Shown here piece after piece: positions 1-64,000 of a DNA stretch of 64,000 nucleotides; the stretch's first letter is position 1, and each line of letters starts with the position of its first letter. A model generated the notes under the pieces. The model was not told the DNA's origin. It did no database searches and saw only the letters and a list, made by a program, of their open reading frames with translations. Both the position numbers and the translations under genes were made by a program. Source of the DNA: Apostichopus japonicus (Eukaryota > Echinodermata > Holothuroidea > Aspidochirotida > Stichopodidae); contig NC_092568.1 in the NCBI RefSeq assembly GCF_037975245.1, positions 2,108,001-2,172,000 of the forward strand, in the 5' to 3' direction.

Positions 1-955
1 TAAATACTATTACTCATACTAACTTTAAAAGTAGTCTATCCTAGTGACTAAATTTAACAGCAATAACTGGTGTTTGTATGTAGACATGGCCTAAAACCAT
101 CCAAATGATCTCTGATACCTTTTTTTTTTAAAAGAAAAGTCAACCAAGATATTGTCTAGACACGAAACCGATCGTCGACAGCCTATACGAACTTGCTTGA
201 CTAACTGAAGAATTCATGTTCATGTGTTGCTTTGGTAGACTTCCACATAGTTTCTTCCTTTGGACACGGTTATTTTAGTATGTACTATTTCTTTTCATCA
301 ATACACCCTTCCTTTATATTTCTTCTTTATTAAAATCTTTCATGACATTTGAACAAATCAGTAGTCTTCTTTTAATGTTTGAAAGAGATTAATGCAACTA
401 TATGGTTAAATATGGAAGATATTTAAAGTACATCCCTACAAATAATAAATATATTCCCCACTAAATAGTAGTCAAGCCCTAAATTATTTTAAAAGCGTTC
501 GTTGCTAGGCAATAAACACAGGTGCCGTGGTACGTTCGTTGTCGAAGAAACTTCAGCAGCTTATAAAATGACTTTTTGCTGATAACTGTTCAGTGCGTGA
601 AAGAATGCTATCTGGAAGTTTGTGATTCTCGCTTTGATAAGGACAAAAACTGATGAAAAAAGGTTTAACTTTTTGATTTTTTTCTGTTATACAGTGGTTG
701 ATTAATCTTTAAAGGTTGGTTCCGTACAGGCCCAGAGCCGTATATGGCGGGTTGCGCCCTCACATCTGTTTCAGGGACTGAGCTATTTGGACAGCTAGAG
801 GGTGCCTCTGAAAAAGTTACATTGTGATCGTTGTGATGCGTATGTAGACTACATGAAACTATAATTTCTTATAAAGGAATTCTTCTTCCTTCTTAATATA
901 TTACATAGCCATATACATAAAATTCCAATGTTTACTAATTAAGGTTGTGTTTATC
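1..955. other. upstream non-coding DNA, no gene seen
   Basis: AT-rich sequence with short homopolymer runs and no open reading frame that looks coding on either strand. I see no splice-supported exon and no RNA gene. It ends at the target-site duplication of the MITE that starts at 956. Confidence 0.5.
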
Positions 956-1255
956 CAGGCGCATAGCCAGGAATTTGCCAAGGGAGGGGCGAAACTGTAG
1001 ATTCTGCATTGCAAACTATCTAAGCGTAGCGCCACCATGGTTGGCGCGAAGCGTACAAGAAAATTTTGGCTGTAAATGCCTCCCAGATCGCCGGAAATGG
1101 CACTTCCCATGCCTTCTTAGTTGCATCTTAGCATTTTCTCTTTTGAAAATACTAGCGATATCATAAAAACCTTAAAAAAAATTGTAAAAAATATGCTCAA
1201 GGGGGGGGGGGGGGCGGCTGCCCCCTTCGCCCCCCCCCCCTTGGCTACGCGCCTG
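956..1255. mobile_element. hAT-type MITE, 300 bp, perfect 8-bp TSD
   Basis: The element begins CAGGCGCATAGCC and ends GGCTACGCGCCTG, imperfect terminal inverted repeats. It is flanked by the identical 8-bp direct repeat TGTTTATC (948-955 and 1256-1263). CAG termini with an 8-bp duplication are the hAT superfamily signature. The interior has a run of about 14 G followed by C-runs, and a core near 1015-1110 (ACTATCTAAGCGTAGCGCC...) shared with the elements at 32795, 33112 and 57981. It has no transposase reading frame, so it is non-autonomous. Confidence 0.88.
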
Positions 1256-1483
1256 TGTTTATCATGTAGCTTTATTACTGCCAGTACAAATGATTCCAGA
1301 TGTAGAATCGTTGTTATAACGGTTCATATAGAATGTTTTATCGATCACTTAATGCTCCTGAATTGCAAAGCATCGTGGAAATGCATGTTAAGTTGTCAAA
1401 TCAGGATGTTCATTGCAAAAAAAAATATGCTTGAAGTTAACGTTTGTACGAAGCTCAAAAGAGGACAAGGAAACAAATTAATT

Positions 1484-2145
1484 TATTACGTACGTACTTA
1501 ATAATACGTACGTACGTTCACTACCTAAGAAGTAGCAGTACGTACATGCTGTAACATACTGGCCTACATGCAAGATACGTGCCTATCTGTACGGTTTTAT
1601 TATATTATAATATAAAAGTACTTCTGGTTCACTGTATCTCGTATGTGTCAATCATCCAACCACAGACGTCAAGCTAAGTTAAACGATTGAGCCGCGGAAT
1701 AAAAAATGCCGGACAAGTTCATCCCTCTCCATCTTTGAAATGAAATGTATCCCACAGTATATATCGTTAGACAACGTTACGTCAGACAAGTGTTAACATA
1801 GGAGGCTATATCACGTAATAAAAACACGTACGTACGTAGCTCTACATTCCTTATAATTATTACGTACTTAGTGGTGTTTTTAACGTACGTACGTAGTAAT
1901 TATTACGTACGTAATAATAATCAAATAAATACGTACTTAATAATACTTCATACGTACGTGATAATTATTACGTACTTACGTAGTAAATATCACGCACGTA
2001 CGTAATACATATGTGGTACGTTCGTAATACCTATCACGTACGTACCTGATATCATTACGTAGGTACGTACGTACGTACTATTATTACGTACGTACGTGGC
2101 AACTATTTCGTACGTACGTAGTGTTATCACGTACGTTACGTAATA
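1484..2145. repeat. ACGT-rich palindromic repeat block
   Basis: Runs of the self-complementary tetranucleotide ACGT (TACGTACGTA and longer) recur every 20-50 bp, separated by AT-rich spacers such as ATAATTATT. The block is a degenerate microsatellite with many CpG sites and many small perfect palindromes. The short reading frames across it are composition artefacts. Confidence 0.8.
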
Positions 2146-3650
2146 CTTTTTTACCATGTCCTCTGTAGAGCCTTGTACGTTTGACACAGTCAACGTATGC
2201 CTCCAGAAAAACTTAAACCACGCCCCTATTTTGAAAGATCACCAATATAACATGTTACGTGCTAAAAATCAAAAGATTGAAACTCGACATGATCAACTTA
2301 TTTTAACGAGCACTTTACAGCCACTCACATGGTATATTCCCTGAAAAATATCATCTCGATGTATTGAGAATAAGTTTGAAGTTGAAAAGAGCAACAAAGT
2401 TTTTTTTAATTTTTTTCTATAACCCAGATTTTTTTATTGTAAATTGAGTAATGGGAGTTAGATGCAAAATGGTGCTATGATTTCCAGCAGCATTTTGATA
2501 CATTAATGTAGTACAAATGTCCTGATTTTTAGCGTGTGTTATTAGCCTAAGTGTCTGCCATTTGCAGAAAATCTGATTGTTTTGGAGGGGAGGGGGAGGG
2601 GTAGGGGAGGGGGGACGGTGGGGGTTTGCCATGCCTTCATTGTGGCTACGGCCTGATCTGTGCCCCAGCGCATTTCTTCAAAATAAAGTATTAGGCCCAA
2701 CAGCCTGCTCCCTAACTTTCGTAGCAGGTGGAATTTCGGATGCAGCTAATCGGTGCAGGAGTAATACACGACCGCTGTACGAAACCTGTTCCCCAGTCTT
2801 ATATATAGCGGTTCACCTTTCTCTATAAAGGATTCCTCAAGTCACAGGACATTACTAATCCACAACTGTGTAGAAAATCTGACAGTGTTGTGCAAAGAAA
2901 TACAAGAACAAGGGCAGGTTTATTGTCACGACGGCATTTGTGAAAGCACTTTTTATGCATTTTACAATCCAATACGATCTTATAAGATTATAAAAAAGAA
3001 AAATAATTACGGCTCTGACTTACAAATTATTTGTCTGATTTTAAGTAGAAATTGTTACATCAGCTTCTTCCAGTCATACAGCTGGGTCCGACATGTATAC
3101 CCAATGCGTTGTTAACTATACTATAATTAATTCACATGGCAATGATTGACTGCAAATTGTTTTGTTAAATATAGAGTCTTTCTCATTTTAACCTCCAGAA
3201 GCGACCAATAAAATTGCTCAAATTATGGTATAACCATTTCATTTGTTGGTGGGATCTTTTCCCCGTTTATCTTGCTTTAATACTTCGTCAGGAATCAAAT
3301 TTCAGACAACATATGTCTGCGCAAATATATGCCAAAAAGGTTAACTCGGTCACGGTTGGATTGTTTTCAGACTGTTTTTTCCCCCCTGAAAGTACATTTC
3401 CAAGTTCTACTTAAAGAGCCCACAAAATGATTTTTGCCATTTTCTCTGTTCCATCGTTTAGAGAGAAAAAAGGATCTGTAGAACATTGAGCTTGCATTGA
3501 TTTTAAGATCCGGATCCAGTTGTTTTGTCTTACGTGTGTACTGGCATATCTTGACTTTTCTCGCAAGTTCTACATCTTCCTGAAAGGGTTTTTTCATCGT
3601 CGTTTCTGGCTTCTAGTAATAGACATCATCCAAAACTTACTGATTTTAAA
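2146..3650. other. 5' flank of the TGF-beta-like gene, no other gene
   Basis: No supported exon. A G-rich tract lies at about 2585-2630. The stretch immediately before 3651 is presumably the promoter and 5' UTR of the ligand gene, but I cannot place the transcription start. Confidence 0.4.
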
Positions 3651-6311
3651 ATGAGGGGTTTACTGTTCACCGTGCACTTCTGTGCTACCGTAGTGCAAAT
3701 CTTACATTTCATCATTTTCACCTCAGCAGTCAGCGTAGCGTACGATGAACCTAGTTTACCATTGGTGTTACATAATAAAGTTACCCAGGACGGCATTGAG
3801 AAACAGGGCCTTGACGTGGTACCAGCCTTCTTAAACCACCTCTACGATTTCATCCAGTCCGACAGAATGTCTTCGTTTAGTCAAATTCATCTGCTGGCTA
3901 ATCCGTGTCAAAACGTGTCACGTGAGTATACAAATTGATTGCTTTTAATCGTAACTGCGATAAGCCTTTTTCACTGTTTTCCACACTCTTTTTTGTTGTT
4001 GCTATTTCCCAACTAACTTGGAATTATCATGAAGACCTATAAAGTCTTAGATACGGTCCATGTTATCTATTGTCTTATTAAGGCATCACGTACAGGATCG
4101 TTTCAAGCAGTTGGTTCATAGGAAAGCACATTATTTACTATCGTATACGCCTCCTCTCTCTAAGAATGATATATCTTCGAATCTAACGAATATTCGTGTT
4201 TATATATAGCCAATAATGCTGAAATATAGGGATCGTGTCGGACACCGAGATCGTGACCCTTGGTGAACAGTCTTTAGGCGTGCCACTCAAGATACGCGTT
4301 CGACATAGGCCTATATATAATAGTGTCAAGTGCATGCTTCTTCTCGATACAGAATATTTCTCCTCCGAGTGATTGGTTACATTTTCTAAAACTGGGCAGT
4401 TGACTTCGGGAAACGCACGAAACACACACACACACACACACAAAAACACTGCAGACTGACAGTTTGGAAAAAGCGCTGCTTGTAAAGTTTTCCCAACTGA
4501 AGACGGTGCAACGTAAATCAGGCTAACTCGTGATCTTAATTAAATGTAGATGTGGGCACACTGCCCGACTATCCACAAGTTTCATGTAACAGGAAAAGAT
4601 CGGAAATGAGGGGAAAATTGTGCTAGTGTAATGTTTGATTTATCTCTTCTGGCAAAGTTCAAGATATTGTTAATTTCTGGAATACCGCTAATTGATGATA
4701 ATTTCAATACTAAACAGTAATATTAATCCTTTGTTACATAATTTCAGTCAGATATATGGCTCAATTAGGGACGACAGGTTCTTTTAACGACCAAGTATTC
4801 TACCATGACAGTCACCGCAATTTGTCCTTAACGAATTTCGATCAGTTGTAATAAAGATATTATATTTTTATGAGGCCATAAACGTTTTATGTTTGCTTAT
4901 TGAGTTTTTTTGTTGTATCTGAGGAAGTGACCTGCGATGGCATATTTGTTAGCTATGATTGTTAGCCTATATTAAATAGTCCATGTTTATAGCCACTCAT
5001 TCCTGATAGGCCTGAAGAATGTTAAGAGGGACAGTAGTACTTCTCAAAAACTATAATTGGTATTAATATACAACCGAAACAGATAGCAGGTTATCTCATT
5101 GATCTATACTATAAATCAAAATCAATTTCGTGCGAAAATGGCAGTTTTATGCAAGCGGGTCTATTAATGGACAAGTTGAACTCCGTTAGAGAGGTCTGTG
5201 AAAAATCGTTATAGCTTGGTCGGTTACTTATTATGCAATTTGTGGAAGCATTTGTACTAAATCATCCGTCATTTTGGCTTTATAGGCCTACATTTAACGC
5301 CAGAACCTGCCGTAAGAACGAGATTGGCGCGCGAAATTATCCAAAATATGTTTATTACGCCTAATTGCCATTAGTGAGTGCAATTTTTTCAACATTTTTG
5401 TGTAATATATATATATTTTTTTTATTATTTCAGGAATCGAGAACGAAACTCGTGTATCCTTTGTTTTGGATGACGATGAATTTGCGAATCTTAAACAGAA
5501 TTTGCTGGTAGTCGCCGTAGACGAATACGAACATGAATGTGAACATGATCATGAGAGTCTAGTCGACGAAATGGCATGGACACAAAAAAGTATCTACCTT
5601 GAGAGTCCATCGGACGGAATCGTAAATCTGACAAGATGGGATTACGAAAATGCTACAAATCTTGGCAGATATAAAATTTTCAACGTGACCGACATTGTTT
5701 CGAGAATCATATCTGAGACCAACGTTAATAACTTAGCTCGGAAGTCGTCCACCGTGATTGGGTTTCATTTCATGAACGTAACAGAATGTATTAGCATTGA
5801 ATCAGGAAACAGTTCACCTCTTCTTGTGGCCTTTGACGATTTCGAATTTGGAAATATTGAAACTGATTTTTTCCTCAATCAGCGTGAAAACAGTGATCAG
5901 AAATCCGCGCCGCTGATGCCAAGATTACGAGACGGGATGAAAGTTCGAAACAGGCGAAAAACTCCGGATACAAGCTGCCAGGTACGTGATTGGTACGTTG
6001 ACTTCACCGAAGTCGGTTTGGATCACCTTATTTACGTACCGTCTGGTTACCATGCCAACTTCTGTTACGGTAGCTGTCATTATGAACATTTCCAGACTGA
6101 AGTGGAGAAGTCCAGGGACGCCATTGTGAGGGGAATCTCACGTCGACATATCCATAGCCACGACCAATGTGGCGATACCACAATGCCCCCATGTGCCACA
6201 TGTGTTCCATCCTCTTTCGCACCATTAACATTAATTTACCGGACAGAAAGGTCCAATTTTGTCATTGACAGCGCCCAAAATATGACTGTGACGGCTTGCA
6301 CTTGTATTTGA
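3651..6311 (+). CDS. divergent TGF-beta superfamily ligand (two coding exons)
   Basis: Secreted growth-factor precursor of 382 aa. Exon 1 is 3651-3921 (donor C|GTGAGT, phase 1) and exon 2 is 5434-6311 (acceptor TTTCAG|GA); the join is in frame. The N-terminus has a long hydrophobic signal sequence (residues 1 to about 30). A propeptide with many N-X-S/T glycosylation sites follows, then a basic RNRR cleavage site at about residue 262, then a C-terminal domain of about 115 aa. That domain carries cystine-knot hallmarks: WYVDF, the motif GYHANFCYGSC, CVP followed by LIY, and a terminal CTCI. GYHANFC resembles the TGF-beta/myostatin/activin side of the family, while YVDFTEVG resembles BMP/GDF ligands, so I do not assign a subfamily. 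The adjacent Cys-Cys pair usual in these ligands is replaced by Cys-Ala-Thr-Cys, and an additional Cys lies upstream (QCGD). No intact furin RXXR alternative was chosen over RNRR. The family is certain; the subfamily is not. Confidence 0.9.
3922..5433 (+). other. intron of the TGF-beta-like gene
   Basis: GT-AG intron of 1512 bp with a phase 1 insertion point and a pyrimidine/AT-rich stretch before the CAG acceptor at 5431-5433. It contains a short CA dinucleotide repeat at 4423-4442. I see no other feature. Confidence 0.8.
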
Positions 6312-7679
6312 CCGAACAGAATCGGGACAATTTAGGGAATAGGTGGTTTTCGCAAGACTTACCATCAAAACCGCTATATAGCACGTATTTAGATTTGGGC
6401 CTATAACTCTGGCCTATAACTCTTGCCTATGCATAGATGGTTTGACCACAACACATGATGGTGCATATGTTGGTGTTTGTTTATTATTTTAGAATGGTGT
6501 GTAACGGGGAACAGTGGGAAGGGGTGGGTACGTACAATGTCGAGAGATATGTTAGTAAAATCTTACATATTCTTGCCTCATTTTGATCTAGAAGTGTATA
6601 TGTTATTGACGTTTTAATAACATTTATTTATTTTTAACTTTTGAATATCACCTATAGCATATTTGATCAACACAACAGGTGCTCACTTATATATTTGTTT
6701 TATATTTTTGAAGTTCATTTGTATTTATTGCTCTACTGTTCCGGCCGAGTAATTTTGCCATGCAGACTACCCAATCACTTGAATACTATCAAGATATAGG
6801 CTACTATATTTTGAAGGTCATGCTGGATGTTTCATCCTCTCGCGTATATTAGAATTTGCTGAGTAAATTCTAATAGGCTACGGGTATGCGGGAGAGGGCG
6901 CAACCTTAAACTATTTCCCGCTTAAAGGGTGTGACGACTCGCGCACTAAGAAACGTCTCATGCCGGTAATCTGACCTAGTTTCGAATGAGGTGTAACAGA
7001 AGTGTTAGACACCACCATCGATCCCAGAAAACACACACAGCTTGCTACCGTCGGTAGTTAGACACTAGTGTACAGTCAATACATACAGCTACGGTCAATA
7101 CCCACAACACAATGTATCTAGCAGCGATGGACATCTCAGGTCTAGATAAAAGTTAACAAGGTATCACGCTTCATTTCTGCTTTTTTGCATTTTTTAGCGA
7201 CAAGAAAAAACCTCACTTGCAAGCAACGGAAAGTTAACTTTTTCAGAGGGTGCCACGCGGTTTGGGGCGAGTCTTCAATGCCTTTAACTGGCTACGATGG
7301 TTTCATGTGAATGGGACTTGTCAAGGACTACTTGATAAAAGGTTGTGGATGATGTGTGTATAGATGGAGAGAGGTTAATGCCCAGGTGCCTCTTGTACCA
7401 AACGAGGTGAAAAAAGAACATGTGCAAATATGTCTTTATTGCTCTATTTATGTCTTATTATCAACAACAAAACCGATTTTTAAAACATTGCCTACTTGTT
7501 TTGTTTTTTATCTTTCAAGTTAATGTCAAAACTAATACTAGTTTAAGACCACTGGCAGGCTTCATGGTTTTAAACAATGTACGAAGTTCTTGAAGAGAAT
7601 ACGCTGAAACCAGGCCCGTTGCCAATAATACGATATGAAAAATTCTTTGGCAGAGTATGGCACTCAGTTGAGACAATTC
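6312..7679. other. 3' flank of the TGF-beta-like gene, intergenic
   Basis: AT-rich 3' UTR and intergenic DNA with no clear AATAAA near the stop codon. No reading frame here looks coding and I recognise no RNA gene. Confidence 0.45.
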
Positions 7680-7687
7680 TTCTAAGG

Positions 7688-8086
7688 CAGGGTTGTCCAA
7701 CCTACGGCCCGCGGGCCACAGTCCAGCCCGCCGCAGGGTTGCGTCCGGCCCGCCAGAGATGCTCTACGGTGCAAAATTTTAGTGAGCAGATTTATTGATA
7801 ACAATTTGCAGCTATATAATCATTCGAACCTTCTGGGTCCAAAAAACTGCATACAGGTCAGTTTGTGTGACACTCTCAGCGGAGGGGGGGGGGGCTGGAC
7901 TTTATTCATTTGTTTTATCAGGAAGGAAAATAAATCAGTGCGCTCCGCGCGCAGTGCTCACATTTTTTTGGGCCTTGGGCTTCGGGCAAAACAAAAATCG
8001 AAAATCGAGCGTAGGGTTCATGCGGCCCCCTCCTTCATCATTATCATTCCATGTGGCTCTCCTCTGCAAAAGGTTGGACAACCCTG
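7688..8086. mobile_element. hAT-type MITE (399 bp), perfect TSD
   Basis: The ends are CAGGGTTGTCCAACCTACGG and, inverted, AAAGGTTGGACAACCCTG, a terminal inverted repeat of about 16 bp. The flanking 8-bp duplication is TTCTAAGG (7680-7687 and 8087-8094), identical on both sides. The termini and the internal CGGCCCGCGGG segment resemble Charlie/Tip100-like hAT elements of animals. It encodes no transposase. It includes a run of about 10 G at 7883-7892. Confidence 0.9.
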
Positions 8087-8094
8087 TTCTAAGG

Positions 8095-10221
8095 CGTACT
8101 TTCTATGTTCCGTTTCCAAGCACCTCCAGTGATAGTCCTGAACAGTATAGCCAAATGAAAGATTAGGAATTGTTCGTACTGTCAACGCGATCGCTTTGAA
8201 ACATTATACGGGAGGAGAATATAGAGTGGTGTTATAGCATTAGAAAATTGTTTAAACTGACTGATTATGGCAGTCCATAAATTTGCCTTATTCATAAACG
8301 CCTTTCCCAAAACGCACACAACTGGATGTTCCACATGCTCGTACAGATGCCGGGAGCGAACATTTCAACTTCAGAACAGCGTCAAACTATCAGCACGGGA
8401 ACCAGAGAAGACGCGAAAATCAGCATTTAAGAACCCAACAGCTCCTAAGCCCACCCCAGTTGATGTTTCCGGACTTTTGTAGATAGGCCATGACCCTTCA
8501 TGGTGGAGTGCCCAAATTCTTCCCAGACTTGACACGAAAAATCCCCTGACTGAACGCTTCTCGCCCAACTGGACCATGGAGGTGGGGAGGGGTGGTCTCA
8601 TGGCAGGAGGGGTCGTGTTGCATCTGTCAACGAAGGGCTGCTGATACAGTTCTTTATTTTATGCTGATGTCAACTGTAACCATTCCATCAATGGGACGGG
8701 GAGTGTACCAAATTTTGGTTGTGATGGCCTTTTTTATTCACCACCATGCATAATTAATAACAATGGGGTTTTAAATGAAGGACTCCGGGACAAAAAAGGT
8801 ATTTAATACTTTGTAATTATTTTGCCATTGTTAAAAATGAAAGTGGACTTAAAAATAACCAGCCTTGAATTCATATTTGAAGTCCTTACTCTAAATTTGA
8901 TGGAAACACAGGATATCCAAGAAGAGGAGTAAGGGGTGGGGGGGGGGGTTGGGGGAGGGTTCTAAATGACCCTCCTGCCAGACTAATTTATGTAAGGGAA
9001 TGAATGTTTAGGGAAGGGCTTCATGGGTCCAAAGAACTGGTCTCATTTTACCGAACTGAATGTAAGAAATCCCACACACTGAACATTTTACCCCCAATTA
9101 GTGGGAGTGTGGGTGGGGGACAAATACCTCCTTTGCAAATGTCACTGGATGTAAAGGAATAACAGAAATAGCTTAGCTGCACATATTTAAATACAGTTTG
9201 CCTAGATAGTTTCCAAGCACTGCGAACATGAAAGTAAACATGTGACCAACGGTTCACAATAATTAGCCAAATCCAAAAAGGAATTTTTCTTTGCTTTCTC
9301 AAAATTTTGGTTCATTTTCCACCATGCTTTACATGTTTAAAAAATCTTGAATATAGTAGTGAACTGTCAAATATGAATTTTCTTAGCCAGCAAAACATTT
9401 GAGAATTTATTAAAAGAAAAATGCCTCCTGATATTGTCTACTTTTGGCTCAAGTGCCAAAGGTGACAAATCTTGGCTTAAACCTGGCAAATTTATTCCAT
9501 TTTCATCGAAGAAACATAAAAAAGGACTTTCGGGATACATTTTAAATCTGTGACCATATGTTAACAACCCCAGAACAGTCTTTTAAAAGGTGACAGTGAA
9601 TTGATTGGCTTGTAAATGAATTATTCAATTATAAATGCCACTTGTATAAATTGCTATGTAGTATTACCTAAACAAGACACTGTCATATCGAGATTAACTT
9701 TTATGCAGGGTAAATTTTTTTTAAAAAAAGCCCCCAGGTTTTGTGGAATCATTTCATAAAAGATTTCTACCAGTCATCTGCTTGACGGAGCAACTGAGGC
9801 AAATTTGATCAAGAATAAAAGTCAGAACCATTACATCAGGTATTTTCTAGCAATCTCGACCATTGCAAAATACAAATTTATTTTACTTCAATCTAAATAA
9901 ATTTAACAACATTTCGAAATTTTGGGATGAAAAGAGTCGTGTTTGTCAAGGTCCCACCAATGTATTAAAGCGTATTGGCTCTCTGGCTTAAGGGAATTGC
10001 TATTTGCAATCCTCAACGGATTTTTATCTTCTGACAATGTGGTGCCACAGACTCCAGACTAACCACCAAGCAGATCCCAGCTCAAACCTGATGTGCAATA
10101 CCGATGAAAGCCGATCGAAAATCGGAACTTTAGAACAGAAATTTATGAAATATGAGTAAACGAATAATGGAAAAACAAACTGGGGAATTTTTTCAAAATG
10201 GAAAAGAGCAAAGAAATATGA
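8095..10221. other. intergenic DNA between convergent genes
   Basis: AT-rich DNA with G-tracts at about 8936-8960. Several short reading frames occur but none shows protein-like composition, recognised motifs or splice support. I see no gene. Confidence 0.45.
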
Positions 10222-10325
10222 TAGCTAGAACTGAATTTGGACCAGTGACCTCTGGGTTACAAGCCCAGGGCTCTACCAACTGAGTTAACTAGTTCTCAGT
10301 TAACTGAGCTATCAATCCAGCCCCT
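10222..10325 (-). pseudogene. tRNA-Thr(TGT)-like sequence with duplicated D-arm
   Basis: Read on the - strand there is a box A-like AACTCAGTTGGTAGAG, an anticodon arm CTGGG-CTTGTAA-CCCAG (anticodon TGT, threonine) and a box B-like GGTCACTGGTCCAAATTC. The D-arm region appears twice (AGCTCAGTTAACTGAG, then AGTTAACTCAGTTGG). The acceptor strands do not pair cleanly. It is best read as a decayed tRNA or a tRNA-derived SINE head. Confidence 0.55.
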
Positions 10326-10832
10326 TAGAAATGTATGATAGAATCATAAGAAGATACTAGCGATAATTGCTTCAAATGATCTTGGACCTTCATCAAAACC
10401 AATAGCTCACTAAAGGAGTATCGACACGAAGAAGTATGAGATTAACCAAGGCTGAACTGGTTGACTTGAATCTGGGTATTCTTATACTTAAATAATAAAT
10501 ATAATATGCATGTTAGAAGAGCACATTTAATCAATGCTATTATTATAATAAGATATTCCAACTGCTGGTTTGTTAATACTTTCTGCTACAGCAGCAATGT
10601 TTTGCAGAAGTCATGTAGGACATTGGATTGATAATTTGAATAGGAAATCAAGTTAAGTAATGGGTACATTGCCCCTCGGGCAGCCGTGGGTTCGTTGAAT
10701 AATACCACAAAATTAGTCCACATCACTACAATGGTGTGGAATAGTAATACTGTAACACACTCCCTGCAAAACTATTGTCATGATTCATCTTCCCAATAGT
10801 GGAAAAAATTAATATTTTTATAATGATGCACA

Positions 10833-10838
10833 TTTATT
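10833..10838 (-). terminator. polyadenylation signal of the NEMF-like gene (candidate)
   Basis: AATAAA on the - strand, about 355 nt downstream of the stop codon at 11194-11196. It is a plausible 3' end for the gene. No transcript evidence is available. Confidence 0.45.
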
Positions 10839-11193
10839 AAAAAAAAAATCCCAAACGAATGTGAGAAAATAGTATAATGTAACTTGGGTTTCCTTCCAAA
10901 GTTGAGATTTGGGCAATAAACATGATACGAAACAAGCTGGCATATGCCGGACATAACTCTGTGAGTTATCGCACAAAATTACTATGTGAGGAAGTATTAA
11001 GGCCAGACATACACCAGAATCCATACACCATAAACCATCCACTCTACAGAGGACTTCTGTTAGGTAACGTAGGTTTAAAATGCAGCCAACTCCATTAGCC
11101 AAATTATGACACGACTTCTGCTTGGAGTCTGGCAGCTCGGACTTCTGTCTCTCATCAGAGAAATGATGACTACCGCTTTCACCGTCATAGATT

Positions 11194-14100
11194 TCACTTA
11201 GACTTTGCAGCTTTCTTGGCCTTTTGCAGGTTTGGAGCGGATATTTTCACTTTTCCAGGCATGTTTCTCGATAAATCGACATCCTGTTATTAGGAAAAGA
11301 TTAATATGGATAACATTTCCAAGGTTGAGAAACCCAGTCGATGCTGGGGAAGGGTAGAGGAGGGGAAAATGGGATAAGGAGAAATTTTCTGTACTTAAGA
11401 GAGAGAAACCTCTTTTCTTTAGGGGAGGTGGGGGGGGGGAGAGCATTGAGTATAGCAAAAAGTAGGAAATATATTCCCGAATTACCCAGTCATCAAATTT
11501 TCTGAGAAACGTTTCATTTTTCAATATTCTACAGCAAATGTATGCGAGCATAAGTCTTTATGCTACCCAAAGAAGTTTTGCTCGCTTTTTCAATGAATTG
11601 GGAAGACGATGTTGATGCACCTCTAGAGATGATAGACCCCTACAATTCCTCGGCAAAGGAGTAAGAAGTTAAGAAACCACATGATTGATTGCATCATTGA
11701 CCTGAAGCAGACATCAAAGTCACGGCTAAGATTTTGAACGAGATTATTTACTTCACTTGTAATTGAGAGAACTGTTATCAAACCCAGATGAGGGATCGGT
11801 GACCATGTAATAAACTGAAATTACGTCAAATCCCATGCAGAGGGAGACGAGAGGAGCAGTTGCCGAGAAATGACGACACCAATTTTTTTAGAAAACTTGA
11901 GAGCTCATTGGTAAATTAAAAGGAGCTTCATATCTCCATTCAAAAGGCTCAGTGATTGGAGAAGGTTCCAGCTAACATGGAATTGTATCAGTAGCCTCCA
12001 AAACAATGATTCTTCAAGATTTTACTCTTAGGCACAAAATCCTTCTTTTAATATTTTGTAAACTGGACAAAATTGCGACTCTCAGTGCATGTTGTATTCC
12101 TACATCGTTTTCTCATTTTTACCAAAATGATCCATTCAACATCTGAGGCTCATCAATGAAAACAAGGTCCATTAGGTCAGTTGTTTAGATACAAAAACAC
12201 AATAGGGAATATAAGCAGGGGTGTAGCGAGGTTTTTTTGTTGGGGGGGTGTGGAGAATTTGATTTGCCGACGGATCTGGAAGTGGTGACTGAAATGCGGG
12301 AGGGGTCTAAGGGTAGGGGGTGTCCCCCTCCCCTTTGGCAATTTTTTAGTTTTGAAACGTCCTTAGATGCAATCTGGTGCATATTTTAAGTCAAATTTGA
12401 TTTGCCGACGAATCTGGAAGTGGTGACTGAAATGAGGGAGGGGTCTAAGGGGAGGGGGTGTCCCCCTCCCCTTTGGCAATTTTTTAGTTTTGAAACGTCC
12501 TTAGATGCAATCTGGTGCATATTTTAAGTCAAATTTGATTTGCCGACGGATCTGGAAGTGGTGACTGAAATGAGGGAGGGGTCTAAGGGGAGGGGGTGTC
12601 CCCCTCCCCTTTGGCAATTTTTTAGTTTTGAAACGTCCTTAGATGCAATCTGGTGCATATTTTAAGTCAAATTTGATTTGCCGACGGATCTGGAAGTGGT
12701 GACTGAAATGGGGGAGGGGTCTAAGGGTAGGGGGTCTACCCCTCCCTTTTGGAAAAATTAGTTTGAACGTCCTTAGATGCAATCTGGTGCATATTTTAAG
12801 TCAAATTTGGCACGGAAGAAGCTCCCGTTCTCCTTTTTGTATTCAGCTTTCCTTCTTTCTTCCCCTTTCGCTCTCTTCACCTTTTCTCCTTTTGCCGACA
12901 GACCCAAAATTTGCCGACAGCGACCAAATTATTGGGGGGGTGTGACACCCCCCCACACCCCCCCGCTCGCTACGCCCCTGAATATAAGTACAATTTCATG
13001 GCCTCAAATTAATTGTCATTTAAGGATAAACGGTGTTGAATGTCATCCCAGGTGCTTGTTATTTCAATAATAATAATAAAAATCATTATAATAATAATAA
13101 TAATATAAATATAAATAATAATAATAATAATAATTTTATAATAAAACAAAGTCTTAACCACTTAGGAGCAAAGGAACACTTGGTACATTTTATGTCTTGA
13201 TAACGGTAACAGTTACCGAAACATTACTTTCATAAGGCAGGTTTTGTTTGTCAATGATATATAAGACTAGAGCTCCTCCTTTCAGACTTTGTTTTACAGT
13301 TTGAGTTCATTAATCACGTGGGTTACTTCACAAGCACATCTAGCTTCTTAAACAGATACATACCTTGCAACCTTTGAATAAATCTTTTTCCCTGTTTGTG
13401 CAATCCCTCGAAGTCTGGAACACATGGAGGGCAGACTTGGCAGCTATTCAAAGGAGAAAAGTGATACTACATATGGCTTCCTTTGTCATATATCAACAAC
13501 AAAAACAGACCTGCCAAATCCTAAAGGCAACCATTTAAAACAACTGCTACCATGTTACACTTATAACTGTCAACATCTTTATCTCTTCCCTCCTTTTTTT
13601 TTTGGCGGGGGGGGGGTTATGGGGTTGGGATGAAAAAGTGTAAAATTTCCTATGTTTGTGCAGGACAGGTGAGCTGGTTTGCAAAAACCAAAACAAGAAT
13701 AACAACAGCATTTCCACTATCCTCACCAACACTACAGCAGAAATACAACAACATCAGAAAAGTAAAGAAAGTAAAGAACATCGAATATGCAGAATCACAG
13801 AGAGCAAGGAAGGGATGCCCTTTAAAAAAGCTTCTTTTTTTTTTAGGGGGGGGGAAACAATTAAATTCCATCTAAGTTATCTTTGCTTTTTAATAATCTA
13901 CTGAGGCATGCTTGAGCATTTCTTAAGTTGTCTACTTGAACTTACCACGCCCTTTTTTCCCAGTACCTGGAGTCACTTTCACCTTGTACCTTGAAGAAAC
14001 GTCAAAAATGAGAACCAAGTTAAAACAAACGCGACCGACAGTGTAAGTAACAAAATGCACTTCATAAAAATTTGCACTATTGTTATGAAACGTTACTATG

Positions 14101-17100
14101 ACGATATTCCCAACGTTTAAAATTTATTATTAAAAATTAGATACAATAAGTTGTCAATTAAACATCAGAAAATTGTTCAATTGCTCAGTTAAAGCAAATG
14201 AGCAATCCAACATTTTCCTGACTTTTGATAAGATGTTATCTTGTTATCTAAACAATTTACTGAAAAATGTCAATGGGCAAAGTTTTTCTTATGTTGATGG
14301 CACTTTTAAGCTTCCGTAGTTCCCAGCAAAAGAAGAATATATACTAAGCATCCTGGTCAAATTTGCAGGCAATACTAACACATTATGATTCAAGATTACT
14401 GACAGTTGAATTTGAAGGGAACAGGTGTGGTGTCATAGTTGCACATTGAGGAGCGGAATGTTGGGTTTTCTCTCACGGTTTTCAATTTAATATTTTGACC
14501 TTGGATGAGATAGGGTTCAAATTTGATTGAGGGGATGTGAAACCATCGATATCTTAACCACTGCAGTGTATTCATATGTTAATGCATTTGGATTTTGAAC
14601 CAGAAAAATTTCATCGACATTTCGAAGAAAATCATGAAACAAATATTCCAGAGTGCACCTGTTTGCTCAACGTTCCCCTTTGGTACACCGCATGTCAACT
14701 TCAAATGTATTATCTCGTAAACGAGATACAGAAATTGGATACAAATTTCACCAATCGTCATCAGTCAAAACTATATATTCCTCTGGACTACCCTTTCCAT
14801 TTCAAACTGTGTCACCCTGAAGTCAAGCTATATCTTGCACCTTATCATATTCCACCTTCCTTCCTAATAGTAAGCCCTCCTTCCCTAAGCAAGAATATAG
14901 AACCCCTCCCATGTATTCTTGGCCATACTGTTTCTATATATGGCAATTGTGTGCATGAGAAAAAAAATCCATAACACTCCATCTCCCCCTGTCCCTGTGT
15001 CCCCTCCCCATGACCTAATAAAAATTTAATTCTGTCTAATAAGGAGGTGAGAATCCAGCAAAATCTCTTTAGACTGCTCAGTACAATTACTTAAATTTTG
15101 CCTTGCACTGTATGGCACGCAAACTGGCACAGCAAAATCTCTTTAGACTGCTTGATACTCTTACTTATAATTTTGCCTTGCACTGTATGGCACATAAACT
15201 GGCACAGCAAAATCCCTTTAGACTGCTTGGCACACTTACTTATAACTTTGCATTGCACTGTATGGCACGCAAACTGGCACAGCAAAATCTCTTTCGACTG
15301 CTTGGCACACTTACTTGTAATTTTGCATTGCACTGTATGGCGCACAAACTGGCACAGCGAATAAAAGGAAATCCTCCTCGTGCGGACAACCAGTCAAGGA
15401 ATCGACAATCGATGAACTCTCCTATGTAAAACGGGCAGAAATATATAAACAAGTCACATACCATTGTTTGGCTGCCTTACGGTGTTAGGTAGACGTTTAT
15501 AGACACCTATGTATGAAATACGTGATGATATCGGCAGTAAAATGTCTGTTGGAACTGAAAAGTAACTGATCATTACTTGAAACTCTAGCATATTTGTCCT
15601 CATTTTGTTTACCTTTACCTCATCCCACGCCCCCCCATATAGCTTATCCCGGTAGCCTACCCTCCCTCCTTACACGATCCCCTCCCCTTAAACTGCAGAC
15701 ATGAAAACACTGTGTTCTCTCAAGAATCTAACAACACATCGCAAGGATGAGAAATATCAAAACAATGACACTCGTGTCAATATGTTTGGGTGGAAATATT
15801 TTCCATCATGTTAAGAATGATTCTAGTCACAGTTTTATGGAGGAAGTGTCCGACATTCTCACATATTCAAATAATCCAATCCCTAACTGGAACAAGCTAA
15901 TGAGTTTGAAGACTAGGCGACTGTCATGAGAAAACTCAATACCAAGTTCTAGCCTCCTCCTCCTATAAATATAACTCAAAATGCAGCTTTTCACAACTAC
16001 CTAATTCCCGGTCATAAGGTTATATCTTACAGAGTGATGTATGAACTTGTTACCCACATTGAGATTAATAGTAGATTGACCCCTTACATCACATTTAAAA
16101 AAAAAAAAAAAAAAAAATCGGGTAGAATTGAAAAAAAGAGTTAAAGGAAACCTAGTCGAATGGGAAAATTGGTTAACTACAGAATTCAAATTTTTGATAT
16201 ATAAATTGCAAGATTCCTGTGCTACCCCTGGTCTATGAATCCATACATGGATGAAACCAGGAAAAATCAATTTCAGCCAACAAAATGAGCATAGATGAGG
16301 GAGCAACTAATGATCAGCTTCTTCCTAAGTAACACCCCCCCCCCACTCCCCTCCTCGCAAAGAAAAGCCTGGTTCCTCTCTACAAGGTATGCATATCAGT
16401 TGTCATCTCAAATCCCACTGAAAAATACAATTTTTCCCAGCACCAATAGAATGTGGAATTTTACACTTTGTATTGTTTATCTGTGGAAATCTCCATGGTG
16501 ATACTAGTGGTGGCTGTTACTGAAACCAATGTTAGTAACATCTGATATTGTTAGAAACATTTAAAACTTTTTAACAAATAGTGTTGAAAGTATCACATGT
16601 AACCCCAAATTAGTTAATTTGAGTATTACTGAAGTAAGGAAATTAATGCTAAAGAAACCAGTCCAAAATTCAAACATCGGGTAATTATCTGTGATGTCAT
16701 TACTAGATTTGCTTTTATTTTTTCACATACTGCCTGTACAATAAACACATGGAAGTTCTGGTATCTCAAAAAAATTGTTTTAAGCTTTTTCAGCACATAT
16801 TTTATCCGTGGTTTATATATCTTTTTAATCAAACATACCCAACTGTGAATGGCTAAAGGTTACAGAACACTTACCAATTGATTAATAGCAGTAACCATGA
16901 AAGGATGGTCATGGGGTGAAATTGTTTTTGACATATTCTTAGCATCCTGGTGAAATTTTCCCTCAATCTTTTTATCCTGCTTTTGTGGCTCAATAATTTG
17001 AATTTTTTCATATTTTGTACCAAACATGAACTGGAGACAAACGGGTGTAATGTCATAGCTGCACATTAACATTAATTCCCCCCTCCCTCCTCCCCTTTTA

Positions 17101-18821
17101 TGTTACATTAAAATGAGTCAGTGTGTTTGGAAGTAGAAAATTGGATGCAAATATTGAACGAAAAAAACAAAACAAAAACATTGTGCATCTGTGCCATACC
17201 AGCTGTTTGGCTGCAATTTAATGTCTGGTGTATAAGAAGGCTTCAAATTCAACTTTCACTATCTCAAAATGCTATGCACGAATTATATTAATGCAAATTT
17301 TCACCACGATGCTTATAATATGTTCCTCTTTCATCAGTGCAAAATATAAATCTACCCCTGGACAGTTCTTTTAACTTACAGCAGCAACCTTTTAACACAA
17401 AAGACCTAACTTGATGCAGTTTAAGTCATTTGATGACGATTGAAAAATTGCAGAAACACCATGTAGTACTATGTTGTACTTGCTAGTACTATGTTGTACT
17501 TGGTAGTACTATGTAGTTCTAGGTTGTACTTTGTAGTACTAGGTTGTACTTTGCAGTTCTTTGTTGTACTATGTCGTACTTTGCAGTACTATGTTGTATT
17601 TTGTAGTACCATGTTGTACTTTGTAGTACCATGTAGTACCACGATGCACTTTGTAGTACCATGCTGTACTTTACAGTACTATGTTGTACTTTGTAGAACT
17701 ATGTTGTACTTTGTAGTACTATGTTGAACTCTGTAGTACTATGTTGTACTTTGTAGTGCTGTTGTACTCTGTAGTACAAAGTTGTACTTGGTAGAACTAT
17801 GTTGTACTCTGTAGTGGTCATAATTGGCTTAGACAGAAACTTGACTTTTTTCTGGAAGATTGGAAACAAGTGCAATTTAATCATAAATTTTGTGTTTAAA
17901 AATTATGTTTCTCTCAACAGAACAATACTATACATTGCAAACGCAACAGACCTTTTTTTCATGTGTCTATTTCGTTTTTATCAAGTTTGGTTTTAAAACA
18001 TATTTCAAAATAGCTTCTTGACTGTACATAAAAAAAAATAAAAAAATGAAAAAAATATGTGCAAAACTGACGATTTTAATCCTTATAATACAACGGATAA
18101 TTTTTCTTTGCTCAAGCGTCACACAAACCTCGATATTTGAAATGCCATGTAATTGGCAAGCCGACAAGTTTTAACATGTGTATCTCACTTTGTAGTAGTT
18201 TCGATTGATCATCTGTTTATCTGAGACCACTGAATTGATAAATAATATTTATGTTCTGTTGTCTTAATGACATATCATCTTTGATTTTATCTGAGATTGA
18301 CATAATATATCAGAAAGTCTATCCATAAAATTGAATAGGAAACAAATTTAATTCCTTGAAAAAAAAAGAAAAAAAAAAGTTCTTGATTTCATCAAACCAT
18401 CCTTTTCTTCTTTTGAAGATTAAAGTCTAACATTACAATAAGGTGAAGTCAGGTAAGTCATAAAATATGATTTAATCAAACCAAACAAAAGAAAAACAAT
18501 ATGTTTATTTGTAATCCTATACTTGCTGCTATTTCAAAGACAGGGTTAGCTTTCAAAATCTCAAGACAGGGAAAAATTGATCCCATTTGCTCTCAGGATA
18601 ACCAAGGAGGCAGATGATCAAAGGGTTACATTCGTACCTTATCTGTTGCAACCAATATGTCAGGTTCAAGACACCTTACCACTGGTATGTCACTGTGACA
18701 ATGAATTGTCCTGGTACCCCCTTGTGGATCATGTGACTATTACGTTAATCTCGTAACTATTACGTTAATCTCTCACCTGTTTGAGTTGGCCATCAGCTGT
18801 ATCGTCGTCATCTGACGGCAC
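11194..18821 (-). CDS. NEMF: NEMF exons 31-35: NFACT-C domain and C-terminus
   Basis: Exon 32 (15421-15315) encodes [20 protein letters not shown] and ends in NY. Exon 33 (13989-13946) continues [15 protein letters not shown]. Exon 34 (13443-13364) gives [10 protein letters not shown]...[10 protein letters not shown] and exon 35 (11283-11194) gives [19 protein letters not shown] ending in KSK and TGA. These match the NFACT-C end of NEMF. Exon 31 is uncertain: 18821-18777 (45 nt, [15 protein letters not shown]) keeps frame alone. Alternatively a 37-nt exon 18956-18920 followed by a shorter 18811-18777 also keeps frame. Confidence 0.88.
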
Positions 18822-21800
18822 CTGTCGAAGATGAGTGATGAAGATTAACGTAACAAAGAGATTAAATTCGCACCTATACATCACACGCTCGGTATCCTAG
18901 GATGGGGTTACATACTTACCTAAAAGGCCGTGTAACTTGTCTGATGTGTCCGTTATCTGTATCTACGGCAATTTATCGCAAAAGAATGCTTAAAGATCCA
19001 AGATGACAGTGCTGAATTATAATCTGTCAATTCGATACAAGCATTGCATATAGACAGAGTTTCGGGAAATAGTCTTAATAGCACCAGCACAAGGCATGGA
19101 ATGACAGGGAAGGATGAGGGTGAAGGGGGTGGGGGAGGGGTTAGAGTCATTGGACAGGTTTTTTATAAGGAGCAACATGGTCACATACTTTCTGTTCTAC
19201 TTTTAGTGATTTTTTTTTTAAGGCCAAGTCACACTTGAATTAGCTGTCTGCAAACATTTAGGCCTACCACCCAGGATCTTTTGTAGTGATTGGGGCACAG
19301 CCTACCAGAGGGCCCCCCCAACCCCACCCTATTGGAACGATGCTCAGATTCAAAAAGAGCTAGTTTGGGGGATGGACTTGATGTTGAAAGAAGGTAGCTT
19401 CATTGATATTTGACAGCAAGGTCTGAAAACTAGATAAATTTCCCAACATTTGGAAAAATCTCAAGTGACCTCCTTTTGACCTCCTCTGGAGCAAGCTTAA
19501 TAGTTGAGCATTTAACTAGCAAATATAAACGCATAGTGAACTAGGACTGTGTAATCATCATAGCATAGTTTGGAACAATATTCAAGCCTTATCACCAACT
19601 CATGTTACCTGATGGCATCTCCATACTATGTACCTTATACATATCTAGCCCCTTCCCACTATAAAACCAAAGTTGACCAGACGACAGATGACACGAGGTT
19701 TAAAGGAATGTTTCCACTTTCCCACAGCGGGCATCTTTCGCAAAGCATCAAAGTAAAACTTGTGGTTTGCTACCAGATAGGGACTGCACTATTTAACACA
19801 AAGACCTTTCTTGGTAGGCCATCTAATACCCATGACAAAAGTTAAATGCATATTTGAAGATAAACATTGTGTAAAAGGGAATAAAGTAACAGGTCAAACA
19901 TGATACAATCCACGCGGTCCTCTCTCGCTTCATCTGTCATGACTAATCCATTTAGCCCTTGCCCTCTAAGAGATAAACCAAATTAAAGGGATATGCTAAG
20001 TGCCAGAAGTTGAAGCTTTTCTAACATTTGTTGTAAAGTTTCTACAATCTAAATGAAAAACAAAGGGCTAATGGCAAAAATATAAAAGGAATAAAAAAAA
20101 AAAAGAAAATGGTTCCTTTGGTATCTTATTTGGCAATGCAGAGTGACATAATTATGGATATGGAACTGAGAATGTCTCAGTTTATTACATGTTTATAATT
20201 TACAAAAGGTTTGTTAACAATGTTTATATGTTTATAATGTACATAATCAATGTACAAAAATCTCTACCCATAAAAGGAACATAATATTTATTCATACAAT
20301 AAACTTTGAATGTTATTTATATATGTTAATAATAATCAGCCATTTTTTTATGATGCTTAAGTTGCCACAAATGTGGGAGAAACCTGCAAGGGCTTATGGC
20401 TTCCAATTCAACATTTTAACTCAAATTTGGAATCTTTTCAATTTTAGGTCATTTCAGTTGGGAAAACCGTAAATTGCTCGTGGATGAAAACCCCACCATA
20501 CTTTGACCCGGCTGTCAGTGGCGTCACCAGACTTTTCAGTCTGGGGGGGCACCAGCATTTGATGGGGGGGCACTTAGGTGGATACGGATCGCCGTCCTGG
20601 GGGAGGGGTCTTTGGAAAATTTTCGCATACGGAGGATGGGCTAGATGCAAAATGGTGCCACATTTGATGCTAAATTCGATCTGAAGATATCTCCAGAAAT
20701 TGCTATTTTTGAGGTAATGATTTTAACAACGCGCAGAATTTTGCAAAGGATATGAACCACATGCTGTCAATATTATGCCTTACCCTATCAATAGAACCTA
20801 CATTGGTTGAATTAATGTGTGCATGACACCCGACTCCTTTCTTGTCCTTCTCGTTTTCTCCCATTATCTATTAAGATGTAACAGATTCCAGCATCGTTAT
20901 TGGCTCCTATCCTATAGCCGCTGGTATGGCGTGAGCACTGACACATTCAATGTAATATCGACACCTGTTGTGATGGCGCAGGTTACGACTTCGATACCCG
21001 ACGGTCAAGGATAAACTTTTTCATTTTTTCGCAGCTCATTTGAAGAAAATACGAATTACTGTGCTTCTTTGTCCTTATGAAAAACCAACTCAGATGATGG
21101 GAGTTGAATATAACAAAATATATATATTTTTTTTACCAACCCAAATCTCAGATGGGGGGGCACTCGGGGGGCACTAGGTTTTCCAGGGGGGGCACGTGCC
21201 CCCCTGGCCCCCCCTTGGCGACGCCACTGCCGGCCGTGTATCGAACCCAGAACCTCCCGATTGCTTAGCCTCATTGCTTCAAATGCCACAGCACCTTCAT
21301 GCCCATTGCGGATAATTTGCTTCAGGAAATGAAGGGTAGACCTCTGGTATTCAAACTTGCTTTAAAACTTGGTGATCCTCAATTTCCTCCTTCATTATCT
21401 TGGCAACCCTCTATGCTGTGACCTGGAGAATGGCTCTAGGGCCTGGGGGGTATCCCCCTTCCCCCTCTTTTCATCATTAAGTGTGCATTGTTGCACAATT
21501 GTGTCATATATTGCAACTTTCATAGTACTTTATGTTCAAGCTATTCCACTTTTTGTTTTTTTCCACAAATATCAGCAATTTTTTTTTTACGACAGAATTC
21601 TTTTGCCGACCCGTAGTAGGGTCATGCCCCACTTTGAATACCCAGGGGAGACTATATGATAAAAAAAAAGACAACTTCAAATTGATCTTCCTGACCCTAC
21701 CTCTAATTAGGTCTGGATAAGAGGTGCATAATGAGAGACCTTGAAAGTATAGGGCAGCAAAAAAAAAAAAAACCATCATGCAAGTCAGCAGAAGCAAATT

Positions 21801-24800
21801 CTACAAATCCAATCTCTTGAGTAGAAGATATCTTACCTCTTCCCCTTTATCCTTCCAATGATGTTTCACTTCTACAGGTTCCACACCTTGGATGGTTTCT
21901 GTTAAGAGACAGGTAATAGTTTACAGGAGCAAAGTTCAGTCAAAATTTGTCAATTGTTATGTAAATGGCTAGTAAACACAAATTTCAAGGGATTGGGTTC
22001 ACATTTCTCAAGTATACAGCTGCAAATTGATATTTGAACTACCTGTGAGTGGCCTGCTTAGGCAAATACTGCATTCATACTCTTATTGGGGGTTACTGAT
22101 ACAACTACACATGATGACCACAGCAATGCACTTCAGACTGTTCAGGGCCACTAGAGGGATGGTCTGCAAACTGTGAGGCGCCACAAAAGTGAGTCCAAAA
22201 AACCAAAAAAATGTGGCTCAAAGGATTTTTCCAGTCATTGGAATAATTATCTTTTGTTTTAGAGTTTGCTGAGGAAAATGGAATTGGATATTTTTTCATA
22301 AAATAAAGTTCATAACTTAGCTCGTTTACATAAATTCTGAGACTTGATTCTCATCTGAGAGGTGGGAATCTGGTGAGTCTCGGCTCAGTCCTTATGGAAG
22401 ATACTGGGTGATTGCAGACCAATGCACTGTAGTAACTATATATCAGCTAACAATACAGTAATATACTACAGGATTACCATAGCAACAGATATGCACACTG
22501 TTATATAATATATTAGTTTTCAAGACAAAGGAGTGTTCCACAATTGATTCAGTGACGATGCCACACAGTCAATAACAGTAGTCATTCACTTGGATACTGT
22601 TTGGTGCACTGAAGTATATCAGCTACTGCTAATCTTCTGTATGTACCCCATTACTGCTGCAGTCTATCTTGACACATGCTGGACAGGCCTATACAATGTA
22701 TGTTTATGACAAATAGCCTACTGATATTAATAAACAAAGACAAAGATAAAGATAATGAAATGCAATTTTGCAATGTCAACAACCCAGATGATTTTACCTT
22801 CAGATTCATCCTTGATGGCAAGTTTTTCAACTTCGTCAATGACATCCGTAGATTCTTCTGATTTGGTCACCTGATCAGTCATGAGGGTTTCATCAGATGT
22901 AACAGCTTTAGCTGTGTCTTTTAGTACAACGAGTTGTTGATGTTTCGGCTGTGGTTTCTTTACCGTTTCTTCATTATTTCCTGTTCGATTCTTATGCTTG
23001 GCCTTCTTTCCTTTTTTAACTTTGGTATCTTTTGGAACACCTGAGGACTATAAAGAAAAGAACACAGTGTTTGTCGATGGATAATTGGTCTAAGAATTTC
23101 TAGAATAACGATGTGATTACAAAGTTTGCTATGTGAGAGATAATGGTGCATACCTCTCAAGTGGCACAGAACTTTCATAAATTACACAGAAGTGGGCATA
23201 AAACAAAGATGTATGAAAATGATAAAATATTTCAAGGAATTTTGGTTTAGGCAACTGCAGAACTGTATATGGTAAAAATTTGCAAAAAAGAAAAATACTC
23301 TGAGCCATTTCTGGGCAATGGTAAGTCCATAAAACTATTGTATAGGCCTACATGGTAATGCTACATTTATCTAATAGGGATAACCCTGGAAAACTTTGGA
23401 TTCTAAACATTAAAGTGAGAGATCCCTTGAAATATCAAATGCTGGAGAGGAATGGTGAAGTTATTATTTTGGAAAGCCTTGTCTCCTATGTGTAGCTGGT
23501 GTAACATTACTCCAAAGAAGCTGAGTATTATTTACCTAAATAGCCTAATGTTAAATCCTACCACATAGTGTGATGCTGCTTGCTTCTCTTTTCAGTGTTT
23601 GGCTGGTACCACAGCTTTAATATATGTCAGAGCTAGATTTATGCTGTGTGCTGTTATGAGAAATTCCAAATTTTCCTAACCCTCAAGAAGGATTCAACTG
23701 CAATACTTTCCTTGAGTTTGATAGTATAAACTGGCTTTTAAAAACACCTTCTTTGCACCCTTTTGACATAGTGACATATGCTTCACCTGTTTGAAGAGAT
23801 GCTTTATCTAACACATTGAGATTGCAGACAATAACAACAAGTACAATGGAATAAAACTTAGATGTACATTAAATGTCAAATACTTTAAAGAAAAATAGCA
23901 CAAATGTATTAATATTTCATAGAGTGAAGATAACAAAAGGGAAAATTTGAAAAAGAACATTGTTAAAGGTCTATAAATTTCCTTACAGCTAATAGTTCCA
24001 TCTTCAACCTTCTCTCTTCTTCGTCTTGGTCTCGATACTTTTGTCTCATTTTCTTCAATTTATGCTGGATGAAAATTGAAAAATGAAACTGTTAAGTTGT
24101 AGTCTGTAGTATTAGTCAAATATTATCACACAGATAGAATGAAAAAGTTGCAAGATGAGTCCTACAAATTCTGCTAGGCTACATTCAACGAGACTAACAT
24201 GTATCATTAGCCACAAGAGTGAAAAAAGTGAGAATGCGACAGAAAATGTGAGGAATCACAGCCTTTCAGTTTTTGAGTGGTAACAGGTATCAAAGAAGAG
24301 TTGTACGCAAAATCAATTTTCAATAAGTCAAAACATTCTTTACAGCTTTATCAATTGTAACAACTCTGGAGAGGCAAGCATCAAGCTTTATCTGGCTCCA
24401 CAACAGTCCCTTGTGAGGTAAAGCTATCAAAAAAAAATAGTTGTTTGACAAAACTTGGGGTAAAAATACACCAAAGAGACTGTAAAATTAAAAAACAAAA
24501 TGGCACTACTTTGAACATCAGTTTACCTTTTGACCTCTTTTCAGAGGTACAGGATTTGATGAGGTTACATCTGGGATCTGCAAATCAAAGAAATAAAAGT
24601 TCAGAGCTTGCAAATGTAAGCAGATATCATTGACTAACTAATGAATTGTCATTCAATTGACTGATTGTCCGGCCACACTGAAACCTTTTCAGTTGAGTCA
24701 ACTATGAATCTCTTATTATTTACAATAAGCTACAAAATCAGAATATAACAAAAGAAAAACAGAAAATATTTGTATTAGGGGCAAAATCGTTTTAAATCAA

Positions 24801-27800
24801 AAGAAATCATTGACTCCTTGTTGATAACAATCGTGTTGTACAAAGATCTTGGGAGTGTCTCAGTCTTGATCGATTGCAACCGTAAGCTGGATGATATCTA
24901 AAGGTTTAGTAATAATACAGACAAAATGGAGATAAGAGACAATTACACTGAAGGGGACAAGCATCCATGGAATCAAATTTTAAATGGTCACAACAAAGAA
25001 ACAAGTCCATGTGATGAAGTAAAACCACATTTCTTTAAAATGATCTCCAAATGATATAACCTCTGAGGTGGTGCCATTCTTTCCCTCTTTTAATCTGTCT
25101 GCTTTCTCTTCTGCTCTTTTCCTTTCTGCATCTTCTCTTTCATCCTCCCCTATCCTCTCTTCCTCTGCAACCTCCATTTCCTCGTTGGTCCATCCTTGCT
25201 TCTTTTTCTTTAATTCCCTTTAAAGGTTATAGTAGAAATGAAATAAAAACTTAAAAAGAAACAAAGCAGGAATGCAAAAATCCAGTTTTGAAAGCTCACC
25301 TTTGTGGTTTTATATTTTCAGTAAGGGGGGGTGGGGGGGGGTCTTGAAAGCACTTTCAAGATTTCTGACACTAAGGAGGGATCTGAGGGTCACAGTAATG
25401 ATTTCCACACAGAAGAACCACCCTAATGGAAATTTCAACACCACTGTAAATTGGTCTATCCCTTTCACCCACCCCACCCCACCCCTACCCCCACCCCCCA
25501 TCTCAAACCTGTGTTGGGGTCCCAGACCTTCATATTTTATAACTGACTACTGTATTCCAAGGCAGTGATATGCATATAACTCTATTGCTTAAACAGTCCC
25601 ATGACCAAATAGGTATGAAATCACTGGGTGTTGCTGCCTGGGCCCATTTTATTGAAGGGGGTGAGGTTTGGAAGGGAGGGAGGGAGGGTTGGCAAGGGTC
25701 GGTATGTTGAGGTACTGCAGTGCTCAGTCAAGTTCCAATACTTTAACATAGTATAGTCATTCCCAGACACTATCATGTATACACTATTAATATTCCTTAA
25801 TTCCTATGTGAGTTTTGTATCACAGATAATTGTCAGCATAAATAGAAAGGCTGTTCCATTATAACACCCCTTCCCCCCTGTCTCCGAAGCCCATTGTGAT
25901 AGCTCTGTTTACTTACCTCCGTTGCTTAGCTGAGAAATGCTTCTTTCCTGTATTACTGTGAGATGCGCTGCCAGGTATCTGCAACGGTTCTTTGTCACCG
26001 AGATATACCACAACATCCTCTTCGTTAGTACTTGATGCTTTACTGCTAACGCTCAGCATGCTGGTACCACGGGACCTGCCACGTAACAAAAAAACATCGA
26101 TGTCAGGTATGAAATGAATACATAGATGCTACATAGTATTAAGGCCATGACATAAGACATGTTCACTAACATTGCTCACAACAGAGTTTTTCTGATCATT
26201 TAGGCATACATGATCCTCTAAGAGGGATTCACCAATTTCTACTTTCCGTCTTTGTAGCTTAAAGAATACCAACTGAAGAAGGTTTATAAACCAATGTCTG
26301 CACAAAGATATACATATCCTGTCTTATCACCTCAAACTTGACCTTTAACTATGCTATTTAACACTACTTCTGGTAGTGAAATGGAAGACTTTTTTGTACA
26401 CCTCTTACTAAATTTTCTTTGTGTGTTAAATTGTTTTCTATTGTTTCAATGGTTAAAGTATCAATGAATGAGATGCATATACCTAGTTCCTGTTACGTGT
26501 TGAAGATCAATGGATGTATCTGGAAATGCAAACTCTCCATCCTCTCTGCTATCCTTTCCTTCATCCTGACCGTCTTCCTCTTCTCCTTCATCTTCTAATT
26601 CTTTCTCATCTTCTTCTAATTCATTCTCATCTTCTTCTTCTTCTACTTTCTCTTCTGTAGTCTTTGCTTCCTCCTCTTCTGCCTCCTGAGAATCATCACC
26701 GCTGACGTTCTCCATCTCATCTTTGGGTTTGCCCTCATTGGCTGCTTCTGTAGCAGAGAGATATAAATAATCAATTTGGAAATTTTTCTGTTTTGCTAAT
26801 TCCAACTCGAGTCAAAACTTAGCACCATAAGATGTCAATAAATGGCACCATGTGTACAAATGTGTTGCATGTTTTGTCTTTGTACTAGTTAACATAATCA
26901 AGCACCAGACTTGTCATTAGAGTAAACGAGTACAACAGCATGATCAGGACAAGTACAACCCCCTCCCACACCCCTCTACCTATCCCCTGGGTGTGAATAC
27001 AAGGCTCTAAGCACTAGTAAGAGTATTTCATGTAGCACTTGTATATATTACTAGATTTTCAAAATGCCTTGAGAGTAGAAGGTCAAATCCACTATTTACA
27101 AGGCAGACCTGCAGTATGATGTGCACATGCAAAGTCATGATCACACAATGGTTTATTCGTAGTAACCTTTAATATTGGTTAAATTCCTTTATCCGGTAAC
27201 TGGTGAAGGAAGGTAAAGGATGAATTACAGTGTGCCAGTGGGGTATGGGAGAGGGATTAGAGCTTGCAGAGGGACCTAAAGACAGAAGAAGGAGATAAGG
27301 AGAGACAAGAGCTTGGGATGGCAGAAGGCAATTGTGTGGAATGGAGGCAGGGAGTAATACCCTAATTGAAGGCAGAAAACCATTCTAAAGCAGCTCTTGC
27401 ACCATCCAAGATATTGGTTCCATATTCCCAAGGTCCTGTAATACTGTAAGACAAAGCATCCACTAAAGGGATCTTATATACTTGCACATGAAATAACTTA
27501 CCTTTTGTTTCTGCTATTTGTAAGTCTTTGATCTCTTCTTCAGGTTGAACCTCCGATTCTTCCTCCAAATTCAGTTCTTCTTCAAAATCACCCTACATTT
27601 TTGTTTTTTGCAAAATAACAACAAAATCAATTATTAAGCTCTTTGAATTATCCCTAAGCCTTTGGCATCACAAGTAATATAGATGGTGAATAAAACAATT
27701 TTCATTTTGAATATCTGTCCAGAGGCCCAACATCTACTAGACAGTATTAATAAATGGTAAAGTTTTGTACTACTTTGAACACACATATATAGGAAAGCGG

Positions 27801-30800
27801 ATGAACAAAATATTGATTCATGGCTGGAAATAAAACTAAAGTTATAGGTACAAGGTGAAGTTACTTTATACTGGTGGATTGCTATTTAACAGACATAACA
27901 ACCCATTTCATTCATTGAGGAAATTGACGATTTTGTTGGTTAGATCAAACCTAATAAATATTTTTATTTGAGCTAATTTTCAATTTTATGTTAAAGTTGA
28001 AAAGACTCACAACAGAACTAACTGTGAATGAAGACACATCCTCATCGGTACCGGCCCAGACTTTCCGCTCTCCTTTATGTCGCCAAACACAAGTATCTTC
28101 CACCTTTGTAGTGAAACAATAGAGAACAGTTCATCGTTGATTTATCTCTTTGTTTATTCTTACCCTGATTTTTCAAAATAATGCATACATTATATTCCAA
28201 AACAATTAATTTGAACTTACCTTAATTGACTTTTGTATAAATTAAAAAAAAATTTGCCCTGTCCCTCACAAACATTCTTCTACATATTTAGTACTCTGTT
28301 TAAGCTAAAAGCATGCTGGAATTGATGATAATTTTTATAATAAATTTTAAATCAAGGCAACTTGACACTACCTTACATTATATATTTCCCATTTTTAATT
28401 TTATTTTGGTAAACTTTAAGTTTTCTAAGTATAAGCTAATCTCTTTGGGTACAAATTTATTCACTTTAGATTAGATATGAAATAAGAAAGTACATAGAGA
28501 ATCAAGTTAACAATAACATTAAATCATAAAAAACCAATTTTATAAACTTGTTTGATAATTAACCCCAACTTAGCAGAAAACAATACATAAATAAAATTTG
28601 ATTTTCAAGGTATTAATAATTTCAATATATCATATAACAGCTTTGCTTTTACCATGATAGGGTATGTAAAGTACCAACCTTAAACAGAAATCCAAACCCC
28701 ATCATTAGCTGTACAGGTGGTAGGTAATTTTTCTTCCCTGTGATTCAATAATAAAGATAAGACTTTTGGCCATTCTTGATTTTTCACACACACACATATA
28801 TATACCCAAACAAGAGTTATATGCTCTGTGAATACTTCAAACTGTTTTATTATAGATGTAAAATATGTGGTATTTAATATCCTAAATTGAATAAACATGT
28901 TTCCCCTTCCCACAACATTCAAATTCATAAATAGTACAATGAAGCATATTCAAAGATATGAAGACTTTTAAATTGCAAACACAACCAGCTATGAATGATT
29001 TCAAAACATCCAAAATATACCATATGATTGCACTATTATAAAGTGCAATGACAATGGTTAACATAAGCTCTGGAGAGGTCGAATGTTTGAAGCAGTTTCA
29101 ATCGGAAATTTTATCAAACAACAAATACGAACAAAGAGTTGATTGTTTTTAAAAGACACATCAATTTTTTTTTTGGGACACTGAGCAAAATGATATGAAA
29201 TAAGATAGTTTGTAAATTACTATATAGCTTGCAGTCTGTGTTATATTTCAAGACTAACTAGACCTTGCAAAAAACCTGATTTAAAACTTACATAAAAATC
29301 ATAAAGTCATCCATAATACACATATTTGCCAAGTCCAGTTTATTGGGTGGGTGACCAATACGAGGACTACAAGAGCTCTGGTAACGTAAATGACTACTCT
29401 AAAAAAGGGAGGGACTAGATTATCTTACCTCTAATCATAAAACTACCAGTGGATAGGTATTCCCCTGTTGGAGCAGTTTTAGAAACCTACAAGAAAAATA
29501 AATCAACGGTCAATAAGAGAAGGATTCTCTCAATTTGATGGGATCCAGACTTTAGTTTCTATGAAACCATCATCATTTTCCGACTTTTCTTTACAAACAC
29601 ATCCACTCACAAGACACCGAATTTGCATCTTGTTGTTAAATTCAGGGGTGGATCCAGGGCGTTGAGATTGAGGGGATGTCGCTGTTGGGTTGTTGAAGTG
29701 GACTCCCACGAAGGGCTTCGTTTTAGTGGTCATCTTGGAGAAATTTACATTTTTGACTTTAAAATTGAGGCAATTCAGAGGTGTATTTTACACTATAAAT
29801 TAAGTCTATAATTATGTCTAAATGTACTATATTGCTAATGACTAATCACGCTCTGTTATTTAAAGGCACTGACTTCACATCATACTCATTTATTTGCCAA
29901 TATTAACTATACAATCAGCCAACAGGGACTTACTACACATCACAATGTGTCTTTTACAAACTGCATCAGGTTTTGTTTTTTTCTAATACCAGATGAGTAT
30001 TCATCCCCCAGGTACTTGTTATCACCTATTTCTCCCATGAGACACTAAAGCAAACCCACCATACGTAATCCCATTACCCGGTATTAGTAACTTACCTGAT
30101 CTGCATTCACCCACCAGGTACTTCCTATCACCTATTTCTCCCATGAAACACTAAAGCAAACCCAACATATGTAATCCCATTACCCAGTATTAGTAGCTTA
30201 CCTGATCTGCATTCACCCACCAGGTACTTGTTATCACCTATTTCTCCCATGAGACACTAAAGCAAACCCACCATATGTAATCCCATTACCCGGTATTAGT
30301 AACTTACCTGATCTGCATTCACCCACCAGGTACTTCCTATCACCTATTTCTCCCATGAAACACTAAAGCAAACCCAACATATGTAATCCCATTACCCAGT
30401 ATTAGTAGCTTACCTGATCTGCATTCACCCACCAGGCACTTTTTATCACCTATTTCTCCCATGATATGCTACACAAACCCACCATATGTAATCCCATTAC
30501 CCGGTATAAGTAACTTACCTGATCCACATTCACCTACCAGGCACTTGTTATTTCTCCCATGAAACACTAAAGGTAACCCACCATATGTAATCCCATTACC
30601 CGGTATAAGTAACTTAGCTGATCTGCATTCACCCACCAGGTACTTGTTATCACCTATTTTTCCCATGAAACACTAAAGCAAACCCAACATATGTAATCCC
30701 ATTACCCAGTATTAGTAGCTTACCTGATCTGCATTCACCCACCAGGCACTTTTTATCACCTATTTCTCCCATGATATGCTACACAAACCCACCATATGTA

Positions 30801-33800
30801 ATCCCATTACCCGGTATAAGTAACTTACCTGATCCACATTCACCTACCAGGCACTTGTTATTTCTCCCATGAAACACTAAAGGTAACCCACCATATGTAA
30901 TCCCATTACCCGGTATTAGTAACTTAGCTGATCTGCATTCACCCACCAGGTACTTGTTATCACCTATTTCTCCCATGAAACACTAAAGCAAACCCACCAT
31001 ATGTAATCCCATTAGCCAGTATAAGTAGCTTACCTGATCTGCATTCACCCACCAGGTACTTGTTATCACCTATTTCTCTCACGAAACACTAAAGCAAACC
31101 CACCATATGTAATCCCATTACCCAGTATTAGTAGCTTACCTGATCTGCATTCATCCACCAGGCACTTGTTATCACCTATTTCTCCCATGAAACACTAAAG
31201 CAAACCCACCGTATGTAATCCCATTACCCAGTATTAGTAGCTTACCTGATCTGCATTCACCCACCAGGCACTTGTTATCACCTCTTTCTCCCATGAAACA
31301 CTAAAGCAAACGCACCGTATGTAATCCCATTACCCAGTATTAGTAGCTTACCTGATCTGCATTCACCCACCAGGCACTTGTTATAACTTTGGCCTCCCAA
31401 GCAACACTAAAACAGACGGCCATAGCACCAGCTTCATTCAGTGTTTTTGGAGGGATGGGTCCACCTAAAAAGAGGTCAATAAACTTGGCACATGATTCAA
31501 GCTGACACTCTTGTGCAGTAACCTGTTTTGTTGTTTCTAAGTTTTGCACAAATTTGACAAAACTATATCTAAAATATAAAATCACTTGAATATATAAAAA
31601 TAGATAAATTGAACGTTTTGACTCTCATAAATATAAAGAAATAAACAGTTAATAAATAATACTTGGCCTCACCTGTATGATTTTTAATGATCACACTACT
31701 GGCTCCGTGGAGGTCGGCATGAACATAAATGTCTCCTATTAAAAAAGACCAAAAGAAACAACATTGAATGTCGTTCCTTACACTAAAATATAATATTTTC
31801 TGGTGATGTCTTCCTTCTGATTTGCCTCTTGAAAGTTAATGTATTACAATTCTTCCTTTTTACCATGTGATAATAATTCCTGCCATTTATGAAAATAAAA
31901 GTTTGTCAAAAAATAAACAACTTCTTTGCTGCGATAAATAATTAGATATTATTATGATTATGATGATTATACAGAATATCGTTATTATTGTTATTTTTAT
32001 TTTGCACCTAAAAGATATCTTTTATAAATTCTTACCTTGTAGAGATGTGTAAGACTTATGTTTAAATGTTTGATTAAATTTGTTATTCATTAGTCTGTTT
32101 CCATGGCGCCCTGACATCTGACTAGAAATATATATATGTTATACTCTACACTCACCTGGCCTCAGATATCTCTTGTAGACAATTTCATTCTGTTGTTTGT
32201 CCCGACCAGCGATTACCAGGAAATTCTCTGAGCTAATAAACCAGAAAAATTTCTCAAACCTGTTGCGGAGAAAATAAAACCAAAGGAAATGTCAAAATGA
32301 AGAAGATAATGTCAAACTAATAATGAAACATATGGTTATTAGATCAATTAAGTCGATATGGTTAACTATGGTTTACTATACTTGAACATGTCACACCAAT
32401 AAAGATGCACAAAAAAGGCACATTTATAAATATTTACCAGTAAGTTTTTCTTGTTTTGTTGATACTGGTCACTATGGCAACATCTTTCAGAGCTTGTTTT
32501 GTCTTCTTCTCAGCTGACTTGATAGCCTAATGAGAAATCAACAAACCATACTTGTCAAAGTTTTTAGCGTAATGATTTGTAAATTTATATCGCAATGGTA
32601 CAAACTTGAAAGGAGCATTGAAGAGGAATGCATGACATCAACCCGAAATCAAAAACACAAAAACTTCTACCAAATTTGTAGTACGTTGGTGCAATGGAAA
32701 CTATTTTTACCATCTTTTATTACATCACACCACAAATTCACAATTATCACTGAAATTTGTGATGGGTACTTTATGCTGACAATCTTCTCATAAGCAGGCG
32801 CGGCGGAACGGAAAAATTATTGGGGGCTAATGTGTGGAGACTATCTAAGCAGAGCGCCACCATCGGTTGGCGCGGAGAGTACAAGAAAATTTTGGGTTTT
32901 TTCAAACCCCCAGATGGCCGGAAACGGCACTTCCCGAGTGTTTTATGCTGCGAATACCTAGCCCTAGAATATGGGTCTCAAGCCTGCAATTTCTCAGATT
33001 GCACGTAAAAGCCTGTAAAAACATTGTAATTTGTATATTCGATGGTGTTTTAAGAGAGTACTGCTATTACTCGTAGAGTACTCGCAAAGACGTTTTTGAG
33101 TGTAGTAAGGGCAGTGGCGGAGCTAGGGGTATTGGTCAGGGGGGGCCAAGAATAGTCTGTAGGGGCGCTTTCGACACTATCTAAGCAGAGCGCCACCACA
33201 GGTTCGCGCGGAGCGGCCAGAAAATTTTTGAGTTAAGACTCTCCCTAGATTGCAGGAAATCACCCTTCCCGGGCCTTACTAATTTGCAGATAAACGGAGA
33301 ATAAATAGGTGTCGTCGCCATTTTGTCGGAAAATTACACCAACAGAATATGACAAATGTCAATAGGCATATGAGAGCGCAATAAAATAGTCAATAATCGC
33401 GAATAAGTAAAAAGTAGTGAAAAGCTGAAAAGGGCGCCAGCAGTCCATTTGAGTCCGTCAGGGGGGGGGGGGGCATCCGGCCCTGACTGTATATATGGAC
33501 GCTCCGCCACTATGTAAGGGGATGTTGGAGAACTGGCTGAAATGAGGCAAATCATTGGCCTAAGACGAAGTTGTATTACGCTTACCGGTACTCACACTAA
33601 CTTCTTCCACTTTTCACGGGGCGTGAAGACGCGGTTGGGGTGACAATGTGGTCTATAGCCAGGGGACGGGTCGAGGGTCCCCCAGCAATTACTAAAATTA
33701 TTACACCTATATAGTATACGTGTGCATCGGACAGATCGACAAGTATGCATTGAAAAATGGGCAGATGCACGTTTCAGAGCCTTGGTAAATATTGGGGGGG

Positions 33801-36800
33801 CTTATCATGCATTTGCCTCCTCAACTTTTTCATTGGGGGGGCTGAGCCCCCCAAGCCCCCCCGGTTCCGCCGCCACTGCTCATAAGCTCTCATTCCCTTC
33901 CATAGTTGTGTTTTTTCCCTCTTTTGTTATATAAAACAGCACAACACAACATCTCCTTTCCTACCACTTTGAATAACATGAATATGCATGAGTTAGGAGT
34001 AAATATTATTATCACAGGTAGGCATACATTCAAGGGTACATCCACAGAATGACAAAAGAACATATATCAGTCTCATATCTTCAAAAATAAAATAATTTTC
34101 TTTGGATATTTCTCAGCGAATATGTGGATAATTGGGTTGAACTGTATTTGCTACTGTAAGGCTAAAACTGAGCAGGAAAAACAACAAACAATTAAGTTTG
34201 ATTTTCATTTCACTACTCATGATTTGATGCATAGGCAAAACAACGATTGAAGAAACAAGAATAGGTCAAAGTTCAGACCTTAGTGGCAGCATCCTTTGTC
34301 TTTTGTTCCTTCTTCCTGGAGTGCTTTTTCATGTCAAAATATCTGGCAAAGGCACACAAAAAAATGTAAGAAAAAATATTTTGGGTAAAAATAATCTGGT
34401 TAACGAATAAAGCTTGCTGTGGGACATAAAAGGACCTGCAATTTATACAAAATGTTTTAACATTGATGTAGTCTCTATACATTACTGATGCAAAAGACAT
34501 TTCTCTGAAATAGCATATTTCACCACAATTTTCCACAATTAGAAAAGGAGATCAGGTATGCCACATTTGGAACCAAAAGTATTCATATGAATTACTGTAT
34601 AAATGTGACAATCCCTGTGCTTACAAAACTTGCGGAAAAAATGTCAGACAAATTAAACTAATAAATATATGAATCAATCAATCAATAAAATAAATCAATA
34701 AAGAAATGGAAAACTAGCTGGGAAATTAGAAACTTGAACAAAGTTTGACTAGAATGGGATTCACACTAGAGACCTCAGAATTAAGAAAGCTTTCTCTACA
34801 GTGGACAGGACTGCATGTCCTGAGATCACTGGATCGATTCAAATTCTAGCCCAAAATTCGTAGCTCTGTTTTTGAAAACAACAAAAATGAAGGTGCATAA
34901 ATGGTAAAAGAAAGGAGATTAAAATCCCATTATTCCCAAATTCAATGTGATACAGGACAAGAAAATGAAAAAGACAACTCACTTCCTGGCATTAGCATAA
35001 GCAGACAGCCCAAGATCAATGTCAATCATGATTGGTTTATCTTTCACCGCTGAGTCATTTGGATCACTCTCCTCCACATCAACTCCAGAATATGGATTCC
35101 TGTAGGAATGGGGAAAAAATTTAATATTATTTTTTATTGCAGCATATTCGTTTTCAGGTGTTGTTCTTCAATTCTTTTTTGACCAACCAAATCCTTAAAC
35201 TTAGGCAGGCAGTAGGCTCAAGTGGTTCAAACTTACACAAACTTCTTGATTCATAGAATTACTTTCATTACAGACTGTTTAATCCAAATCCTAGCGAATT
35301 TGAGACTAACATGTTTGTCGACATAATCACTGATTAACAAAACAGATTAAGTGGTTAACAATTGCACAAATTGAACAACTGGTTTGGAAATCAGAATCAT
35401 CTGAAAATTGACATATTTTTCTGTGTCATAGAAACACAAAATTAATCATCACTTGAATGATATTCAAATAAATAATGCAGTTTTCTATGCAACTCACTGT
35501 AACATAAGGGTCATGTGGTTCATCTCAAGCTTCAACGATTTAACCGCCTTAGCAACCAAATCTCCTTGCTTCTGCGCATCTTTGATAATCTCATCGATTT
35601 CCTTCCAATCGATCTGATTGGCTATTGCACTACGGACCACCCGTATTGCTTCATCAACCTGGAAGACAAAAAGTAACAGAAGGAAATTTCATAACTTCTT
35701 GAAATTTAAAAGGAAAGTAAAGGTTACCGTATTCTCAGAACAAGTGCCCACTCCATTCTCTCTTAGGGAAATTTTTTAACTTGATCAACATTACTTGCTT
35801 GAGTACATAGTTTAATTTAGGCTACATGGGATGAATTCTAAGAAATCTTGGAGAACAATAGGTCAGACAAGAGGGTGTGTTTCTATGATTAAAGGTTGGT
35901 GTGTCCAAGGACTCAGTTTCTTCTCACTTTCAATGATTGTAGAAACCATAATTACGACTAGCAATGGATTAACTTCTGATGTCTGATGTGAGGTCTGATG
36001 TGAGGTCAGATGAGAGGTCTGATGTTAGGTCTGATGAGTGGTCTGATATAAGGTCTGATAAGAGGTCTGATGAGGTCTGATGTGGGGTCTGATGAGAAGT
36101 CTGATGTGAGGTCTGATGAGAGGTCTGATGAGTGGTCTGATGAGAGGTCTGATGAGAGGTCTGATGAGAGGTCTGATGTGAGGTCTGATGTGAGGTCTGA
36201 TAAGAGGTCTGATGAGGCCTGATGTGGGGTCTGATGAGAGGTCTGATGAGTGGTCTGATGAGAAGTCTGATGTGAGGTCTGATGAGAGGTCTGATGATTG
36301 GTCTGATGAGAGGTCTGATGAGAAGTCTGATGAGTGGTCTGATGAGAGGTCTGACTAGCAGTCTGATGGGAGTCTCATGGGGTCTGATGAGAGGTCTGAT
36401 GAGTGGTCTGATGATTGGTCTGATGAGAGGTCTGATGATTGGTCTGATGAGAGGTCTGATGAGTGGTCTGATAAGAGGTCTGACTAGAGGTCTGACTAGC
36501 GGTCTGATGGGAGTCTCATGGGGTCTGATGAGAGGTCTGATGAGAGGTCTGATGAGAGGTCTGATGAGAGGTCTGATGTGAGGTCTGATGGGAAGTCTGC
36601 TTAGATGAGAGGTCTGATGAGAGGTGTGATGTGTAGTCTGATGTGAGGTCTGATGAGAGGGCTCATGAGAAGTGACCACTGTTTGACTGCATAGCATATT
36701 TATGATAATTCAGATGATCTTTATTAAAGCCAACATTATAACTATAAATACCACTCATTTATGTTTAGCTTAAATCTCACCAGTGGAAGATTCATTTCAA

Positions 36801-39800
36801 TGAGCTCCCCTTTCAAATGGTCTGCAGTCTACAAAAGAAGAGAGTTAAAGTAATTAAAGTGAATGTTTCGAAGAATGATGTCTATACTTACTCTTCATGT
36901 ATGGTTTTTAGTAGTATAATGTGAATACTTACTCTTCATGTATGTCATTTAGTAGTATAAGATTCATACTTACTCTTCACATATATCATTTAGTAGTATA
37001 AGATTCATACTTACCTCTTCATGTATGTCATTTAGTAGTATAAGATCCATACTTACTCTTTATTTATGTCATTAATAGTATACAAATAATAAATGGTTAT
37101 GAATGCAATAGTGCAAATATTTCATGAGTTGAAAGATGGAATGTTCCATTCAAGGAGGCGCAGCCGAGTTGAATGGAACAAATTACATCTTTCAACAAAT
37201 GAAATATTTGCACTATTGCACGAATGGAAACCATTCATTATTTGTTTTATACAACACCTTTGGATGTAAAATGCACTCATGCAACAGACTGTTTTGAACA
37301 AACAGGTTTCTCTGCTCTTTACCATTGAAAAAAGTGCTATCAAAAAAGTATAACACATGGTTCTTTTTCATAGGGTGCAATAGAGCGGATTTTGCACACA
37401 ATCGACGAGCAATTGACCAATCAAATGGCCGGAATATAATTAGGTGTTGTATAATATGAGATCCATACTTTCTCTTCATGTATTTCAATTAGTAGTATAA
37501 GATCAATACTTACTCTTCATGTATGTCATTTAGTAGTATAAGATCCATACTTACCCCTTCATGTATGTCATTTAGTAGTATAAGATCCATACTTACCCCT
37601 TCATGTATGTCATTTAGTAGTATAAGATCCATACTTTCTCTTCATGTATTTCAATTAGTAGTATAAGATCAATACTTACTCTTCATGTATGTCATTTAGT
37701 AGTATAAGATCCATACTTACTCTTCATGTATGTCATTTAGTAGTATAATGTGAATACTTACTCTTCAATAGTATGATGTGTATACTTACTTGAGACTGTT
37801 GAAGTGAGTTGATTCTCCTTTCCTGATCCTTCTTAACATTATCAAGTTTCTTCAGCACATCTTTTTCCTGTCATGAGTGAAAGAGTGAGGTTTGGGTGAA
37901 AAAATAACATCTCCTTTAAGAGTGGCCAGATTGACGAACAAATGCACACACTAATTTCTTTATCCAACAAAATATCACATTCTACAAACAATCATGTTTT
38001 CTAAGCAGTGTGAACAAAGGACAATATCTCTTTCTGTTGACTTATTGATTTATTCAAGAGCATCAGTGATGTCAATGCGTTATGTGGATATGAACAAGGA
38101 ATTTGATAAAACAATGCACTGTCCAGTATTTCTCAACCAAACGATAAAAACAAACACAGAAGGGGTTGTTTTAAATCATTTAATAAAAACATGTCAACAA
38201 CTGCTGTCGAAATGCTGTCACTCTTGGATTCCCCTTAGTGTTCAGGATTTTTACAAAGTTAACGCATAAAATACCTTCCGTGGAGGGTGGAGGGAATAAC
38301 TCTACAGGAAAGGTATTCAAGATCCAACAAGTTATGACAAGTTTTTTCGAATTTCAATTCCAAATCCTTCTCTGTGGAAAATTACAGAATGATTGTCTTA
38401 GGATAATTGCGCATGCAATACTTTCTTTTCTTTACAATAAACACACACAAAAAATGTAAAAACAAAAGCTAAGGTTCACTTTTTGAAAATGTACGAGCAT
38501 TTGTTTACCTGCTGTAAGGCTTTCATGTCCAACTTTTGTCCCTCTTGCTTGGAGAAGAATTCATCCAAACACTGGAACAAACAAACCAAGTACAAAACAG
38601 TAATTATTGCGGTTAGAAAGAGTTTCCAACAGTAGTCAACAGATGAGAGGTTCTCACTGGTAAGACATTCTAAAATTATTAGCTCACATATATGCTGTTG
38701 TGAAATCTATTATTCATTCAAAAGGTCACACTTACTTACATCTTACTTGGTTTATTAAATTGATAATTGGTAGAACAATCCAAGGTGAGTTCGAATAAAT
38801 CTTACCAAGAGTGTCCTTCTGTCTTTGACAAAGTATCTCAAGGCATTATGGGAGATTTGTTGATATTGTCATATATGACAATTTGTCAAATGGATATTGA
38901 AAAACAATGAGTGTCATTAGAACGTAGACCATATTTAAGTATGTACACTTGATAAATGTGCTTAAAAGTGTTTTTAACCAGAAACAACGTTAAGTATTGC
39001 CAGATAATCACAAGTGTTGCAATTATCTCAGTGATCCTAAATTGGGAACTTAATTTGGAAGTCAAAATTGGATGCCAATACTGAAGCAGAAACAAACCAA
39101 AAACCATATTTAAATTTACAGCTATGACACCATACTTGCTTGCGATTCACTTTTGATAAAGCCGACAATGAACTTCAAATGTTTATCTCAAAAGTGTACG
39201 TTGGAACTGAATACAAATTTGAACAGGGTTATTGAGAATGTATTCCACATTTGTATGTCAAACTAACTTTGCTCCTGGATTATAATTAGATGAGACATTC
39301 TCTTCCACCCATTGAATGTAACAAATATGGTATAAAATGATATGTGATGATGTAACAAAGAAAATCTGTATACTACCTCTGTAAAGGAAGGGAACTCCAG
39401 GTAAGGGCCTCCTTCAAATTGTTTGAAGAGAAAAGGATGGAACTCAAAAAATCTAAAAAAATTAATATGAGAAAAAAATAAAATAAATATGTAAGTATGA
39501 CTGCAACAGCAAGGATTATTTCACTTCATAGTTGCCAATCACCTTAATCAGAAATGTTGTTGGTACTATTAACAACTAGCAATTAATATGATCTACTGAG
39601 GAAGTACTTAGCCTTCAAAGCAGTTACTTACAGACAAATTCTACTGCAGCTAGAGAGAGTCATACAACACTGTCAGTTTTATCTCACGTTGGCAACCACT
39701 GCAGAATATGTTCGATCATTATAAAGATTGGTGTACTTTTTAAACAATGTCTCCTTTTTACCACAAGAAGTGTAAACGTAACTTGAAACCTTCAATTTTT

Positions 39801-42800
39801 GTTCTTTCCACTAATTATATATTTTTTATTATGCCTTGATTGCTTGTATCTTGCAATAAATACAGATCGTTTGATCTTACGTCAGTAATTCAGCAGCTTC
39901 TGTTTCTCCTTGAGAGGCTGATGGCTTCTTTTCCTTCCTTTGTATGATGTACCCCTAGAAATTAATATTAAATGAAACAAATCATAAGCAGATTACACAT
40001 TTAACAATATATTTTACCATCATGTGAGGGAAAAATCGTCCAAAATCCAGCCTTTCTCATACTGTCAATAACGTGTACATGAGAAAACTTATTTTCTGAT
40101 CACTTTCTCCTTGAATAAAACAAATAAAAAGGGGGACGATACTGATCAATAATGCAGGAAACAATACCTTAGAACTTTCCTGGCCCGATGATTGCAAATA
40201 TTGTTGTGCTTGGGTGAGCGCCTCCACTATACGTTGCGCATCTACGAAAAAGGAGGAAAACAAAGTTTCTTTTAGGATGAAATGAAATATCCAATATATA
40301 CTTGATTACAGTATCATGTCCAGAGAAATTGTTCAACAGGTTAATTCTGAAAATTCAAATATTTGAGAACTGACCTTTCTCAGAGTCGACATCTTTGCCC
40401 AAGGCTGCATTCGACGGAAAACCGACTGACAGAAGGCAATGTTCAATGAGAGCAGGACCAAACACTGACAAGAGAAAGAGGAAAGTGAATGTATTAAACT
40501 TAGACTCTTATGATTGACACAGTGATAATTACAAAGGCAACATGCTTATAGCACACCTATGAAAACTGAATATATGTACCTTTCAAACCCCCTCCCTGTA
40601 ATGTAGTAAAGATGAAGTAGTATACTGCCAGCTTTCTGTTATTAACTCTATAGACAGTACTGGGCGATAACGGACAGATTTGAAGATGAGAATATACTAC
40701 GTAGAGAATCATAACACACCTCTTTGTTCATTCTCTATTCGTACCCTTACCTAACACTGAAGGATATCACACTCCCCTATGCACCCCCCCCCCCCCCCCC
40801 TCAAAATATTCTTTTCATTTCTTCTTGTACAAAAAGGTGTAACCAACTGGCATATTAACCTTGCTAGTTTTAATAGTGACAAGAAAATCTGTTTCCAACC
40901 TCTTTTCATACACAAAATAACCAAGACCTATACACTTCTGCAGCCTATGAAAGTATTGTAGGCCTTGACCAAGTCTTTATCATAATTTGATTACATGCCA
41001 TTTTAATCTGACTAATGATTGGTAGGTTTTGATATTATTTCCAGAAATAGGGTCCATACCCAAGTCATTTAATGGATCACTGCATTGGGGTAACTAGTTA
41101 TGACTTGAGTAACTCAAGATCAAACGTGAAGTGACTCAAGTGACAATTTGGTCAACTATTATCCCATAAGACAGTGACTCGAGTCTAAGTCTTGACCAGA
41201 GTCTTTAATCAAGGCATGAGATATCACTGTCTAAGACTCAACTTAACCCCAGTATATGAAGGACTGACCACAGCTCCAACTCACTACATGACAACAGTCA
41301 ATTGTTCACTGTGCAAGTCTTTGCACAATGATATGTCAGTTGGTCAGTGTGAATGTATGTTTGTCACAGCTGAACAGTACAGGAAGTTAAAACAAAGATG
41401 CCATCTTCTGTGAAAAACAGTGAATTCTTAAAACTGTGAGTACGAAATGGGAGGAATCATCAAGCAATGGCTTTCAATGTTCTATTTGAAATTATTCTTA
41501 CCAAAATTAGGGTTTAATATCTTCTTCAGGTTCTGACCTGGCTTTGCATTTAGCAGGATTTCTTTAATTCTGAAAATAAATAAATAGAAAGCAGAATAAT
41601 TCTGAATTGTGAGAATGTGAAAATGCAAACATATCTAGGGACTAGTTCTAGAGACTGAGAGGTAAACATAAACAGGAACATGTGATGACAACTTAGAATT
41701 CTGTATTTGATGTCAAAACTTTGTTATTTTCAATCCCTTCACACCCCCAACTTGCTGATTTCTTCTTTCCTTAAAAAAATTTACCCTTATCTCTCAGTCA
41801 CTAATTATGTGTCTTGGTCACTAGGAATGACAAGAATCATTTCTAAGTTCTGGTCTCAATTCCATCTGGACCTCAGATACTGTGGACTCAGGTACAACAC
41901 TGTGTATCAAGCAAATAAACTACTGAACAGATCACTTGCAGCCCAACCCCCCCCCCCCCAACCCTCCCACATGCATCTTCTTTTGTTACCCATCTAGTTG
42001 TGCTGTCAGGTCAATTACATGGTACCAAAACAACAATGAACTAATTACCTATAGTAGTGCAAGGTTCACTATGTCAATTTCATCTCATTTATATGTTTCT
42101 CACATCATGCATTTAATATTTAAAATAATCAGAGTGTAAGAAGAGAGTGATAAAAGAGACATGATGTGAAGGAAGTAAAACAAAAAACCCAATTAAAGCT
42201 TGACGAAGTGCCCTACTCCCTATAATCAAAGTATTAGAAAGAAATTTTACAGTATACAGTATGTACAATATAAGGAACACACTCAAATAGAACAAACCCT
42301 CCAATCCCTGTGAACTCTATCCCAACACACAAATGCCTGACCGAAAACTACCCATTCACCACCATTCCCATCACAACTGACTACCTGCTTCAATACAACA
42401 ATACAATAAAAGAGTGCAGGGTTTCTTTTTGTCAACATTTTTGGAACTGAGGTGCTTTTACCAAACACCTTCCTTCTTCAAACAGTCCTTTTAAGTTCAG
42501 TTTAACAATTGCATGCAAGCCTACTATGTGTTGAAACATTCAGTAGTTGACACTTAAAAAACTTCTTTTTTTTCAAATGTGATTCAGAGAAGGAATTACT
42601 TTGTCTCGTCAGGCAGGCCTTCTGTTTGTCGGATATTTTCCAGTGGATATTTCTCCCTGACTGCAAACCTTACATCTTCCCCATCTGAACGGGCTCGAAG
42701 CACATTCAAAATGGTGTACTCATGATCAGTAAGGGCAATGTTACCCTGGGAATGAGGAAAATAAAATAAATTAAAATATAAATAACAGAAACAGTAAATA

Positions 42801-45800
42801 ATTCTGTTTAATGAATGTAAATATTCAAACTTTTAATCCAAATAAAGAAAAATGCAGATACTACAGGAAAATATGGTCTAGAAGATTCTTTCTCATTGAA
42901 TACACTGAGGATTTACTGCATGCTAATTGTTTGCATCAGTTGGTCAATATAGTGATTTAGTTTCAAGTGTGCACCCTACAAATGATTTAAAAAAAAAACA
43001 ATACAAACAAACAAACAAAGGATAACAAAGGTTACTTTTTTATGAGAGCTCTCAATTATTTCTGCAACGAAAGAAATCAAAAGAGAGAGCCCTCTTTGCA
43101 AAGACAAAGAGACGACAGTGGATCACATTCTCATTTCGCTCAACAAATAAACTTACTCTGTCATAAATCTCCACGAGCAGATGGTAAGCTGCCTCATTTG
43201 AGCCAAACTGCATATCCACCGCACGATCCATTCCAAGCTGCCTTATACTTTCCAGTCTGCGACCCCTTATGTGCTTGCGAAGTTTCATACTGAAGTTAGA
43301 GGGCATGTTATTCTTTGGCCAGTCAAAGGAAGTCATGTGGACACGAAATCCAGATTCCAAAAGAAGGACTTCTTTAACATCTTGACTAAAGGTTGAAAGA
43401 AAACTAGAGTGACAACTCTCCCCAGCGGTGACTTACAATAGTAGACTAACTGAATTTATTGCCACAGCTTTTACGCACTGATTTTGTCCCCTTTCTTAGC
43501 AGGAATGGGTATTGAAATATCATAAAGATGTAGTTTATCAATGTTATTTATTAGCAAACCGTTGACTCCTACACATCATCAAAGCAATCTTAAATATTGT
43601 AAACTTTAAAAACCTTTTCCAAGTTCTATTAAATTTAATGATTGAATTTTCACATCACTTGAATTTACAGATTTTATTTACTACATTGCCGAGGAGAAGA
43701 AAGCTGTGCCTAAAGCTTTCATGTACCACGGGGCAGTAATCTTGAGTTTAACAATCTCAAGGGAAGTACTCACTTGGCGGTAGATTTCAAATGTCTCATT
43801 GCATATATACACAGCAAAATTTTCAGGAGATGAGAGTGGAACAATCCGAGGAAACAAAAACCCTTGCAGACCACTGACGCAAATGTTATCCCAGACCAGA
43901 CATACCCTTAATAGGTATGAGATTATAATTCCAAAAACACACTTGTTAAATGAACAAAAGAAGTAAGGTAAAAGGTATTGGATTGGGTTTTTTTCACATT
44001 TAACCAATATATTGCCACTTTTCCTGCCAGTAGATTAATAGTAGACTCCCCGGTCACCCTCGCTGCAAACATCATCAACCCAGTAGTGAGTGAGCTTAAA
44101 TGATGAATGTTTGACGTAAAGATAACATTTCATTCGATCAAGGAACCATTAAGGATATTTATCATATGGGATTAACATTCCATAAAGCTTGGGTCCAACT
44201 TTGTGGTAGTCTGGGGCTCCTTGTGATACTGTTAATCAGTGAGAAAACTTCTCAACTAAGTTTAGTATCTTTTAATTATAAAGTTACATGAAAAGGATAT
44301 CATTTTGAACGAAACAGATACTTTACTAATTATTTTATTACATTGGCAATGATTCTGAATGCCAGGAAGACACCGGGGTGGACCCCCTTATTTATGGATT
44401 CACCTATCTACAAACATGTTTTTAATTGCTTTCCAATATAATTCAAGCAAATATCTAACAAGTTTCCCATTGAACTCATAGTTAAAATGACATGTAGGTC
44501 TGTGAAAATTGTGTAGAGCATCTGACATTATGATAAAATACTTAACAATTCAACGACTTAAGATAACTTACCCAGTTAATCTGATTAGATAAGTCTTGTT
44601 GTTTATGTCATAGATGTTTGCAACCCTCAAACCCAGGAGCCTGTGAAAAAAATTAATGTATTAAATGTGTTCATACTATCTATTCACATATTTAACATTA
44701 AAGTCATATCACTACCATTGATGTTCTTGGTTTCATACTCACAGATTAAATGACCTACCAATTTGTCTTACAAAAATTAGGGAGATTTATAATTTTTCAT
44801 CCCCCAAAATTGGGCAATAAGGGAAAATGTACTGAGAATTGGGTAAATATCCAACTAAAACAAGATAGCGATATAAATATTAGCATAGAAAGTTAGAAAC
44901 ACTTAAGGCTATGCAAAAGTAATTGTTGAACTAGTGTTGTCCATGCAGAATATATACAGTACTGATTTCGCTTAACTCCCGTTAAAATTCGTTAAAAGGA
45001 AAATAACCGAATTTCCACGTTTTGTCATCGAAATTCCCCGATTTTTATCGAAATTCCACGAATTTTAACGATTGGTTATTTCGGTCATTTCCTTCGTGGA
45101 ATTTTCAACGATACGTTGAAATTCTTTTTTAAACGAAATAGAAGGTCAATGTGTGGTTACGAGAAACGTCGGAAAACGAGCAACTTCGATTATTAGTATT
45201 GATTAGACTTTGGAACAGTCGTTTGAAGGCAGGAATTTTCTCAAGAACATTCCTGTACTTACTGAGTAGTGACACTCAAAGAAACATGTAGTGAAACTGA
45301 CGGGGGACGTTTTCTAACTGTGAACCCCAAACACAGTGACATAAGTCTTAACTTCGCCAGGTCGTAAGAGAGGTTGCAGTCAAAGCTATGTACCACGAGG
45401 CACCCTTCCAGATAAATTATGAGTGCTGTTTAACCATTTAAATAACAATGAATGGACATATAAACTTGGTTTACTTGCAGATTACGAAACATAGTTATTT
45501 TTTAGAGATGTAAATTGGTTTTTTATTAGAGTTGGAGTATGAAACTTTGTTTCTGCGCGAAAACATGTAACTTGAAGCAAAATAAAGATGCCCCGCCCAT
45601 TCTGCGAGGACGCTTCCATTTTTCGAAAAGGCGTTTTCTCTTTTTATTTTTTCTATTTTGTTTACTTTTAAACATGAAAATTATTTTAAAATATGTAAAG
45701 AACTTAGTAATGTACTGCAAACTATCTATAAAAACAAAAAAACGATGTTTTAGGCATGAATAATGTGTTTAATATAACTAAAGTAGTAGGCCAATCGTCA

Positions 45801-48800
45801 TGAGCTCATGATGATAGTGTCGTCAATTCGTTTTCTCAGTTTATATTTGCGACATATCACCCGTGTACATCGATCAATGGCATGGTGAAAACCCCGTGTG
45901 AAAATATGTTGACCTCAAAAGACGCAAATGGCCGTTCTAGAAAGTACCGTCATAACATTAACAACACAAGGCCAGTTTGCTCTCTCAGGTCCGCACGTGT
46001 ACAGCCATTTTTTCACACATGATATTATGCTGTGCATGCATTGCGGGCGCGATTGCGGCAAACATAAAAGAAAATGAATGAAACTGAAAAACTTACGATA
46101 TTTTTTCACAAATATTGATGCTTAGATAAGTGCTTCCTCACAATCAACGAGCCGCCCTAAAATTCGCTCCGCTTACGGAAAAACTTCTATATATATAACA
46201 AATGGAAAAACCCGAGTTTTTACACACATAATTCCAACTGACATTGGTCACAGAACATAAGTAGGTCATTGACATTCGAACTTGGCAACTTGCCCAAGTT
46301 CATCGCACCATGGGAACGACACAACACATTGAACATGATGTTATATTCTCCCGCCATCTGGACGCCGAGTGTAATATGCAAATTATGAATGGTACTGCGC
46401 AGCGTGGTTAAATCTTAACATATTGCGACACAAATTTTTGGAAGCTGTTGTTTGAAGTAACTTTTGTATCAAATGTAAGGTACTGTATCATGTATGTGAC
46501 CAGGGGCGTAGCGAAGGTTTTTTGTGTTGTTGGGGGGTTGTGGAGAATTTGATTTGCCGACGGATCTGGAAGTGGTGACTGAAATAGGGGAGGGGTCTAA
46601 GGGGAGGGGGTGTCCCCCTCCCCTTTGGAAAATTTTTAGTTTTGAAACGTCCTTAGATGCAATCTGGTGCATATTTTAAGTCAAATTTGACTTGCCGACG
46701 GATCTGGAAGTGGTGACTGAAATGGGGGAGGGGTCTTAGGGGAGGGGGACGGCGGGAAACGGCGTTTAAACGTTTAACCGACCGGCAGGGGATACGGTGA
46801 AACGGTTAGCGAAATATCTGATAGGTCACACCCTTATTTAAACACACACAACAAAACGCCCTTATTCAATGAAAATATACTGAAAACCATATCGCAAAAA
46901 CACAAAATCGCTTATAACTCGAAAACGGAAGGAGACATCGACTTTTGTCGGCTGTATAGGGATTTCCTAAACCGAATTTTGATGCGCTCTATCCACCTGT
47001 GTCATTTATGAGCTTCTCTGACGTAAGCTGCAGTAAGTAATTTCTCTGTACCAGTTCCGCGAAATTTATTTACGCAGTAAACATCGTTCATTATGTTTTC
47101 TTTCACAACGAATATTCAAAGTTGTGCTCCACACGCTTCACAGATATTGTTTTATGTCGTTCATTTTCAATTCTACTTTAAAATTACATTTTCGAACGAT
47201 GCATTGCATGCCTTATCAAGCATTCCTGATTAGTAAAACTAAGGAAGGATATTCAAATATATATTATTTTCATTTGACATGATTTTATGAGTTGTTCCAC
47301 TTGAAAAACGATGATAAAACCGAAAAACAAAACATTTACTTTTCATGTGACGCATACCGGGAGACTCATAAAAACTCCCCCTACTCATTAAAATAAACTT
47401 ATACATGCCGTCAGGCCAGTTGAAAGCCGTCAGGCCAGTTGAAAGCCCTCCCCAATAATGTTTGATCAGCTCTTCCCAATATACAATACTCAAATAAGCA
47501 ATGAAAATATATTCATTTTCCACAGAAATCTACCCAACGTGGGCCCCAAGTCACTGCTTTATTTTCTTAGTAGTCATGGAAACAATTGTTTGCAACTCTC
47601 TTGCTGGCCAGGTGTTTTCAAGTTTTATTAATAGCACGACTTTTGATTGGTTCATTCAAGATAAACTTTCTATCCCTGCTGGATTGTTCTACTTATATAT
47701 ATATGAATGAATATTTGGTTTTCAATTAACTAAGTAACAGATAACATCCATTCCATTACGAACAGTAAGGGTAAAATAATGTTTGCTTCTAGAGGCAGCC
47801 AGCCATGAAGGTTCTGCGGTGCTAAACCCCCCACGAAGATAAATACTATGCTAATTAACATAAGGTAGGCGTGAATTTGACAAAGCCAAGTTTATGATTG
47901 GACTAAGCCTTTCAAAAAAGTTTGGTGGTGGGGATATCCAGGGTAGGGAATGCACATGTAAGCAGCATACTACAGGTGGCCCAGACCCAGGCTGCGACCT
48001 TACCAGGGCAGTCCATCTGCTTTCGCGGGCAACTTACAGTAACGGGTTAGGGGAAAAATAAGTTTTTTTTTTTTTTTTTTTTTTTTTTGCGTGCATTGAA
48101 GTCGGGGGAGATTTTTTGGACGGAATGCGCTCTCAGAAAAGTTTGAAAGTGAGTGCGGTTCTGTAGTAAACGGTACCGTAGTACGTCAAGTAACACAGGA
48201 ATTTTTTGGAAATAAAGATCTCTTTGATATCCAGCTACGACTGTTTCATTGTTGATATTTTTTTCTTGTTTTTTTCTGACACTGCGTTCCTTGGTGAGTT
48301 AACTTAAACTTATCCTAGTTTAATACTAGCCTATAACTTAAGAGTCATAGAATGTGCTTGCTACGATCGACCAAGACTAGTTTTTATTATCCTAGCCAAA
48401 TCATTTTTCAAACACCTAGTACAGAACTTACTCCGTCTTATATACAATCACACTTTTGCAACGTTTGTAATATTCCTCGGCAACTTCTGGTAGAGTCTGA
48501 AAACGGCTGTAGTTACACTAAGGATTCAACGCAAGTCACAACCTTGATATGTCTAGAATTGCCTTTGCGGTTTTTGATCGCGATAACTTTCGTGGAAATT
48601 TCGTTGAAACTTCGTTGAAAACCGTGCCCGCAGTAGTCTAAATCTTGTCAACGAAATTAACCGAATTTCAACTTTTTATATCGATTTTTAACTTTTGTTA
48701 TCGATCGTTGATTTTTTTTCAACGGGAGTTAAGCGAAATCAGTACTGTATGACATAAAACACTTCATAAAATTATTTTGTGAGAAATGAAGTGGATTTCC

Positions 48801-49589
48801 CCACGGTCCTAACGCAGGTAAAAACATACGCACAGTCCATTTCTGATCTCTAGTTAGAAATCAAATTTGCCGAGAACATTAGCACATCAAATTGGGAAAT
48901 TGTGATGTTCCCTAAAAAACTGAGAGGACTGGTAACTCTGGTAGAATACATGTTCAACAAAATCAGTGCTATAATGAATCATGGCTTGATTTAACCAAAT
49001 TTAATTTGTACAAAGGATTATACCTGTTCCCTGTAGAGAGTGTACTTAGTCCAATGCAAATTCCACTTCAACAAACAGTAAATTGGTATACAATATATTA
49101 TTCACAATATAGAACCAACTTGCAGTAGTTGACAGAACATTGTCAAAACTGATCTGTTTCAGAGATACTGCCTGAGTGCTTTTTCTCATCTGCCACAACA
49201 CAACAAAGTCAAAAGTTTAAAAATAATATTAAACTACTAAAATAATAAGTAATGAAAAGATGGGGGAAAATCCTCGTGACACTTGAAAAGTTTTTCGGAC
49301 GCAACAATGGAGTTTTCATTCCCAAGGTCTCGTTCGGTTATGAAGACATTTCTTATAAGTTATAGTATAACTCAGGCTATTCAGGCCTACAGTGACTGTC
49401 GTTCTCTCGTGGAACTGGTACGCATGGGACAGCCTATGGAATTACTTGTCACATTATGTTAGGCCTAAGTATTCTCAAATTTCCCTTTTTGTGATGTTTC
49501 ACTGACAAAAATTCACACGGTTCGACTAACCTGTTGCCAATTTCTGAAATGGCAGCTCGTAGATCAATTGTCGTGAATCTAGTCTTCAT
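11194..49589 (-). CDS. NEMF: NEMF (Rqc2/Tae2/RqcH family) ribosome quality-control protein, about 35 coding exons
   Basis: Role known for the family: NEMF binds stalled 60S subunits carrying peptidyl-tRNA in the cytosol, recruits the E3 ligase Listerin and adds C-terminal tails to the stalled chain. Exons (- strand, 5' to 3'): 49589-49531, 44640-44572, 43385-43157, 42745-42600, 41569-41502, 40464-40375, 40241-40168, 39954-39881, 39452-39377, 38571-38509, 37867-37790, 36828-36781, 35658-35498, 35099-34983, 34342-34279, 32526-32438, 32259-32156, 31735-31673, 31464-31352, 29486-29429, 28737-28679, 28103-28011, 27592-27502, 26747-26483, 26075-25917, 25217-25061, 24577-24527, 24064-23987, 23047-22798, 21898-21837, 18821-18777 (uncertain), 15421-15315, 13989-13946, 13443-13364, 11283-11194. 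Every intron is GT-AG, phases chain without a break, and the product is about 1157 aa, close to the roughly 1076 aa I recall for human NEMF. The start [12 protein letters not shown] matches the conserved family N-terminus. Overall identity is very secure; a few small exons are not. Confidence 0.95.
12216..12980. mobile_element. hAT-type MITE with internal 138-bp tandem repeats
   Basis: Starts CAGGGGTGTAGCGAGG and ends CTCGCTACGCCCCTG, flanked by the identical 8-bp duplication AATATAAG (12208-12215 and 12981-12988). The interior holds about four copies of a 138-bp unit (unit anchors at 12261, 12399, 12537 and 12675). Each unit contains a G-tract followed by its C-tract complement. It lies in the last NEMF intron and has no transposase gene. 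Confidence 0.9.
12250..12815. repeat. 138-bp tandem repeat, about 4 copies, inside the MITE
   Basis: Units begin near GATTTGCCGACGGATCTGG and differ by a few substitutions; the last is slightly diverged. The same unit occurs about 1.8 times at 46540-46748, so tandem copies are a property of the transposon family and not of this locus. Confidence 0.9.
13066..13138. repeat. AAT trinucleotide microsatellite
   Basis: Mostly uninterrupted (AAT)n with two or three interruptions, in the intron between NEMF exons 34 and 35. Confidence 0.9.
15050..15365 (-). repeat. 75-bp array duplicating NEMF exon-32 end and its 5' splice site
   Basis: Four copies (anchors at 15310, 15235, 15160 and 15086) plus a partial fifth. 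The copy at the right end is the authentic 3' end of exon 32 with donor NYK/GTAAG; the others lie in the intron downstream of it. Each downstream unit keeps about 50 bp of exon-like sequence (readable as FAVPVC..PYSA.Q.YK) and a GTAAG donor, then about 25 bp of intron. The exonic part has silent and missense changes relative to the true exon. Confidence 0.9.
16096..16119. repeat. poly(A) tract
   Basis: Homopolymer of about 23 A within the large intron before NEMF exon 32. It could be a retrotransposed tail, but I recognise no element body next to it. Confidence 0.7.
17461..17815. repeat. short-unit minisatellite (TAGTACTATGTTGTACTT)
   Basis: About 355 bp of degenerate tandem units of 14-15 bp or doublets of about 29 bp, alternating GTAGTACTA and TGTTGTACTT. 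It sits in a NEMF intron far from an exon and, unlike the three donor-linked arrays, has no GTAAG signals. The reading frames on either strand across it are artefacts. Confidence 0.85.
20516..21229. mobile_element. hAT-type MITE, 714 bp
   Basis: Ends are CAGTGGCGTCACCA and TGGCGACGCCACTG, good terminal inverted repeats. Flanking 8-bp duplications are CCGGCTGT (20508-20515) and CCGGCCGT (21230-21237), one mismatch apart. G-tracts lie inside the left end and C-tracts inside the right end. It has no transposase gene. It lies between NEMF exons 30 and 31. Confidence 0.88.
21837..27592 (-). CDS. NEMF: NEMF exons 23-30: acidic and basic linker regions
   Basis: Residues of about 666-1036. Exon 24 (26747-26483) is extremely acidic, with long Glu/Asp runs, and ends in FPDTSIDL, matching the family's Pro-Asp-Thr-Thr-Ile-Asp-Leu element. 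Exon 25 contains [10 protein letters not shown]. Exons 27-28 contain PLKRGQK followed by [26 protein letters not shown], the conserved C-terminal helix block. Exon 29 is Lys-rich and poorly conserved. Low-complexity sequence makes exact limits less certain than in the folded domains, but phases are consistent. Confidence 0.88.
28011..32526 (-). CDS. NEMF: NEMF exons 16-22: NFACT-R (DUF814) domain
   Basis: Residues of about 472-665. Conserved blocks are [83 protein letters not shown] and [10 protein letters not shown], then [12 protein letters not shown]. These define the RNA-binding NFACT-R fold. Exon 19 (31464-31352) ends at CAG|GTAAGC; its last roughly 60 bp plus the donor are the template of the 106-bp array that fills the following intron. 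Confidence 0.95.
29987..31415 (-). repeat. 106-bp array duplicating NEMF exon-19 end and its 5' splice site
   Basis: About 13 units. The donor anchor recurs at 30091, 30197, 30303, 30409, 30514, 30613, 30719, 30824, 30923, 31029, 31135, 31241 and 31347; spacing is 106 except for 105/99 variants. The unit at 31347 is the real exon-19 junction. Each other unit has about 60 bp derived from the exon (AGTGCCTGGTGGGTGAATG then CAGATCAG) followed by GTAAGC; the copies anchored at 30613 and 30923 read GCTAAG at that position. A 310-bp higher-order duplication (30409-30718 versus 30719-31028) is nearly identical. It fills most of the intron between exons 19 and 20. Confidence 0.93.
32795..33878. mobile_element. 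hAT-type MITE with a second MITE nested inside
   Basis: Begins CAGGCGCGGCGGAACGG and ends CCGGTTCCGCCGCCACTG, flanked by a perfect 8-bp duplication CTCATAAG (32787-32794 and 33879-33886). Removing the nested element at 33112-33520 leaves a sequence closely matching the element at 57981-58586. G-runs near the right end are followed by C-runs. It is inserted in the NEMF intron between exons 15 and 16. Confidence 0.9.
33112..33512. mobile_element. nested hAT-type MITE
   Basis: Starts CAGTGGCGGAGCTAGG and ends GCTCCGCCACTA inside the element at 32795-33878. The flanking 8-mers AGTAAGGG (33104-33111) and TGTAAGGG (33513-33520) differ at one position. It contains a run of 14 G near 33461 and the shared core ACTATCTAAGCAGAGCGCC. 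Confidence 0.8.
34279..39452 (-). CDS. NEMF: NEMF exons 9-15: HhH-like segment and coiled coil
   Basis: Residues of about 270-472. The block [15 protein letters not shown]...YLEFPSFTE starts the segment. Charged helix-forming sequence follows ([54 protein letters not shown]), and then [20 protein letters not shown]. In this family the segment forms the long coiled coil that reaches toward Listerin. Intron 11 carries the 41-bp array and intron 12 carries the 10-bp-type minisatellite. Confidence 0.92.
34742..34850. pseudogene. inverted pair of tRNA-like halves
   Basis: On the + strand, 34795-34848 reads as an anticodon arm (GGACTGCATGTCC, TGC, Ala-like, one base short) followed by a box B-like GATCGATTCAAATTC. 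On the - strand, 34742-34790 reads as a second 3' half with TCTCTAGTGTGAATCCC. The two face each other and end in the inverted repeat CTAGAAT/ATTCTAG. It is probably a decayed tRNA-derived repeat. Confidence 0.35.
35968..36668. repeat. GGTCTGATGAGA minisatellite, about 700 bp
   Basis: Degenerate tandem units of about 10-12 bp (GAGGTCTGAT, with variants TGAGAGGTCTGA and TGTGAGGTCTGA) and larger duplicated blocks around 36350-36520. It lies in the intron between NEMF exons 12 and 13. It produces a 242-codon open frame on the - strand rich in Ile-Arg-Pro-Leu repeats, which I regard as an artefact. Confidence 0.92.
36885..37790 (-). repeat. 41-bp array carrying the NEMF exon-11 5' splice site
   Basis: Two blocks (about 36885-37077 and 37452-37790) of a 41-42-bp unit, roughly 13 units in all, split by the hairpin insertion at 37077-37452. 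On the gene strand each unit carries AGAGTAAGTAT. The last unit at 37784-37790 is the true exon-11 donor CAA|GTAAGTATAC; the array therefore starts at the authentic splice junction and runs downstream into the intron. Two units have the donor-like site mutated (TTTCTC in place of TTACTC on the + strand). Confidence 0.88.
37077..37452. mobile_element. foldback/hairpin element inserted in the 41-bp array
   Basis: Two arms of about 80 bp (about 37078-37160 and 37166-37250) are inverted copies: GCAATAGTGCAAATATTTCAT pairs with ATGAAATATTTGCACTATTGC, and GAATGTTCCATTCAA with TTGAATGGAACAAA. A short loop rich in GGCGCAGCC joins them. The adjoining 37248-37454 is bounded by TTATACAACACC and its inverse GGTGTTGTATAA. 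It interrupts an otherwise continuous minisatellite, so it was inserted after array expansion. Confidence 0.75.
39881..49589 (-). CDS. NEMF: NEMF exons 1-8: NFACT-N domain
   Basis: Residues 1 to about 269. Recognisable blocks are [39 protein letters not shown] and [17 protein letters not shown], then [12 protein letters not shown]. The Asp-Arg pair at residues 96-97 (in GMDRAVD) sits where RqcH/Rqc2 proteins have the DR pair needed for tailing activity; its presence suggests the activity is kept (inference). Exon 1 encodes only 19 codons plus two bases and is separated from exon 2 by a 4.9-kb intron that holds a 3.8-kb transposon. All junctions keep frame. Confidence 0.93.
40785..40800. repeat. 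poly(C) tract
   Basis: A run of about 16 C within a NEMF intron (between exons 5 and 6), similar to the run near 41947-41959. Confidence 0.7.
46501..46748. mobile_element. truncated copy of the 138-bp-repeat hAT MITE
   Basis: The left end CAGGGGCGTAGCGAAGG and about 1.8 of the 138-bp units match the element at 12216-12980. The sequence then stops at GGGGAGGGGG and no right end is found. It lies inside the 3.8-kb transposon, so it was inserted into that element or carried by it. Confidence 0.8.
48062..48089. repeat. poly(T) tract
   Basis: Run of about 27 T within the 3.8-kb transposon. Confidence 0.8.
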
Positions 49590-49684
49590 TTTGCCAGATG
49601 ATCAGCAGGTCTACATGCGCCTGAGTCCAATCGCCACAGAAATGCAAAACTTGTTAACATACATGTGTACAATGTTATGATGTG

Positions 49685-49692
49685 TGACGTCA
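49685..49692. promoter_or_regulatory. CRE palindrome TGACGTCA
   Basis: Perfect consensus for CREB/ATF-type factors, about 100 bp upstream of the NEMF start codon and just upstream of the putative 5' UTR exon of the methyltransferase. The motif is direct; its use is inferred. Confidence 0.55.
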
Positions 49693-49710
49693 TCTCAATT
49701 AGATTTTCGT

Positions 49711-49716
49711 CACGTG
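49711..49716. promoter_or_regulatory. CACGTG E-box
   Basis: Perfect USF/MYC-type E-box within TCGTCACGTGCGCA, between the two divergent genes. Confidence 0.5.
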
Positions 49717-49920
49717 CGCAGTTGGAACCACTTTGGCCTTGATTTCTTAATCCAGGTAAGCTAATATGTAGAGCGAAAGTCAGTTAATTCGTTATTTGTT
49801 CCAAAGGTTTTATAATGCCAGGACGTATATATTAATGATTCTGAGGCTCGGCTACCACAGCAAGGAATTAACATTCGGAGTAAGCCAGGTATTACTACTG
49901 TACTACTATACTACTAGTAG

Positions 49921-50114
49921 TTTTTTTAAGGAAAAGTCGCCCAGGAAAGAACCTGGGCACGAAAACCAAACTACCAAACGACTGATCCGCACTCAGCCCC
50001 ATTCCCCTTGCATCGGGACTGTGACTGTGTGATCATCGTCAGGTGTGCATCACCATACATTCCCATCGAAAGGGAACAGATACTACACATGATCTTAGCC
50101 AAAAGGCCGAGAAG
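49921..50114 (-). mobile_element. SINE-like element with a U2 snRNA head
   Basis: Read on the - strand the element starts CTTCTCGGCCTTTTGGCTAA and matches U2 snRNA nt 5-45 without a difference, including the GTAGTA branch-point recognition sequence. After position 45 the match stops and an unrelated body of about 150 bp follows. The body contains a hairpin CCCAGG-TTCTTT-CCTGGG near its end and finishes in a short A-tail (TTTTTTT at 49921-49927 on +). TAGTAG lies on both flanks, a possible target duplication in a repetitive context. It is in the first intron of the methyltransferase gene. It could instead be a chimeric snRNA pseudogene. Confidence 0.75.
50074..50114 (-). ncRNA. U2 snRNA 5' segment (nt 5-45), partial
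   Basis: Exact match to the universally conserved 5' part of U2. The Sm site and 3' stem-loops of U2 are absent, so it is not a functional U2 gene. It forms the head of the element described at 49921-50114. Confidence 0.9.
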
Positions 50115-50428
50115 TAGTAGTAGTAGTACTGTACAGTGAGTGTACTAGCACCATAGAATGACTAGCACTAATACTAATAACCAGGCTAGCTACAGCATGA
50201 TAAGGCCATCAAGTATGACATTGACACAACGGTCAACCAAGGCGTGATGACACGACTGCTGCATGCTGACATAGTGACAGCCCTATAATCGAGCCCTAGT
50301 CTAACTCTGCTGTGATCAGTCAAACATGACTCACACTAATAGAAATACTATTTTTAATGCAGATAACACTTTGTTCTTGCTTTCGTTTATTTATTAATTC
50401 ATTCTTTTTCTTATGTCTTAAGTTGTAG

Positions 50429-50475
50429 GTCAGCCTGCATCTATACGTACTACAAGGACCTATCACAGTGAGGAA
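50429..50475 (+). other. probable 5' UTR part of methyltransferase exon 2
   Basis: An acceptor TTGTAG at 50423-50428 follows a T-rich tract and pairs with the donor after 49755. This would place the start codon 47 nt into the second exon. Inferred from splice signals only. Confidence 0.5.
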
Positions 50476-53400
50476 ATGTCATCTCATCAGGAAGACACCA
50501 GATTGTTCCAAGGAAAAGACCATTCAGTTACATACCAAAGATACAGACCAAAGTATGAGGGATACAATATTGTTGAAAAATTTATGACATTCCTACAAGA
50601 GCAGGTAAAGATAGTTGTGAATATTATATTGATTGGTGTTGTCATAGGCCTATCTTAGTCTAAAAAGTAAAAGTAAACAAAAATTATGCCTATTATCAAT
50701 CGTAATTGAGGAGGATGAAACTGCTCAGAAGGTGCATGACACTTGACAGAAGGAGATTTGCAATGTACAGGAGAATCATGGTACTCTTATTATTACCTAT
50801 CTTTCTTGAACTAGACATTTTGGGACAGTTCTGATTCACTTAGTTAAATGCATGCAAGGCAGCTAATCAGATTTATTAACTAGTGTTAATCAAGGAGATC
50901 CCCCCCAACAGACCATTGGTCACAGCCAGGTGTTTCCCATACATTTATATTTTGATTTTATGGGATGTGTTGCCCAGCTCTGCAAGTGCCTAGTAGAACA
51001 TTACATACATGGAAGGCCTTGGCTATTCTTACGACTAGTCGTAACAATTATTTATAAACTATTAGTACAACATCAGCGAATTCATGCGCAGTAAAGTAAA
51101 TAAAGCAACTGCGCGTGTAGTAGGGGTAACCCTAAATCCTAACCCTAACAGGAAATTGTTGTTACTCATGGTCGTAAAAATAGTACTCTTGGTTGTAAAA
51201 AATAGCAACTGCGCATGCGTAATCGGAAATTATTCTTACGACTCGTAGTAAGAATAGCCACTTTGTACATGGAAACATCACTCACACATGTTATCTGGGA
51301 ACTTTGAGCAAATAATGCTTTAGATTCATTGTTATCTTATAGTGTCCTCCTCCATATCAACTTGCGTTGGATCTGGGCTGTGGATCAGGTCAATCAGCTC
51401 ATCTTCTTGCCTCTCACTTCAAAGAAGTCATCGGCATAGACTGTAGTGAAGAACAGATTAAGGCAGCTCAGGGATCATCCACTTTAACCAATGTGTCGTT
51501 CAGGTAAGAAAGCAGCTTATGTGAATGTTCCGTTATAATAGCAACTTAAGCTTCTCCAGTCTCCAAGGAAATGAAATTTAACTCTGAAATAATATTTTGG
51601 CTTATTGCGAATATATGTTAATGGGTAGGAGAGAAAGAAGACTTTTCCCCTTGGCAGTAATCAACTCATGCTGAAGGTGGAAGGACTACAGCTTAGAAGG
51701 TTATTGGACATTAACATGAAGTGTGAATTGGGGGACATATTGACAGTTTAATTGGGTTAATTGAAGAAAGGAGAAAACAGTTCCCCTGAAAATAATGGAA
51801 TCATCCGTAAGAGATTCATGGACTACCACGTGGGTATTTCAAATAAGTGTGAGTGGTTGGTGATATCATACAGCGCAGTCAATTTACTTTCGTTACTAGC
51901 CTACCTGTTACTGATGCAACTCTGTTACACATACATCCCACTGGGGATGATCCACGATTTGAGAGGAGTGATTAATTCATTCATGCACACAACTGAAAGT
52001 ACCCATTGTAGTTGTTCTTAGTACATGTTCACAGTAAACATAATCAACCAAAACTACGGGGGGAAATTGTTATCCGATTTTGCATCGCAAACTAGACATA
52101 TTGCTATACAAGTGCAAAGATGTAAAGAGACAGTTCAAAGCTTTCAAAACTGCTCCACAAAATTTGAACACTAAATTATTCCCTTACCGACTTTCATTTC
52201 ATTGGTATTCTTGGACAGCCTTCAAAGAAAATCCAGTGTAGTGATAATAAAGCAAAATTTCTTCAGTCCAAGGTATATATATGAAAATGAAGTGAAAGTC
52301 CTGGTTAATTGAGGGTGCCTTTCCAGCGCTGTCAATTAATGCACAATGTAACTTTGTTGTTATTATATTGTTACTGTACATAGTACATACTGCTCGTCAT
52401 TTCACTTTCTCGATCGTTTCATTAATCGAGCAGATGTGGAGATGAGAGTAGTCTTGGTTCTATTCAAGATGGCTCTGTTGATCTCATAACATGTGCACAG
52501 TCCATTCATTGGATGGACTTGGATGTCTTGTACAAAGAGATGGACAGAATATTGAAGCCAGGCGGCTGTTTGGCGGCCTATGGCTATCATTCAAACACCG
52601 TTCACGTCACAGACGACCACTTGGAATTGGAAACTCAACTACAGGATATTGTGCAAGAGGTGAGGAATTAATGAATGGTTAATAATAAATTTTGGTGTTG
52701 GCCTCAAATTTTGACATATTAAAGGTTATTAGATTACAGTAAGACTGCTCATAGAACTTTGAGCATGATTTACCCTTGTATTAACTTTTTAACATATTAG
52801 TGATGCTATTTCCTAGAGTCTGGTGTGCAATTGTATTAGTACAACGTGTGTTGAATAAGTGTTTCAGTTGATGTCTTTTCTGAGTTATATCGTCTGTTTT
52901 ATTTTGACCTCTTATACCTAGGTTATATGTCATTCCATTTTGAAAGTACTTAATCTACAATGTTTCATCCACAGATTAATGACTGGATTATGCCATACTG
53001 GTCAGAAAAGATTAATTTGATATACAGTGCCTATAAGGACTTACCGTTGCCCTTCACTGACAATAAAAGGTATAGGAGTGATGCTTTTATGTCCCCTGAA
53101 CAAAGTATAGAAGGGAATAAGCTTGGTGCTGTCAGTCTACAATTCCTTTGGTTTCCTTACTACATTTTATTTCTGTCGCCATGACAACAACATGAACGAA
53201 TAATTACATGTCATAGCCTCTATCAGCATTCGTATCTTAGTTTGAAGGTATCTGAAATAAGATAAATGTGTGGAATGTAAAATGTTTTATTGTTTTGTTA
53301 TTCCTGTCCAAAGGCAAAACTTGTTATGTGGATCCAAATAAGTGAGTACAAGTAAACTATTCATATTTGAAAAGGTCAAAGGTCGTTTGACCTCAGAAGA

Positions 53401-55537
53401 GGTCAAAGTCTGAAAATCTTTTAATTGGATAGATTCAAAAGTTTTCAAAGTTTGGATGAATTTTGTACGTGACATGTAGATCTATCCGCCTTAGAAAGTG
53501 CTGCAAAGTAATTTCCTTACAGTTCACCTAATTCAGCAAGAAGGTATGTCAGATATAACTTCTTTTTTTTTTTTAGCACTTTTAACTTAAAACATTTCAA
53601 TTTTTGTTGGGTGTTGATAGTTACTTAATAACAAGGTACATGTGATGACAGATCATGTCCTTAATCAGACCATGAAGCTTCAATTCTGCAATTCATCATC
53701 AGACGCTGAGAGATTAACCCCTGGCAAATGATCATTTGCCTCAATTTCACATATGTTGTTTTTTGTCATGCCTCATCTGTTCACTGATTAAAGTAGATTA
53801 TGTAAATATAACACCTGCTCTGTTTATATAAATGAGGTTATGCCTGTCATAGTATACCAGTGTGATGTTTAATTGATAAGGCACATGGCATAAAGTTTGT
53901 TAATTCCTAGTCAAAAATCATTGTAAGGGAGGAATATAGTCTTTCTTTTTTAGTAAAATAGTGAAAATACTAAGGCATTGTATGTACAGACACTGTTACT
54001 GATCTCTGCAACTTTTTATAGCAACTCGGAAATATTACACAGCGTTTTATAGAAAAGTGATGTTGAAATCATAACATTTTGAAACAAAAACAGCACTTAC
54101 TGTCTAAAAAGGGGAATTTTTATGACACCATTAAAGTTACAAATTATATAGAATTTTCTCAAGTTTTTGTCATGTAAAGAGTAAACTTTCCAATGCATTT
54201 TCCGTAAAGTACCCAGACAGCATAACCTTATTCGAGACATTAGAATTTTGTAGAATTAATCCTTTTTGAGGCATTTTGCTTCCTTTTGTTTATGATTGGC
54301 TTAGCACCATCTATAAAAAAAGAGCAAGCAATACAAATAAAAAAGAACAAGCAATACAAAAATAGGAGAAGAAAAGAAAATTTGACTGAAGCAGCCACGT
54401 TGTATGGCAACAGAGTTCAAATAGATTCTCACCCGGTAAATATATTCACCACTGCATTCGATCTTTGACGGACCACATTACTTGAATAGTGATGATGTGC
54501 AGGTGTAAGTTAAGTATATCAACAAGATATATATTAGCATAATGATCAAATCCAACTTGAGAAACAAATCAATTATTAGTTGAGAAGATGAATTTAAATT
54601 TTTTTTTTTTTTTTAGGTCGAGTCCATGTCATGGTCTTTGTGCGAAATATTTGTGTTTCTCGTGTCACTTTGATTATTTTTTGGATAACAGGTACGTCGA
54701 TGAGGTAAAGTACCAGGAAATGAATGCTGAAGGAGTCTTTGGACTGATTGAGTCTTTCTCTGCTTACCAGATAGCAATTAAGAAACACACAGATGGGACT
54801 AAACGGTTCAGGGATTACAGAAAGAAGTGAGTGAATGTACTGAAATAAGGGGTGTCATTATGAGAACCGTTCGCAAATCTCCTCAGAATGGTCAATTAAC
54901 TAATTATATGTACACGATTTGCTTGATATTTGAGTCACTTTGTGAGATAGAATTTATATATATGTCATACTGAGATGTTTTCATTTCGTGATAGGTTTGT
55001 CCAAAAGGGCATGGACACAAGCAATATCTATTTTGCATATAAATGCAAGAGAGCCTACTAGGTGGGGTTAGTTTGGCTTTTCTGGGAGGGTTTGTGGGTG
55101 GGGAGGGGGATAGAAGTAAGTCTTAATTTTTTGTTGAATTAAAGTAGTACCTTTTGTTTGAAAATATTTGAAAAGTGTAAGATTCTGTCTAAATAAACCA
55201 ATCAACTGTTAGCGGGTTTTTCAAGTGATTTTAAATTTTAGATGAAGATCTTTTTTTTTTAACCACACATACTTCTAGGTTCCTATCATTTAATGATTTA
55301 TAGAAGGGGGTGAGCTCATTATGCTTGTCTTAGTCTTCATTGCATTCTTCATTACAGTGATTCAAATTTTTAATTTTTAATACATTATTTATACATTTTA
55401 TCACTGAACACCTTTTCTGTCTCCTTTCCAGATTTGTGGACTGCATCAGGAAATATTGTGATCAGCCAGAGGAATATAAGCTGAAGTACTCATCCAATCA
55501 TTTCTTAGTTCTATCGAGGAAACCTGCAAACAAATGA
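50476..55537 (+). CDS. class I SAM-dependent methyltransferase (Methyltransf_11 / TMT1-CRG1-like)
   Basis: Six coding exons: 50476-50604, 51343-51503, 52434-52659, 52975-53069, 54692-54826 and 55432-55537. Every junction is GT-AG with consistent phase, giving 283 aa. The start MSSHQEDTRLFQGKDHSVTYQRYRP is typical of this cytosolic family. Motif I is LDLGCGSGQ (about residues 52-60, SAM binding), an acidic residue follows in VIGIDCSEEQ, and post-motif blocks are DGSVDLITCAQSIHWMDLD and RILKPGGCLAAYGY. The IHWMD block is shared with trans-aconitate methyltransferase-like and CRG1-like proteins. The C-terminal part (DEVKYQEMNAEGVFGLIESFSAYQ, then SNHFLVLSRKP) matches the family lid region. The substrate cannot be told from sequence. 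The gene diverges from NEMF and probably shares its promoter. A non-coding first exon ending at 49755 and spliced to 50429 is likely. Confidence 0.92.
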
Positions 55538-57980
55538 TTTAAATAGTATCACTCAACCTATTCATTAATTTACCCAGTTAAAAGGCATTCCATGTTCTCG
55601 AACAACATAGCATTTATCTGGTTCACAACTATCGAATAATGTCTTTTAATGTGTGTGAGAGAGAGAGCTGGTCATTTGTTGCATTAGATGTAAGTACTGT
55701 ACCATGAATCATCTACTGCTAAAAACTCTATCATAAATGCTGCATCAAGCTATCATTATTTGCATATAAAAATATTCTGGGCTGATTATATTTTCGTCTT
55801 TGCCGTATCAGGCCAATGAGGACCCAACGACACCGTTATTGGAAGAGGAGAAATTCCACATATCATTTGTACAATTAAAACAATTTAGAACTCATGGATG
55901 TGAGACGTCACTAAAATAGAAGGTTCTGAAAGTGGTTGAAACGGCTGATAGAATGTGTTCAGACACTGCATAGTTCATTTGTACGCAAAACCCCAGCAGT
56001 GCTGCTGAGCTCTGAAGCAATAGATCACCAATCAAAGGATTATAATATTGATTACATTGAGACTTTAAACAAAGCATTATTTAAAAGAGCTCAAGCACTG
56101 TCGGTCTATTTTATATTCTCTTTTATATTTACTTGAGGGAACCGCTGTTGGAATTCTTGTCTTAATTACGTTTGGTATTTTCAACCTCAATGTAACTTGC
56201 TTTTGATGATATGTACATATGTATGATCTTTGTATTTGCATATAAGCATCAGGGCACAAACAGATATATTTGTTTACTGGTGTAGTGGACTACAGGTGTA
56301 ATTGCATTTTTTTTCTGAGATACTAAAGAAATACTTTGTAATATATAATGACCGCATTAATTACTTGGATGAGTCCAGCCAGTTCTATCAATTTTCCTAT
56401 GCTAATACCACTGTAAATTCTCTTCCCAAATCATTCGTATGGACAGTATGAACAATTTCTAACCTTTATCTGATAGAAACTTGTTATTCAATCAAGTGGT
56501 TTAAAGGGGAACATGGAATATTGCAGTATAGAAAAAAAATTGTCCCAACTGGGTGGATGAATCAGATGGGAAGTTGCATATGCCTAATTAGCTATAGAAA
56601 TTAAACATTACATAATTTTTGAAATAATTAAGATCGCTATAATAAGTTTTATATTTCTTAAAACATTTTTAAGAAAGCTGCAGGGTAATCATTTCTGGGA
56701 CTAACAAAAATATTCATTTAATGAAAAGGATTACTGACAGTGTGTTTTATTTTCATACTTACATTGTAATATTTAATGCAAAATAAAAATATATGAAATG
56801 TTTATTTAAACATATTTCCAATAGCTGCTGTGGTTTTTCGTTTTGTGGCAATCTATACAGTGTCGCCAAGTCCCCTTCTCATGTTAAAATTTCAGAAGTC
56901 TTTGAGGAAAACAAAGCAAAAGCTAGTCCTAAGCATTATACTAAATTGTTAGAATTAGGAAACTTACTAGCGAAATTGAAGACTCGTGTAAACCTTGTCT
57001 GGGCTAGAGGAATTCAGGGGTGGTGCAGCTGGGTGTGTGTGTGTGGGGGGGGGGGGAGATGTGATGAGGGAGGCAAACTTTCCCCTCCTTTTGTGGAAAC
57101 CTCAAAAAGTCCTTTTTTTGTCAATTAGAAGTGCTCCTTGTCAATTAGAAGAAAAGAAATTGAAAAATTGCCCAGCTATGGAACATGAAATTAACGGTAA
57201 TGAAAAAGGGGTCTTTTTTTTATAAGTCAGACCAACTTTACAATACGGAATTTGAGACATAGATGAAAGCACAGAATACCCATTTTGTTGGTGTAACTTT
57301 ATGGTTTGCCACCTCAAATCAGAGTACTATGTCCCACTAGCTCTCGAAGCTTGTACCCTCTACCCCATCCCCAGATGGAACCCTCAATTTCCTTCCTTCT
57401 CTAGAGAAATTCTTCCTTCTATGAAAAAGGGAAAGTAATTACTCCACAATAGGGAAAGAAGACACTAGACTTTATTGCCCTAGAAAATATTCATGGCCAG
57501 GAAAATGACACCCAGAAAGTACTGCAGATTTGCGCGGTGGCAATTGGTCCTTTACAATGGCGACACTTTATCTGCTCCTCTTCAAGCCAAAGTTTAATCT
57601 CTTCTTTGTAACTCGTGATATGCCAGGCTGCATATTCAAAATTTTGCTAATGAAGAACTTTGACACACTGAAAAGGAAAACCACCTTTGTCCCAGAGAGG
57701 TTCTAGGGTCCACAGCCTCTCGAAACAATAATTATTCGCATAGTTGTATTTCTCTTCTGTGGGGAGGATACACCCAGACTCCCTTACATGGGGCGTCAGC
57801 TGCAACGACCCCAGAGCCGCATTTATCCGTTTATTAATCATGGATCCGCCCTGATGATCACTGACGTGCCCAAGGTGGTCGGGACCATGCCCCCCACACC
57901 CCCATCGTCGGTCGGGGGAAATGGTTCACTCGTGGCATTTAAAAAGCAAATATTCAGCCAGGGAAGAATTAGACCACAAC
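55538..57980. other. 3' flank of the methyltransferase gene
   Basis: AT-rich sequence. A candidate AATAAA lies at 56782-56787, giving a 3' UTR of about 1.2 kb if used. A GT/G-tract sits at 57034-57057. Short reading frames show no recognised motif. I see no further gene. Confidence 0.4.
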
Positions 57981-58586
57981 CAGGCGCGGCGGAACGGGAA
58001 AATTATTGGGGGGGGGGGGCTAATGTGTGGAGACTATCTAAGCGGAGCGCCACCATCGGTTTTTGGGTTTTTCAAACCCCCAGATGGCCGGAAACGGCAC
58101 TTCCCGAGTGTTTTATGCTGCGAATACCTAGCCCTAAAATATGGGTCTCAAGCCTGCAATTTCTTAGATTTGTATATTCGATGGTGTTTTAAGAGAGTAG
58201 CTATTACTCGTAGTGTACTCGCAAAGACGTTTTTGAGTGTAGTAAATTACTACTTGCAATTAAATGCAATAATTAAATAAATGTCATAAGAAAAAACGGA
58301 AAGCATTTCTTAATGTCAACAAATGGGTGTGAAACCATTTGCAGTTGCCAACAAATTTCTATGAACCAAGCACTGTCACGAATGCATGTACCCCCAGCAT
58401 TTACTAAAATTATTACACCTATATATAGTGTACACGTGTGCATCGGACAGATCGACAAGTATGCATTGAAAAATGGCAGATGCACGTTTCGGAGCCTTGG
58501 TAGATATTGGGGGGGGGGGGGGCTTATCATGCATTTGCCCCCTCAACTTTTTCATTTCAACATTTTCCCCCGTTCCGCCGCCACTG
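57981..58586. mobile_element. hAT-type MITE, same family as 32795-33878
   Basis: Begins CAGGCGCGGCGGAACGGG and ends CCCGTTCCGCCGCCACTG, flanked by ACCACAAC (57973-57980) and TCCACAAC (58587-58594), 7 of 8 identical. It shares long segments with the element at 32795 (left G-tract region, GCGAATACCTAGCCCTA, and the CGGACAGATCGACAAGTATG block). It has no transposase gene. Confidence 0.88.
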
Positions 58587-58594
58587 TCCACAAC

Positions 58595-61500
58595 TACGCG
58601 TCAGAATTTTCCTATTAGACGTTTATATTGGTAGTCGCATTGAAATGTTTCCAGGACAACACCCATCCTTTACAAAATCCTTGATTCGCTCGCCTCTGGT
58701 CCTTCTATTCCATAACGGTTCAGGCCGCTTCCTAAATCAGTCGCAAGGAATTTTGAATTCGAAATCTGCGCACGCCATTGTTGCTTAAAATGAAAGGCTT
58801 AGCGCTTAGCAAGTGTTGGTGCGTTAGTTTATATTTTCAAGAAGCAAGATGATTGATAATACGAAAAGGGCCAAATTACTTACTGCAGTGTTTCCTTCTC
58901 TCCCCCCCCTTCCCCTTATATTAGAATATACAGTGCGGCATCAGAATTTTCAGAGTGGGGTGAGGGTGGGAAGCAAAGTGAGGGCAAACAATGAGTTAAC
59001 TCATCCCAATTGGGATGGAGGAGGTTATGGAAGTGCAAACACGCACCTGTAGATAAAGTGCACATCGCATGCAAATTTAGGGGCACATGTCATTTCCCCT
59101 CCTATCGAATGCGCCATCGGTGAACCAACTTTTTACTTCTTAAGATTATAATTTTTGCATGAAATTCAGATGTGTGACAAAACTTTAATGTCATATAATC
59201 AGGGGGCGTACACTGACCATTTACAAGAGGGATGCTGATCGATATCGAGACTGACCAGCTCTTTTGCGATAGAATGCAATGACTAAGCTGAGTAAAGATT
59301 CGTAAAAATAAAGCAACAAACGGTAACTTTCTTTAAAATTATAGCAGACTGTATGTACTGTTATTAATAAGTCAGTGCTGAGGGTCCTCTAGAAACTGTA
59401 TAATTTTAGATAGTTCTTGTTTGTCTCCTTGGCGGATTTTGGAGCCCAAATATATATCAGAAAGCCGAGCAATCATCTTACATTTCTCTAGAATGTATCC
59501 CAGGGCCCCTAGATGGATCCAGGGGCGAAACCCCGGAGGTCAAGCGTTTCCAGATATTTCTTACTCTCTCGTAGAGAGTTTGAAGCGCCATTAGAAACGT
59601 GATAGAGATCAGTTCAACTATAGAAGGTATTCTATGCTCTGGCGGGGGGTCCGCAGTCCTTTCAGATAGTTCTCTTGCAGCTATTTTAAATTAAGCGCTG
59701 GTCCATCTAAGGAGCTTCGAAGTTGGAGCAATTTGTTAGCCTGTAACCTTTACCCAAATCTGGGAAATGTAGACGTAATGGAGAATGTTTCAGTTTTATT
59801 TAACCTCTCGATGTGAGTTGGGAGGGGGGGGGGGGTACTTTGGGGAACAAGCATCTTCATGGGGGAAGCCCCCCCCCCTCATCATGAGCGCAAATATGGA
59901 TATACTGGTTTGACTGTGTATGCGTTCAGTGTAATTCTTGAGGTACACTGACGCTGCTGTTAATAGGTTGACCAACTTTAAATGATGCATTGAATGTTAT
60001 ATATTCGCTATCCCTTTAAGAGTACACCGGAAAAATAGGAAAAAAGGTGATAATTTTCCTTTCTCCTCATATGTGTATGTGTCGTTTTGGAATAACATGC
60101 CATTATTGCCTTCTCAAATATCTTTAAGAGAATGTACCAAGTATTTTATGATTTCTTAAAAAACATAAGTCATGTTTCTCACTTCTCTGAAATGTTTACT
60201 TCCACGACGTGGGTATGTATCTCCTTTGAAATACGATCATACTGTATAATTGATATAAGTGATTCATTTGAAGCAAGACGAATTGTTGTATAAAATTTTA
60301 GATGCTAATGAATAAACAAAATTGTACATTAAATTCAAAGTTTGAATAAAAGATGGCAAAAAAAAATTGAAGTCTCTTACTATTCTAATGAATTAAAAGT
60401 GATGAATTATTAGTTTCCGTCTGACCGCGCTAATGTATGATTTCGAAATAACTTTACCACGATAAACTGCCGACACACTCGCATGTGCATATGAAACGTA
60501 AAAAAAATATATATATATAAAAAAAAGCGAACAATAACAGAGTGGAATTAGTCATGGAAATTAATTACGGCGCTGTGTGTTCAAGCAAAAATATATGTCT
60601 CCGATCATGTAATGAATAGACTTGCATAATCCTCCTACCGGAAACAATGATGTCTTCCAAAATGAAAAGCCGTCTGAGAAGAGATTCATCACAAACTTAT
60701 CTATCAACCCCGTGAAGGATTAGTTAAATTAGTATATAGTTGAACAAAAGAAGAAATAGTATAGATATTAATTTTCTCCAACTAAGGCAATTTTCTAGTG
60801 TCGATGTTATTTGCAGGTGATATTCGTTGGTTCATACATTTTTCTGAAGTAACCTACATCACACACAATACTATAGAATAATACAGGTATTGCAGATTCA
60901 TTAAATCCATATATATACATCTGTAAAGTTAAATTTAAGCAACGTCTTTCTGGCGACATCATTCATACTAACCTCATATAAATATGGCCACAAGAAAGAA
61001 AGAAAGAAAAAGGCAAGCTAAATTAACTTTTCGAAATTGTGTTATAGGTTTCAGATGGAAGTGACCTCTTGTAATTTCAACAGGTTGTACTTGCGATGGT
61101 CATCTGTATTAAATATAATATACCTGCACCTCTACTACTTTTTAAGACGCGTCCTTTCAAACAATGCGTGTAACGTATCAATAACAATATCCAATATCCT
61201 ACACAATTTATATCTAAACGATCTTCAGTTTTTTCCTCAAACAGCGAATTATATCAGGTAGGACTTTTGATTAACCTCTCAGCCTGCCAGGCAGTGATAG
61301 TGGGAAACATACATGGATACAAGTATGGTCCCTTTGTAGATGAAATTGAGGGAAGGGGGGGGGGGCTGGAGGGGGATCATGGAGGAGAAATGATTTCCGA
61401 CAACTGCAGTGCAAGAATGGATCCGCATTGCAAAGGAAGATGAACACCTTACATCAATGAAAAGAATTTCGCCCTAAGGGGTTGTGAGTAGGGTTGTCAG

Positions 61501-63029
61501 TAGGGTTGTAATTGGGTCTTGAGTATGGTTGTGAGTAGGGTTGCGAGGAGGGTTGTGAGGAGGGTTTCTGGATCGGTCATTATAGAGAATAGTAGAAAGG
61601 ATCCATGCAAATTATGACGCAATCCCCGAAATGGATAAACTTCCCTCAGCGTTTCACTTTGCGTTATAGTGCGAAACAATGGCCGGGTGCTGTGTGTTGT
61701 ATGTTTTTCCACACCCTGCAGTGTGTAGTGGCCTATATATTGATCAACATCTGATGGGAAACTATCAGAGCAATAATCTGCAGTGACTGGTCGCTAATTA
61801 GTGCTTAATTTACAATTTTATTCGATTCTGATGTAAAGGTGTCTCTCAAATGCATACGGTACTAACGACGTAATGTTAGTATAATAAAGTGGCTGTTTTC
61901 AGTTAACTGGTCTCCAATTTCCGGTGAGATTTCCAAACATAATATACCAAATATGTCTCACACTAACATTGGCTTTGGTGAAGAGAAAAGGATATCGTCC
62001 TAAATATTTTCACCAATTAAGTGAATGTTTACTGGCGCGTAAGTTACCAATTTTGTCGTTCGTTCAAAGACGCTTTTATGGGAAATATATACAATATTTG
62101 GTTTACGAAATGATCTTTGTTACTTGAGATTGACAAGGTGATTGAATGATTCAACTTAATGTGTTCACGCTGATAAAAGTGCACTTAATGAATGGAATTT
62201 GATAACGAATGGTCTATAAAACAAGAGACCACAAATCAACGATAAACTTGCCGTTTAATCATATATAGTCCAATCGACCCTTTGACCAAATATTTGCCCT
62301 AAATGAATGTAAAGTTAACGAACTGCTAATATCTATATCGAAATTATCCTCATGAAAGATAGTTAACAGAGAGTGTTTGATTAAAAGCTTCAGTTCTTGA
62401 TTCAGACCAGAGATGTTACAGAACTATGATGAAGAATACCTTCAAGGAAAAAATTCAGACACGTATTTGCCAAGACCTTAATAATGCATTTATTGGAAAT
62501 TTACAAACTGCGAATAGAGCCTGATGTGCAGGATTCATTTAAAAAAAAAACTTAATTGTATGCTAATGATAAGCGGAACACTGATGTTTATACTAAGAAT
62601 GAAGAAGAAGAAAAACAACTTGTCTATAGTCTGTTTGAAGGGAAGTTTGAATCTTTGTGCATTCTCCCTTAGTTGAGTTTGAAACGCAATTACTGTCAAC
62701 TGTTATAGGCTATAAACAAACTAACTGATAATTAATTGATGAAGTGTCAAAACAGGTATAGCACACAATGCATGTAGAAAAAAAAGGTTAAAAAACACAT
62801 TTAACGTAGTTTTGGCCACATATTATAAAGTAGGAATATTGTGTCGTGAACAGAAGAATCACAATAGTCGTTAAAGCAAACAATATAGTTCGGCTTGCTG
62901 TGACCGAATTTATACTTTTTTTTTCCATTTTGAAAGCATAATTATATCTATGACAAGCCAAATGCTCAATAGCCTGAGTGAGATATTCCAGGTTTATAGG
63001 TCGAAGAATAAGGATTATCAACCAAAAAA
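58595..63029. other. intergenic DNA, no supported gene
   Basis: AT-rich DNA with G/C homopolymer tracts (58903-58915, 59822-59835, 59869-59878, 61356-61366) that resemble MITE remnants, but I could not pair termini. A short GGGTTGTGAGTAG-type tandem stretch lies at 61479-61567. No reading frame looks coding. Confidence 0.45.
61479..61567. repeat. GGGTTGTGAGTA short tandem repeat
   Basis: Seven or eight degenerate units of about 12 bp (GAGTAGGGTTGT variants). Confidence 0.75.
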
Positions 63030-63039
63030 TCCATACTTT

Positions 63040-63700
63040 TCAACGTTACGATAAAGGAAAAAAAACCAGGAATATCGCCAATAAACTTTGATTATCAATA
63101 GAAAATATTGGATTATGAATAAAAGATCTTGGATTATGAATAGAAGATCTTGGATTATCGGTCGATATATTTGAATTTTCGACAAAAACCTGGAATATCA
63201 ATAGATTTTCGAGGTATATCTATACCGAGGCACCCGGATTATTGGCGAAAAACCTGCCTTAACGGTGGGTATTCCAAGATATTCTCGAGAAAATCCAGGT
63301 TCATCGGCGATAATCGTAGATTATTGGTCGGATATCCATGTTTATCAGTCGAAAATCCAGATTTACCGAACGATAATCCATGTTAATTGATCGAAAATCC
63401 AGGTTTATCATCGATAGAAGATCCAGGTTTATCAGACGAAAATCAACGGTTTGAACCGATAATCCAGGTTTTCCAAGTGATAATCTAGGTTTATCTGTGA
63501 AAAACCTGGATTTTCCGTCGATAATCGTGGTTTTTCAAACGATAATCCAAGTTTTTCATCGATAATCCAACTTAAACGGTGATAGTCCAGGTTTTCGAGT
63601 GAGGTTCCAGGTTTATCGTTCAAAAACCTGGACTTTACGTTGATAAACCTGGATTATTGGTCAATATTCCAGGTTTATCGGTCCACATTAAGTTCCTTCG
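63040..63700. repeat. degenerate minisatellite (TCGATAATCCAGGTTTA)
   Basis: About 35 diverged units of 17-20 bp built on CCAGGTTTATCG and GATAATCC. The unit occurs in both orientations (AAACCTGGATTATCG also appears), so the block is partly self-complementary. The short reading frames in it, rich in repeated Asn-Pro and Leu-Asp-Tyr, are artefacts. Confidence 0.85.
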
Positions 63701-64000
63701 AAAACCCTGGAATCTCTATCTATTGGGCAATCAGATTGCATATGTATCTGACCCTTTGTGGGTCAATTTAAATGCGTAATCGATGACGTATAATGTCCAA
63801 GAAACGGCTACGTAATCCCATCTTAAACTCTCTTCAAAAACACTTAAGAGGACAGTGGATATATAGTCCAGAAGTGGAGTCTATATTACCATGAAAGAAC
63901 TATGCTGGTATTTCAAACAGTACACACAATAGCATTACGATTCTCTGACTGATATCGTGTGCTCTACCTAACCAGCGTTATAGATTCTGTAATGATAATT
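63701..64000. other. window end, nothing recognised
   Basis: About 300 bp of unremarkable AT-rich sequence after the minisatellite. Confidence 0.5.

Follow-up and report, generated by a model that had tools for sequence, protein, structure and literature searches.

A minisatellite at an exon end of NEMF

In a 64,000-nt window of the Apostichopus japonicus genome (contig NC_092568.1, 2,108,001 to 2,172,000; positions below refer to this window), the minus strand carries a gene that, judged by its predicted product, is NEMF (NFACT/Rqc2 family). The exon of interest matches the Pfam domain NFACT-R_1 (9.3e-9), conceptual splicing gives a protein colinear with human NEMF, and the exon together with its neighbours aligns without gaps to human NEMF 596-661. 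The intron that follows hosts a minisatellite (Table 1), which TRF delimits at 29999-31384 (period 106, 13.2 copies). Anchoring of the units yielded 14 junctions, namely the true one at 31352 and 13 downstream, the last at 29990, with most units measuring 106 bp and combining ~60 nt of exon end with ~46 nt of intron start. A higher-order period of 310 bp is also present, the junctions at 30928-30724 recurring at 30618-30414. The first-pass annotation of this DNA had proposed an exon end and 5' splice site amplified about 13 times, an authentic junction forming the first unit, and a 310-bp higher-order duplication, all of which are borne out; its statement that the array fills the intron went too far, the array covering 1,362 of the 1,865 intron bases (31351-29487).

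Table 1. Features of the two array-bearing regions of NEMF (window coordinates).
Feature	Position	Strand	Basis
NEMF exon, source of the repeat, NFACT-R domain	31352..31464	-	Pfam, human NEMF alignment, segment test
Authentic 5' splice site GTAAGC of this exon	31346..31351	-	Colinearity with NEMF
106-bp minisatellite across the exon/intron boundary, true junction and 13 downstream units	29990..31384	-	TRF, anchoring of units, BLAST
NEMF intron hosting the 106-bp array, 1,865 nt	29487..31351	-	Acceptor TTTTTCTTGTAG ahead of next exon
NEMF exon after the array-bearing intron	29429..29486	-	Protein alignment
NEMF exon whose donor opens the second array	37790..37867	-	Alignment to human NEMF
41-bp donor array (GTAAGTAT...GAAGA)	36884..37789	-	Begins at first intron base

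Descent and homogenisation of the units

The 60-nt exon part of the unit aligned to the NEMF exon with a score of 90, compared with a maximum of 36 in 1,000 shuffles, which answers the concern, raised with the original proposal, that later units might resemble the exon only at chance level. When the spliced NEMF exons were compared with the genome by BLAST, 12 of the 13 downstream units were matched (E 8.8e-14 to 1.8e-6), the exception being the last. The same search found no NEMF retrocopy that could serve as a record of splicing, and the array DNA itself had at least six matches in the genome, all within the NEMF array. A whole-exon origin of the unit was considered and rejected: its 46-nt intron part scored 12 against the first half of the exon in local alignment (shuffle mean 14.1), and in global alignment 66 of 1,000 shuffles matched or beat the real score. 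Because the intron part is no closer to the first half of the exon than shuffled sequence, only the exon end is taken as copied. These alignments support a derivation of the units from the end of the NEMF exon together with the adjoining donor.

Similarity between the true junction and the array changes abruptly within the exon. At -60 to -34, the first copy departs from the true junction at 8/27 sites, compared with 0/72 at -33 to +39 (Fisher 1.3e-5). Over three segments, the true junction diverges from ten inner units by 0.337, 0.039 and 0.067, compared with 0.088, 0.052 and 0.073 among the inner units themselves; therefore, the last 33 nt of the exon and the intron start behave like one more array unit. 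Homogenisation with the array takes in the true donor and the 33 nt of exon before it, but not the adjacent exon sequence further upstream. Differences among inner units amount to 5-9%, and at 29/39 intron sites the last unit departs from the true junction.

Splice signals of the downstream units

The donor hexamer is GTAAGC at 7 and GTAAGT at 4 of the 14 junctions, the true one included, with CTAAGT at two and GTATTA at the last. The claim that nearly all units keep GTAAGC holds in a looser form, as GTAAGC or GTAAGT is present in 10/13 downstream units and three lack GTAAGY. These ten donors pair with U1 at -11.0 or -12.1 kcal/mol against -11.0 for the true donor, four of them being stronger than it, and to this extent the picture of a ladder of decoy donors stands. 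Its wording that each unit also keeps an acceptor-like and a branch-point-like motif does not, with TTTGCTTTAG occurring in 9 of 13 units, and TACTAAT nine times with TACTTAT in four. Across 13 arrays, 99 of 205 GT sites with at most three mismatches from the true donor pair with U1 at least as well as that donor.

RNA structure hiding the decoys was examined and rejected: predicted donor accessibility ranges from 0.0004 to 0.0063 over the 14 junctions and is 0.0021 at the true donor, so that folding does not distinguish the true donor from the others and position would have to account for donor choice. Potential pseudo-exons of the proposed 55 nt could be delimited in 11/13 downstream units (a 7-nt deletion shortens the other two to 48 nt), but their would-be acceptors are poor in pyrimidines (fraction 0.47-0.59 over the 13 units, 0.76 at the true acceptor), and all eight 55-nt pseudo-exons tried would produce a frameshift and a stop. 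The pseudo-exon idea appears weak on these predictions.

Resemblance to amphioxus mirages and a second NEMF array

Minisatellites of this kind, known as mirages, have been described in amphioxus Adh3, the globins BflGb6 and BflGb9, troponin C (TnC) and PGBD5, where 5'- and 3'-boundary cases are both known, units measure 10-160 bp, and undisturbed regular mRNA splicing and length instability between haplotypes or in soma are reported (PMC3087553, PMC3902484). As in amphioxus, the NEMF unit spans the exon-intron boundary, the array has the authentic boundary at one end, splice signals persist in many units though not in every one (AG/GT in amphioxus; GTAAGY at 11/14 junctions in NEMF), and copies are homogenised within the cluster, with the boundary unit more divergent. 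Unlike the amphioxus cases, it occurs in an echinoderm, a sea cucumber, with 14 junctions in one array, two arrays in one gene and exchange that extends 33 nt into coding sequence, and no 3'-boundary case was recognised among the arrays examined. Among the matches listed in the open-licence literature, we found no mirages outside a few amphioxus genes.

A second donor array in NEMF (37789-36884) was absent from the first-pass annotation. The exon that opens it, spliced with the following exons, aligns without gaps to human NEMF 316-410 (E 1e-33). The array consists of two blocks with ~370 nt of other sequence in between, and the next exon begins at 36828. Its 41-bp unit contains 1 nt of exon sequence, i.e. 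practically none, and fits the boundary-spanning definition of a mirage only loosely. Both NEMF arrays with units >30 bp, one of them the 106-bp array under study, start at donors.

Similar arrays elsewhere in the genome

The original description treated the NEMF array as a one-off; beyond the amphioxus precedents, such arrays recur at other predicted exon ends in this genome. We sampled arrays from C1-C3, plus C8, C9 and C13 for one search, counting once an array met in two motif searches, and assigned classes by eye from open reading frames and sequence, unblinded, a procedure that may miss short exons. Among the matches listed, 12/47 further arrays open with what looks like the 3' end of an exon and its donor: 6/9 and 1/4 of those found through donor motifs, a choice that biases these two samples, and 5/34 of those found through three arbitrary motifs. 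For L058 and L062/63, these assignments draw on sequence at only one array end of each. Homology supports the exon 3' ends that open arrays in a USP6NL-like gene, HMG-CoA synthase, a fibrinogen-domain gene, CTL1/SLC44A1, fukutin (exon-tail bases identical at 59/59 positions in the copy compared) and an FN3 paralog pair, and weakly in MON1. For L007, L011, L016/30 and L031, the basis is open frames only: Pfam searches with L007, L011, L031 and two candidate frames of L016/30 gave no match, and a PDB search at E 1 was likewise negative for the exon of L031, which we take to be VPS39.

Six entries in the donor-motif samples (L012, L013, L014, L032/33, L034 and L035) were rejected as mirages, the array of L035 lying ~75 nt past a TTLL6-like donor. 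At L049 and L050, open frames run into the array and no donor was recognised there. A search for acceptor arrays with TTTTTGCAG three times gave 0 matches, as did its control, and is uninformative. AGGTAAG arrays gave 2,226 rows and the reversed motif 1,283, counts that we do not use as evidence because the rows cluster in few arrays.

To compare decoy donors with the rest of the unit, we ranked the donor window among all 9-column windows. In the four arrays chosen without a donor motif the ranks were 0.42, 0.54, 1.00 and 0.32, the 1.00 (L021) resting on fewer than three copies; in seven motif-chosen arrays they were 0.90, 0.16, 0.91, 1.00, 1.00, 0.82 and 0.50, values that the choice of motif biases upward. 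These ranks give no clear signal of selection on the decoys, whose donors are neither clearly kept nor clearly purged, though they are compatible with some conservation in motif-chosen arrays.

A model for the NEMF array and its alternatives

We consider it probable (roughly 75%) that the array belongs among the mirages, as a minisatellite at a 5' splice site, produced by recurrent tandem duplication and tolerated through use of the first donor while the decoys drift. Tandem duplication of a short segment across the NEMF exon end and intron start would have come first, with expansion and homogenisation following through unequal exchange or slippage. We propose that splicing continues to use the first donor, the one nearest the exon, and that the gene therefore tolerates the array, the extra copies riding inside the intron as passengers. 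Exchange would extend into the last 33 coding bases of the exon, and seems to halt where array sequence would alter codons or introduce a stop. The data show that the units descend from the exon, that homogenisation crosses the boundary and that such arrays recur at other exon ends in this genome; we infer that the first donor is used, that the decoys are neutral and that recombination took the route described.

A separate question, compatible with this account of what the arrays are, is where they arise. That they arise anywhere, and that some happen to cover a 5' splice site, is a reasonable reading at somewhat below even odds. If all arrays were intronic, an estimated ~5% would cover a donor by chance, giving p 0.08 for 4/33, whereas a genome-wide base rate of 1.2-3% gives p 0.0006-0.017. 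Donor-motif arrays are about as frequent as reversed-motif arrays (9 per ~24 Mb and 11 per ~32 Mb, among the matches listed), but both NEMF arrays with units of this size begin at donors, one of them being the finding itself. The data suggest 5' splice sites as true hot spots for such arrays. Tentatively, 5' splice sites may be preferred birthplaces of minisatellites, with hundreds of introns carrying ladders of equal-strength donors and exon ends exchanging with the arrays; if so, position, not donor strength, must decide the splice.

Alternatively, the ladder could be functional, its extra donors regulating NEMF either by recruiting U1 snRNP or by giving rise, via pseudo-exons or distal donors, to poison transcripts. 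The retention and strength of the downstream donors, the predicted stop three codons into read-through past the exon, the outcome of the pseudo-exons tried, the presence of two arrays within NEMF and the high, if biased, ranks of several motif-chosen arrays speak for such a role; yet donor columns are unremarkable in 3/4 of the arrays tested that were chosen without a donor motif, the acceptor-like sites are pyrimidine-poor with incomplete retention of their motif, and similar arrays occur in unrelated genes, all of which makes regulation unlikely. False expansion or collapse during assembly is very improbable: the copies are known from one assembly, but the inner units are not identical, similar cases recur, and HiFi reads (mean 14.7 kb) would far exceed the array if the assembly is that of PMC10344927.

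Mutually exclusive exons that arise by tandem exon duplication are likewise local copies of exon sequence. We regard the retention of the NEMF copies as alternative coding exons as the least credible reading, since, although the frame of the exon stays open through the first downstream unit, only the exon end is copied, 10/13 downstream units carry an in-frame TAG (EK*VIT), the 55-nt part shifts the frame and the acceptors are poor.

Read as a mirage-like minisatellite, the NEMF array also touches on intron gain. In the Rogers model, as cited in PMC3087553, introns are gained through AGGT-containing tandem duplication. Cases are also reported from potato and Drosophila. This kind of gain shares with NEMF a splice signal within a tandem duplication, which could seed new introns, but the NEMF copies all lie inside one intron and we claim no new intron position. 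The recurrence of such arrays in the sea cucumber genome, together with the two arrays in NEMF, makes mirages look like a general process, not an amphioxus oddity, and series of near-copies of the splice site seem to build up repeatedly in introns at such exon ends. These splice-donor arrays could mislead gene annotation; they are also natural experiments on how the spliceosome chooses the right donor among many equal ones, and could plausibly give rise to new introns and to change at the ends of exons.

The coding end of an exon is repeated within a NEMF intron

We found that the 106-bp minisatellite in NEMF, a gene encoding an NFACT-R domain protein, is composed of units in which ~60 nt from the end of an exon are joined to the first ~46 nt of the intron. 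That exon matches NFACT-R_1 (Pfam) and, together with the following exons, aligns without gaps to human NEMF 596-661 (E 1.5e-31, the last two query residues being assumed). Counting from the exon end on, 13 further units are present, mostly of 106 bp, in agreement with the roughly 13-fold amplification proposed in the first-pass annotation; two of the 13 carry a 7-nt deletion, and the last is degenerate and does not repeat the ~46-nt intron part. The proposed kinship of units and exon exceeds chance similarity, with the exon part scoring 90 against the exon compared to at most 36 in 1,000 shuffles, and with 12 of the 13 further units also matching it by BLAST. A 310-bp higher-order duplication, likewise proposed, was recovered as a doubled three-unit block.

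Coordinates of the arrays and associated features (window positions unless a contig or fetched stretch of the searched assembly, G000, is named)
Feature	Position	Strand
NEMF exon before the 106-bp array	31464-31352	minus
NEMF intron with the 106-bp array	31351-29487	minus
Doubled three-unit block, junctions	30928-30724 and 30618-30414	minus
NEMF exon before the 41-bp array	37867-37790	minus
41-bp NEMF array	37789-36884	minus
12-bp array, next NEMF intron	35981-36670	
AGGTAAG x3 arrays starting where an open frame ends, with donor	L007, L008/9, L010, L011, L015, L016/30	
True donor, stretch L031	1154	
94-bp array, stretch L035	~1290-1370	
111-bp array (L027, L028)	C2 6565105-6570265	
COX1 pieces, non-mitochondrial contig	C29 14745-31219	

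Retention of the donor, claimed for nearly all units, holds for 11 of 14 junctions including the true one if GTAAGT is accepted beside GTAAGC, and fails in the remainder, two of which read CTAAGT while the last is degenerate. The true donor pairs with the U1 5' end at a calculated -11.0 kcal/mol; of the ten intact decoys, six give -11.0 and four -12.1 kcal/mol. Pyrimidines make up a fraction of only 0.47-0.59 at the acceptor-like sites of the 13 downstream units, compared to 0.76 at the true acceptor. Read-through beyond the true donor meets a stop after three codons, and all eight pseudo-exons tried, drawn from the 55-nt class (two others are of 48 nt), cause a frame shift and a stop.

The true junction and the first copy differ at 8 of 27 sites in positions -60 to -34, and at 0 of 72 in positions -33 to +39 (Fisher 1.3e-5). 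Within the latter segment the true junction is as near to the inner units as those units are to one another, and upstream of -33 it is far more distant from them (means over ten units, excluding both deletion-bearing ones and the degenerate last). On the simplest reading of these alignments, the donor and the 11 codons before it would constitute one further member of the array, with the codons upstream kept by selection.

A second NEMF array, of 41 bp and in two blocks, starts at the first intron base after an exon (...RINSLQQSQ) that, spliced with its neighbours, aligns gaplessly to human NEMF 316-410 (E 1e-33). Its unit has 1 nt in common with the exon, such that what is repeated is the intron start and not the exon end. 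The next intron carries ~58 copies of a 12-bp unit (GTCTGATGAGAG), which begin ~110 nt past the donor and thus do not form a boundary array.

Boundary arrays recur elsewhere in the genome

Searching the genome (671,581,487 bases, 35 contigs) by pattern, we collected 47 further arrays among the matches listed and classified them by eye, such that negatives were possibly missed. Among the matches listed, six of nine arrays found with AGGTAAG x3 start at the 3' end of an open frame with a donor, as does one of four found with CAGGTAAGTA (L031). Three motifs not chosen for donors gave, again among the matches listed, 2/11 (L021/22, L023), 2/15 (L046 and L047, a pair of FN3 paralogs) and 1/8 new arrays (L061), amounting to 5/34, or 4/33 with the paralog pair taken as one. 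Host exons are backed by homology to USP6NL-like, HMG-CoA synthase, fibrinogen domain, CTL1, FN3 and fukutin sequences, and weakly to MON1 (E 0.0011, under Pfam's cut-off); L007, L011, L016/30 and L031 were assigned from open frames only. Unit overlap with the exon ranges from 1 nt to >60 nt (11 arrays measured), and in fukutin the exon tail and the compared copy are identical at 59/59 bases.

On the reverse strand of L030, the exon-like frame before a 49-bp array seems to hold one older unit, with ACAAG for the GTAAG donor, as though a further unit had been added to the exon or an earlier donor had been lost. In L031, where the exon before the array is presumably VPS39-like, the true donor reads GTAGGT versus GTAAGT in the repeat consensus. 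A 94-bp array with CAGGTAAGTA in L035 starts ~75 nt past the donor of a TTLL6-like exon, and open frames run through the units at both fetched ends of a 111-bp array of ~45 copies.

COX1 (Pfam COX1) on the mitochondrial contig gives a good reading if AAA is translated as Asn, as in code 9, which is common to echinoderms and flatworms. Open frames that we take to be nad1 and nad2 precede the rRNA stretch on the same strand as cox1, the order of echinoids and holothurians. COX1 pieces on a non-mitochondrial contig have TGA codons at several places and may represent copies of mitochondrial DNA in the nucleus or a mitochondrial fragment.

Placement, precedent and a possible origin

PMC10344927 describes a 671.6 Mb Apostichopus japonicus assembly (671,643,915 bases, 34 scaffolds, HiFi reads) with 19,828 genes, in which transcripts average 7,737 bases, exons 194 and introns 1,286. 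From these figures we calculate ~100,000 introns, such that ~1-1.5% of random arrays would cover a donor. The observed 4/33 exceeds base rates of 1.2-3% (p 0.0006-0.017), and gives p 0.08 at 5%, a rate that fits all arrays being intronic. Donor-motif arrays were not clearly denser than reversed-motif ones among the matches listed (9 per ~24 Mb versus 11 per ~32 Mb). It is suggestive, at this strength, that 5' splice sites are array hot spots.

Tandem repeats across exon-intron boundaries are described in amphioxus as "mirages", which, according to PMC3087553, seem not to disturb regular splicing, differ in length among haplotypes and may seed introns; PMC3902484 adds PGBD5 and cites TnC. The main NEMF array shares, at the level of sequence, their anatomical features. 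In literature searches covering chiefly open-licence papers, none of the matches listed described mirages outside amphioxus.

In 12 of 13 arrays scored, and in fukutin, at least one decoy equals or betters the true donor in U1 pairing, and donor strength alone therefore cannot decide between them. Ranked among the windows of its unit, the donor window reached 0.42, 0.54, 1.00 and 0.32 in those four of the tested arrays that were selected independently of a donor motif, and 0.16-1.00, mostly high, in the seven selected by one, a choice that itself favours such ranks. Most likely, tandem duplication together with unequal exchange gives rise to the arrays, and use of the first donor lets them be tolerated.
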